This document shows positions 1-44,494 of a stretch of DNA of 44,494 bases, piece by piece. The stretch spans positions 1 to 44,494 of the forward strand of contig DUEN01000010.1 of the NCBI GenBank assembly GCA_011176545.1. The letters are read 5' to 3'. Numbering within the stretch: the first letter of the stretch is position 1; the number at the start of each line of letters is the position of its first letter. Source of the DNA: Caldilineae bacterium (GTDB lineage Bacteria; Chloroflexota; Anaerolineae; DUEN01). Below the pieces are notes generated by a model. The model saw only the letters and a list, made by a program, of their open reading frames with translations, searched no databases and was not told the origin of the DNA. Made by a program: the position numbers and the translations under genes.

Positions 1-580
1 CCTTGTCGTGCGCCTCAGTCTCGTCCAGGGCGCCATAGACGCCCCCCGCGAACAACGGCACGATGCCCAGGGCGCCAGCTTCCCCCAATACGTACTCATG
101 ATCCGTCCCCGACGCCAGGTAGAGGGTGATCCCTCGCTCGACCAACATCTCCAGGAAACGGCGCGCGCCAGAGATCATCAGATCATCAGCGGTGACCTCG
201 CCGCGCGCCAGGCGGCCCAGACGCTCCCGCACCGGCCGCAGCAACCGCTCGTTGTAAATCGCCTTGTACTCCTGGGCCGAGCGCGGGCGTTTCGCCAGCC
301 CGTGCCGCCGCACCGCTTCCGCCAGCCACTCCATCTGCCGGATGGTCAGGATGCCGGTGGAGCGATCGACGTACTCCGCCACCTCCTGTTCGATGGCCTG
401 ACGCCGCTCGGGCGGCACATCCGCCCCGTCGCAGATCATCTCCACCATCAACGGCCGCATGATCCCCTCCCATCCCTGCCGGATGGTGGAGATCGTGCCG
501 TCAAAATCGAAGAGGGCATGCTGGATATGGCCCAGGGAGACATTCGGGTTCAGCACTTCCAGCCAGTCAGAGGGCGTCAT
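1..580 (-). CDS. HAD-superfamily phosphatase, 3' end outside window
   Basis: Haloacid-dehalogenase-type hydrolase; 193 codons are visible and the gene continues past the left edge. HAD motif I is clear: the nucleophile D25 and acid/base D27 sit in LFDFDGT. Motif II is the Ser in LYLASGTDHEY. A helical insert between them looks like a cap domain. The ATG overlaps the stop of the upstream sugar kinase by 4 bp (ATGA), so the two are translationally coupled. In heptose pathways the kinase product is dephosphorylated by a HAD phosphatase (GmhB), so that role is plausible. However, the capped architecture looks more like the phosphoglycolate phosphatase branch than classical GmhB. The family is certain; the substrate is inferred from the neighbours. 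Confidence 0.85.
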   Translation of the reverse strand, partial: MTPSDWLEVLNPNVSLGHIQHALFDFDGTISTIRQGWEGIMRPLMVEMICDGADVPPERRQAIEQEVAEYVDRSTGILTIRQMEWLAEAVRRHGLAKRPRSAQEYKAIYNERLLRPVRERLGRLARGEVTADDLMISGARRFLEMLVERGITLYLASGTDHEYVLGEAGALGIVPLFAGGVYGALDETEAHDK

Positions 581-1623
581 GGGGCATCCTCCATCTTCCG
601 CTGGGCCAGCTCCAGTCGCTCACGTAACTCATCAGGCGAGGCCGTGCCGGTCTGGTTGAGCTTTTCCACCACCACCGCGGCGGCCAGATTGCCCAGGCTG
701 CCCGCCTCCTCCAGCGTAGCCCCAGCGGCCAACGCTGCGCCCACAGCCGCCAGGAAGGCATCTCCTGCGCCCACGATGTCCAGCGGCGGCCGTACCGGCG
801 CGGCCGGGAGATGGACCACGGCATCCTCCCGACACAGTAAAGCCCCGTCGGCGCCGACGGTGACGAAGCAAGGGCATCCTGCCTGACGCGCTAACGCCCG
901 TCCCATCTCCTCGATCGTCGATCGGTCCAGCGATCCAACCCGATCCGGAGCCATGGCCTGAGCTAGTTCCAGCTCGTTGGGCTTGAGGATCATGGCCCGA
1001 AATTCGCCGATATGCTTACGGGAGTCCACCACGAAGGGTCGTCGCGGGTCGGCTGTGGCCATCTCGATGAGGGCCTCTCGCACTCGCGGCGTGACCACAC
1101 CCGGATCCAGTTGATCGCCGATGACGACGGCATCAGCGGTAGAGACGGCGCCGCGCAGGGCCTCGATCACCGCGTCCTCCAGGTCCGCTGGTAGCGGCTC
1201 GAAGTCCTGGAAGTCCAGCCGGCTATCCTCCTGCTCGACGCCGCCATATCCCTGTCGGATGGGTTTGATGTAGGTGGGCGTGGTGCGCTGGGGAGAACGG
1301 ATCACGGCGGAGAGATCGACGCCTCGATCCGTCAGCGCGCGCGTCAGGATATCGCCCCGCCAATCGCATCCCAACACCCCGATCGCCTGAACGTGCCCTA
1401 CGCCTAGCGCGACCAGATTGGCCGCCACGTTAGCCGCCCCGCCGGGGCTATACGCCTCCCGTACGATAGGGAGAGGGAAGCGCGGCGTCTCCCGGGACAG
1501 CTCGGATCGGGTCATGTCTGCATACCAGTAGGCATCCAAACATAGATCGCCGACGAGCAGGACACGAATCCGAGTCACCGTTGACAGCAACTTATCCAGG
1601 CGTTGGAAGGTCAAGGTGCTCAT
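577..1623 (-). CDS. PfkB-family sugar kinase, HldE kinase-domain type
   Basis: 348-residue ribokinase-fold kinase resembling the N-terminal kinase domain of HldE/RfaE, which phosphorylates D-glycero-D-manno-heptose 7-phosphate at C1. Visible signatures are the N-terminal VGDLCLDAYW strand, the GGAANVA substrate motif near residue 56, an NELE motif in the middle, and the C-terminal PfkB signature DIVGAGDAF (about residues 282-290) with the catalytic Asp. There is no C-terminal nucleotidyltransferase domain, so any nucleotide transfer must be encoded elsewhere. The ATG is preceded by GAGGG at 7-nt spacing. It follows the GmhA-fusion gene by about 120 bp and overlaps the HAD gene by 4 bp. The gene order isomerase-kinase-phosphatase strongly suggests nucleotide-activated heptose synthesis. 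Related ribokinases cannot be excluded. Confidence 0.85.
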   Translation of the reverse strand: MSTLTFQRLDKLLSTVTRIRVLLVGDLCLDAYWYADMTRSELSRETPRFPLPIVREAYSPGGAANVAANLVALGVGHVQAIGVLGCDWRGDILTRALTDRGVDLSAVIRSPQRTTPTYIKPIRQGYGGVEQEDSRLDFQDFEPLPADLEDAVIEALRGAVSTADAVVIGDQLDPGVVTPRVREALIEMATADPRRPFVVDSRKHIGEFRAMILKPNELELAQAMAPDRVGSLDRSTIEEMGRALARQAGCPCFVTVGADGALLCREDAVVHLPAAPVRPPLDIVGAGDAFLAAVGAALAAGATLEEAGSLGNLAAAVVVEKLNQTGTASPDELRERLELAQRKMEDAP

Positions 1624-1639
1624 GTCGATACCCTCTTAA

Positions 1640-1743
1640 CGAAGGACAAAAGACGGAAGACGAAGGACGAATGCATTCGTTTATCGTTTATCTATCGTTT
1701 ATCGTCCTTCGTCCCCCGTCCGTACCTGTCGTCCGTTATCCGT
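1640..1743. repeat. Simple GTC/TATCGT-rich intergenic repeat with inverted arms
   Basis: The gap between the kinase and the GmhA-fusion gene consists of short degenerate units: GAAGGAC, CGTTTATC and GTCCGT repeated several times. The 12-mer GACGAAGGACGA (1659-1670) reappears in inverted orientation at 1702-1713, so the left half could pair with the middle. No open frame or promoter is visible. It resembles low-complexity intergenic filler. Confidence 0.5.
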
Positions 1744-3411
1744 CTAGCGTCCTCCGTCTGCCCCGAAGAAGTGGTCCTCCAGCATGGCGCAAAGCGTATG
1801 ATAGATCAGGATGTGCTGCTCCTGCACGCGGTCAGTCTGCCGGCCAGGGGCGTGGATGGTGACGTCCGCCAACCGGCTGAGCTCACTCTCCCGCTCACCC
1901 GTCAGCGCGATCACGTGGAGCCCCAGCGCCCGGGCCACCCGCGCGGCATGGCATACGTTCCTGGCGTTGCCGCTGGTGGAGATGCCCAGGAAGACGTCAC
2001 CCGGCCGGGCCAGCGCGTACAACTCCTGCGCCATCCCCATGGCCCGCTCGGGATTGTCGTTATCCACGGCGCTGGCCAGCGAGGGGTTCGCTCCCAGGAC
2101 GACAGCGCGCAACCCGCCCTCGAGGTGCTCCGGGAGCACACGCCCTCCGGGGACGGCGGCGAGCCGCTGGCGGACCCGCTCGGGCAAGGGACGGGGCCGG
2201 GCGTACGATTTCAGCAGCTCGCCGGATATGTGCAGTGCATCAGCCATGCTGCCGCCATTCCCGCCTAGGAAGAGGATACCGCCCCGTTCCAGGCTATGGA
2301 CGATGATCCGAAACGCCTGAGCCAGCGTCGATGTGACATCCCGAAGCTGCGGGGAGCGTTCCGTCAACGCGCGCAGTTGCTCGGCCGCGGCGGGGGAATC
2401 CCGGCCCAGGGCAGCGATGGGATCCTCCTCCAACCGCTGCGAGGGGAGCGGCACCCGATCCAGGGCGGCCACTACGCGATGATGGAGATTCGGGATCGTC
2501 TCCTTATGGTCTCCTGTGATGTGGAATCCTTTGCCGCCCAACGAGGTCGGACGATTGACGATGTTCTTGCGCGGCCGGTAATAGTAGACAGGCTCATCCG
2601 GCCCTACTTTGCTGCGATAATCCCCCAGCGGGATCAGGTCGAAGTTTGCCGTGGTGATGTGAGCGACGGTGTAGCCCAGGTTGCGCGCGATGGACAGCGC
2701 CTTCAGGAACACCTCCGGCCCGGTGACGGCGGATCCGAAGTTGAGGAAGACGCCGCCCTCCAACTCGCTGACGGAGGCGCAGTAGATCTTAAAATCCTGC
2801 CCGGAGGCCCACCCCAGGATGCCGAAATCGCACATCGGATGCTGGTGGATGATATCGGTGCCGATAGTGACGTGCACAGTGAAGGGGATGCCCAGCCGGT
2901 AGGCGGTGTAGGCGATGCTGATGTCGCGATGTTGGAAACGGGGGTCCTCGGCGATGAAGCGGCCGATGGACTCACCGTAACCCAGGCCAAGGTGCGCGCC
3001 CTCACGCAGTGCCTGGTGCATCAGCGCGCTCGTCTCCTCCACCATACCGAACGTGCCGTCCTCAATGGAGGTGGCGACGTCCTCGCTGGTCTCCCCGATC
3101 AGGGCCAGCTCGAAGTCGTGGATGGAGCCGGCCCCGTTGGTGGCCACATGGGTCACGATGCCACGCTCCATCAGGTCGATCAGCAATCGGGATAGGCCGC
3201 ACTTGATGACATGGGCGCCCATCATCCAGATGACGGGACGGCCGGCGCGACGCGCGGCGACGATACGGTCGGCCACCTCGTCCAGCTCCGGGTTATCGAA
3301 GGGAGGGGCCGGCGCGGCCGGATCCACGAGATCTTTCAGCGTCACCAGATTGCGACGCTCGCTTATGGGATACGTACGAATACCCGTCAGCTCTAATGCT
3401 CGGTAAGGCAT
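1744..3411 (-). CDS. GmhA-like sedoheptulose-7-phosphate isomerase fused to a DHS-like domain
   Basis: 555-residue two-domain protein. Residues about 355-550 form a SIS domain of the GmhA type (sedoheptulose 7-phosphate to D-glycero-D-manno-heptose 7-phosphate), with FLGGNGGSMADALH, ISTSGNARNV, an ALTGERESELSRLADV strand, and the RVQEQHILIYHTL helix typical of GmhA. Residues 1-330 form a separate domain with a Rossmann-like start (VIWMMGAHVIKCG), NGAGSIHDFELA, IGTDIIHQHP and EGGVFLNFGSAV. I associate these motifs only loosely with the deoxyhypusine-synthase-like NAD-binding fold, so its function is unknown. The ATG at 3411 is preferred over the upstream TTG at 3435 because GGAG and GAGG lie just before it. 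It heads the heptose operon. The isomerase call is firm; the N-terminal domain is not identified. Confidence 0.8.
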   Translation of the reverse strand: MPYRALELTGIRTYPISERRNLVTLKDLVDPAAPAPPFDNPELDEVADRIVAARRAGRPVIWMMGAHVIKCGLSRLLIDLMERGIVTHVATNGAGSIHDFELALIGETSEDVATSIEDGTFGMVEETSALMHQALREGAHLGLGYGESIGRFIAEDPRFQHRDISIAYTAYRLGIPFTVHVTIGTDIIHQHPMCDFGILGWASGQDFKIYCASVSELEGGVFLNFGSAVTGPEVFLKALSIARNLGYTVAHITTANFDLIPLGDYRSKVGPDEPVYYYRPRKNIVNRPTSLGGKGFHITGDHKETIPNLHHRVVAALDRVPLPSQRLEEDPIAALGRDSPAAAEQLRALTERSPQLRDVTSTLAQAFRIIVHSLERGGILFLGGNGGSMADALHISGELLKSYARPRPLPERVRQRLAAVPGGRVLPEHLEGGLRAVVLGANPSLASAVDNDNPERAMGMAQELYALARPGDVFLGISTSGNARNVCHAARVARALGLHVIALTGERESELSRLADVTIHAPGRQTDRVQEQHILIYHTLCAMLEDHFFGADGGR

Positions 3412-3438
3412 AGTCCTCAATCTCCAATCAACCAATCT

Positions 3439-3879
3439 CTAATCGACGTCCGCTTTCGACTCGGCACGCCACTGCTGCACGATTAGCTTGAAGATGTCGG
3501 ACTCGGTGATCATCCCGACCACCTTCCCACCTTCCACAACCGGGAGGCCACCGATCTTGTGTTCCAGCATAAGATTGGCCACCTTCCATAACGGCGTGTC
3601 CGGCGTCACCGTCACCACATCGGGCGTCATCACATCAGCGACGGTCAGCCACTGCTCCTGAACATCGGGCGCGTAGGGGTTCTGCGTGGCCGTCGCACTC
3701 AGCCCTTCCCGCACATCCCCATGGCTAACGATGCCCACCAGTCGCCCTTCGGCATCCACCACGGGCAGCCGCCGTATCCCCTTCTGCGCCATCAGGGCCT
3801 CCGCCTCGGCCAGCGATGAGTCAGGATCGATGACGATCGGAGGGCAACTCATGAGATCTCGAACCAAGGTGTTCTGCAT
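3439..3879 (-). CDS. CBS-pair protein (first of two)
   Basis: 146-residue protein made of two CBS motifs forming one Bateman module, with no fused enzyme or transporter. The repeats start at VRDLMSCPPIVI and VADVMTPDVVTV, and each ends in a GIV(S)xxD or GMITESD strand typical of adenine-nucleotide-binding CBS domains. The ATG at 3879 has GGAGG at 9-nt spacing. An upstream in-frame start would add about 38 residues that do not look like CBS sequence. It lies 27 bp before the GmhA-fusion gene on the same strand and may be co-transcribed with it. Such stand-alone proteins usually act as energy or nucleotide sensors, but no partner can be named here. Confidence 0.85.
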   Translation of the reverse strand: MQNTLVRDLMSCPPIVIDPDSSLAEAEALMAQKGIRRLPVVDAEGRLVGIVSHGDVREGLSATATQNPYAPDVQEQWLTVADVMTPDVVTVTPDTPLWKVANLMLEHKIGGLPVVEGGKVVGMITESDIFKLIVQQWRAESKADVD

Positions 3880-4170
3880 ACCAGGTGGCCTCCCTCTCTC
3901 ATAAAGGATCAACCCGAAGACCGCTCCCGGGATCACCGCCTCGCGCAACAGCGCGGCATTCATCACCCAACGGATCGAAGCTTCGTGGGTCAATCATCCA
4001 CTAGCCTTCCGATGAGCGCACGACGCCCAACTGATTCTACGTGTGCGGGGGATCGCCATCCAGGATGACGCCCTTTCTCTTGCATCCGTGGGCGTCGGCT
4101 GTCTATCCGTTGGAAGCAGGTCGCAAGGAAGACGTCTCCCTCGATCGCCTCTCACATGGAGGATCACCGC

Positions 4171-4674
4171 TCAATCGGTGACGGCCTTCTCTTCTTCCTC
4201 CAATAGCTCCAGGAGGAAATTCAAGAGATCGGTCTGCGTCACGATGCCTACCAGCCGATCACCATTCATCACCGGGAGCCCGCTGATCTTGTGATCGCGC
4301 ATCAACCGGGCCGCCTCAGCGATGGGGCTATCATGAGCAATGGTGATAGGATCAGGGGTCATATAATCACCAACGGGGATGTGCTGCAGGATGTAATTAT
4401 CATACCAACGCTCGCGAACGATGGAGGGAGCATTTGATGCAAGCCGGAGGTCGCGAGCTGTGACAATGCCCACCAGCCGGCCGTTCTCCACAACCGGCAA
4501 TCGACGAAACCCTCCAGCCCGCATGAGGGAAATCGCCGTGCCGACGGCGTTGCTGGGAGTTACCGTCACCGGATTAGGGGTCATGATATCGGCCACACGT
4601 AACCGGGCCTTCTCAGCCCGCCGGGCGACGATCTTATCTTGGGAGGCAGAAGTAGTCAGGTCCTTCCGGGTCAT
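4171..4674 (-). CDS. CBS-pair protein (second of two)
   Basis: 167-residue stand-alone Bateman module. The first CBS repeat begins at VADIMTPNPVTV and ends GIVTARD. The second begins VGDYMTPDPITI and ends GIVTQTD. The last 20 residues are a Glu-rich tail. A basic N-terminal extension (residues 1-25) precedes the first repeat. The SD sequence AGGTAAAGGA lies immediately before the ATG. It is separated by 291 bp from the other CBS-pair gene on the same strand; both probably arose by duplication but differ in linker and tail. The 291-bp gap shows no other gene or obvious structure. Confidence 0.87.
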   Translation of the reverse strand: MTRKDLTTSASQDKIVARRAEKARLRVADIMTPNPVTVTPSNAVGTAISLMRAGGFRRLPVVENGRLVGIVTARDLRLASNAPSIVRERWYDNYILQHIPVGDYMTPDPITIAHDSPIAEAARLMRDHKISGLPVMNGDRLVGIVTQTDLLNFLLELLEEEEKAVTD

Positions 4675-4843
4675 ATCCTTTACCTGAATGGTGACTCGTC
4701 GCTGGCCTCACACGCTACGTCAAGGGAAAAATTCTGAAAACCAAGACCTTTATCCACGTTCCCAATGTAGTGGTTTTTCCCCCGTTTTCATATGACGCTG
4801 GTCATGAACGGACACGCCTCCTCCCTGATATAAGCCTCGCTTC

Positions 4844-4859
4844 TGTAACGACGGTTACA
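4844..4859. repeat. Short inverted repeat downstream of nadD
   Basis: TGTAAC-GACG-GTTACA is a perfect 6-bp stem with a 4-nt loop, located 25 bp beyond the nadD stop in the gap before the CBS gene. There is no T-run on either side, so a classical intrinsic terminator is not supported. It could be an operator or a weak 3' stem. Confidence 0.3.
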
Positions 4860-4883
4860 CCACACAGCACCAAACGAGCGAGC

Positions 4884-5543
4884 CTACCGTCTCTCCGCTG
4901 AGGTCGGCGATACAGAGGAAGAGATCGATTGCGTCGTGGAAGGATCTCGATAGAGGTTATGCCGATAGATGTACTCCTCAACGGCGGGGAGCACTTGATA
5001 GCGGATTGGACGTCCTTGACGGACGCGCTGCTGCAAGACGTGCGAGGCGATCTCCAATTCGGGCATATCCAGCAGGATAACGCGATCACGGATACCGGGC
5101 AGCGAGGCCTCAAGATACTCCCAGTCGAGATAGACATCAGGACGGCTCAGGGCGACCAGCCGGCATGTGGCCACCAGATCGGCTGCCCTGTGCCAGTGAG
5201 GCAGGTCGGCCAGCGAATCCAACCCCATGAGGAAGAAGAGCTCCACGTCGTCATTAGAGAACTGCTCCCGCAGGATGTGGACCATGTCGATGGTATAGTG
5301 GGGGCCAGGCCGATCGACATCAACCCGGGAGAGCTCCAGATGAGGGTTATCCGCGATGGCCAGCTCCACCATGCGCACGCGATGATACGCCGGGGACAAC
5401 GGCTGCCCGCGCTTATGAGGCGGGTCTCCCGCGGGGACGAGCAATACACGGTCCAGGTTCAACTGCGACCAAGCCTCTTCGGCGAGGATCAGGTGTCCGA
5501 TATGGGGAGGGTCAAACGTCCCACCGAGAATTCCGATGCGCAT
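4884..5543 (-). CDS. nadD: Nicotinate-mononucleotide adenylyltransferase
   Basis: 219-residue nucleotidyltransferase of the NadD family, transferring AMP from ATP to nicotinate mononucleotide in NAD synthesis. The N-terminus [15 protein letters not shown] holds the HxGH motif (H14-H17). The PAGDPPHK and [12 protein letters not shown] strands are typical of NadD. The usual ISSTxxR motif near the C-terminus is replaced by IASHVLQQR, while the following [22 protein letters not shown] is normal. The tail after residue 200 is Ser-rich and family-atypical. The ATG at 5543 has AGGAGG at 4-nt spacing, lying in the 8-bp gap after obg. The obg-nadD order is common in Gram-positive and Chloroflexota-type genomes. 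Confidence 0.92.
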
Positions 5544-5551
5544 CCTGCCTC

Positions 5552-6814
5552 CTATTGTTCCCATACCAGTTCCACGTCTCCGATCACCACGGTATCCCCC
5601 TCCTTGATCCCCGCCTCCTCCAACGCCCGCGTGACGCCCATCGCCTCCAGGATGCGATGGAAGCGCAATATCGCCTCATAATAATCCCAATTCGTCATCG
5701 CCGCCGCGCGCTCGACCCGCTTGCCCTTCACTCGCCAGACATCACCCTCGCGCTCAATCGTGAACGCCTCTTCCTCCGGCGTCGGGCGGAACACGCGCAT
5801 GCTCTCCTCCGGCACCTCGACCTCCTCCGGCTGACGGTCTAACAGCTCCAGGACGCGGTACAGCAACTCCTGGACCCCCTCACCTGTGACGGCAGAGATG
5901 GCCAACGGATCGACGCCTCGCTCCTGCAGCGCGCGGCGAACCTCAGGCCACCGCTCGCGAACCTCCGGCAGGTCCATCTTATTAAAGGCGACGACCTGCG
6001 GTTTATCCGCCAGGTGCGGATTGAAGAGCTCCAGCTCCTGATTGATGGCCTCCCAATCGCCGATGGGATCCGGGCTGAGGCCGTTCAAGAGGTGAATTAA
6101 GACGCGGCAGCGTTCGATGTGCCGAAGGAATTGATCCCCCAACCCCGCGCCGCTATGCGCGCCCTCGATCAGCCCCGGGATATCGGCCATCACGAAGTCG
6201 CGATGGTCCACCTGAACGACGCCGAGGTTGGGCACCAGCGTTGTAAAGGGATAATCGGCGATCTTGGGCTTGGCGGCTGTCACTCGCGCCAGCAACGTAG
6301 ATTTGCCCGCGTTAGGCACACCCACGATCCCTACATCGGCGATGAGCTTCAACTCCAGGCGCAACCACCGCTCCTCGCCGGGCTCCCCGCGCTCCGCGAT
6401 GCGCGGGGCCTGGTTCGTAGGGCTCTTAAAGGCAGCGTTTCCCCGCCCTCCGCGACCGCCGCGAGCCACCAGCGCCTTCTGTCCAGGGGTGACGAGGTCC
6501 GCCAGCAATTCCCCTGTCTCATCGTCATAGACGACCGTTCCCGGCGGGACGGGGATGTATAGATCCTCTCCGCTGCGGCCATGCTGATTTTTGCCGCGGC
6601 CATGCGCTCCCCGTTGGGCCTTGAAGTGCACGCGCTGGCGGAAGTGGACCAATGTATTCAGGGAGGGATCAACGACCAAATAGATGTTCCCTCCCCGGCC
6701 ACCATCCCCGCCATCAGGCCCCCCCATGGGGACATATTTCTCCCGGCGAAAGGAAACACAACCGTTTCCCCCGTCGCCGCCCTTAACGTAGATACGCGCC
6801 TCGTCGAAGAACAA
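5552..6814 (-). CDS. obg: Obg-family GTPase ObgE/CgtA
   Basis: 420-residue essential ribosome-associated GTPase acting in 50S assembly. It has three domains: the glycine-rich Obg fold (residues 1-160), the G domain with P-loop GVPNAGKST (about 164-172), DIPG switch II, NKMD and ISA specificity motifs, and a C-terminal OCT domain (about 345-420) ending in [12 protein letters not shown]. The start appears to be TTG at 6814, preceded by GAGG at 7-nt spacing; the first residues [18 protein letters not shown] match the family start exactly and no ATG or GTG is nearby. It is followed 8 bp later by nadD. Confidence 0.95.
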
Positions 6815-7069
6815 TCCCTTACCTCACCCCAAACCTAATCCCTCATAACTGGCATAGACAATACCGACCTTAAAGTAAGGCGAGACAGGGGGTGGGGCAC
6901 GAAATCGTCGCACCCTATGGAGCCAACTCTGCGTCGCATGACGCACGCCTCGCCCTTATAAGCGATCACCATAACCAAACCGCAGAGCAGTATACACATG
7001 TTGGGAACGCTTGACAAGGCCGTATCGATCGGCGATGACACATTCTTGTGAAGCCCTTCCGGTCCTGGG

Positions 7070-7100
7070 TGAAACCTCGGATCGCCTCCACCCGTATGAT
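7070..7100 (+). promoter_or_regulatory. ECF-sigma-like promoter upstream of the ECF sigma gene
   Basis: TGAAAC at 7070-7075 and CGTATGAT starting at 7093 are separated by 17 nt. This closely matches the TGAAAC-N16-CGTA pattern known for ECF factors of the SigW type. It lies about 70 bp before the sigma start, suggesting autoregulation. The rest of the 352-bp gap between obg and the sigma gene (6815-7166) shows no gene; a TTGACA at 7011 has no convincing -10 partner. Confidence 0.45.
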
Positions 7101-7166
7101 AAAATAGGCACAGTTGCCAATGGAAGCTTTCAGGCTCTGAGGGGACGATCCTACAAGGTGCGCGAT

Positions 7167-7763
7167 GTGAACGAGCCGGAATCAACCTGGATCCAGGAAG
7201 CTCAAAGGGGAGATCGCGCGGCGTTCGCGAAGCTAGTAGAGAGCTACCAAACGATGGTTTACAATCTGGCCTACCGCATGTTAGGCAATGCCGCCGAGGC
7301 CGAGGATGCGGCCCAGGAGACGTTTCTGCGTGCCTACACCCGTCTGCATACATACCGTCCCGAATACAAGTTCTCAACGTGGCTCCTCTCCATCGCATCT
7401 CACTATTGTATCGACCAGCTCCGTCGGCGGCGGCTCACCTGGCTCTCCACGGACGAGGAACCCGTCCGACGTGCATTGCACGCCCAGATGGGGGCCGAGT
7501 CGCCGGAGAGGGCCGCGCTGGAGGCCGAACGCCGCGAGGAGATACAGGCCATGCTCAACGCGCTGGATCCGATGTATCGCGCGCCGATCATCCTGCGCTA
7601 TTGGTACGATCTCTCGTACAGGGAGATCGCCGAGGTCATGGGCATCACGGAGGCCGCGGTGAAGACTCGCCTGCACCGCGCCCGCCTCCAGTTGGCGCGT
7701 CACATGCAAGAAGGCGCGACCGACGCGACGATGCCCACGACCGCGGCAAACGAGTCATCGTGA
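7167..7763 (+). CDS. ECF-subfamily RNA polymerase sigma factor
   Basis: 198-residue sigma-70 family factor. Region 2 runs from AAFAKLVESYQTMVYNLAYRMLGNAAEAEDAAQETF to the FSTWLLSIASHYCIDQLRRRR recognition helix. Region 4 is LNALDPMYRAPIILRYW with the helix-turn-helix LSYREIAEVMGITEAAVKTRLHRAR. The GTG at 7167 is chosen because AAGG lies 8 nt upstream and the product then starts like typical ECF factors (MNEPESTWIQEAQRGDRAAF). GTG 7158 is an alternative, and a longer frame back to 7011 adds unrelated sequence. It is followed 9 bp later by its probable anti-sigma gene. The region 4 sequence and the promoter suggest a SigW/RpoE-type envelope-stress factor. Confidence 0.93.
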   Translation: MNEPESTWIQEAQRGDRAAFAKLVESYQTMVYNLAYRMLGNAAEAEDAAQETFLRAYTRLHTYRPEYKFSTWLLSIASHYCIDQLRRRRLTWLSTDEEPVRRALHAQMGAESPERAALEAERREEIQAMLNALDPMYRAPIILRYWYDLSYREIAEVMGITEAAVKTRLHRARLQLARHMQEGATDATMPTTAANESS

Positions 7764-7772
7764 GGGTATGTC

Positions 7773-8339
7773 ATGACCCATGCGGACTACACGATGTGGA
7801 TGTCACTGGCCCTGGACGATATGTTGACTCCGGAAGAGCGTAGGACGCTGGAACAACATCTGTCGAGATGCCCATCATGTCGCGCGCTGTGGGAGGAGTG
7901 GCGCCAGATCGATCTGAAGATGCGGGCCATCCCGATGCAGGCGGCCCCGCCCGGGTTCGCCGCACAGGTGGAGGCCCGGCTGCGCGCCCATGAGCTTCGC
8001 CGCCGAGGTATCGCTGGCGGGTTGCTCGCGCTGATCGGATCGACCATCATCTGGTCCGCCCTGCTCATCGCGAGCGGGCTGGCGGGGGTCTGGTGGCTCG
8101 CCCACCATCCACAGGTACTCATCCAGTGCGCGCGCTTCCTCATCACGGCCATCACCGCCGTGTCCATGCTGATTCGGGCTGCGGCGCTGCTATGGGAGGG
8201 CCTCATGGCCTCACCGCTGCAGCCCCTCTTCCTGGCCTATGTGAGCTTCCTACTTGTGCTGGCCATCCTATGGGCATACGTGATCCGATGGCACAGGCCG
8301 GGAGCCAATTCAGGAGCGGGACGACGCCTCGTCCCTTAA
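7773..8339 (+). CDS. Zinc-finger (zf-HC2) transmembrane anti-sigma factor
   Basis: 188-residue membrane protein. The N-terminal cytoplasmic part has the anti-sigma zinc motif HLSRCPSCRALW (HxxxCxxC) preceded by the family-typical MSLALDDMLTPEERRTLEQ helix. Three hydrophobic segments follow at about residues 80-110, 115-140 and 150-170. The anti-sigma factor would hold the upstream ECF sigma factor at the membrane until an envelope signal releases it. The position 9 bp after the sigma gene and the zf-HC2 signature make the pairing firm. No extracytoplasmic sensor domain is present, so sensing must involve the membrane segments or a partner such as the downstream bactofilin-like protein. Confidence 0.88.
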   Translation: MTHADYTMWMSLALDDMLTPEERRTLEQHLSRCPSCRALWEEWRQIDLKMRAIPMQAAPPGFAAQVEARLRAHELRRRGIAGGLLALIGSTIIWSALLIASGLAGVWWLAHHPQVLIQCARFLITAITAVSMLIRAAALLWEGLMASPLQPLFLAYVSFLLVLAILWAYVIRWHRPGANSGAGRRLVP

Positions 8340-8361
8340 CCTTTCCGCTCATACATGTACT

Positions 8362-8390
8362 GTAGGGGCGCAGCGGTGTTGCGCCTCTAC
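8362..8390. repeat. Palindromic interspersed repeat, GTAGGGGCGCA family
   Basis: GTAGGGGCGCA and TGCGCCTCTAC form an 11-bp stem with one mismatch and a 7-nt loop. It lies between the anti-sigma and bactofilin-like genes. A near-identical palindrome occurs at 21630-21655, so this is a dispersed repeat family. It could act as a transcript hairpin. Confidence 0.65.
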
Positions 8391-8484
8391 TCCAGGTAGT
8401 AAAGGTCTCATCTTAGAATCACAGGCGTGCATATCCCAATTGTAAGTGCACCTTTCTTACTGGACTTCCATCAGGGAGGATGTC

Positions 8485-9471
8485 ATGCATCGACTACGTT
8501 GGGTTTGGATCCTTTGGCTGGCGGCCTTGATATGGCTCTGGGCTGTCCCTGTCGGGGCGCAGACCGAGGGAGGGGATCGCGTCATCTTCGGTCGGTCGTA
8601 CACGCTGCCGTCCGGCCATCGCCTGAAAGGAGATCTGGCCGTGTTCGGCGGAACGGTCACGCTGGAGGAGGACTCGGAGGTCGATGGGGACATCATGGTC
8701 GCCGGGGGCAGCCTGAGCGTCGCGGGGCGCGTCGAAGGGGATATCGCTGTGCTCGGCGGCAGCCTCTCCCTGCTGGACACGGCCTATGTAGATGGGGACA
8801 TCGCCGTCTTTGGAGGCAGCGTGCACCGCGCTGAGGGGGCCATCGTGACTGGCGAGGTCGTTACCGGCTTTCAGTGGGAGCGGACGTGGCCTTTCTTCCG
8901 AAGACCGACGTCCGTGCCAGAGATCCCAGAAGTGGCAAGCGTCTCGGGAGCAGATCTGCTGGTGAGGGCCTTCCTCAAGATCCTGGCAGCCTTCCTCCTG
9001 GCGGCGCTCATGGCCGTGCTGGCCGTGGTCGTATTGGCCCTCGCGCCCGAGGCCACCGCCCGCGTCGGAGAAGCCGTTCAGACCTCCCCCGGGCTCTCTG
9101 TGATCATCGGGCTGATGACGCTGGTGCTGGCGTTGGGGATGGCCCTCGTCCTGGCGATCACGATCTGTTTCCTTCCCATCGCCCTTCTGCTGACGATAGC
9201 TCTCCTGCTGGCTCTGCTTTATGGGTGGATCGCGCTGGGATGGCTGCTGGGGGATCGGCTGCTGCGGGCGTTGGACGTTGAGGAGCCGCAACCGGTACTA
9301 TCTGGCGTGATCGGGGTCCCGCTGATCACCCTGGTGACCCGCCTCCCCTGCCTGGGATTCGTCCTGTTTCTCCTAGGAGCCAGCCTGGGACTGGGCGCGG
9401 TGGTGCTTACCCGGGCTGGGATGCAACAGCCGCCTGCAGCCGCTGAGCCAGGGCCCGTAACTGAGCGCTAG
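8485..9471 (+). CDS. Secreted/membrane bactofilin-like polymer-forming protein
   Basis: 328-residue protein with an N-terminal signal peptide (residues 1-23, ending PVGAQ). Residues about 30-120 carry short beta-helix-like repeats of the polymer-forming (bactofilin/DUF583) type: GDLAVFGGTVTL, GDIMVAGGSLSV, GDIAVLGGSLSL, GDIAVFGGSVHR. The C-terminal half contains at least four long hydrophobic helices (about residues 160-310). The ATG at 8485 has AGGGAGGA just upstream; 13 extra upstream residues are unlikely. It follows the ECF sigma/anti-sigma pair in the same direction, so it is a candidate target or co-sensor. Its last 65 bp overlap the 3' end of the convergent hydrolase gene. Confidence 0.78.
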   Translation: MHRLRWVWILWLAALIWLWAVPVGAQTEGGDRVIFGRSYTLPSGHRLKGDLAVFGGTVTLEEDSEVDGDIMVAGGSLSVAGRVEGDIAVLGGSLSLLDTAYVDGDIAVFGGSVHRAEGAIVTGEVVTGFQWERTWPFFRRPTSVPEIPEVASVSGADLLVRAFLKILAAFLLAALMAVLAVVVLALAPEATARVGEAVQTSPGLSVIIGLMTLVLALGMALVLAITICFLPIALLLTIALLLALLYGWIALGWLLGDRLLRALDVEEPQPVLSGVIGVPLITLVTRLPCLGFVLFLLGASLGLGAVVLTRAGMQQPPAAAEPGPVTER

Positions 9472-10132
9472 CGCCCTCGGTGATCGGCTCACCGTGACCG
9501 AAACAGATCAGCCCGACGTCGAGGCGCGCCAGCTTTTCCACGCTACGCACGGCCGCGGCTCGATCAGGGAGGAGCAACGCTGGCGGCAAGCCCAGCATCC
9601 GAGCCCTATTGTGAATCGCGTCGCCTGTGATCAAAACACGCGTCTCAGGATGGTAATAGGAGGTGTGTCCGGGGCAATGTCCCGGCGTGAAGATAGCCTG
9701 GAAGCCGCCGGGCAACATTCTGTCGCCGACGATCAGGTCATCGGCTTCTATAGGGATGCAGCGGAAGACCGTCTTCATGAGGAAACGAGAGGGTCCGGCG
9801 ATCAGCCTTCCCACGAGGCCAAGCCCCAGTGGCCGATGCAGGCGCCCCTGCAGGATGGCCCCCGTCACCGCGTGACAAACGATCCTGGCCTGTGAGGCCT
9901 CCCTGAGGGTTCGCAGGCCGCCGATGTGATCCATGTCGGCATGGGTGATCATGATATGGTGAATCCGAGAGGGGTCGAATCCCTCCCGGGAGATCGTCCG
10001 CAGGATGGCATGAGCGTGCCACGGCGTCCCCGTATCGAACAGGATGAGCCCCTGCTCATCCTGCCACAGGTACACCCCAGCACCTGCAGCGACCTCGTCT
10101 ACCCACCATAACCGATCCGCCAATGGACGCAT
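9407..10132 (-). CDS. Metallo-beta-lactamase-fold hydrolase
   Basis: 241-residue MBL-fold protein. The metal site reads T-H64-A-D66-M-D68-H69-IGG, where Asp replaces the second His of the usual HxHxDH, a variant common in this superfamily. CPGHTSYY supplies the next His, ITGDA the bridging Asp, and FGHGEPI the last His. The insert at about 95-130 (RPLGLGLVGRLIAG...) would cover the active site. The ATG at 10132 has AGGGGA at 7-nt spacing; a GTG at 10156 is less likely. The substrate is unknown. Related enzymes include glyoxalase-II-like thioesterases and lactonases. The 3' end runs 65 bp into the convergent bactofilin-like gene. Confidence 0.85.
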   Translation of the reverse strand: MRPLADRLWWVDEVAAGAGVYLWQDEQGLILFDTGTPWHAHAILRTISREGFDPSRIHHIMITHADMDHIGGLRTLREASQARIVCHAVTGAILQGRLHRPLGLGLVGRLIAGPSRFLMKTVFRCIPIEADDLIVGDRMLPGGFQAIFTPGHCPGHTSYYHPETRVLITGDAIHNRARMLGLPPALLLPDRAAAVRSVEKLARLDVGLICFGHGEPITEGASAQLRALAQRLQAAVASQPG

Positions 10133-10211
10133 CGACGATCCCCTACACGCGACCACAGTCCTGGGTAATTCCTACCCAAGACTGCAAAATCTCTGCGCTC
10201 TCAGCGCGCTC

Positions 10212-10463
10212 CTAAAAATGCCGTAGCCGGGTACGCGCGTGATTCATGATCTCGTACAGGTCGTTCACCTCCACGCTCAGCGCCTGGGCCAGGGCCGATA
10301 TGCTGTTGAAGTGCTCCGCCTCCAGGCGGGCGAGCCGCTCGCGCTCCTCCTCGTTCAATCTATGCCCGCTCAGGGCTTTCTCCGGCGTTTCCAACAGAAG
10401 ACGACGACACTCCGGACACTGCCATGCATGCCCGGCAAGGATCAGCAGCTCTTGACTCGCCAT
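10212..10463 (-). CDS. Small CxxC protein of unknown function
   Basis: 83-residue protein that I do not recognise. It has a short LILAGHAWQCPECRRLLLE segment in which C-P-E-C could bind metal together with the preceding His. An acidic/basic helix (NEEERERLARLEAEHF) and a second helical part (SALAQALSVEVNDLYEIMNHARTRLRHF) follow. The ATG at 10463 is preceded by AAAGGAT, and the longer upstream frame lacks support. It lies 79 bp before the hydrolase and about 105 bp after deoC on the same strand. Confidence 0.6.
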   Translation of the reverse strand: MASQELLILAGHAWQCPECRRLLLETPEKALSGHRLNEEERERLARLEAEHFNSISALAQALSVEVNDLYEIMNHARTRLRHF

Positions 10464-10568
10464 GACGTGATATCCTTTTAATCTCGCTGGACAGGAGTTA
10501 CCGCTCCGCACGCCCCAGGATGGCCAAGGTGCCCCATGAGGCAGGCCATCCCCTGCGCGTGCCCCCGC

Positions 10569-11399
10569 CTACTGACAGGGGCTAAGCGCGTTGGCCTGTT
10601 GACGCGCCTCCTCCACGATGTGTACCCCGGAGCTCGTTCCGATGCGGTTAGCGCCAGCCAGCACCATGCGACGCGCCTGCTCGAACGTGCGGATCCCGCC
10701 GGCCGCCTTCACCCCCATCGAACCGCCCACGGTGCGGCGCATCAGGCGCACATCAGCCTCTGTGGCTCCTCCAGGGCCAAAGCCGGTACAGGTCTTCACG
10801 AAGTCGGCCCCCGCCACCCGGGCGATGATGCAGGCGGCCACCTTCTCCTCATCGCTCAGATATCCCGTCTCCAGGATGACCTTTAACCGCGCGCCACGTT
10901 CATGGACCACCTCAGCCACAGAGTGGATATCATTCCAGACCAGGCAGAAATTGCCCGACTTCAGCGCGCCGATATTCAGCACCATGTCCAGCTCCGTCGC
11001 GCCACAGGAAAGCAGCACCTTGGCCTCATACGCCTTCACCTCGGGGGTCGTCATTCCCAACGGGAACCCCACGACGGAGGCAACCTTCACCGGCGAACCG
11101 CTGAGCGCGTGGACGCATTGGCTCACCCATGTAGGGTGAACGCATACGGCCGCGAAGCGATAGCGCTCGCCCTCCTCGCATAACGCAGCGACCTGCTGAG
11201 CGGTCGCATCGGGCTTCAGCAGGGTATGGTCGATCATCCCGGCCACCGCCTCCGGCGCCGTCTCAGCGATGTCCGGCATGGTCGGCGGCGGTGCTGGCGG
11301 CTCATAGCCCGCAGCCGAGGGGCCCAGCGCCCGCAACACGCGCTGAGTAACCCGATCGATCATCGTGTCCAGATTCCGTGCGTCTTCCAAAGCGCTCAT
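10569..11399 (-). CDS. deoC: Deoxyribose-phosphate aldolase
   Basis: 276-residue class I aldolase that cleaves 2-deoxyribose 5-phosphate to glyceraldehyde 3-phosphate and acetaldehyde. Family motifs are [56 protein letters not shown] and the Schiff-base segment [15 protein letters not shown], whose Lys is the catalytic residue. [10 protein letters not shown] and [11 protein letters not shown] complete the phosphate site. The first 55 residues (Pro-rich, [15 protein letters not shown]) are an N-terminal extension compared with the E. coli enzyme. The ATG at 11399 has GGAGG at 7-nt spacing. It follows lepB by 46 bp, probably in the same transcript. Confidence 0.93.
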
Positions 11400-11445
11400 A
11401 CGATTTCCTCCCAACCGACCCGCCAGCGTATCCGGGATAGCAGGC

Positions 11446-12084
11446 TTACCTTGAGGGATTCACCTCAAGCGAGTAATGGGGCACGATCGACCAATATTGA
11501 GGGGGCCAATACGAGATCCACGCCTTACCGATGACCAGATTCATCGGCACCATCCCCCAGAAACGTGAATCAGAGGAATTCTGACGGTTATCCCCCAACA
11601 CGAAGAGCTCTCCCGGCTTCACCTCGTACACGTGAGCGTCCTCTGAACCCTTACCCCCCTTCTGGTCGCTCGCGGGGGGCCCCTTAAGCAGAGGATATGG
11701 CTCCTGGACGCGGACGCCGTTGATGAAAAGCTCCCCATCCCGCAACATCACGACATCCCCAGGAAGGCCGATAACCCGTTTGATGAAGTCACGATGGGGA
11801 TCATGTGGATAGCGAAAGACGATCACATCACCCCGAGATGGTCGCCCGATTTTATAGGCCAGCTTATTGATGATGAGGAACTGTCCATCATGGAAATTCG
11901 GCTCCATACTAACTCCGTCGATGCGAAAGTTCTGAACAACGGAGCGGATCAGGAGGAAGATGATAAGCGTGAGGACGACCGTCTCGATCAGCTCTCGTAA
12001 GGCGCCTGCTCGACCGCTCTCGACGGGCTGAGCTTGTAGGTTATCAGAGGGAGAAACGATTGAAACGCCCTCCATGCTGGCCAC
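11446..12084 (-). CDS. lepB: Signal peptidase I
   Basis: 212-residue membrane-anchored leader peptidase that removes signal peptides from exported preproteins. One transmembrane helix (about residues 32-50) is followed by the catalytic Ser (S59 in GVSMEPNF) and the general base Lys (K102 in [12 protein letters not shown]). Box E is [17 protein letters not shown]. The proposed GTG start at 12084 has AAGGA at 9-nt spacing and lies 26 nt after the predicted transcription start; ATG at 12075 would have poor spacing. The family assignment is certain. Its likely substrates include the several secreted proteins in this window. Confidence 0.95.
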
Positions 12085-12116
12085 GTTGTGTGATCCTTCC
12101 CGTAAAGATTGCCGCT

Positions 12117-12145
12117 ATTATAGCACCCGTATATGGGGGTGACAA
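12117..12145 (-). promoter_or_regulatory. Sigma-A-type promoter of lepB
   Basis: On the minus strand TTGTCA (12140-12145) and TATAAT (12117-12122) are separated by 17 bp, with TGC forming an extended -10. Transcription would start about 26 nt before the lepB GTG. Confidence 0.75.
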
Positions 12146-12202
12146 GTGTTTACGTGACCGGGTGAATATCATATCACCTATGTAGAACCGGAGACAGCCA
12201 CG

Positions 12203-12231
12203 TTGCCGGCTCGTCCAATATCCGCTAGAAT
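12203..12231 (+). promoter_or_regulatory. Promoter for candidate structured RNA
   Basis: TTGCCG (12203-12208), 17-bp spacer, TAGAAT (12226-12231) on the plus strand. The predicted start is near 12238, well upstream of the kinase promoter at 12436, which implies a separate transcript. Based on consensus match only. Confidence 0.45.
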
Positions 12232-12237
12232 GCCTCC

Positions 12238-12400
12238 GAAGCGTGCCCGCCGGGTGATCTCCGAGCTTTAAGCCCTGCATCTGATCCCACGGCCGCCCGG
12301 TGGAGGACGCTTACTGAGAAGGTCCCCGTCCCCGAGATTGGGCCGAGCAAGGTGTTAGTCTGCGTGCTGAGTATGGCGGCCCGCCGTGGGAGATCCATCT
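12238..12400 (+). ncRNA. Candidate structured non-coding RNA (6S-like, unproven)
   Basis: A roughly 160-nt GC-rich stretch with no open frame lies behind its own promoter. It has strong long-range complementarity: GATCTCC (12256-12262) with GGAGATC (12389-12395), and CCCACGG near 12285 with CCGTGGG ending at 12390. Inside, GGTCC and GGGCC bracket a loop. Length, isolated promoter and rod-like pairing fit a 6S/SsrS-type RNA. The string CAAGGTGTTAGTCTGCG loosely recalls the 3' arm of E. coli 6S. There is no T-run marking the 3' end. The boundaries are approximate and the class is a guess. Confidence 0.35.
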
Positions 12401-12429
12401 GGGCCAAAAATATCACATGAACGGCCAAA

Positions 12430-12441
12430 TCATGCTATAAT
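12430..12441 (+). promoter_or_regulatory. Extended -10 promoter of the GAF histidine kinase operon
   Basis: TGC followed directly by TATAAT (12436-12441) is a perfect extended -10; the -35 region (ATCACA near 12412) is weak. Transcription from about 12448 would give a 200-nt leader containing the stems GGCGGC/GCCGCC (12506-12511/12524-12529) and ATCCCC/GGGGAT (12598-12603/12608-12613). Confidence 0.6.
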
Positions 12442-12632
12442 ATGAGTGTCACTTTACGTCGACTTAAATTCTCAAGGCGTATCTGAGGATTCCTCCACTT
12501 GGGTCGGCGGCGGTTGAAAACATGCCGCCTGAGGTGCTGAGGCGTCCAGGCACTACGTTCCAGTCAATGTTTGCTTATCTTTCAGGTACGCTCTCAGATC
12601 CCCTTTCGGGGATGAAGGCGTCAGGAGCTCTT

Positions 12633-12653
12633 ATGAGGACGCTCAAACGATGA
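12633..12653 (+). CDS. Six-residue upstream ORF coupled to the histidine kinase
   Basis: ATG at 12633 has an excellent SD (AGGAGC, 7-nt spacing) and encodes MRTLKR followed by TGA. That stop overlaps the kinase ATG (12650) as ATGA. The kinase start itself has only GAGGAC at long spacing, so its translation may depend on ribosomes finishing this mini-ORF. This is direct sequence observation; function is inferred. Confidence 0.4.
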   Translation: MRTLKR

Positions 12654-15502
12654 CCATTGGTGCGGAACAGTCCATCCGAAGCCTGGGGATACAACTTTCC
12701 ACCACGCCCGAGCAACGCTCCCAGGCCCTAGCCGTGTTGCTGCAAACGGCCAGGATTAGCGCATCCTCCCTGGATCCAGAACAGATGGCCCAGGATGTGC
12801 TGGACGTCGTCGTCCAGGCACTCGATGCAGAGGTGGGCACCATCTTCGTCTACGATGAGGACGCTAAGATCCTGCGCTTGTTGGGAGATCATGGACTTCC
12901 TCAGGAGCTCCCCCCTCAGTTGAAGGAGATCCCCATTGACCATCCGGGTAGTTTTCAGGCCCGGGTCATGCGCACGGGGGAGCCGCTGATGGTCGAGGAT
13001 CTCTCCCGGGAATCGGGCATCATCCCCGAAGGGTACAGGGACATCATCCCCCACGCGGCCATGATCGTCCCCCTGATCGCGCGGGACAGGCCGATAGGCA
13101 CCCTGGCCGTCGGATATCTATCCGATCGGCGTTTCACATCACGAGATCTTCCACTTTTGACGGCCATAGGCCAACAGGTGGGGTTGGCGATCCAGAACGC
13201 CCGTTGGGCTCAGGCCGCCCAGCGTCGCGCTACCCGGCTGGCGGCCATCGCACATCTGATACAGCAGATCAACGCCGAGCAGGACATGGATCGCCTCCCC
13301 CAGTTGACCATCGAGGGCGTCGCTGAGCTGTTAGAGGCCGACATGAGCATGCTCCTCCTGAGCAGGACGGGGCGCACATGGCAACATGTTCGGGAGCCCA
13401 ATCTGATGAAGGTGCCCCTCGATCAGGATAGATGCGAATATATCGCCAAACGCGTGATCGAGACGGGCACCCTCATTCATCTATCTTCTGCCACGCACGA
13501 GGCCGAAGACCCCCTTGCCAGTGCGGGGAACGGCCAGTTCGCCTTTCCATTGATAGCTGTGCCGTTGATCTACCGATGTCACAAACTGGGGGCATTGCTG
13601 GTGGCGCGCTTCCAGCCTCGCTGGTTCCAATCGGAGGACGTTGAACTCCTGACCATGTTCGCCAATCACGCGGCGATCGCATTGCGAAATACGCAGCTTC
13701 ACCAGGAGATGGAATGGCAGGCACGCCAGCTCCGCGCCATGGCTCAGATCAGCGCCCAGATCACGGCGACGCTGGACTGGAATGCTCTGGTAGAACAGAT
13801 CGCCCAGCATGCCTCCGAACTGGCGAACGTGCCGCGCACCGTGTTGCTCTTGTATGATCCTCAACACCGGGAGATGGTCGTGGTATCCGTGAAGGGATAC
13901 AGCGGCGATATCCCCCTGAATCAGATGCGCTTCAAAATGGACCGGCGACTCGTGGGCCGCGTCTGGCGAACAAAGCGCCCCTTCATGACACCGCGGATTG
14001 GCGATGAACCTGACTACGCGCCGTATCCCGGGCTGGAGGAGGTGGGCGACTGGTCCTTCCTCTTCCTGCCACTCCTCATGGGGGAACGTCTCATAGGCAT
14101 ATTAGCCTTCAGCGATGAGGGGGGAAGGATCTTCACACCAACGGAGCAGGAGGTCTTGAAACTACTGGCCAATCACGTCGCCATCGCGGTCGCCAACGCC
14201 CAACTCTTCGCGAGTATGAAGGCACGTCAGGAGGAACTCATCGCCCTGAACGAGATCGCCGTCACCATGGCCCATGTACAGGATCTGCGACATGTGCTTA
14301 ACCTGGTCCTGGAGCGCTTGGCCCAAGTCATCAAACACCATGGCTCGGTGGTCCTCCTGCTGAATGGAGATGAAGCCCAAGTGGCCGCGGCGCGGCACTG
14401 TCCTCGGTTCGGAGATAAGCTGTGTTCACACGTCCCCATCGACCCGGCTCAAGAGCGATGGATGCAAGGGAAGCTCGACCTCCTGGTGGGTGAACGGGGA
14501 GCATGTCTGCTGGCTTACACCCCTCCGATTAACGCGTGTACGTGTCGTGCCTGGGTGAAAGCCCCTCTCATGGTGCAGGGAGAGGTCATCGGCTGCATCG
14601 CGATCTGCCGGTCCTCCGAAGAGGGCTTCCTGCGCGAGGAAGCTGGCTTGGTACAGATCTTCGCCAATCACGCCGCGGTCGCCATTCATAACGCCCGTCT
14701 CTACGAGGCGCTACGACGTCACTCGGAGGAGCTGGAAGCCCAGGTAGCCGCCCGGACGCGGGATTTGCAGATCGCTCTGGAGCGGGCCCAGGAGGCGGAC
14801 CGGCTGAAGAGCGCTTTCCTGGCCACGATCTCGCACGAGCTCCGCACCCCTCTGGCCTCTATCAAAGGTTTCGCCTCCACACTGCTGCAGGACGACGTCG
14901 AATGGGATCCGGAGTCACAAAAGGAGTTCCTGTCCATCATTGAGCAGGAGAGCGATAAGCTCACGGAGCTCATCGACCAGCTACTCGATATGTCATGTCT
15001 GGAATCAGGCACGCTGGAGGTCAACCCCACGCCGTGCCATGTGGAGGAGATCCTCACGGATGTCAGCGATCGGCTGCACGTCCTGGCCCGATCTCACCGC
15101 CTTCAGATCTCTCTGCCGCGAGACCTGCCACCGGTCTACGCGGATCGCGGGCGCATCGCCCAGGTCCTATCCAATCTGGTGGAGAACGCGGCCAAGTACT
15201 CCCCTGAGGGGAGTCCGATCCGCATCAGCGCCACGGCCGACGTGGCATGGGTGACAGTGAGCGTGTCTGACCAGGGGATCGGGATCGCCCCGGAGTTCCA
15301 CGAGCGGATCTTCGAGCGTTTTTTCCGCATCGAGAGCGAGGAGAGCCAACCCGGCACAGGTCTCGGGCTAGCGATCTGCCGGGGGATCATAGAGGCACAC
15401 GGCGGACGAATATGGGTGGAGAGCGCCCCGCGACAGGGGAGTACGTTTCACTTCACCTTGCCCGTCGCTCAGACGACCGAAACCGACGAGGTGGATGAAT
15501 AA
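12650..15502 (+). CDS. Soluble sensor histidine kinase with four GAF domains
   Basis: 950-residue kinase without transmembrane segments. Four GAF-type sensor modules occupy roughly residues 30-190, 200-350, 365-520 and 530-690. Each ends in a typical FANHAAIAIxNA-like helix (GQQVGLAIQNA, FANHAAIALRN, LANHVAIAVANA, FANHAAVAIHNA). A coiled linker leads to HisKA with the phospho-acceptor His near residue 729 (FLATISHELRTPLASIKGF). HATPase_c follows with N-box NLVENAAKYS, G1 DQGIGIAPE, and G2 GTGLGLAI. It is followed with no gap by its response regulator (TAA then ATG). The ligand is unknown; GAF domains bind cyclic nucleotides, haem, bilins or small aromatics. The third GAF has a Cys-poor core, arguing against a phytochrome. 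Confidence 0.93.
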   Translation: MTIGAEQSIRSLGIQLSTTPEQRSQALAVLLQTARISASSLDPEQMAQDVLDVVVQALDAEVGTIFVYDEDAKILRLLGDHGLPQELPPQLKEIPIDHPGSFQARVMRTGEPLMVEDLSRESGIIPEGYRDIIPHAAMIVPLIARDRPIGTLAVGYLSDRRFTSRDLPLLTAIGQQVGLAIQNARWAQAAQRRATRLAAIAHLIQQINAEQDMDRLPQLTIEGVAELLEADMSMLLLSRTGRTWQHVREPNLMKVPLDQDRCEYIAKRVIETGTLIHLSSATHEAEDPLASAGNGQFAFPLIAVPLIYRCHKLGALLVARFQPRWFQSEDVELLTMFANHAAIALRNTQLHQEMEWQARQLRAMAQISAQITATLDWNALVEQIAQHASELANVPRTVLLLYDPQHREMVVVSVKGYSGDIPLNQMRFKMDRRLVGRVWRTKRPFMTPRIGDEPDYAPYPGLEEVGDWSFLFLPLLMGERLIGILAFSDEGGRIFTPTEQEVLKLLANHVAIAVANAQLFASMKARQEELIALNEIAVTMAHVQDLRHVLNLVLERLAQVIKHHGSVVLLLNGDEAQVAAARHCPRFGDKLCSHVPIDPAQERWMQGKLDLLVGERGACLLAYTPPINACTCRAWVKAPLMVQGEVIGCIAICRSSEEGFLREEAGLVQIFANHAAVAIHNARLYEALRRHSEELEAQVAARTRDLQIALERAQEADRLKSAFLATISHELRTPLASIKGFASTLLQDDVEWDPESQKEFLSIIEQESDKLTELIDQLLDMSCLESGTLEVNPTPCHVEEILTDVSDRLHVLARSHRLQISLPRDLPPVYADRGRIAQVLSNLVENAAKYSPEGSPIRISATADVAWVTVSVSDQGIGIAPEFHERIFERFFRIESEESQPGTGLGLAICRGIIEAHGGRIWVESAPRQGSTFHFTLPVAQTTETDEVDE

Positions 15503-16204
15503 ATGAAAGAGCTAACCATCTTGACCGTCGATGACGATCCCAACCTTCAACGCTTCCTGGAAGTCAACCTCACCCGACGCGGCTTTCGGGTCATCCAGGC
15601 CAATGACGGCGTTGAAGCGCTGGAACAGTTCGCGAGCCACTCGCCCGACCTTATCATCTTGGACCTGATGATGCCTCATTTAGACGGGTGGGCTGTCTGT
15701 CGACGCATTCGAGAACACTCCATCACCCCCATCATCGTCCTCAGCGCCCGCGGCGATGAAGAGGGGAAAGTCCAGGCCCTATACTTGGGAGCCGATGACT
15801 ACCTGACGAAGCCTTTCGGCGTGCAAGAGCTCATGGCCCGGGTTCGCGCCGTCTTGCGACGTTCCGCCCCCTCGGCGATGGGCGAGCGCACCCTCGATCG
15901 AGATATCTCCCTTGGCCCCCTGAAGATCGATGGGGAGAGACACTCGGTGGAATGGAACGGTCGCGTCGTCCATCTCACCCCTACGGAGTACAGCCTGCTC
16001 TATGAACTGGCCAGCAACGCCCCTCGTGTCCTCACTCACGATGAACTGCTGGCCCGCGTCTGGGGGCCGGAGTACAAAGGAGCCACCCATTATATTCACA
16101 TCTACGTGGGGAGACTGCGAACGAAGCTTGGGGAGCAGGTGATCGTAACGACGCCCGGAGTGGGGTACCGATTCGGCATTCGGCCCGACAAAAAGGAGGG
16201 CTGA
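15503..16204 (+). CDS. OmpR/PhoB-family response regulator
   Basis: 233-residue two-domain regulator. The receiver domain (1-120) has the acidic pocket DDD at 10-12, the phospho-acceptor D54 in LIILDLMMP, and the conserved TKPF Lys. A winged-helix DNA-binding domain (about 135-228) shows LTPTEYSLLYELA, HDELLARVWG, and the HIYVGRLRTKLG recognition helix with a GVGYRF wing. The ATG follows the kinase stop directly, so the two are a dedicated two-component pair. Only 6 bp separate its stop from the 3' end of the convergent HEAT-repeat gene, with no terminator hairpin in between. Confidence 0.95.
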   Translation: MKELTILTVDDDPNLQRFLEVNLTRRGFRVIQANDGVEALEQFASHSPDLIILDLMMPHLDGWAVCRRIREHSITPIIVLSARGDEEGKVQALYLGADDYLTKPFGVQELMARVRAVLRRSAPSAMGERTLDRDISLGPLKIDGERHSVEWNGRVVHLTPTEYSLLYELASNAPRVLTHDELLARVWGPEYKGATHYIHIYVGRLRTKLGEQVIVTTPGVGYRFGIRPDKKEG

Positions 16205-16210
16205 AGGAAG

Positions 16211-17758
16211 TTACCGCGCGGGCGGCCGACGGGGGTCTATGCCCTGCTTCAAGTTAAGCATCGCGGATCGCAGCCCGGCCTTCGCCACGCCCAACAAGAA
16301 GGGATGCGAGGCCGGCGGCGCATCATGGAGATGGGCGGCGGTCCAGATGGCCAATCCGGCCAGTTCCATCTCCCCGGCCAGATGTAGCCATTGTCCCATG
16401 CGGTGTAGCCGTTGAGCCATGAGCCCCACAGCCTCGTCCGTGAACGCGCGGCCGGCGATCTCACAAGCCGTATCCCGGATCGCCTCATCGTCAGGCCATC
16501 CGCCGTGCTCGTGAATCAGCGCCTCCGCGATATCGTAAACCCAGGGACGCTGCACGCCCCAGGCGGAGAAGGCTGGATGCTCGAGCAACCGCCTGGAGTA
16601 CTCCAGCGGCCAGTCCTCCGCCGGCGTATCGGGCGACACCAGAGGCACTTCCTCAGGAGACCAGGGAATCGCCCATATGTGCCCGCTGTAGAATCGATAG
16701 GGCATAGGCAGGGGACGCCCCTCCCTTAGATGCACCGTAAGCCCTTCCGCCAATATCCGACGCCCCTCGTCAAAAGGCACCTCTAGTAGCAGGGCGATCA
16801 TGCCCATCTGAGGCATGCGCAGAAGATGCACGGTGCCGATGGCCTGCTCCCGCATCGGCTGAGTGAACGGCAACCGCTCATCCCCCAGAGCGTATTGAAT
16901 CCCCGTCTGATCATGAAGCAGAACGGAGACGAACAATCCCTCCTCCTCTTCCGGCGAAGAGCGTATGAACCATAACGACTGATACCCCTCGCTGTCGATG
17001 GGGCTGAGCAGAGCCCGCCAGGCTGATGCTTCTAGAGAAGACTCTGGGACGCCGCTCAATCTCAACTTACGCAGGCTGCGCTCCGCCAGGGATTTGAGGT
17101 CCTCAGGCAGATGAGGCAGCAAACTCCGCAGGGCGACGAGCGCCGCGGAGATGCGGAGCCCTCCCAGTTGCTGCAAGGCATGTCGAGCCACGCGCGGGCG
17201 CGGGTCCATGGCCAGCATCCGAAGCAGCTCCACCACGTCATCCGGACTCACCCGTCGCGTCGCGTCGATGATCATCAAAGCGGCCTCTACAGGTTCCTGC
17301 TCCAATTGGGTCAGATACTCTACGAGGACCTGGGGGTCGTCCCGGATCTCGCTTAACGCCTCGCGCAGGGACTCCAGGGCCAGCGTATGCGGGTCCGCGA
17401 GCCCCTCGAAGAACTCCGGGCCCAGTTCCTCCCCCAGGAAGCGCTCAAGGATGGTCATCGCCGTCATCCGCTCGCGATCGGATCGGGTGCGGTCGCGAGC
17501 CGCGGCTCGCAGCGCCGGCACGACCTTCTCACGTGGCAACATGCGGGCGATATGCGCCAGGCCGCCACGTAGCTGAGGGTCCGCTGTACCTAACTGGGCC
17601 AACAGTGCGGGAAGGACGACCTCCCCATGCTGAGCAATCTCGGCCGCTCGCTGGATCAGCTCCTCCTCGCTGTTCGTCTCGCTCAGCGCCTTGATCGCCT
17701 GCTCGATCTGACGACGTTGCTGAAAGACGGTGATGATCTTGGAATCCTGTGAACTCAT
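16211..17758 (-). CDS. HEAT-repeat-like protein of unknown function
   Basis: 515-residue soluble protein. The first 230 residues are helical pairs of HEAT/armadillo type (for example LPALLAQLGTADPQLRGGLAHIARML, VARHALQQLGGLRISAALVALRSLLPHL). The C-terminal half is not recognised; it contains a beta-rich part (SLWFIRSSPEEEEGLFVSVLLHDQTGIQ) and a helical end (GWPDDEAIRDTACEIAGRAF...). It follows the receiver-ATPase fusion by 34 bp and is probably the last gene of that operon. A scaffold role for the ATPase is conceivable but unproven. The start ATG at 17758 has GAGG close by. Confidence 0.7.
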   Translation of the reverse strand: MSSQDSKIITVFQQRRQIEQAIKALSETNSEEELIQRAAEIAQHGEVVLPALLAQLGTADPQLRGGLAHIARMLPREKVVPALRAAARDRTRSDRERMTAMTILERFLGEELGPEFFEGLADPHTLALESLREALSEIRDDPQVLVEYLTQLEQEPVEAALMIIDATRRVSPDDVVELLRMLAMDPRPRVARHALQQLGGLRISAALVALRSLLPHLPEDLKSLAERSLRKLRLSGVPESSLEASAWRALLSPIDSEGYQSLWFIRSSPEEEEGLFVSVLLHDQTGIQYALGDERLPFTQPMREQAIGTVHLLRMPQMGMIALLLEVPFDEGRRILAEGLTVHLREGRPLPMPYRFYSGHIWAIPWSPEEVPLVSPDTPAEDWPLEYSRRLLEHPAFSAWGVQRPWVYDIAEALIHEHGGWPDDEAIRDTACEIAGRAFTDEAVGLMAQRLHRMGQWLHLAGEMELAGLAIWTAAHLHDAPPASHPFLLGVAKAGLRSAMLNLKQGIDPRRPPAR

Positions 17759-17792
17759 CCGCCTCTGCCCTTGCCGTGATGAAACGGGGTCA

Positions 17793-18998
17793 TTATTTCA
17801 TTCTGAACGGAGACACGCCCAATTGATGAAGCACACTCTGGATAAACGCCCAGGGTCTCTGCCCCGCCGGCTCCTGCTGATCGCCACGCCGCAATGACTG
17901 AGCCAACTGTACAATCCCCCGAGCGAGCCGGCTCCGCGGCGAGCGAAGCACCAGGGGGACCCCGGCGTTGATCGACGAGAGCACCCGCCTGGGATCATAG
18001 GGGAGCTGAACCATGGCGTAGCTCTTCAATTCAGAAGGAAAGTCCTCAACGGTGAGGCCGCCCCTTCGATCGGCCTGATTCACGATGAGCCGATACTCCC
18101 TACCCACATCCATATAACCACCAGGCCGCTCCGAGGCGACGGATTCCAGAAGCACCTCGGCGCGGCGCAGGGCGGTCAACTCTGGAGTGACCACGATCAG
18201 GACATGCTCGGCCTGCTGAACCAGCGACCTCACCTGATCGCCGGGCGTCTCCGGCGCATCGATGATCACATAGGATTGCCGCTCAGCCATCGCGCTAAGG
18301 ATGGGGGTCAGGAACTCGGGATCGGACGGACGATCGAATCCCTCCGCGGGGGCCGAGATCAATTGCAGGCCCGACTCGTGCTTACAAAAGACCCTTTCGA
18401 TCATCTCGATTTCAATCTCATCCCCGTAGCTGATCAGATCGGCCAACGTATGCTCGGGCTGTAAACCCAGATGGATCGCCGGGTCTCCTCCTGGGATCTC
18501 CGCGTCAATCAGGATGACGTCCTCTCGCCAACGGTGTGCCAACGCCACACCCACGTTGACGGCAATGGTGGTCGCCCCCACGCCTGCCTTCGCCCCGATG
18601 ACCAGGATCACCACAGGATGGGGGACCTGTTCATACCGAAGCAGCGAGCGCACGCGAAAGATCAGCTCCGTCGTGTCTGCAGGCTTCGTCAAATAGGCAC
18701 TGGCTCCATGTTCTAGCCCGCGTACGATGTCCTCACGCCGGCGCAATCGGGACAGGATGAGGATAGGGCGCGTGCGTCCACCAGGCAAAAGGTGTAGACG
18801 GCGGCACAAATCAAAGCCTGCCCCATCCTCGATCGCCGGCTCTAACACGATGAGATCAGGCTTCTCCCGGCGGGCCGCCTTCAGACCCTGAGCGACCGTA
18901 TAGGCATCAATGATCTGATGGCCGTGAGGCTGCAGCGTGAGCTTTACGAAAAGGTGAGTATCATCATCATCGTCGATGACGAGGATACGTGGGCTCAT
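17793..18998 (-). CDS. Degenerate receiver fused to TadZ/CpaE-like ATPase
   Basis: 401-residue fusion. Residues 1-122 form a receiver fold (ILVIDDDDD start, TKP Lys at 105), but the phosphorylation site Asp is Glu (E53 in LIVLEP), a natural phosphomimic. Residues 129-370 form a MinD/ParA-type ATPase with a deviant P-loop G135-A-K-A-G-V-G-A-T-T144: the signature Lys (K137) is present while the second P-loop Lys is replaced by Ala. VILIDAEIPGGD and YVIIDAPETPG provide the other core strands. This layout is that of CpaE/TadZ, which localise type IV/Tad pilus machines, but no pilus genes lie nearby. The ATG overlaps the exonuclease stop as ATGA, so translation is coupled. Confidence 0.85.
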   Translation of the reverse strand: MSPRILVIDDDDDTHLFVKLTLQPHGHQIIDAYTVAQGLKAARREKPDLIVLEPAIEDGAGFDLCRRLHLLPGGRTRPILILSRLRRREDIVRGLEHGASAYLTKPADTTELIFRVRSLLRYEQVPHPVVILVIGAKAGVGATTIAVNVGVALAHRWREDVILIDAEIPGGDPAIHLGLQPEHTLADLISYGDEIEIEMIERVFCKHESGLQLISAPAEGFDRPSDPEFLTPILSAMAERQSYVIIDAPETPGDQVRSLVQQAEHVLIVVTPELTALRRAEVLLESVASERPGGYMDVGREYRLIVNQADRRGGLTVEDFPSELKSYAMVQLPYDPRRVLSSINAGVPLVLRSPRSRLARGIVQLAQSLRRGDQQEPAGQRPWAFIQSVLHQLGVSPFRMK

Positions 18999-19870
18999 GT
19001 ATCGAGCTGCCCCCATCGCCTGGGGTGGTCAAGATGAGAAGCGTCATCGTCCAGGCGCATCTCCAAAATGCGATCCAATCGAAACGTCCGCTGGGCACCC
19101 CGCAGGTGACAGTAAGCGATCAGATAGCCGTTGCTCACGTCCAGCGGCTGCACCCACCGCTCCGTCAGCCCCTGATACGGGCTCAGGTAACGAAGCCAAA
19201 GCCTGCGCCCGCGGCGCAGAGCCTCCTGTAGTGGCGAAGGAAGATGATCCCACGTCACGCTAGGCCAGTGCATAGGCCCGCCCTGGGCCCTGATCAGATC
19301 CGCCAACGTGGCAGCGCCACGGACGCCGAGGAGGTAGACAAGTGAACGCAACACCTCCCACGTCGCCTGAGCGTCCTCGAGCGCGCGATGGGCGTCACGG
19401 ATGGAGACGTTCAGCGCTCGGGCGACGGAACCCAGGCTGTATCGCGGCAACCGCAGCCAGCGCCGGGCCAGGGTTAGCGTATCGATGACATACACTGGGG
19501 GAGGAGGCCAGCGTAGCCGCCGCCACTCCGCGGCCAGGAAGCCTAAATCGAACGACGCGTTATGACCAACGATCACCGCGTCATCGAGCCAATCGCGTAT
19601 CACGGGCGCGATCTCCTCAAAGCGCGGTGCGCTCCATAGCACTTCGTCGGGTATGCGATGTACGGCGCGAGCACCGGGATCAACGGGACGCTCCGGATTC
19701 ACATACTGGCGAAACGTGCTCACGTCGCCATCGAGCGTACCGCGCACGATGGCGATCTCGCAAATCCGATGTCCCAGGCTGGGATCAAGCCCCGTCGTCT
19801 CGACGTCGACGACGGCGAATGTGACCGCCTCCAATGGTAGGGAGAGCCATAAGCCGGACGAAGCGCGCAT
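18995..19870 (-). CDS. DnaQ-type 3'-5' exonuclease fused to a WYL domain
   Basis: 291-residue fusion. Residues 14-190 are a DEDDh exonuclease: D22 and E24 in VVDVETTGLDP, the third Asp in GHNASFDLGFL, and the DAHRALEDA motif with the catalytic His and last Asp. Residues about 205-275 match a WYL domain: LWLRYLSPYQG, RWVQPLDVSNGYLIAYCHLRG and RTFRLDRILEM. WYL domains are known ligand/nucleic-acid sensors in phage-defence and DNA-repair regulators. Here WYL sits on a nuclease with no helix-turn-helix. The ATG at 19870 fits the family start; the upstream TTG is unlikely. It leads a three-gene operon. Confidence 0.85.
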   Translation of the reverse strand: MRASSGLWLSLPLEAVTFAVVDVETTGLDPSLGHRICEIAIVRGTLDGDVSTFRQYVNPERPVDPGARAVHRIPDEVLWSAPRFEEIAPVIRDWLDDAVIVGHNASFDLGFLAAEWRRLRWPPPPVYVIDTLTLARRWLRLPRYSLGSVARALNVSIRDAHRALEDAQATWEVLRSLVYLLGVRGAATLADLIRAQGGPMHWPSVTWDHLPSPLQEALRRGRRLWLRYLSPYQGLTERWVQPLDVSNGYLIAYCHLRGAQRTFRLDRILEMRLDDDASHLDHPRRWGQLDT

Positions 19871-19970
19871 CTCCTTATCCCCCAGTAACCCGTCCTGGTG
19901 AGCGAACGTCTTCCCAAATAAAGCGAGGTTACAATCTATCCTACCATGCTGACCACGAGGCGTCAATGTG

Positions 19971-20000
19971 TTAGACCTTTAGCACCCCATAGTGTATAAT
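19971..20000 (+). promoter_or_regulatory. Promoter of the LysM gene
   Basis: TTAGAC (19971-19976), 18-bp spacer, TATAAT (19995-20000) on the plus strand. Transcription would start near 20007, giving a leader of about 55 nt. Confidence 0.7.
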
Positions 20001-20061
20001 GCAGGCAGCCATCATCAAGGCACGCAGAACCGTCCTCATGACCCACAAGGAGGGCATCGTT

Positions 20062-21606
20062 ATGGGATGGATCAAACACACCATTCCTGGGCGTCTCCAT
20101 TGGCATCGGATCGGAGTCTTGGCTTTCTTGCTCGTGCTCGTCCTGACCTCAACCGCCGCCGCCCAGGAAGGTAACGGTTATTGGTATACCGTTCGACGGG
20201 GGGACTCCTGGTCCTCCATCGCCGCTCGCACAGGCGTCAGCATCGCCGAACTGCAGCGCGCTAACCCACATGCGATCCACCGGTTTGGCTGGCTCTACGT
20301 CGGTGAGCGCATTTGGATCCCCAGGCCAGGGGAGCCCTCCGGCTACTGGTACACGGTCCAACGCGGTGATTCGTGGACCTCGATCGCCCTCCGTACAGGC
20401 CTCAGCGTGCGCCAGCTCATGCGGGCGAACCCCCAGGCTATTCATCGACGGTACTGGCTATATCGGGGTGAGCGCATCTGGATCCCCACGGGTGCTCCCA
20501 CTCCCATGCCCACCCCGACCCCGACGCCGATCTCGATCGCCTGCCCGAGCGAGCTGACCGACTACGGGACGGCCGTCGCCGCCGTGCTCAGCGACGCTAA
20601 CGGGGATACAGATATCCTGAACTCCTGGCTGGCGTCCTGCGGCGCCGTCACCGACGATCAGTCTCCTGTGCGGAAAGCCGATCTCACAGGGGACGGCGTC
20701 GATGAGGTGATCGTGGTGCTGAAAGCGCCGGAATCCGAGATGGTGGCCCCGCCCGGCGATCTGCTCGTGCTGCAATCCGCCGGCTGGGATGTGGCCTTCC
20801 AGGCCAACGCGGCGGGACAGGTGCAGATCCTGGACATTGATGATATCAACGAAGACGGCTACATGGATATCGCCTGGATGGAGACCACCTGCGGCGCGCA
20901 TACCTGCTTCGGCACCATCTACGTGACCTCGTGGACGGATACGGGGCCACAGAACTGGATGGACGGGACGCTCACCATGGCGTTCCCCGAGGTGCGCCTG
21001 GAGGACGTCATGGAAGGCAGCGGTCGAGAGATCATCGTCCATGGCGGCGTGATCGGCTCGGTGGGCGCAGGTCCCCAGCGGGCCTGGACGGAGATCTGGG
21101 CCTCGATCAACGGCGCGCCCTATGTCCTGGTGGAGAAGATCTACGATCCCTCCGATTGCCTGTATCACACGGTCCTGGACGCGAACCAGGCGTTCCTGGA
21201 AGGCCCTGGCGACGATTTTGCCCAGGCCATCGCTCTGTACCGCAAGGCGCTCGAGGACCCCACGTTGATCGCCTGCTGGGTGCGCCCCAATGAGCTGGAG
21301 GAACTCCGGTCGTTCTCTGCCTTCCGCCTGGCCATGGCGTATGCTTATCGGGGAGACCTAGAGAGCGCCGAGGAGGCCGTCAGGCTCCTGCAGGAGGATT
21401 ATCCGGATTCCGTCTACGCCCAGATCGCGGACATCTGGTGGACAGCCTATCAGCCGACGCAGGACATGGAGGCCGCCTGCACGGCGGTGAACGCGTTCGT
21501 CACCGGGTCACCACCTCATCCGGAGGCGTACGAGATCCTGGCGGATTACGGATATGCTAATCCCACCTTCACACCGATGGATGTGTGCCCGGTGCTCTCA
21601 CCCTAG
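20062..21606 (+). CDS. Secreted double-LysM protein
   Basis: 514-residue exported protein. A signal peptide (about residues 1-35, ending TSTAAAQ) is followed by two nearly identical LysM modules starting GYWYTVRRGDSWSSIA and GYWYTVQRGDSWTSIA and ending ERIWIP. These should bind peptidoglycan or chitin-like glycans. A TPMPTPTPTP linker leads to a C-terminal region (about 165-514) with an FG-GAP-like acidic strand (DIDDINEDGYMDIAW) and helical repeats resembling TPR (AIALYRKALED, AMAYAYRGDLESAEEAV). No enzyme motif is seen. The ATG at 20062 has AAGGAGG at 8-nt spacing. It is monocistronic and converges on the nitrilase operon across a palindromic repeat. Confidence 0.9.
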   Translation: MGWIKHTIPGRLHWHRIGVLAFLLVLVLTSTAAAQEGNGYWYTVRRGDSWSSIAARTGVSIAELQRANPHAIHRFGWLYVGERIWIPRPGEPSGYWYTVQRGDSWTSIALRTGLSVRQLMRANPQAIHRRYWLYRGERIWIPTGAPTPMPTPTPTPISIACPSELTDYGTAVAAVLSDANGDTDILNSWLASCGAVTDDQSPVRKADLTGDGVDEVIVVLKAPESEMVAPPGDLLVLQSAGWDVAFQANAAGQVQILDIDDINEDGYMDIAWMETTCGAHTCFGTIYVTSWTDTGPQNWMDGTLTMAFPEVRLEDVMEGSGREIIVHGGVIGSVGAGPQRAWTEIWASINGAPYVLVEKIYDPSDCLYHTVLDANQAFLEGPGDDFAQAIALYRKALEDPTLIACWVRPNELEELRSFSAFRLAMAYAYRGDLESAEEAVRLLQEDYPDSVYAQIADIWWTAYQPTQDMEAACTAVNAFVTGSPPHPEAYEILADYGYANPTFTPMDVCPVLSP

Positions 21607-21629
21607 GGGAAAAGGAGCGCATATGAACG

Positions 21630-21655
21630 TAGGGGCGCACGGCCGTGCGCCCCTA
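21630..21655. repeat. Perfect 26-bp palindrome between convergent genes
   Basis: TAGGGGCGCACGG is followed immediately by its exact reverse complement. It lies between the stops of the LysM and nitrilase genes (gap 21607-21677), where it could fold in transcripts from both sides as a bidirectional terminator. It is a second copy of the family at 8362-8390. Confidence 0.75.
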
Positions 21656-21677
21656 TGTTAATCATTCATATCGTCCG

Positions 21678-22481
21678 TTATCTCCAGCCGTTCAGTCCCC
21701 CGTACACCTCAGGTCGGCGATCTTCAAACACGGGGATCTTGCGCCGGGCCCGCGCGACCTTGGTCATATCCAGCTCCGCCGTGAGCACAGCTGCCTCCTC
21801 ATCGCCTTCTACTAACACCTCACCCCACGGATCGACGACGGCTGATCGTCCCCCGAATGTGAACTCCTCATGAGAGCCCACACGGTTACATCCGATCACG
21901 AACATCTGGTTCTCGATGGCCCGCGCTCGCAGCAAAACCTGCCAATGGGCTACACGCGTCCGGGGCCATTGAGCTGGCACGATGGTGAGCACCGCGCCCG
22001 AGAGGGCATATCGACGGAACAACTCCGGGAAGCGGAGGTCATAACAGATCGCCAAGGCGGTACGCCCCCACGGAAGCTCGAAGACGAGAGCCTGGTCCCC
22101 GGGACGCAAATAGCGATCCTCGTCCATCAGGCGGAAGAGGTGGACCTTGCGATACATCGCCCTGATCGCCCCATCTGGGTCCCAAAGCACGGCGGTATTG
22201 TAATAGGCGCCATCATCACCCCGTTCCAACAGAGATCCGGTCAGCCAGATCTTATGATCCCGAGCCAGCCCGGCGGAATAGGCGAAGGCTCCCTGGTTTA
22301 AGGAGGCCGCGTAGCGATCCGCGTGGGCCAGGTCGTATCCACTGGCCCAGAGCTCAGGAAGGACGACTAGGTCCGTGCCACGGCCGGCGGCCTCTCGCAC
22401 GCCCTCCGCCGCGCGAGCCAGGTTCGCCTCCTGCTCGCCCTCCGGACACGCCATCTGCACCAATGAGATGACGAACTTCAT
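21678..22481 (-). CDS. Carbon-nitrogen hydrolase (nitrilase superfamily)
   Basis: 267-residue amidase of the omega-amidase/YafV-like branch. The Glu-Lys-Cys triad is E43 (VVLPELW), K112 (YRKVHLF) and C146 (AICYDLRFPE). The RAIENQMFVIGCNRVG and GGRSAVVDPWGEVL strands are typical of the family. Omega-amidases hydrolyse alpha-ketoglutaramate and related amides; the exact substrate here is not set by the sequence. The ATG overlaps the upstream membrane-protein stop as ATGA. It is the last gene of the ftsK operon and ends just before the 21630-21655 palindrome. Confidence 0.9.
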   Translation of the reverse strand: MKFVISLVQMACPEGEQEANLARAAEGVREAAGRGTDLVVLPELWASGYDLAHADRYAASLNQGAFAYSAGLARDHKIWLTGSLLERGDDGAYYNTAVLWDPDGAIRAMYRKVHLFRLMDEDRYLRPGDQALVFELPWGRTALAICYDLRFPELFRRYALSGAVLTIVPAQWPRTRVAHWQVLLRARAIENQMFVIGCNRVGSHEEFTFGGRSAVVDPWGEVLVEGDEEAAVLTAELDMTKVARARRKIPVFEDRRPEVYGGLNGWR

Positions 22482-23281
22482 GACGCGGCATCCTCCGAGA
22501 TCCCCGCGGCGGGTTCCTGGGACGTCCCCGCCTCCTCCAATTCGATCACGGAGACCTTCGCCTCCTCATCAGGCTCCGCGTTGGCTTCCGCCGGTGCTGA
22601 CGGCCCGGGGGCTCCCTCTGCGGGACGCCGCGACGGCATGAAGGTCCTCCCTAATAGGAACAGGCCTACCAAGGCGGGGACGACGGGCCAGGCCTTCACG
22701 ATGAACTGCTCTTGGCCGACAGTGAGCACGTAGATGAAAAGCCCGGACACGAGGAGCGCTGTTCCGGGGATCAACGCCCACCACACCTCGCGCTTGCGGG
22801 GGCCGAGGATATAAACCAGGTAGAAGACGAGGCCGATCCCCACGAACAGCAACGTCCCCAACTGATCTGCAGAGAGCCGCGGGCTGGCCAGGATGACGCC
22901 TCCCACCACCAGCAGGATACCGCCAGGGATGATCGTCCACCAATTCTGGGGATCGGCGATATACACGACGGCGAAGGCCAGCGCGATGGCCAGCAGGAGC
23001 AGGCTGACTAGCACCTCGCCCTGAGCGATCTCTCGCGTCCCCAGGTAGATCACGGCGCCCACCCCGAGGAGGGTTAGGCCAGGCAATACTGGCCACCACT
23101 GGGTCCGATCGTACGCGTAGTACACGAGGAAGCCGAGGCCAACCAGCGCGGCCACGCCGGCCGTCACGTACTCCAACCACGGCCGCAGCGCGTCGAACAC
23201 GCCGAAGTTGAAGAGCAGGATCAGTATCCCTCCTAAAAGCAAAAGGAGGCCCCATATCCATGAGTTCGATCGCGATCGCAT
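22478..23281 (-). CDS. Multi-pass membrane protein with acidic tail
   Basis: 267-residue protein with about eight hydrophobic segments in the first 205 residues, several as repeated WWP(V/I)LPG or WWTIIPG and WWALIPG units (TQWWPVLPGLTLL, QNWWTIIPGGILL, EVWWALIPGTALL), suggesting internal duplication. A soluble Pro/Glu/Ala-rich tail (about 220-267) follows. The start ATG at 23281 has AAGGAG at 5-nt spacing; a GTG two codons upstream is an alternative. I do not recognise a function. It is translationally coupled to the nitrilase gene and lies 45 bp after a second small membrane protein. Confidence 0.75.
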   Translation of the reverse strand: MRSRSNSWIWGLLLLLGGILILLFNFGVFDALRPWLEYVTAGVAALVGLGFLVYYAYDRTQWWPVLPGLTLLGVGAVIYLGTREIAQGEVLVSLLLLAIALAFAVVYIADPQNWWTIIPGGILLVVGGVILASPRLSADQLGTLLFVGIGLVFYLVYILGPRKREVWWALIPGTALLVSGLFIYVLTVGQEQFIVKAWPVVPALVGLFLLGRTFMPSRRPAEGAPGPSAPAEANAEPDEEAKVSVIELEEAGTSQEPAAGISEDAAS

Positions 23282-23326
23282 GTTCACTCCTTTGGCTCAT
23301 CCATCACGAGAACGCTCTGAGATGAT

Positions 23327-23674
23327 TCACGAATCGTCCTCATCCTCTTCTGAGATGGAAGAAGCAGGAGGGGAGATATCCCAGCCGTGGCGAGCGCCTG
23401 CGCGCCAGTAAGCGCCAGCCTGCAGCGCGAATGAGGCCATGAGCGCCCCCCAGAGGGCGGCCTCCCACCAGCGAGAGGAAGAGAGAGCTAGCCCCACGGA
23501 GAACAGAGCGAGCCCCGCCGAAAAGGGAGCCAGAAAGCGAGGGGTGTTCAAAGCTTCTCGCAGACGCCGTCGGTGCAGCGAGCGCCACCATTCTACGTAA
23601 CTGAAGGATGCCAGCGCGATGGCCAACCCGAGAATCCACAGCGCGCCGCGGGCCACCATCCACCAATCGATCAT
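23327..23674 (-). CDS. Small membrane protein of unknown function
   Basis: 115-residue protein with an N-terminal hydrophobic helix (ARGALWILGLAIALASFSYV), a basic loop (RSLHRRRLRE), a second hydrophobic region (FLAPFSAGLALFSVGLAL, WWEAALWGALMASFALQAGAY), and an acidic SISEEDEDDS tail. GAGGAA precedes the ATG at 9-nt spacing. It lies 39 bp after ftsK. No family is recognised; topology suggests two to three transmembrane helices with a cytoplasmic acidic tail. Confidence 0.7.
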   Translation of the reverse strand: MIDWWMVARGALWILGLAIALASFSYVEWWRSLHRRRLREALNTPRFLAPFSAGLALFSVGLALSSSRWWEAALWGALMASFALQAGAYWRAGARHGWDISPPASSISEEDEDDS

Positions 23675-23713
23675 CCGGGCGCTTCCTCTCTCGTCAGCAT
23701 CCGCCCCACTTCT

Positions 23714-26161
23714 TCAGTACCACACGCGAGGCGGTGAGCCTGACAGATCGTCCTCGGAGGGCATCTCTTTCTGCTCCTCCTCTGGCTGCTCCTCGGCCCT
23801 CTCTATCTTGTCGATCAGCACCTTGCGGCCACGTGGGCCACCCTCATCCGGGCCGATGATCCCTTCCTCCTCGAGCATATCGATCAGACGGGCAGCCCGT
23901 GAATAGCCGATGCGCAGACGGCGCTGAAGCAGGGATACAGAGGCCCGGCCAGCCTCCACCACGACCTCCACCGCCTTATCATATAGATCATCACGCTGCG
24001 CGGCCCGGCGCTCCTGCTCGATCATCTCCTCCCACAAGGGGCGTTGCACCACCTGACCCGGCTCGATGGCGGGAGCCGTCGCCAACCCCTGCACGCCGAC
24101 CGCCCCGGTCTCCACTTCCCCCCTGGAGAGGCTCATCCCCTTCCAATAGCGCACCAGCCGCTCCAGCTCCCGATCCGACACATAGGCGCCCTGGATCCGC
24201 TCCAGCGCGGATGAATCGGGGCGCATGAACAACATGTCCCCGCGTCCCAGAAGCCGCTCGGCCCCCGGCACATCCAAGATCACCCTGGAATCGACTTGAG
24301 AGACGACGGCGAAGGCAATGCGCGCTGGGAAGTTCGCTTTGATCAGCCCCGTCACCACATCCACGCTGGGCCGCTGTGTGGCGATGATCAGGTGAATCCC
24401 CGTGGCGCGGGCCATCTGCGCCAGCCGGCAGATCGTCCGCTCCACGTCCTCCGGCGCAGCCATCATCAGATCGGCCAATTCATCGACGATGACGAGGATA
24501 TACGGTAAGATTGGCTCGCCGTGCTCCCGCAGTATCTGATTATATGCCTCGATGTTCCGGGCCCCAGATTTGGCGAAGAGCTTATAGCGGCGCTCCATCT
24601 CCCGAGTCGCCCATTTCAACATGCCCACGACCTGCTCGATATCCACCACGACCGGCGCGATGAGATGCGGGATCCCATTATATCCAGTCAACTCCACCAT
24701 CTTTGGATCGATCATCAGGAAGCGCAGCGTCTCGGGCGTGTGCGTACATAGCATAGTGGCGATGATGGCGTTGATGCACACCGATTTGCCCGAGCCCGTC
24801 GCGCCAGCGATCAACAGGTGGGGCATGGAGGCGAGGTCCGCCACGACCGGCTGCCCAGACACATCACGGCCCAGCGCGATACGGAGCGGGGCCGACATCG
24901 ATCGGAACTCCTCCGATTCGAGCAAACTACGCAGCGACACCAGCGATGTCTGCGCGTTGGGCACCTCAATGCCCACGATCGGTCGGCCGGGCACCGGCGC
25001 CTCGATCCGGATCGGCGAGGCCGATAACGCCAACGCCAGGTCATTGGCCAGCGCCTGGATGCGGCTCACCTTGACCTTGACCTGTTTGACCCGCCCATCC
25101 TTCGTCTTACGCTCAATGTAGCCAGGCTGGACCCCGAACTGCGTCACCGCCGGCCCCTGGTTCGCCTCCACCACCTTCACCGGGACGCCGAAGCTGGCCA
25201 GCGTCTCCTCGATGATGCGCGCCCGCCTGCGGATCTCCTCGCGGCTGATCTCCGCTTCGTTGGACTCATCGAAGATCTCGGCGATGGAGGGCAATCGCCA
25301 CTCCTGTGCTTCCCCTACCACGCGCGCGGGCGGCAGGACATCTGACGAGGCCGCGTCCGAGGTCACGGAACGCCTCTCGCCGATCACGCGCGGCGCGGCG
25401 GACGCCGCGTCCTCTACAGGGATCTCCTCCAGCAAATCTCGCTCCCTCAAGCGGGCGAGGACGCGACGCCGGATCCAGCTCCGCAGCCGGGTGTACCAGG
25501 GAATCTTACCCGAGGGCAGGGGGGCCGTCTGTCCCACCCCGGCGCGGTGGTTCTCCCACGCGACCCGCAAGCGCTCGATCAGCCCCTCTAGGGCGTAAAA
25601 GAACTCGCCCACCGTGTGGCGGGTGGCCCATACGAGAGACAGCATGGCTATGATGAACAAGAAGGCCACGCTGGTGACGGATCCCAAGACCTGGACGAGC
25701 TGTTGGGCCACCGCGTGGCCTACAAGCCCCCCGCCCTTCCCCGCAGCGGCCGCTTGGAAGCTAGGCCTGCCAGCGAACACGTGGATCAACCCCAAAAGGG
25801 CCAGGAAGAGGATCGTCAACGCCAGAGGCTGTTGCCAGTCACCATCCTCTCCCTCGACCGCGCCCATGATCAGCCGGAACCCGGCCACGCCGAAGATCGG
25901 AGGGATCAGATAGAGGCCGATGCCAAAGGCGGCCTGCAAATGCTCGATCCACCAGCGAGTGAGAACGCCCTGCTTCGCGCCAGGCAGGCTGATCAACGTG
26001 AACACGCCGACCGCCGCCAACGTGATCCCCAACGTCTCCTTGCGGAAGATCCAACGGGCCACCGTCGCCCATGGGTTGCTACGCCGCGATCGGCTGCCCC
26101 GCCTGCGTCGTTTGCTGGCTCTCGCCCGCTGACGAGCCAGTTCCACTTTCCTCTTGATCAC
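23714..26161 (-). CDS. ftsK: DNA translocase FtsK/SpoIIIE
   Basis: 815-residue septal DNA pump for chromosome segregation. A basic N-terminus (RRRRGSRSRRS) precedes four transmembrane helices (about residues 50-210). A linker leads to the alpha domain, then the RecA-like motor with Walker A GATGSGKSV, Walker B YILVIVDELADLMM and ATQRPSVDVVTGLIKANFP. The gamma winged helix (VSLLQRRLRIGYSRAARLIDMLEEEGIIGP) recognises KOPS-type sequences. The GTG at 26161 (SD GAGGT, 7-nt spacing) is chosen because the GTG at 26245 lies upstream of the predicted transcription start. It heads an operon with two membrane proteins and a nitrilase. Confidence 0.95.
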   Translation of the reverse strand: MIKRKVELARQRARASKRRRRGSRSRRSNPWATVARWIFRKETLGITLAAVGVFTLISLPGAKQGVLTRWWIEHLQAAFGIGLYLIPPIFGVAGFRLIMGAVEGEDGDWQQPLALTILFLALLGLIHVFAGRPSFQAAAAGKGGGLVGHAVAQQLVQVLGSVTSVAFLFIIAMLSLVWATRHTVGEFFYALEGLIERLRVAWENHRAGVGQTAPLPSGKIPWYTRLRSWIRRRVLARLRERDLLEEIPVEDAASAAPRVIGERRSVTSDAASSDVLPPARVVGEAQEWRLPSIAEIFDESNEAEISREEIRRRARIIEETLASFGVPVKVVEANQGPAVTQFGVQPGYIERKTKDGRVKQVKVKVSRIQALANDLALALSASPIRIEAPVPGRPIVGIEVPNAQTSLVSLRSLLESEEFRSMSAPLRIALGRDVSGQPVVADLASMPHLLIAGATGSGKSVCINAIIATMLCTHTPETLRFLMIDPKMVELTGYNGIPHLIAPVVVDIEQVVGMLKWATREMERRYKLFAKSGARNIEAYNQILREHGEPILPYILVIVDELADLMMAAPEDVERTICRLAQMARATGIHLIIATQRPSVDVVTGLIKANFPARIAFAVVSQVDSRVILDVPGAERLLGRGDMLFMRPDSSALERIQGAYVSDRELERLVRYWKGMSLSRGEVETGAVGVQGLATAPAIEPGQVVQRPLWEEMIEQERRAAQRDDLYDKAVEVVVEAGRASVSLLQRRLRIGYSRAARLIDMLEEEGIIGPDEGGPRGRKVLIDKIERAEEQPEEEQKEMPSEDDLSGSPPRVWY

Positions 26162-26247
26162 CGCGCTACCTCGCTTAGCCCTTCGCCAAAAGCTGGCCAG
26201 CAAATCGTACTTGGTATATAGCCCAAATGTTCGCCGCCGACACACCT

Positions 26248-26277
26248 ATTATAGCACAGATAGGAGAAAACATTCAA
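26248..26277 (-). promoter_or_regulatory. Promoter of ftsK operon
   Basis: Minus strand: TTGAAT (26272-26277), 18-bp spacer, TATAAT (26248-26253) with an extended TGC. The predicted start near 26241 supports the downstream GTG at 26161 as the ftsK start, with an approximately 80-nt leader. Confidence 0.75.
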
Positions 26278-26299
26278 GCAAGGTCTCAGAGTGGCCCAC

Positions 26300-26340
26300 T
26301 TTTCCCTCTTCTCTGCGCTCTCTGCGTCTCCGCGGTGAAA
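26300..26340. repeat. Interspersed CTCTGCGTCTCCGCGGTGA-type repeat, half copy
   Basis: TCTCTGCGCTCTCTGCGTCT followed by CCGCGGTGA matches the right arm of the family seen in full at 34643-34732, 34760-34831 and 41824-41906. The left arm is not recognisable here. It lies between the 3' end of the GT2 fusion and the ftsK promoter. Confidence 0.65.
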
Positions 26341-26361
26341 TGTGGATAATCACCGCAGGCC

Positions 26362-27951
26362 TCACAGCGCCCCGTCCCCTCGCCACACAGCGAAGATCGT
26401 GCGCCACAGGATGGCCAGATCACGGCGCAGGGAATAATGCTCGATATAATCCAACTCGAGGGCCAACCTCTCGCTCATGGTCAGCCGGCCGCGTCCGTTG
26501 ACCTGCATCGGCCCCGTCATGCCCGGCTTCACCGCTAGGCGACGTCGCTGCTCATCCGTATACAAGCGCACCAGGCGCTCCTCCTCGGGACGCGGTCCCA
26601 CCAGGCTCATCTCCCCACGCAGCACGTTGAAGAACTGCGGCGCCTCGTCCAGGCTCCACCGCCGAAGCCAGCGCCCGACCCGGGTCACGCGCGGGTCAGG
26701 GCTCCTCTTGACCACGGCGTGCTCCAGTTCCGTCGCGTTTCGGGGCTGCGGCGCCTCCCCCTCGGCGCCCACATGCATCGTGCGCAGTTTATACATGCGG
26801 AACGGCCTACCGTTCTCCCCGATGCGCACTTGCGAGTAGATCACGGGACCGGGTGAGTCGAGGCGAATGGCCAGGGCCAGAAAGGGCAACAGCAGAGCAA
26901 AAAGCGCCAGGCCGATGATCGCCCCCAGGATATCCATAAGCCGTTTGATGATCCGCTGGGGGCCGGCGATAGCCGGACGCTGGGGTCCCGTATATCCGGC
27001 GAAGCGGATCATCCCGGCGAGCAGCCCCGCGCCCAGGGCGATCGCTCGGACGACGAGCATGGGCCACGCGATCAGCGCCACCGCCCGATCGCGCCGCCAC
27101 GCATGGCGCAGGAATGGGATCGTGCTGATGGTAAAGCCGCCCAGAGCGATAAGCGCCGCGGGCCATAGAGGCGGCCAGATAGCCCCTCCGAGGAGGCCAA
27201 GGCCCATCAATCCCAACATGAGGATCTGAACCTTCAACGCTTGTGGGGTGTGGGAATCACTGACCGCCTTCTGCGGGAGCCAGCGCAGCATCAGCGCCTT
27301 CCAGTAACCGATGCGGAACTTGCGCCGGATATACGCCAGGATTGAGGTGACATGTTGATGGTAGACCTGGGCCTGCGGGACGAAGACCAGGCGATATCCC
27401 TTGCTGGCCAGACGGAAGGACAATTCTTGATCCTCAACCGTGGGCTCCCGAAAGGTGGTATCGAAGCCGCCATTCGCCAGCACGATCTCGCGACGATAGC
27501 CAGCGGAATACGTGTCCACGAAATCGATGCGCTCTCGCCCGGCCATTCGGGCATACCGCTCCTCGTACTCGACCTGCACGAAGCGCGCGATGAGTTCACG
27601 CTGCCGCGTGAGATAGGTCCCCTTCGCGCCGACCACGTCTGGCTCCCTCAGAGCCTCCATCAAACTGCGCGCCCAGTGAGGGATCGGCTCGCAATCGGCG
27701 TCGGTAAACAGGACGATCTCCCCGCGCGCGACCTGTAGCCCGGCGTTCCGCGCCGCGGCAGGTCCCTGATGTGGGATGCGGATAAGCCGGACGCTGGCGG
27801 CCTGGGCTATCATCGCCGTATCATCGGTGGAACCATCGTCCACGACGATGATCTCATAGCTCTCCGCGGGGATATCCTGTGCTCGCAGCGCCCGCAGACA
27901 GCGTTCCAGCGTCCGGCCCGCGTTGTGGGCCGGGACCACGATGCTGATCAT
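26362..27951 (-). CDS. GT2 glycosyltransferase fused to initiating sugar-phosphate transferase
   Basis: 529-residue bifunctional envelope enzyme. Residues 1-230 are a GT-A family 2 glycosyltransferase: SIVVPAHNAGRTLERCLRALRAQ, VVDDGSTDDT, FTDADCEP (metal-binding DxD region) and a QELSFRLASKG acceptor helix. Hydrophobic helices at 240-320 connect to a PF02397-type sugar transferase (about 330-529) that would load a sugar phosphate onto a lipid carrier: KRLMDILGAIIGL, YSQVRIGENGRPFRMYKLRTM, RRWSLDEAPQFFNVLRGEMSLVGPRPE and KPGMTGPMQVNGRG. Fusing both in one chain is unusual. It lies 16 bp after the flippase-like gene in an operon with a sortase. Confidence 0.9.
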   Translation of the reverse strand: MISIVVPAHNAGRTLERCLRALRAQDIPAESYEIIVVDDGSTDDTAMIAQAASVRLIRIPHQGPAAARNAGLQVARGEIVLFTDADCEPIPHWARSLMEALREPDVVGAKGTYLTRQRELIARFVQVEYEERYARMAGRERIDFVDTYSAGYRREIVLANGGFDTTFREPTVEDQELSFRLASKGYRLVFVPQAQVYHQHVTSILAYIRRKFRIGYWKALMLRWLPQKAVSDSHTPQALKVQILMLGLMGLGLLGGAIWPPLWPAALIALGGFTISTIPFLRHAWRRDRAVALIAWPMLVVRAIALGAGLLAGMIRFAGYTGPQRPAIAGPQRIIKRLMDILGAIIGLALFALLLPFLALAIRLDSPGPVIYSQVRIGENGRPFRMYKLRTMHVGAEGEAPQPRNATELEHAVVKRSPDPRVTRVGRWLRRWSLDEAPQFFNVLRGEMSLVGPRPEEERLVRLYTDEQRRRLAVKPGMTGPMQVNGRGRLTMSERLALELDYIEHYSLRRDLAILWRTIFAVWRGDGAL

Positions 27952-27967
27952 CGCTACGCCCTCACGA

Positions 27968-29044
27968 TCACGAGGCCGCGCGAGATGGATCGCGCAAGGT
28001 GATCCACGTCATGCTGACGATCCCCAGAAGGATGAGCACACCCACGACGAGCAGATGAAGCCAGATAGCGAAGGCCAGAGCGCTCTCCTGTGGGATGCCG
28101 AAGAGGACCAATCCCATCATGGCCAGATAGTGAAAAACCCCGATTTTAGCAGGCGAGGAAGGCACCGCGCTGCCAGCCTGCAGGATGACGAGCACAGCCA
28201 TGGCGACGACCAGGGAAGCCGTCAGGTCCAGCGCCCGCAACACGAGGAGATTCGTGACCGCCGCGATGGCCCATGTCACCAGCGTCCAGGCGATGAGGGT
28301 GCCCATCTGGCGACGAGAGCGCAACGTGAGGAGCCCCCTATATATCGCCTCCCATCCCTGGACGATCCGATCCCTCCAATGGGCGGGCCATCGACGCATG
28401 CAACGTTGAATAATCCCTGGGGGACGATCCAGGAACCCCAGAGCCCCGATAAGGAGCACGGTGACCACAACGGTAATCATGGCCAGGCTACGCCCCCAGG
28501 TGGCCAGCCATTCAGGCCAATCCATGACCAGCATCAGGCCAGCGAACATCACGAAGAGCATCAGAAGATCCGCCCATTTCTCCAGGGCGATGGTGCCCAA
28601 GGATAACGCCTTGCTCTCTCCTTCTAACCGCTCCACCGCGTAGATCCGTACGATCTCTCCCAGCCGAGCTGGCAGAAGGAGATTGACCATCATGCCGGCC
28701 AGTAGGGCTGGTACCAAAGCCGAAAGCCGGGGGCGTCCATTCGTTGCGGGATACAGCGCCCGCCATCGGATCGCCTTCACCCCGGCGGTCAGGATCACGG
28801 AGAACACGGCCAGACCCGCCCATGATGGGCGGATCGTCCCCATCGTCTGGCGCACGAGGGAGATGTCCACCTGACGCAGCGCGAGATAGATAGCGCCCCC
28901 GCTCAAACCTAATCCTAACCAGAGACGGCCGGCTTTGAGGACCTGGCCGGCCGTCCTGGACAGGGTTTCATTCCAGATAGAGGTTGACGCGGGATCAGGA
29001 TGAGGGCGATGATCCAAGCCAGAAACGCTCCCTTCCGCAGACAT
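27968..29044 (-). CDS. Flippase-like/lysylphosphatidylglycerol-synthase transmembrane protein
   Basis: 358-residue polytopic protein of the UPF0104/AglD2-LPG synthase transmembrane family with about eight hydrophobic helices. Typical segments are the WRALYPATNGRPRLSALVPALLAGMMVNLLLPARLGEIVRIYAVE core and the VPSSPAKIGVFHYLAMMGLVLFG helix. The family is found beside lipid-linked glycan genes and is proposed to move lipid-linked sugars or phospholipids. The ATG at 29044 lies 9 bp after the sortase stop, with GGGAG immediately before it. It is flanked by sortase and the sugar transferase in one operon. Confidence 0.85.
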   Translation of the reverse strand: MSAEGSVSGLDHRPHPDPASTSIWNETLSRTAGQVLKAGRLWLGLGLSGGAIYLALRQVDISLVRQTMGTIRPSWAGLAVFSVILTAGVKAIRWRALYPATNGRPRLSALVPALLAGMMVNLLLPARLGEIVRIYAVERLEGESKALSLGTIALEKWADLLMLFVMFAGLMLVMDWPEWLATWGRSLAMITVVVTVLLIGALGFLDRPPGIIQRCMRRWPAHWRDRIVQGWEAIYRGLLTLRSRRQMGTLIAWTLVTWAIAAVTNLLVLRALDLTASLVVAMAVLVILQAGSAVPSSPAKIGVFHYLAMMGLVLFGIPQESALAFAIWLHLLVVGVLILLGIVSMTWITLRDPSRAAS

Positions 29045-29053
29045 CTCCCAAGA

Positions 29054-29818
29054 TCACGGGGCAGATTCGACGATCGAGCTCTTTTCTTCGTTCAGCCGGG
29101 CGCGCACGATCACGCGATGGGTATTGGTCCAAAAAGGCCAACAAGTGATCAGGGTCAGGGTAGGCTCCTCCGTGGGAGCCATCCATTGCGCGTTACGTCG
29201 CCGCTCCTCCTCAGAGGCGCCCACCTCGGGCAACAGGAGCACCTGTTCGACGTTGTAGATATAGACGCGGCCATTCGCCGTGTAGACCTGAATCTCGGCG
29301 CCAGGGGTCAGCCGCGGCTCCTTCCGGTCGATATCACGACTGATCTGCTCAAACACCCGACCTTTCGTGTTATGATGGCCGGAGATCACGACGTTGCCCG
29401 CCTGACCTGGGTTAGCGCTGTTGATGTGGTGTCCCGCGGCATGATCGGCCGTCTCCCATGCGCTTCGGCGCTTATCCCCCTCCCTCACGATGCGCCAGGC
29501 AACCTCCACGACGGGGACGTCGATACCGAGCACCGGGATGACGAGGCGCACAGGAGGGCTATCCGGCGTCGGCGTGGGCGTGACAAGAGCCGCTTCTCGC
29601 TTTTGGGTGGGATGGGGGATCGGCGTCGCCGTGGGAGGAACCATGGGAGAGGGGGCCACCACTTCCAAGGGCACGGACGTGGGCGTAGGGGTTGGCTCTA
29701 CAGGAGGGCTCTCTCCCCGGGCGCATCCCCCCAACACGATAAGGACGAGAAAGGCCAGGAGCCACAGGACGTGTGGAGCGAATGATCTCGCACGAGGTGA
29801 AACGGGCCTGAACGACAT
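29054..29818 (-). CDS. Sortase with N-terminal lipobox
   Basis: 254-residue transpeptidase/sortase. The N-terminal hydrophobic segment ends in LGGC (C32), compatible with lipoprotein processing. A Pro/Thr-rich linker (about 38-85, TPTPTS and TPTPTPDS) follows. The catalytic domain (about 90-254) shows ISGHHN (catalytic His), LTLITCWPF (catalytic Cys) and HRVIVRARL (Arg). It most resembles class D/E sortases. The ATG at 29818 follows the predicted transcription start by about 65 nt; longer frames up to 29881 are possible. No LPxTG substrate is obvious in the window. It leads the envelope operon. Confidence 0.88.
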   Translation of the reverse strand: MSFRPVSPRARSFAPHVLWLLAFLVLIVLGGCARGESPPVEPTPTPTSVPLEVVAPSPMVPPTATPIPHPTQKREAALVTPTPTPDSPPVRLVIPVLGIDVPVVEVAWRIVREGDKRRSAWETADHAAGHHINSANPGQAGNVVISGHHNTKGRVFEQISRDIDRKEPRLTPGAEIQVYTANGRVYIYNVEQVLLLPEVGASEEERRRNAQWMAPTEEPTLTLITCWPFWTNTHRVIVRARLNEEKSSIVESAP

Positions 29819-29890
29819 AGGACGCCCCATCGAGCAGGACACATGCATCGAACCGACCAAGGACTCACTTGCATCGCCCATGCGAGGAAT

Positions 29891-29919
29891 ATTGTAGTCC
29901 AGGCTGATCCAAAAGGCAA
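29891..29919 (-). promoter_or_regulatory. Promoter of the sortase operon
   Basis: Minus strand: TTGCCT (29914-29919), 17-bp spacer, TACAAT (29891-29896). Interestingly the divergent promoter at 30000-30028 uses the same TTGCCT -35 box. Confidence 0.6.
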
Positions 29920-29999
29920 AGAAGCCAATCCTGCCCCCGCCTCCCGATGAAGAGACGCCGAGAACCTTCGCGCGATGCTCTTGATCTCAAGAGACGCGT

Positions 30000-30028
30000 T
30001 TGCCTCTCTTCCATCCTGGCTCTATAAT
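30000..30028 (+). promoter_or_regulatory. Promoter of the antitoxin/PIN pair
   Basis: TTGCCT (30000-30005), 17-bp spacer, TATAAT (30023-30028). The predicted start is about 12 nt before the antitoxin-like ATG, which has GGAGGTGA as SD. Confidence 0.72.
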
Positions 30029-30047
30029 CAACGTGGAGGTGAGAGCG

Positions 30048-30359
30048 ATGGCCATTCTGGCGTTAGAAGTTGAGGAGCTCAAGGCGCGCGTGGAACGGCT
30101 GGAAGCCCAGATGCGCCAGCTGATGGACGAAGCGCCTAAGGTGGAGCCGCCCGCGCCAGGCAAACCCATCGACTGCGAGCAGCTCATCGCCTGGCTTAAA
30201 GCGGAGGGCCTGGTCGTAGATCCGCCCCCCATGGCGCGAGCCCATGCTGAGCGTTGGCGTTCTCTCCCGGAGGAGGAGAAAGAGGCGCATATCCGCTTCA
30301 TGCGTAGCCTTACCATTGATCCACCTCTGAGCCAGATCATCATAGAGAATCGGCGCTAA
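30048..30359 (+). CDS. Small coiled-coil protein, probable antitoxin
   Basis: 103-residue protein. The first 40 residues form a heptad-rich coiled coil (LALEVEELKARVERLEAQMRQL). A Pro-rich hinge and a basic/helical segment (RAHAERWRSLPEEEKEAHIRFMRSL) follow. No DNA-binding motif is clear. It sits 5 bp before a PIN-domain gene in the standard order of type II antitoxin-toxin operons, from which the role is inferred. SD GGAGGTGA precedes the ATG at 6-nt spacing. It appears intact while its partner is broken. Confidence 0.6.
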   Translation: MAILALEVEELKARVERLEAQMRQLMDEAPKVEPPAPGKPIDCEQLIAWLKAEGLVVDPPPMARAHAERWRSLPEEEKEAHIRFMRSLTIDPPLSQIIIENRR

Positions 30360-30364
30360 GCCAT

Positions 30365-30750
30365 ATGACTCTATATTGCTTCGACACAAGCACCCTGGTT
30401 AAGTATTACGTTACCGAACCTGGTAGTACATGGATAACCGGCCTAATCGACGCGTCCACCCCGGAGACAGGGTTACCCATGCATACAATATTCGTGGCGG
30501 CGGCCAGTATAGCTGAAGTTTCCGCTGCTCTCTCCGTCCTCCAACGTCGTGGCGTGATCTCGCATCGCCATCGAGACGATGCATATAGCCATTTCATCGC
30601 CGACGTGGAGGACCGTTTCGTGATAGCGCCTGTCACGCTCCAAGATTTCTATTCTATAGCGGGAACAAAGCCCTCTTGGTCGCTGCCCAGGCTGAAGGAT
30701 TAACTATCGATAATCCCTTTGATCACGTCTCGCCGCAAGACCATCTATAA
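30365..30750 (+). pseudogene. PIN-domain (VapC-like) toxin with internal deletion and frameshift
   Basis: The open frame 30365-30703 encodes a normal PIN start (LYCFDTSTLVKYYV with the first catalytic Asp, IAEVSAAL with Glu, HRHRDDAYSHF). After YSIA (about residue 99) it leaves the family and stops. The expected C-terminal end NKALLVAAQAEGLTIDNPFDHV is found at 30664-30750 in another frame, ending in TAA. The central block that normally carries the second Asp motif (LKAYDAIQLA-type) is missing. An out-of-frame deletion of roughly 100-130 bp explains this. The product should lack nuclease activity. Confidence 0.75.
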
Positions 30751-30795
30751 GCGAAGCCCCCCTTACAGCAGCAATCGGGCAAGCGCACCACCCCC

Positions 30796-30825
30796 TTGAC
30801 GAACTTCGCCACCTCGTGGCATACT
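30796..30825 (+). promoter_or_regulatory. Promoter upstream of the GNAT gene
   Basis: TTGACG (30796-30801), 18-bp spacer, CATACT (30820-30825). It lies in the 175-bp gap after the PIN remnant; the match at -10 is only moderate. Confidence 0.4.
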
Positions 30826-30925
30826 CTATTGCGATTCGGGGTTTTGGGGATCGTCCGGTTCCCGTCATCGGACGTCCGTGGGGAACCATCAGCCGATCCT
30901 GAATGGGCCCTCAGGAGCCCTTACG

Positions 30926-31819
30926 ATGCAAGAGATCGAGATCCAGGTCCGCTCGGCGACCCTGGAAGACCAGGCACGGATCCTCGCCTTGCTCGACCAG
31001 GCTCGCCGCCAATATAAAGCCTTCGGCCTGGAAGATCTGCCCAGTCTGTTGGAAGACCCCGCCCATGTCTTCGTCCTGGCTGACACTGGCTCCGAGTTAT
31101 GGGGGATCGCCTGCGTCACCGTGCGCCCACGGCCGGCCGCCCCTGGTGAAGGGGAACGGACCAACTGGGGATACCTTCGCGGGCTGGCCTTGACAAACGG
31201 TTGGCGCGCGGAAGTGGGCGTGTGGACCCTCATGGAAGGTCTACGCGTCGGACTACAGGAAAGACAGGTCCACTATCTGGCCGCCTATGCTATACGCCCA
31301 TGGATGATCGCCCCGCTGATGAGGGCTGGCCTGCGCGTGGTAGACCATATCGTGACCTACGAGCGAACGCGCCAGGATCTTCCGAAAGCCTCCCTTCCAC
31401 CCCATGTGCACATTCGCCCTGCTCGCCCCGACGATGTCAGCCGGCTGACCACCCTGGACTCCGCTGCGTTCTCACCATTATGGCGCCTGGCCAGCGGCGA
31501 AATGATCGAGCTACTAGTGACCAGCGGGCGTTTCGTGGTCGCCGAGCGCGCGAGCGAGCCCATCGGATATGCGTGCAGCGACGTCCGGGAGAGCCTGGGA
31601 TATATTCACCGCATCGCGGTCCACCCTGACGCCCAGGGGCAGGGGATCGGCCGGGCCCTGCTGGCTGACGCGCTGCTTTACTGTCAGACATCTGGCGCGA
31701 TCTTGATCACGCTTAACACGCAATACAGCAACGCGCGGGCGGACCGCCTGTACCGTCGATTCGGGTTCCATCCGACGCCCCAACGCATCCCGGTCATGGT
31801 GGGGACGATCGCCACATAA
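30926..31819 (+). CDS. Double-domain GNAT acetyltransferase
   Basis: 297-residue protein with two GNAT folds. The C-terminal domain (about 155-290) is a complete GNAT: VHIRPARPDDVSRLTTLD start, YIHRIAVHPDAQGQGIGRALLADAL (acetyl-CoA pyrophosphate loop Q/RxxGxG/A) and NTQYSNARADRLYRRFGF. The N-terminal domain (1-145) begins IQVRSATLEDQARILALLD but lacks a clear acetyl-CoA loop, so it is degenerate. The ATG at 30926 has AGGAG at 9-nt spacing. The substrate is unknown; the C-terminal half resembles RimI/PhnO-type N-acetyltransferases. Confidence 0.85.
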   Translation: MQEIEIQVRSATLEDQARILALLDQARRQYKAFGLEDLPSLLEDPAHVFVLADTGSELWGIACVTVRPRPAAPGEGERTNWGYLRGLALTNGWRAEVGVWTLMEGLRVGLQERQVHYLAAYAIRPWMIAPLMRAGLRVVDHIVTYERTRQDLPKASLPPHVHIRPARPDDVSRLTTLDSAAFSPLWRLASGEMIELLVTSGRFVVAERASEPIGYACSDVRESLGYIHRIAVHPDAQGQGIGRALLADALLYCQTSGAILITLNTQYSNARADRLYRRFGFHPTPQRIPVMVGTIAT

Positions 31820-31963
31820 GCCATCTTAATGATCCCCCGCCATACCAGATCCACAGCGCACGCGATTGATCCGCCGTTCACCTCCAATCGCCCATCGGGA
31901 ACCGGAAGGGAATCCCAGCGTCTTTCTAGTAGACGTACAACAGGAGGTAAGGCAGAGATCGAG

Positions 31964-34621
31964 ATGCGTGGATGGAGACGTCTTATCTGGTTTTGGTCTA
32001 TGATTACAGTGATCACCATCAGCCCTATACTGATCGCATGTGGCGGGCCGTCCAGCCCTGTTTCCATACGAAGCGAGTCGACCGCGCGCCTGATCGCAGC
32101 CATCGAGTCCTACATGGCCGGCTTGCCAGGCCCCTCACCCAAGCTCTTCCTCACCACTAGGGTGTACGATCGCCACGGCGTCCTGATCGGCGAATTCTGG
32201 GATGAGGGGCGTCGCTACTGGACGCCATTGGAGCGGATCGCGCCCGCGCTGCGACAAGCGACGATCGCCACGGAGGATAAGACGTTCTACACGAACCCCG
32301 GCGTGGACTGGGCGGCGATCGCTCGCGCGGTGTTCCAGAATACCCGCGAAGGAGAGATCTTTTCGGGGGCATCGACGATCACGCAGCAGTTGGCACGCAA
32401 CATCGCTTTCACCTATGAGGAACGCATCAGGCGCTCGCTGGATCGGAAAGTACGCGAGGCGGCGCTGGCCCGGGAGCTCACGCGGCGCTTCACAAAGGAC
32501 GAGATCCTGGAGATGTATCTGAACGTGGTCTATTATGGCCATCTAGCGTATGGCGCCGAGGCGGCCGCGCGCACGTACTTCGGCAAGTCCGCCGCGGAGC
32601 TGACCCTCGCCGAGAGCGCGCTGCTGGCCGCCCTGCCCCAGGCGCCGCGCGATCTGGACCCGTTGGTGCCGGGGAACCTGGAGCGCGCTAAGGCTCGACA
32701 AGGCCTCGTCCTGGCGCTGATGGCTCGGAACGGCTTCATCACGCCGGAGGAGGCCGCGGCCGCTTACGCCGAGCCCCTGGAGTTCCGCCCCCTGGAGCTG
32801 CCGGACATCGCGCCGCACTTCCTCGCCTATGTCCGGCAGCTCCTGGAGGAGCAATACGGCAAGCGCGTCGTCGCCCGAGGGGGGCTCACGGTGATCACCA
32901 CCCTGGACGCGCGGATGCAACAGGTGGCCCAGGAGATCGTCCGGCGTCAGGTGGAAAAGGTGCGCGAGCGCTATCACCTCACCAACGCCGCCCTGGTAGC
33001 CCTGAAGCCAGGGACCGGGGAGATCCTGGCGATGGTGGGCAGCGCGGATTACCATAACCCCGACATCGATGGCCAAGTCAACGTCGCCCTGCGCCCCCGA
33101 CAGCCTGGATCCGCCATCAAGCCGATCCTGTACGCGCTGGCCTTCACGCGCGGCTACAGCCCGGCTAGCCTGCTTTGGGATGTGCCCGTGGAGTTCCCGC
33201 TGGATGATGAGACCGTATATGAGCCCCAGAACTACGATGATGAATTCCACGGGCCGGTGCGGCTGCGGGACGCCTTGGCCAACTCCTACAACGTGCCCGC
33301 CGTCAAGTTGCTGGACAGGGTCGGCATCTCAGACATGCTGGATCTGGCTCACGCCATGGGCATCGAAGGCCTGGATAAGCCGCCGGATTACTACGGATTA
33401 TCCTTGACCCTGGGAGGCGGCGAGGTCACCCTGCTCAGCCTGACGAACGCGTTCGCTACGCTGGCCAACGGCGGGGGATATGTGCCTCACGTGGCGATAT
33501 TGAGCGTGGTCGACCGAGCGGGGCGAACGATCTTTCACTACGAGCCGCCGCCCCCGAAGCCCGTCGTCGATCCACGCGTGGCCTACCTAGTCACCTCGAT
33601 CCTCTCGGATAACGAGGCGCGAACGCCGATGTTCGGCGCGAACAGTCCGCTGCGGCTGAGCCGTCCGGCCGCCGCCAAGACCGGGACGACCACCGATTGG
33701 CGGGATAACTGGACGATCGGATACACCCCATACCTGGCGGTCGGCGTGTGGGCAGGGAACAGCGACGGTTCCCCCATGCGTCACACATCCGGCCTCACAG
33801 GTGCCGCGCCCATCTGGCACGACTTCATGGAGGCGGTGTTCGCCGATCCGACCCTGGAGGCGGTCGTACGCGTCCCTGACGAGCCGTTGGATTTCCCCAG
33901 GCCGGAAGGGCTCATCGAGGCCCCCATCTGCGACCTCTCCTCGCTGAACTTCGGGCTCGATTGCCCCGTCATGCGTTCCGAGCTGTTCATCGATCCGCGG
34001 CGGCCGATCACAATCGGCGTACCCGCGGGAGAGATCGTCCCCGGCGCGGAGGTGACGACGACGGCGGTGATGACGGAATCGCTGGACCCGGCCTGGGTGG
34101 TGAGACAGGTCATACGCCTGGCGCCCGTGCAGGGACCCGACAAGCCCGCGCCGCTCTTGTGCGCGACGACGTTGGGTGGGGAGCCCATGGCCGTGATTCG
34201 CGTGCCGGACGATCCCGAGGAGGCGCAGCGTGCGCGGGAGTGGGCGGCCAAAGCTGGCATTCCGGCCGAGCCGCCCCCCTGCGAGGAGCACATGGCCGGG
34301 GCGCTTGGCCTGATCGCATCTGCCCGGATCACCTCGCCGGAGCCGGGCAGCGTGATCACCGGCCCGGTCGCCATCATAGGCTCCGCCGTCTTCGATCCCC
34401 AACAGATCCAGTTCTACAAGGTCGAATTCGGCTATGGCAGTCATCCGACCCAATGGATCACCATGGGCGACATTCATCCCGATCCGGTCATGAACGGCTG
34501 GCTGGAGACCTGGTACGCGGACTCATTGCCCCCCGGACCCTATGCGCTAAGGATCGTCCTGGTCAAGCGAGATGGAAACTTCCTGGCCACGGAGCCCGTC
34601 CCGATTCAGGTTCAACACTGA
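31964..34621 (+). CDS. Class A penicillin-binding protein with lipobox
   Basis: 885-residue bifunctional peptidoglycan synthase. The N-terminus has a hydrophobic segment ending LIAC (C26), a good lipobox, rather than the usual uncleaved transmembrane anchor. The GT51 transglycosylase (about 55-250) has the catalytic Glu near 103 in ATEDKTFYTNPGVD, and ASTITQQLARN. The transpeptidase (about 330-640) has SxxK at GSAIKP (near 383), SxN at NSYN and KTG at AAKTGTTTD (near 571). The last 200 residues are beta-rich (Ig-like, VITGPVAIIGSAVF). It resembles PBP1A/PBP1C. The ATG at 31964 has AGGAGG about 16 nt upstream. Confidence 0.92.
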   Translation: MRGWRRLIWFWSMITVITISPILIACGGPSSPVSIRSESTARLIAAIESYMAGLPGPSPKLFLTTRVYDRHGVLIGEFWDEGRRYWTPLERIAPALRQATIATEDKTFYTNPGVDWAAIARAVFQNTREGEIFSGASTITQQLARNIAFTYEERIRRSLDRKVREAALARELTRRFTKDEILEMYLNVVYYGHLAYGAEAAARTYFGKSAAELTLAESALLAALPQAPRDLDPLVPGNLERAKARQGLVLALMARNGFITPEEAAAAYAEPLEFRPLELPDIAPHFLAYVRQLLEEQYGKRVVARGGLTVITTLDARMQQVAQEIVRRQVEKVRERYHLTNAALVALKPGTGEILAMVGSADYHNPDIDGQVNVALRPRQPGSAIKPILYALAFTRGYSPASLLWDVPVEFPLDDETVYEPQNYDDEFHGPVRLRDALANSYNVPAVKLLDRVGISDMLDLAHAMGIEGLDKPPDYYGLSLTLGGGEVTLLSLTNAFATLANGGGYVPHVAILSVVDRAGRTIFHYEPPPPKPVVDPRVAYLVTSILSDNEARTPMFGANSPLRLSRPAAAKTGTTTDWRDNWTIGYTPYLAVGVWAGNSDGSPMRHTSGLTGAAPIWHDFMEAVFADPTLEAVVRVPDEPLDFPRPEGLIEAPICDLSSLNFGLDCPVMRSELFIDPRRPITIGVPAGEIVPGAEVTTTAVMTESLDPAWVVRQVIRLAPVQGPDKPAPLLCATTLGGEPMAVIRVPDDPEEAQRAREWAAKAGIPAEPPPCEEHMAGALGLIASARITSPEPGSVITGPVAIIGSAVFDPQQIQFYKVEFGYGSHPTQWITMGDIHPDPVMNGWLETWYADSLPPGPYALRIVLVKRDGNFLATEPVPIQVQH

Positions 34622-34642
34622 ATCGCCAGGCGAGGTAGAAGA

Positions 34643-34732
34643 ACCGCAAAGAACGCAAAGAGCGCCAAGGTTTTTCTCCCAATAAACTTTCTAATTTTAA
34701 ATGACTGTGCGTCCTTTGCGCCCTTTGCGGTT
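34643..34732. repeat. Interspersed inverted repeat, CCGCAAAGAACGCAAAG type
   Basis: Left arm ACCGCAAAGAACGCAAAG (34643-34660, with more to 34670) and right arm CTTTGCGCCCTTTGCGGT (34714-34731) are imperfect reverse complements flanking a more AT-rich loop of about 40 nt. It lies in the 358-bp gap 34622-34979, which holds no gene. Repeats of this composition are scattered in many Chloroflexota-like genomes. Confidence 0.75.
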
Positions 34733-34759
34733 AGGAAAGCAGATTGTCCAAAGTCTAAA

Positions 34760-34831
34760 ATGCAGAGAGAGCAGAGCTTTTCTTTAGAAGAAGATTTCTC
34801 TGCGGGCTCTGCGTCTCTGCGGTGATTCTCC
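34760..34831. repeat. Interspersed inverted repeat, GCAGAGAGAGCAGAG type
   Basis: Left arm GCAGAGAGAGCAGAG (34762-34776) and right arm CTCTGCGTCTCTGCGGTGA (34807-34825) are imperfect reverse complements around an AT-rich centre. It lies directly after the 34643-34732 element, so two related units are arranged in tandem in the same gap. Confidence 0.75.
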
Positions 34832-34979
34832 CTGCAGTGACTCTCTATAGTTGACGAATGGGCTGAATGGAAGTATTATTTATTAGTCGATTGGATCGTG
34901 TGACCTCTCGTGGGGCTCTGCTTTCACCTCGGCGTCATATGTGCAAGCGGCGCTTCATACAGAACAGGAGGAAAACCTC

Positions 34980-36569
34980 ATGAGAAGCCGAATCTCGCGC
35001 GGATTCCGTATATGGGTCACGTTCCCCCTGATCCTGACCTTCCTGCTGGCGTGGAGCAGCGCGATATGGGCTCAGGATCGGGTGCTTCCCCAGCGCGTCG
35101 CCCCCCAGCGGGTTCAGAGCCCGATGGCATGTCAGGAGATCGTGACCAATGGGAGCTTTGAGCTCAATCTGGCGTGGATCTTCACCATCACGCCGGCCAC
35201 CGGCGCGTATGACACGACGACGGCACATAGCGGGCTGCGGAGCGCCCGGCTGGGCCTGCTGCCGGACATGGCGCTCACCCATCCGGAGCTGGTGGGCGTG
35301 CCGCAGCGTAACCTTCTAGGCGAGGCCGCCCCAAGCGATATCGCCTATTCCACGGTCTACCAGAGTATCACGATCCCTTCCACGGCCGAGTACGTCGCCC
35401 TCTCCTACTGGTATAAACCGGGGACACAGGTCACCGACACCCGCTATGGGTGGCAGCGCGTTATGCTGCTTCAGCCCGGTTACACGCCAACGGTGGTGGC
35501 TGATCTCACTGGCAAGCAGTTAGAGGGGACTAATCAGTGGATGCATCGCACCTTCGACCTCACCCCCTATAAGGGACGCACGTTGTGGCTCTACTTCGAG
35601 GTCGCCACCAGCACGGCCTCCGGCGCGCGCACCTGGATGTACGTCGATGACGTGAGCGTGCAGGCCTGCGAGCCCTTCACCACCCCGCCGCCGGTGATGG
35701 CCGAGATCGCCTGCTATGATGGCACCCAGCCGACGGATGGATATGTCGAAGTGGACGAGTACCTTGATGAGGGCACTGTCAACATAATTGAAGGGCGAAC
35801 CGTCTACCTCTCCTTCGAGCTGGACGCGAATAATGACGACCAGTTGACCTATGGATTCCTGGACGACATCGGCTTCCTAGTCGGAGAGGACGGGCTGGAG
35901 ACGGACCTCATCGCCAACGGGGGATTTGAAACCGGGGATTTCACCGCGTGGCAGATCTATGGCACCCTGCCCCCTGAGCTGGTCAGCGTGACAGCTTATC
36001 CTGATTTTGTCTACACCGGCACCTATTCGGCCGTCCTTGGGGGCTACGCTGGCGCTGACGATTGGATCCGCCAGGTGATGGTCATCCCCAACAACCTCTC
36101 GACCGCGCGAATCCGCTATGCCTACTACGTCGCCAGCGATGAGACGGAGGCCGGCCAGGACCAGCTATGCGTCCGCCTGCGCGCCGCGGATGGCCTCCCC
36201 GTTCCTACGCCGACGCCCACGCCTACGCCTACGGAGACGCCGACGCCGACCCCCACGAGCACGCCGACGATGACGCCCACGGCAACCCCGACCAGCACGC
36301 CGACGGCGACGCCTACGCCTACGGAGACGCCGACGCCAACGCCGACCGAGACGCCTACACCGACGGACACGCCGACGCCCACCGCAACCGCGACGCCAAC
36401 GGTAACGCCTACGCCGACGTCTTCGGTCCCGCCATCCGACCTGCCATCGCCGTCCATCTTCAAGGTCTTCGTGCCGTCCGTATCGGTAGGCCTCATCCTG
36501 CCGCTGGGGGTGGCCGCCTTAGGCGTAGCCGCGCTGCGCTTCTTCGGCGGCTCACGGCGGAAGCGCTAA
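34980..36569 (+). CDS. Secreted surface protein with jelly-roll modules and PT-rich stalk
   Basis: 529-residue exported protein. A signal peptide (1-33, ending SSAIWAQ) precedes two modules of carbohydrate-binding/MAM-like beta-sandwich type starting [11 protein letters not shown] (about 45-220) and [19 protein letters not shown] (about 300-400). A Pro-Thr stalk of about 75 residues (about 410-485) follows, then a hydrophobic helix ([17 protein letters not shown]) ending in basic RRKR. This is a C-terminal membrane anchor or sorting tail, but no LPxTG motif precedes it. The ATG at 34980 has AGGAGG at 8-nt spacing. Function is likely adhesion or glycan binding. Confidence 0.82.
36206..36425 (+). 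repeat. Coding tandem repeat of Pro-Thr codons
   Basis: About 220 bp of nearly perfect 6-bp ACGCCx units encode the PT stalk. A longer unit (CCTACGCCTACGGAGACGCC) occurs twice, near 36221 and 36309, indicating recent internal duplication. Such runs are prone to length variation. Confidence 0.7.
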
Positions 36570-36597
36570 TTATAAGTGAGAGGTCAGGTTTAGGTAG

Positions 36598-36615
36598 AGC
36601 GATTCGTGAATCGCT
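36598..36615. repeat. Palindromic repeat AGCGATTC-GT-GAATCGCT
   Basis: A perfect 8-bp stem with a 2-nt centre, embedded in GGTAG...CTCCTAT like other dispersed copies of GTAGGAGCGATTC-type elements. It lies between the convergent surface-protein genes. Confidence 0.6.
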
Positions 36616-36640
36616 CCTATCTCGACAACGCCCATAAAAC

Positions 36641-36673
36641 AAGTGACCGGCACCTGTGAGGTGTCGGTCACTT
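36641..36673. terminator. Strong hairpin between convergent genes
   Basis: AAGTGACCGGCACC and GGTGTCGGTCACTT form a 14-bp stem (one G-T wobble) with a TGTGA loop. It is located 72 bp after one surface-protein gene and 33 bp before the 3' end of the convergent one. A bidirectional terminator is likely, although the following T-run is short. It also resembles a dispersed palindrome. Confidence 0.6.
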
Positions 36674-36706
36674 TGTATCGTTGTAGAGGATGCAAATGCC
36701 TGGCGA

Positions 36707-38452
36707 TTAGCCTCTTCGGCGCCGCACGAGCCCAGCCACGCCGCCTATCAGGGCGCCCCCTACAGCCAGTAAGGCTACCGCGCCCCACGGCTGGCTCACG
36801 CCTCCGCTCGCCGAGAGCGAGGAGAGGGTGATGGCTGTTGGAACCCCTACTTCGACCCAGTAATCCTCAACCTCGCCATTATGCCACAAGCCGTCGTAGG
36901 ATAATGCCCCGTTCGGATCATCTTGGGTAAACCGAAATCGAGCGTATACCCTCTTATCCGTGGTTGCACTGGCTGGCACTATGAAGCAAAGTTTACTGAT
37001 TCCAGCTGTCAAGGATTTATCGACGAAGACCCATTCGCCTGAGTCCTGCCAATTACCGTCACCGTCGAAGTCAAACCAGGCATTCAGATAACCGTCTACG
37101 GAAGCCTTAACATCGATACAGTTCTCTTGACCACGATATAACTTTGGTGGGAAAGTCACACCTTCTTCATCATCCGAGCCAGCGAAGTCATCGCCTTCAG
37201 CGTCTCCATGCGGCTGTCCATCGGTCTCGGCATCCACGGTATCGCCCAGATAAACGCCGGATACAATGGCGTGACGTGCGCCATCATCAGAGAGCAATGT
37301 CGGATAATCAACAGTATAGGGATTCTGATTGTTGTCCAATAACTCTCCCTTTGGCGCGTCGCCAAAGTCCAACTGCTGGAGGCCGGCATCCCACTTTAGG
37401 TCAACCTGCTCTGCTGCGAGGATGATCGTGGTAGTCTTCCCTGTGCTGGAATTGGCGTCACTGTCAACGGTATCATCACCACGGTCCTGTGCCGTAAATA
37501 CATAACCATCTGGCAACACAAACTCCACATAGTAGCTACCAGCCGGTAAGTTATTAAAAATGTAGTAGCCGGAAGGAGCTGTTTGGGTAGTACGGATGGT
37601 GTCACCTGTACCAGCGTCCTTTAAGTAGACAGTTACGTTAGCGATGCCTGCGCTGGCCCCGCCGTCATCCTGCAAACCATTACCATTAGCATCGAGCCAC
37701 ACGTAGTCACCAATCTTGCCTAGATTCTCATCATCCTTGCTGGGCGAGTTGTGAGCACCACCTTGAGCCAGATTACTACAGCTTCCATTCAGGAGCTCGC
37801 TCTTGGGAATCGCAAACTCATAGATCATTTGCCATTCCCAATACTGACCGGGAGTGTCGTTCCAGTTGTATGGTGGGCTATGAGTCTCATCCGTCCAGCC
37901 GCTTTGGGTCAAATTGTAATGGAGAGATGTAGCAGCCGCACTCAAAGGTGAGGCAAGGGAGTCCTTGTAACTATCCCCGGATTGCCCAGATTTATACAGC
38001 GGACCTGTATCTTTTGAGCCACGTTTATTCAAATAATCCAACCATACCGTCGTAGTAGTGCCAAGAGTAGTGGTAATCACAAACTTGGCGCCGTCGCTTC
38101 GCTCCAGATCTTTAAAAGTGTGGCCTTTCTTCTTAACCCAGCCATCTTGGCGCAAGTAGTCACTGTCCTGATCAGCATAGACATTATCATTGAAGGCACG
38201 ATCAACAACAAAAGCCCAATAGCAAGTATCTGTCCCTTCATAGTAGTATAGATCGCCAGGGGCTAGTGCTTCGTCACCTTCCCCAGACTTCTCGAAGTGT
38301 TGCAGCCATATATAACTATCATCCAACAAGCCGTCCACTGTGGGCTCAGTGCCTTGAGCATCGACTATTGCTGGGAAGAAACCCAAAGACATACCTAATG
38401 TTGATATTATGCTTACAAACACTAACTTCCACATCCATTGTTTGGTCTTCAT
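36707..38452 (-). CDS. Secreted SdrD-B/GEVED surface protein
   Basis: 581-residue exported protein. A signal peptide (1-32, ending AIVDAQ) leads to an unassigned N-terminal domain (about 35-225, TEPTVDGLLDDSYIWLQHF). An SdrD B-like/Cna-B domain (about 240-360) reads KIGDYVWLDANGNGLQDDGG, GIANVTVYLKD, GYYIFNNLPAGSYYVEFVLPDGY. A GEVED domain (about 365-540) runs from LDFGDAPKG to NGEVEDYWVEVG, with Ca-binding-like DFDGDGNWQDSGEW. The C-terminal tail VPTAITLSSLSASGG, hydrophobic helix and RRRRG resembles a sorting signal. The DNA is clearly more AT-rich than its neighbours, suggesting acquisition. The ATG at 38452 has AAAGGAA. Confidence 0.85.
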   Translation of the reverse strand: MKTKQWMWKLVFVSIISTLGMSLGFFPAIVDAQGTEPTVDGLLDDSYIWLQHFEKSGEGDEALAPGDLYYYEGTDTCYWAFVVDRAFNDNVYADQDSDYLRQDGWVKKKGHTFKDLERSDGAKFVITTTLGTTTTVWLDYLNKRGSKDTGPLYKSGQSGDSYKDSLASPLSAAATSLHYNLTQSGWTDETHSPPYNWNDTPGQYWEWQMIYEFAIPKSELLNGSCSNLAQGGAHNSPSKDDENLGKIGDYVWLDANGNGLQDDGGASAGIANVTVYLKDAGTGDTIRTTQTAPSGYYIFNNLPAGSYYVEFVLPDGYVFTAQDRGDDTVDSDANSSTGKTTTIILAAEQVDLKWDAGLQQLDFGDAPKGELLDNNQNPYTVDYPTLLSDDGARHAIVSGVYLGDTVDAETDGQPHGDAEGDDFAGSDDEEGVTFPPKLYRGQENCIDVKASVDGYLNAWFDFDGDGNWQDSGEWVFVDKSLTAGISKLCFIVPASATTDKRVYARFRFTQDDPNGALSYDGLWHNGEVEDYWVEVGVPTAITLSSLSASGGVSQPWGAVALLAVGGALIGGVAGLVRRRRG

Positions 38453-38510
38453 GATTCTCTTCCTTTCACTTTGAAGCATGATTCTATTTGGGAAATAACA
38501 TCCTGTAGCA

Positions 38511-38538
38511 ACTATAACATAATAGTTAAGAATCTAAA
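38511..38538 (-). promoter_or_regulatory. Promoter of the SdrD-B/GEVED gene
   Basis: Minus strand: TTTAGA (38533-38538), 16-bp spacer, TATAGT (38511-38516), in an AT-rich leader about 60 bp before the start. Confidence 0.4.
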
Positions 38539-38588
38539 CTTACAAGTAACTGACAATTCCAGACAGAGGCAAGGAGGCCTTCTAGAAG

Positions 38589-38596
38589 CTGTGAGA
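38589..38596. repeat. 8-bp target site duplication, left copy
   Basis: CTGTGAGA directly abuts the left terminal inverted repeat of the insertion sequence and is repeated exactly at 39574-39581. Eight bp is the duplication length typical of IS1595 elements. Confidence 0.85.
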
Positions 38597-39573
38597 GGCT
38601 CATGTCCAGATCTAGTGAGAGGCGACGAGAGCCGAGATGAAATCGGGTGTAATTCGCTTCAAGTTGATGCTGAATTCGCACATCGCGACATAGGCACCGA
38701 GGTATTTCTTATGCACACCACGGAAAGGACGCAGAAAGTTACGGACTGTCGTCCACATCCCCTCGGCCGTGTTCACGTGCACTTCTCGCACGCCATCGCC
38801 GTCATCGTCTCGTGCCCATTCCTTTGCTTCATGGGCCACTGTGGCATGGATGCGAATGATATGGTCATAACCAAGCCATTCGTCGGTGAACACAACCGAT
38901 TCAGCCAGGGTAAAGGTGTGCACATGGCGCTCCAGCGTCTTCCGGTCCGTATGGTGCACCACGCGCAGCCGCACCTGGCCACTCTCACGCCCCACCGTGC
39001 CGACAATCAGTGGCCGGTCATTGGCATACGTGCCGTGTCCACGGCGCTTGTTAGCCCGTCTGCGGGGAGGATCGTCAGGATCCCGATGGGGTGCTCCTTT
39101 TTTCCCCCGCATTCTGGAACATCTCGTCCGTCTCCGTCTGCCGGTCTGGTAAGGGAGTCTCAGGCTGCAACCGCTGCGCCTGCGCTTGCAGCACCTTCCG
39201 CATATCGTGCACCGTCTGCCGAGCCACACCAATCTCGCGGGCGATTTGAGCGGTTGGCTCCCCCTTACAGACACCACGCAACAACAAAATGGCCTGGGCA
39301 GGCCGAAAGTGCTTCCCCTGAAACACGGTCCCACTGTAGAGATTGTAAATCCCACCGCACTTACACCGGTACACCTTCAACCGGCTCCTTCGCGTCACAC
39401 GGAAGAGACGTGCCTCCTTCACGTCTCTCCTACAATGGGGACACCGCAACTGCCCCTGGTGGAAGTACTTCAGTAGCCAGGCCTCACTCAGCTCATCGTC
39501 GAATAGGTCTACAATTGGAAGGTCCATGGCCAGAATTATACCATACCACCTGCACCACCTCTGGACATGAGCC
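38597..39573 (-). mobile_element. IS1595-family insertion sequence, complete ends
   Basis: 977-bp element with perfect 14-bp terminal inverted repeats: GGCTCATGTCCAGA at 38597-38610 and its reverse complement at 39560-39573. It is flanked by the 8-bp direct repeat CTGTGAGA. It contains one transposase gene split by a frameshift. It inserted immediately after the FemX-like stop codon, leaving that gene intact. Confidence 0.92.
38612..39527 (-). CDS. IS1595-family transposase, two frames
   Basis: The first frame (39527-39075) carries a zinc ribbon (CPHCRR...YRCKCGGIYN), an HTH-like QIAREIGVARQTVHDM segment and the first catalytic Asp in TETDEMFQNAG. It then runs out of frame at a GGGGG-AAAAAA run (39098-39108) and stops at 39075. 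The rest (39112-38612) lies in another frame: GKKGAPHRDPDD, the second Asp in VFTDEWLGY, and the HVNTAEGMW...GVHKKYLGAYVAMCEF block holding the last catalytic residue. Both frames are needed for a working DDE enzyme. Removing one base in the run joins them. This may be a programmed slip, a polymerase slip or an inactivating mutation. Confidence 0.85.
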
Positions 39574-39581
39574 CTGTGAGA
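39574..39581. repeat. 8-bp target site duplication, right copy
   Basis: CTGTGAGA following the right inverted repeat. Its last base touches the stop codon (39582-39584) of the FemX-like gene. Confidence 0.85.
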
Positions 39582-40646
39582 TTACTGAGGAAACATGAAG
39601 GACACCCGATGCCGACGCCGCATCACGTCCAGCACGCGCGGCATGGCCACCATGTAGAGCCAATATCCCACCCTTAACACGGGGAAATCCCAAGCGCCGA
39701 TCCAGGAGGTGAAGCGGCCACCGAAGCCGGCCTTGAACCGATACACACCCCACATGGGATCGCTCTCATCCAGGGTATCCGGCGCGCCCCAGAGATCATA
39801 AACCGTGCATCCCTGCGCTTTCGCCCAACGCATGGCCTCCCATTGCAACAGGTGATTGGGCATCCGATGACGCTCGCGGCCGCTCGAAGCTCCATAGAAG
39901 TACCACGCAGTCGGCCCGAAGCGGAAGAGGAAGAGCCCAGCGATCACCTTGCCGTTCGCCTCCGCCAGGAGCAGATGTCCTCGGCCGGCGTGTAAGAAGG
40001 CCTCCCAGATCGTCCGATAATAGGCGAAGGGCCGGATGAGGAACCCATCTCGACGGCTGGTCTCCAGATACAAAGCATAGAAGGTTTGCAGGTCTGCTAC
40101 GGAACCAGCCCGCACACGTACGCCGCGACGGCCGGCCAGCCGGACGTTATAACGCCATTTCGACTTCATGGCCGCTAACAGCGCATCCTCATCGGGGTGT
40201 AAGTCGATCAACATCGTGTTGCGGAACTGGATCTGCTCAGATGAGGGGCGCCATCCGCGCGCCCGAAGGAGCTGTTGAACGGCCTCGCCCTCAGGGGTGT
40301 CCGCCTGCACGTCGGGATCGATCTTCACGAAAAGCACACGAAGGCGGCGGGCCTCCCGCTCGATCGCGGTCAGCGCGGCCTCGGCCGCCTCCAGATCGCC
40401 CCAATCCAGGATGGGCCCCTTGGGCACATAAGCGATGCGAACGGGCCATCGCCCCAGGGAACGGACCAACAGGGATGCCGCGGCCACCGGGGTATCGCCC
40501 TGAGAGATCAGGAGGCGATGAGCCCGCCATCCCGTCTGCGCCTTGCACTCGCCCCACAGCCAGCTTTGGAGCACATGCGGCCGCGGCCAGCGCAACAGCG
40601 CCTCATCCCAAGCTCTGGGATCATCGACCCGTCGTACCGTGATCAT
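39582..40646 (-). CDS. FemX/FemAB-like aminoacyltransferase (second of pair)
   Basis: 354-residue protein of the FemAB/GNAT-fold peptidyltransferase family that adds amino acids from aminoacyl-tRNA to peptidoglycan precursors. Typical segments are VLQSWLWGECKAQTGW, RIAYVPKGPILDW, FRNTMLIDL, MKSKWRYNVRLAGRRGVRV and YLLLA-like HLLLAEANGKVIAG, plus the end WGVYRFKAGFGG. The ATG at 40646 overlaps the upstream paralogue stop as ATGA. About 45 extra upstream residues in frame are not family-like. The insertion sequence begins right after its stop. Amino-acid specificity cannot be read from the sequence. Confidence 0.9.
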   Translation of the reverse strand: MITVRRVDDPRAWDEALLRWPRPHVLQSWLWGECKAQTGWRAHRLLISQGDTPVAAASLLVRSLGRWPVRIAYVPKGPILDWGDLEAAEAALTAIEREARRLRVLFVKIDPDVQADTPEGEAVQQLLRARGWRPSSEQIQFRNTMLIDLHPDEDALLAAMKSKWRYNVRLAGRRGVRVRAGSVADLQTFYALYLETSRRDGFLIRPFAYYRTIWEAFLHAGRGHLLLAEANGKVIAGLFLFRFGPTAWYFYGASSGRERHRMPNHLLQWEAMRWAKAQGCTVYDLWGAPDTLDESDPMWGVYRFKAGFGGRFTSWIGAWDFPVLRVGYWLYMVAMPRVLDVMRRRHRVSFMFPQ

Positions 40647-41701
40647 GCCTCTCCCCGACGCAGACGCCACCCTAGGCGATAAAAGGCGTATCCCGGCCGC
40701 GAGATGGGCTTCTCCCACGCGCCCGCGAAGCGCACGACGCGGCCGCCGAATCCCTGCTTGAACCGATAGACACCCCACAGACCGCCGCTCCGACCGACGT
40801 CGGAAGAGGTATACGCCGCTGGGTTCTGTCCCACCTCGTCAGGGATGCCCCATAGGTCGTACAAACGACAACCGCGATCCCGCGCCCAGCGCATGGCTGC
40901 CCACTGCAACGCGTGGTTAGGCATGAGATTCCGCCCCCGGCTGGCCGACGCGCCCCAGAAATACCAGGCTCGATCGCCATGAGCGAAGACAACGATGGCG
41001 GCCAGCAGGCGCCCTTGGTGCTCGGCCAGAAGCCACTCGGCCTGCCTTAAAGGGACGAAGAGTTCGTAGGCGGCCTCATAGTATCCGGCCGTGTGGATCG
41101 CGAACCCGTCCCGCCGGGCTGTCTCCCGCATGAGCGCGTACACGGCAGGGAGGTCGTCTCGAGAGCCGGGGCGCACGGTGACCCCCTTGCGAGCCGAGAG
41201 GCGCACATTGTATCGCCACTTGGACTTCATGCGGGCGAGCATCACCTCGTCATCGTCGAGCTCGATCACGATGGTGCTGCGGGGCTGAATGGGACGAGGG
41301 GCCTGCCGCCACCCTTTTCCGGCCAGCCACGAGATGGCGTCGGCCCCATCCACGAGGTCGGGTTCCATCAGGAGCACGGCCGCGCGGGCGCGCCGGGCCA
41401 CGCTCTCGATGGCCTCTAATACGGCGTGAGCCAGCTCGGCGCGATCCCAATCCAGGATCGGCCCCTTGGGAATATAGGCCAGCGACTGGGACCACGGGAG
41501 CCGCCGCAGCAACACCTGGGCGCCGGCCACGATCTCATCGCCATCGGCCAGGGCCACGCGATGGATATGCCAGCCGAAGCGGGCCTTGAGCTCGCCCCAC
41601 ATGCGGTGTTGCAGGATGTGCGCGTCCCGCCGGCGGGCGAGCCACGTGTCCCACGTCTCATCGGGCAGGTTCGCATCCAGGGTGGAGAGCATGGTGGTCA
41701 T
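40643..41701 (-). CDS. FemX/FemAB-like aminoacyltransferase (first of pair)
   Basis: 352-residue paralogue of the downstream gene, sharing ILQHRMWGELKARFGW, LAYIPKGPILDWD, RSTIVIELD, MKSKWRYNVRLSARKGVTV, WYFWGASASRGRNLMPNHALQW and WGVYRFKQGFGG. Tandem Fem proteins usually add successive residues of an interpeptide bridge, so the pair may build a two-step cross-bridge. The ATG at 41701 lies only a few bases after the predicted transcription start; ATG 41692 is an alternative. It is coupled to the downstream gene by ATGA overlap. Confidence 0.9.
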   Translation of the reverse strand: MTTMLSTLDANLPDETWDTWLARRRDAHILQHRMWGELKARFGWHIHRVALADGDEIVAGAQVLLRRLPWSQSLAYIPKGPILDWDRAELAHAVLEAIESVARRARAAVLLMEPDLVDGADAISWLAGKGWRQAPRPIQPRSTIVIELDDDEVMLARMKSKWRYNVRLSARKGVTVRPGSRDDLPAVYALMRETARRDGFAIHTAGYYEAAYELFVPLRQAEWLLAEHQGRLLAAIVVFAHGDRAWYFWGASASRGRNLMPNHALQWAAMRWARDRGCRLYDLWGIPDEVGQNPAAYTSSDVGRSGGLWGVYRFKQGFGGRVVRFAGAWEKPISRPGYAFYRLGWRLRRGEA

Positions 41702-41711
41702 AGCATGAGGG

Positions 41712-41758
41712 ATTATACCACGGCCCGGGGTTCCCCGGGTAACGCCACGTGATATAAT
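41712..41758. promoter_or_regulatory. Divergent extended -10 promoters around a palindrome
   Basis: A minus-strand TGGTATAAT (TATAAT 41712-41717) reads into the FemX genes and a plus-strand TGATATAAT (TATAAT 41753-41758) reads toward the dehydrogenase. Between them CCCGGGGTTCCCCGGG (41724-41739) is a perfect 16-bp palindrome overlapping both weak -35 regions. This is an attractive operator layout for joint control; the regulator is unknown. Confidence 0.5.
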
Positions 41759-41823
41759 ACGAGCAACAACTCAGCAGTGATGACCCACAAGTGTCACATG
41801 CATGCTCGATCACGCTCTTTCTT

Positions 41824-41906
41824 ACCGCGGAGACGCCTAGGGCGTAGAGATCCTCTCGTATTTTCCTTTTCCCTCTGCGCTCTCTGCGGCTCTATGGTGA
41901 GAATGG
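41824..41906. repeat. Interspersed inverted repeat, CCGCGGAGACGC type
   Basis: Left part ACCGCGGAGACGCCTAGGGC (41824-41843) and right part CTCTGCGCTCTCTGCGGC (41873-41890, continuing TCTATGGTGAGAATGG) are degenerate reverse complements, the same family as 34643-34831 and 26300-26340. It lies in the leader of the dehydrogenase gene. Confidence 0.65.
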
Positions 41907-41945
41907 AGCATCACCGTACAACCCAGACTTTTTAAGGAGGTCCTC

Positions 41946-42962
41946 ATGGCGGCTGAATCCTCCCCCGATATCCTCGTCCTGCTGCGCCCCAGCCTGTACG
42001 AGCTGCTCTTCCCAGCGGATGCGGATCGGACATTGCGCGAATTGGGGCGCGTGGTCTTCCACGATGAGGAGCGCGACCTCACGTCGGATGAGCTGGCCCG
42101 GCGTATCCCTGGTTTCGACGTCGTCATCACCGGCTGGGGGACGCCTCCCTTCACCGATGAGGTGCTGGCCGCGGCCGACCGGCTGAAATTGGTCGCCCAC
42201 TCGGCCGGCTCCATCAAGCGCATGCTCCCGCCGGCTGTCTTCGAACGCGGCATCGCCGTCACCCATGCGGCCTCGGCCATCGCCCCCGCCGTGGCCGAGA
42301 TGTCCCTCCTCCTGGTGCTTCTTCTCCTCCGCCAGGCGCATAGGCTGGATCGGATGCTGAAGGAGGGTGGCTCATGGAACGAGGCCAAGGAGCTGGGCAT
42401 GGGGAGAGAACTGGCAGGCCAGCGGGTTGGCGTGATCGGTGCGGGCTACACCGGCCGCTGCTTCATCAGGATGTTGCGTGCCCTGGACGCTGAGGTATGG
42501 GTGTACGACCCGTACCTGAGCGAGGAACGGGCGGCCAAGCTGGGCGTGCGCAAGGTCGGGCTGGACGACCTCCTGGCCAACTGCCCGGTCGTCTCCCTGC
42601 AGGCTCCAGCCACGCGAGAGACCTATCACATGATCGGCGCGCGAGAGCTGAGCCTGCTTCAAGATGGCGCCATCCTCATCAACACCGCGCGGTCGTGGCT
42701 GGTCGATCAGGACGCGCTGCTGGCCGAGCTGCGGACGGGGAGGATCCAGGCCGCGCTGGACGTGTTCGATCAGGAACCGCTACCGCCCGATCACCCCTTC
42801 CGGGAGCTGGACAACGTCTTCCTGACACCCCATATCGCGGGGGCCACGATTCAGGCCCGCCATCGTCAAGGCCGGACGGTGGTCGAGGAGATCCAACGCC
42901 TCCTCAACGGCGAGCCGCTTCGATATCAGGTGACGCTTGAGATGCTTGACATCATGGCGTGA
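41946..42962 (+). CDS. D-isomer-specific 2-hydroxyacid dehydrogenase
   Basis: 338-residue NAD(P)-dependent enzyme of the D-2-hydroxyacid dehydrogenase family. A Rossmann domain shows GVIGAGYTGRCF (GxGxxG) and VWVYDPY. Catalytic residues are the Arg in LINTARSWLVD, the Glu in DVFDQEPLPPDHP, and the His in TPHIAGAT. The N-terminal substrate domain begins DILVLLRPSLYELLFP. It could act on phosphoglycerate, hydroxypyruvate or D-lactate-like acids; the sequence lacks C-terminal ACT domains, so it is not a long-type SerA. AAGGAGG lies 6 nt before the ATG. Confidence 0.9.
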   Translation: MAAESSPDILVLLRPSLYELLFPADADRTLRELGRVVFHDEERDLTSDELARRIPGFDVVITGWGTPPFTDEVLAAADRLKLVAHSAGSIKRMLPPAVFERGIAVTHAASAIAPAVAEMSLLLVLLLLRQAHRLDRMLKEGGSWNEAKELGMGRELAGQRVGVIGAGYTGRCFIRMLRALDAEVWVYDPYLSEERAAKLGVRKVGLDDLLANCPVVSLQAPATRETYHMIGARELSLLQDGAILINTARSWLVDQDALLAELRTGRIQAALDVFDQEPLPPDHPFRELDNVFLTPHIAGATIQARHRQGRTVVEEIQRLLNGEPLRYQVTLEMLDIMA

Positions 42963-43005
42963 GGAGACCCTGATAAGATATGGGGCGTTACCGCGCGAAA
43001 AATGC

Positions 43006-43038
43006 TTGGCAAGCCCGGTCCCGTATGGTATAATACCA
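43006..43038 (+). promoter_or_regulatory. Strong promoter with palindromic -10 region
   Basis: TTGGCA (43006-43011), 17-bp spacer, TATAAT (43029-43034) with extended TGG. The -10 lies in a perfect inverted repeat ATGGTAT-A-ATACCAT (43024-43038), a likely repressor operator. The predicted start near 43041 gives a leader of about 305 nt before the ABC ATPase. Confidence 0.7.
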
Positions 43039-43092
43039 TGTGACGGTAGAAGGTCAGTGCATATACGAGTGACATATTCCGTGAGCCCTGGG

Positions 43093-43305
43093 AAAGGAGG
43101 TGAAACGTCGGGCCTGGCGGCCGGAGGCACGGCGGGCGATACCCTCCGGCGATCACGATGGACGCCAGCCCAGTCCCTGATCTGCCACGCGATAGCCCGC
43201 TTAATGTCTAAAACCTCGAGCGCGGACGACGGAAAGCGGTTTTGGCGTATGCCCATGGCCTGATGAGACGAGCGAAAAGTGCAGGCCATGACCGAAGAGT
43301 TCGGT
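43093..43305 (+). promoter_or_regulatory. Structured 5' leader of the sugar ABC ATPase gene
   Basis: The 383-bp gap 42963-43345 has no confident gene. Inside the predicted transcript are hairpins GCCGGAGG/CCTCCGGC (43120-43127/43143-43150), CATGGCCTG/CAGGCCATG (43254-43262/43282-43290) and ACCGAA-GAG-TTCGGT (43291-43305), the last two directly stacked. A perfect anti-SD match AAAGGAGGTGA (43093-43103) has no well-spaced start; a 26-codon Arg-rich frame (43100-43180) begins with a GTG inside it. It may be a cis-regulatory RNA or leader peptide; no known riboswitch class is recognised. Confidence 0.4.
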
Positions 43306-43345
43306 TTCCCAGTCTGCGCAAACCCCCTGTAAAGGAGTTGTGTAG

Positions 43346-44446
43346 ATGGCTAGCGTCACATATGAACACGTCACGAAGCGATTCGGTGACGTCATCGCCG
43401 TGAACGACCTCTCTATCGAGATCGCGGACAAGGAGTTCCTGGTCTTCGTAGGCCCATCCGGCTGTGGCAAGACGACCTCGCTGCGCCTGCTGGCTGGCCT
43501 GGAAGAGGTCACCGAGGGGAACATCTACATCGGCGACCGGCTGGTGAACGACGTCGCCCCGAAGGATCGCGACATCGCCATGGTGTTCCAGTCCTACGCG
43601 CTCTATCCCCACATGAGCGTGTATGACAACATGGCCTTCGGTCTGAAGCTGCGCAAGACCCCCAAGGCCGAGATCGATCGCCGGGTGCGAGAGGCCGCCC
43701 AGATCCTGGGTATCGAAAACCTGCTCGACCGCAAGCCCAAGCAGTTGTCGGGTGGTCAGCGACAGCGTGTGGCGGTTGGGCGTGCCATCGTTCGCGAGCC
43801 TGCCGTCTTCCTCTTCGATGAGCCGCTATCGAACCTGGATGCCAAGCTGCGTGTGCAGACGCGAGCCGAGCTGGCGAAGCTCCATCACCGCCTGGCGACC
43901 ACCTTCATCTACGTGACCCACGACCAGATGGAGGCCATGACGATGGCGACTCGCATCGCCGTGTTGCGGGACGGCATCCTGCAGCAACTGGATACGCCGC
44001 AGAACCTGTACGACACGCCGGGCAACGTCTTCGTGGCAGGCTTCATCGGTAGCCCGTCCATGAACTTCTTCGACGCCACCCTGGTGGAGGAAGACGGGAA
44101 GCTCTACGTCGATGGCGGCTCGTTCAAGCTGCAGATCCCGCCGGACAAGGCGCAGACGTATATGAAGTACAAGGGACAGGAGGTGATCTTCGGCATCCGC
44201 CCGGAGGACATCTACGCCAAGCCGTACGTCGCGCCCGGCATCTCGGCGGCCGAGATGAAGGCTACCGTTGACGTGACCGAGCTGATGGGTAACGAGATCT
44301 TCCTCTACTGCCTGACCGGCAATAAGAGCTTTATCGCCCGGGTCGATCCTCGAACCCAGGCTCGCGCTGGCGACGAGGTCGAGCTGGTAGTCAACATGGA
44401 TCGTCTCCATCTCTTCGATCCCAAGACCGAGATCCGGCTGACCTAG
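43346..44446 (+). CDS. Sugar ABC transporter ATPase, MsmX/UgpC type
   Basis: 366-residue ATP-binding subunit of the carbohydrate-uptake-1 family. Walker A is GPSGCGKTT (about residues 36-44), Q-loop FQSYALYPHMSV, signature LSGGQRQRVAVGRA, Walker B FLFDEPLSNLDA, H-loop THD. The C-terminal part (about 240-366) is an OB-fold regulatory region (IRPEDIYAKPY, ELMGNEIFLY) like MsmX, MalK or UgpC. Such ATPases often serve several permeases; none is encoded in the window. AAAGGAG precedes the ATG at 8-nt spacing. No gene is seen in the last 48 bp of the window. Confidence 0.95.
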   Translation: MASVTYEHVTKRFGDVIAVNDLSIEIADKEFLVFVGPSGCGKTTSLRLLAGLEEVTEGNIYIGDRLVNDVAPKDRDIAMVFQSYALYPHMSVYDNMAFGLKLRKTPKAEIDRRVREAAQILGIENLLDRKPKQLSGGQRQRVAVGRAIVREPAVFLFDEPLSNLDAKLRVQTRAELAKLHHRLATTFIYVTHDQMEAMTMATRIAVLRDGILQQLDTPQNLYDTPGNVFVAGFIGSPSMNFFDATLVEEDGKLYVDGGSFKLQIPPDKAQTYMKYKGQEVIFGIRPEDIYAKPYVAPGISAAEMKATVDVTELMGNEIFLYCLTGNKSFIARVDPRTQARAGDEVELVVNMDRLHLFDPKTEIRLT

Positions 44447-44494
44447 TCATCGGCATACCGCGTGTCCATCAGCGGGGGGCTAGCCGTAGGGCTA

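Follow-up and report, generated by a model that had tools for sequence, protein, structure and literature searches.

Why a TadZ-like ATPase should be encoded between a nuclease and a HEAT-repeat protein, with no pilus genes beside it, is the question raised by a three-gene locus of a Caldilineae bacterium (Chloroflexota; Anaerolineae). The DNA analysed, referred to here as the window, comprises 44,494 nucleotides (positions 1 to 44,494 of contig DUEN01000010.1, assembly GCA_011176545.1). Three neighbouring ORFs were confirmed at 16211-19870, all on the minus strand, and Pfam matches bore out the domains that a preliminary description had read in them, namely a DnaQ-type exonuclease with a WYL domain (gene 1), a receiver-TadZ ATPase (gene 2) and a HEAT protein (gene 3). 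Gene 2 matched both Response_reg (1.2e-16) and AAA_31 (2.4e-9), the latter indicating an AAA_31/ParA-type ATPase. The features of the locus are collected in Table 1.

Table 1. Features of the three-gene locus, in window coordinates
Feature	Position	Strand	Remarks
Promoter-like site TTGACG-17-TAGGAT with TG	19938..19966	-	68 bp upstream of gene 1; consensus match only
Gene 1, DEDDh (DnaQ-type) 3'-5' exonuclease with C-terminal WYL	18995..19870	-	291 aa; RNase_T 7.7e-33, WYL 1.6e-14
RNase_T / DEDDh exonuclease domain of gene 1	19349..19813	-	residues 20-174
WYL domain of gene 1	19055..19234	-	residues 213-272; PafBC 6sj9 matched over 211-271 at 4.5e-7
Gene 2, receiver-TadZ/MinD-like ATPase (orphan TadZ)	17793..19016	-	407 aa if started at 19016, 401 aa if started within the ATGA (18998)
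Receiver domain of gene 2	18651..18986	-	Glu59 codon 18840-18842 at the phospho-acceptor site (VLEP)
Walker A-like motif GAKAGVGATT of gene 2	18567..18596	-	signature Lys kept; P-loop (second) Lys replaced by Ala
C-terminal tail of the gene 2 protein, candidate membrane-targeting helix	17796..17855	-	putative
Gene 3, HEAT protein	16211..17758	-	515 aa; HEAT_2 1.5e-6

The gene 1 stop codon overlaps one of the gene 2 start codons in an ATGA at 18998-18995, a further in-frame ATG lies upstream at 19016, and 34 bp separate genes 2 and 3. Translational coupling had been proposed from the overlap, which is indeed present in this genome; in the other three genomes of the family, however, the two genes are separated by gaps of 6, 33 and 18 bp, which rules out the ATGA as a conserved coupling. 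Genes 1-3 run in the same direction and are probably co-transcribed as one cluster. The divergent neighbour of gene 1 encodes a LysM protein, and the convergent neighbour of gene 3 encodes an OmpR-type regulator that is adjoined by a gene for a GAF-rich histidine kinase. Inspection by eye elsewhere in the window picked out a long minus-strand ORF (1744-3435) that seems to combine a deoxyhypusine-synthase-like domain with a SIS (sugar isomerase) domain, an HldE-like kinase (577-1623) adjoining that ORF, and two overlapping minus-strand ORFs (38612-39527) resembling a frameshifted IS1595-type transposase.

In all four genomes of the host family that were compared, the trio keeps its gene order and its flanks, although a sample of this size (n = 4) cannot separate shared inheritance from selected linkage. 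The trio proteins of the family genomes are 45-68% identical, and dN/dS was about 0.12-0.25 for all three genes (NG86; dS near saturation); genes 1-3 therefore all evolve as functional genes. In family genome G058, gene 1 lies at 7636-8472 of locus L032. In G023, another member, the LysM gene, gene 1 and gene 2 are among the genes lying between the HEAT gene and dnaX. Given that G023 still has dnaX, beyond these genes from HEAT, the arrangement suggests that the LysM gene and genes 1 and 2 were inserted between the HEAT gene and its usual divergent partner dnaX.

Class-wide searches with each of the proteins, combined with neighbourhood comparison, did not find the trio outside its own family, and each of the three genes was found elsewhere without the other two. 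The conservation that had been put forward as a check on the trio thus holds, with purifying selection, in the four own-family genomes, but does not extend to unrelated lineages, where DnaQ-WYL and HEAT lie apart in housekeeping contexts, an outcome that the preliminary description had itself named as telling against its reading. The DnaQ-WYL protein (~280 aa) was detected in 41 of 199 class genomes at E<1e-44, as well as in a few other phyla. Its neighbours outside the family, named by eye, include rnhB, plsC, glgC and other housekeeping genes; in the loci inspected there, neither TadZ nor HEAT ever adjoined it. A contig scan with the DnaQ-WYL alignment recovered relatives from several phyla, nine at most when partial ones are counted with the full ones, none adjoining TadZ or HEAT; the remaining matches consisted of the exonuclease domain only. 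Chloroflexi records occurred among the relatives of gene 1, which, like the general gene content, fits the placement of the window in Chloroflexota. At five loci of two other families (L116, L121, L123, L125 and L128), DnaQ-WYL lies immediately downstream of an RNase HII-like gene (rnhB; identified by eye).

The HEAT family was found in 49 of the 199 class genomes at about E<=1e-20 and hardly outside the class. Its gene was divergent from dnaX-ybaB-recR in about 16 of the 40 loci inspected (L035-L070; gene names by eye), an arrangement that recurs in several families and is a conserved context wider than the trio. In the 199 class genomes, DnaQ-WYL and HEAT were found together about as often as expected by chance (10 seen, 10.1 expected; Fisher p = 1), and this held with the host family left out (6 seen, 8.5 expected; Fisher p = 0.39). 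The searches, the neighbourhoods and this chance-level co-occurrence rule out the trio as a widespread module.

The DEDDh residues of gene 1 (D22, E24, D108, H161 and D166) were invariant among the 23 homologues compared, and the active site is, by its motifs, intact. The WYL domain scored well above the Pfam gathering cut-off (54.1 bits against 21.8), and its Arg-rich stretch (R..QR.FRLDRI) was invariant or nearly so in the homologue comparison. The full DEDDh motif and an RNase_T match over residues 16-181 liken gene 1 to DnaQ/PolC-type exonucleases (2p1j, 1j53; the DinG exonuclease domain). It differs from these in being short and stand-alone, with a C-terminal WYL domain where a polymerase, helicase or other tail stands; gene 1 reached the cut-off of a single one of the NCBIfam models shown, that of the generic dnaq subfamily. 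The conserved R..QR.FRLDRI stretch and the sequence match to PafBC liken the WYL domain to those of PafBC (6sj9) and bacterial Pif1-WYL, but gene 1 lacks an HTH or WCX and pairs its WYL domain with an exonuclease rather than a transcription factor or helicase. No paper on such a DnaQ-WYL fusion was recognised among those searched. In PafBC, single-stranded DNA (ssDNA) is bound by the WYL domain (PMC11804915), as it is in Thermotoga Pif1 according to work cited in PMC6789036. By analogy, our best guess is that gene 1 encodes an exonuclease that would be tethered or gated by nucleic acid, the candidate ligand of its WYL domain.

The gene 2 receiver was reported in the preliminary description to have Glu in place of Asp, and this was confirmed. 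Glu occupies the acceptor site, and the phospho-acceptor Asp is thus missing, in all four trio copies, in which the acidic pocket, Ser and Lys are retained while the Pro following the acceptor site is lost. The other orphan paralogues compared from the same family have Asp, including two further orphan receiver-TadZ genes of the host genome (contigs C163 and C58). Among the relatives compared, Glu outside the trio was found in only two TadZ proteins, both from one other family. These two (L076 and L078, from G082 and G106) represent an independent Asp-to-Glu change, and at least one of them lies in a Tad locus. The P-loop was likewise correctly read as lacking a Lys (GAKAGVGATT), but this gives no clue to function: only 5 of 37 receiver-TadZ relatives keep that Lys, its loss being usual among them and hence ruled out as a sign of a special function, and both Tad-locus TadZ copies of the host genome have Arg at this position. 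On this comparison, the receiver Glu, and not the loss of the P-loop Lys, is the distinctive trait of the trio TadZ and its most meaningful point.

Trio TadZ copies formed a single clade in the tree, with support of 100/100 and a stem 1.12 changes per site long. A short tail follows the ATPase domain in the other three orthologues as well (RIRAVLGRF, RVRSWWSRL and RIRALLGQL, for example) and is similar in all four; such a tail is absent from the closest orphan paralogues and present in Tad-locus TadZ. The gene 2 tail may be a membrane-binding amphipathic element. TadZ/CpaE proteins are described as combining an atypical receiver with a deviant Walker A, through which ATP is bound for dimerisation, and as carrying an amphipathic helix at the C-terminus (PMC13170226). 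Gene 2 shares with them (Eubacterium rectale TadZ; 3ea0; Caulobacter CpaE) the atypical receiver, MinD-like ATPase, deviant Walker A and amphipathic tail, but departs from them in lying outside any Tad locus, in its long-stem clade and in the receiver Glu of all its copies. Aspartate-less receivers of the CmrT / AtvR type also have Glu for the acceptor Asp with the remaining pocket residues kept, whereas the predicted output of gene 2 is a MinD-like ATPase instead of a DNA-binding domain. For several Glu-for-Asp receivers, though not for all, constitutive activity has been judged likely (PMC12548384).

That no pilus genes lie nearby was upheld for the window and the rest of its contig, in which cpaF, tadB, tadC and cpaB were sought and not found, but the host genome does have Tad loci elsewhere, one on contig C124 and one on contig C191, and both include a TadZ of their own. 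Both loci (L160 on C124 and L134 on C191) contain CpaB, TadZ, TadB and TadC; CpaF was found only at the C124 locus, the C191 contig ending before CpaF could appear. In the host class there are often several receiver-TadZ genes per genome, and the protein is the TadZ of Tad loci in some families and an orphan in others.

The HEAT_2 match of gene 3 spans residues 152-230 and exceeds the gathering score; HEAT_2 was detected in 30 of 40 members of the HEAT family. An AlphaFold model of gene 3 (pLDDT 91.6) consists of a helical solenoid (1-240) and a beta-plus-helical C-terminal domain (247-505), the latter also modelled with confidence alone (pLDDT 92.3, pTM 0.90). Whereas the N-terminal half resembles HEAT_2 / alphaRep-like solenoids, the added C-terminal domain sets gene 3 apart from these, and neither the whole protein nor the C-terminal part matched a solved PDB structure at E<=0.001. 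As modelled, the C-terminal domain (window 16244-17020, minus strand) may represent an undescribed fold.

On balance, the reading towards which we lean is that of a family-specific cluster that brings together a repair-type exonuclease, an orphan TadZ in a locked-on state and a scaffold of HEAT repeats, and whose genes would share expression rather than build one machine. Such a cluster would have been assembled once, in the ancestor of the host family, and passed on with its flanks. The WYL domain of gene 1 would most likely bind single-stranded nucleic acid and tether or gate the nuclease in repair, as PafBC and Pif1 suggest. Gene 2 would be a TadZ paralogue that has departed from the pilus, in line with the repeated occurrence of orphan TadZ copies away from Tad loci in the class. 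Its phosphomimetic Glu receiver would probably be always "on" and its P-loop may favour nucleotide binding and dimerisation over turnover, such that gene 2 would serve as a membrane-associated scaffold and not as a switch. Gene 3 would supply a HEAT scaffold from a class-wide family. That genes diverged to 45-68% identity are still adjacent in 4/4 genomes speaks to some degree for a linkage that matters. The same retained adjacency speaks for a genome-maintenance module in which the exonuclease would be brought to the membrane or pole by the TadZ-like ATPase, a HEAT bridge would connect the two and the WYL domain would switch the nuclease on with ssDNA. The replication and repair neighbours of HEAT (dnaX-ybaB-recR) and DnaQ-WYL (rnhB) in other families, and the amphipathic tail that trio-type TadZ shares with Tad-locus TadZ but not with the closest orphan paralogues, point the same way. 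Such a module nevertheless appears doubtful, since DnaQ-WYL and HEAT do not co-occur above chance across the class, many genomes retain one of the genes without the other two, and gene neighbourhood is weak evidence.

That gene 2 still serves the Tad pili of the host, with genes 1 and 3 as bystanders, would accord with the two Tad loci of the genome and with the situation in other bacterial families, where receiver-TadZ proteins of the same protein family are the true TadZ of such loci. This reading is unlikely, because each Tad locus of the host has its own TadZ and the trio copy, on its long stem, stands in a clade apart from these two. The suggestion that the locus might be a stress or defence module found no support as regards defence. 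Some defence loci contain WYL domains and DEDDh nucleases, and PADLOC models match both the RNase_T/DEDDh and WYL domains here, but these are matches to generic domains only. PADLOC found no known whole defence system or defence island at the locus; of ten neighbouring genes, nine matched no defence model and the tenth was an ordinary FtsK. The trio is, moreover, inherited along with conserved housekeeping flanks, its relatives elsewhere sit in housekeeping contexts, and a search of plasmids with the HEAT protein gave no match. A defence association was ruled out by the PADLOC result and the gene context, and a system in which a ligand-gated nuclease would serve anti-phage defence or suicide under stress is regarded as highly improbable.

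Within the favoured reading of a cluster with shared expression, the trio TadZ with its fixed phosphomimetic receiver is a naturally occurring test case for the dependence of TadZ receivers on phosphorylation, and the locus adds to the picture of TadZ-like positioning ATPases that have been uncoupled from pili repeatedly in the host class. Two uncharacterised families are also worth naming, the stand-alone DnaQ-WYL exonuclease of several phyla and the HEAT protein with a structurally unmatched C-terminal domain. It is quite unlikely that a pilus-free ParA/MinD-type ATPase, locked on by its phosphomimetic receiver, anchors and positions an ssDNA-gated exonuclease at the membrane by way of a HEAT bridge; if it did, the anchored exonuclease would constitute a previously undescribed, spatially organised machine for DNA repair or DNA degradation.
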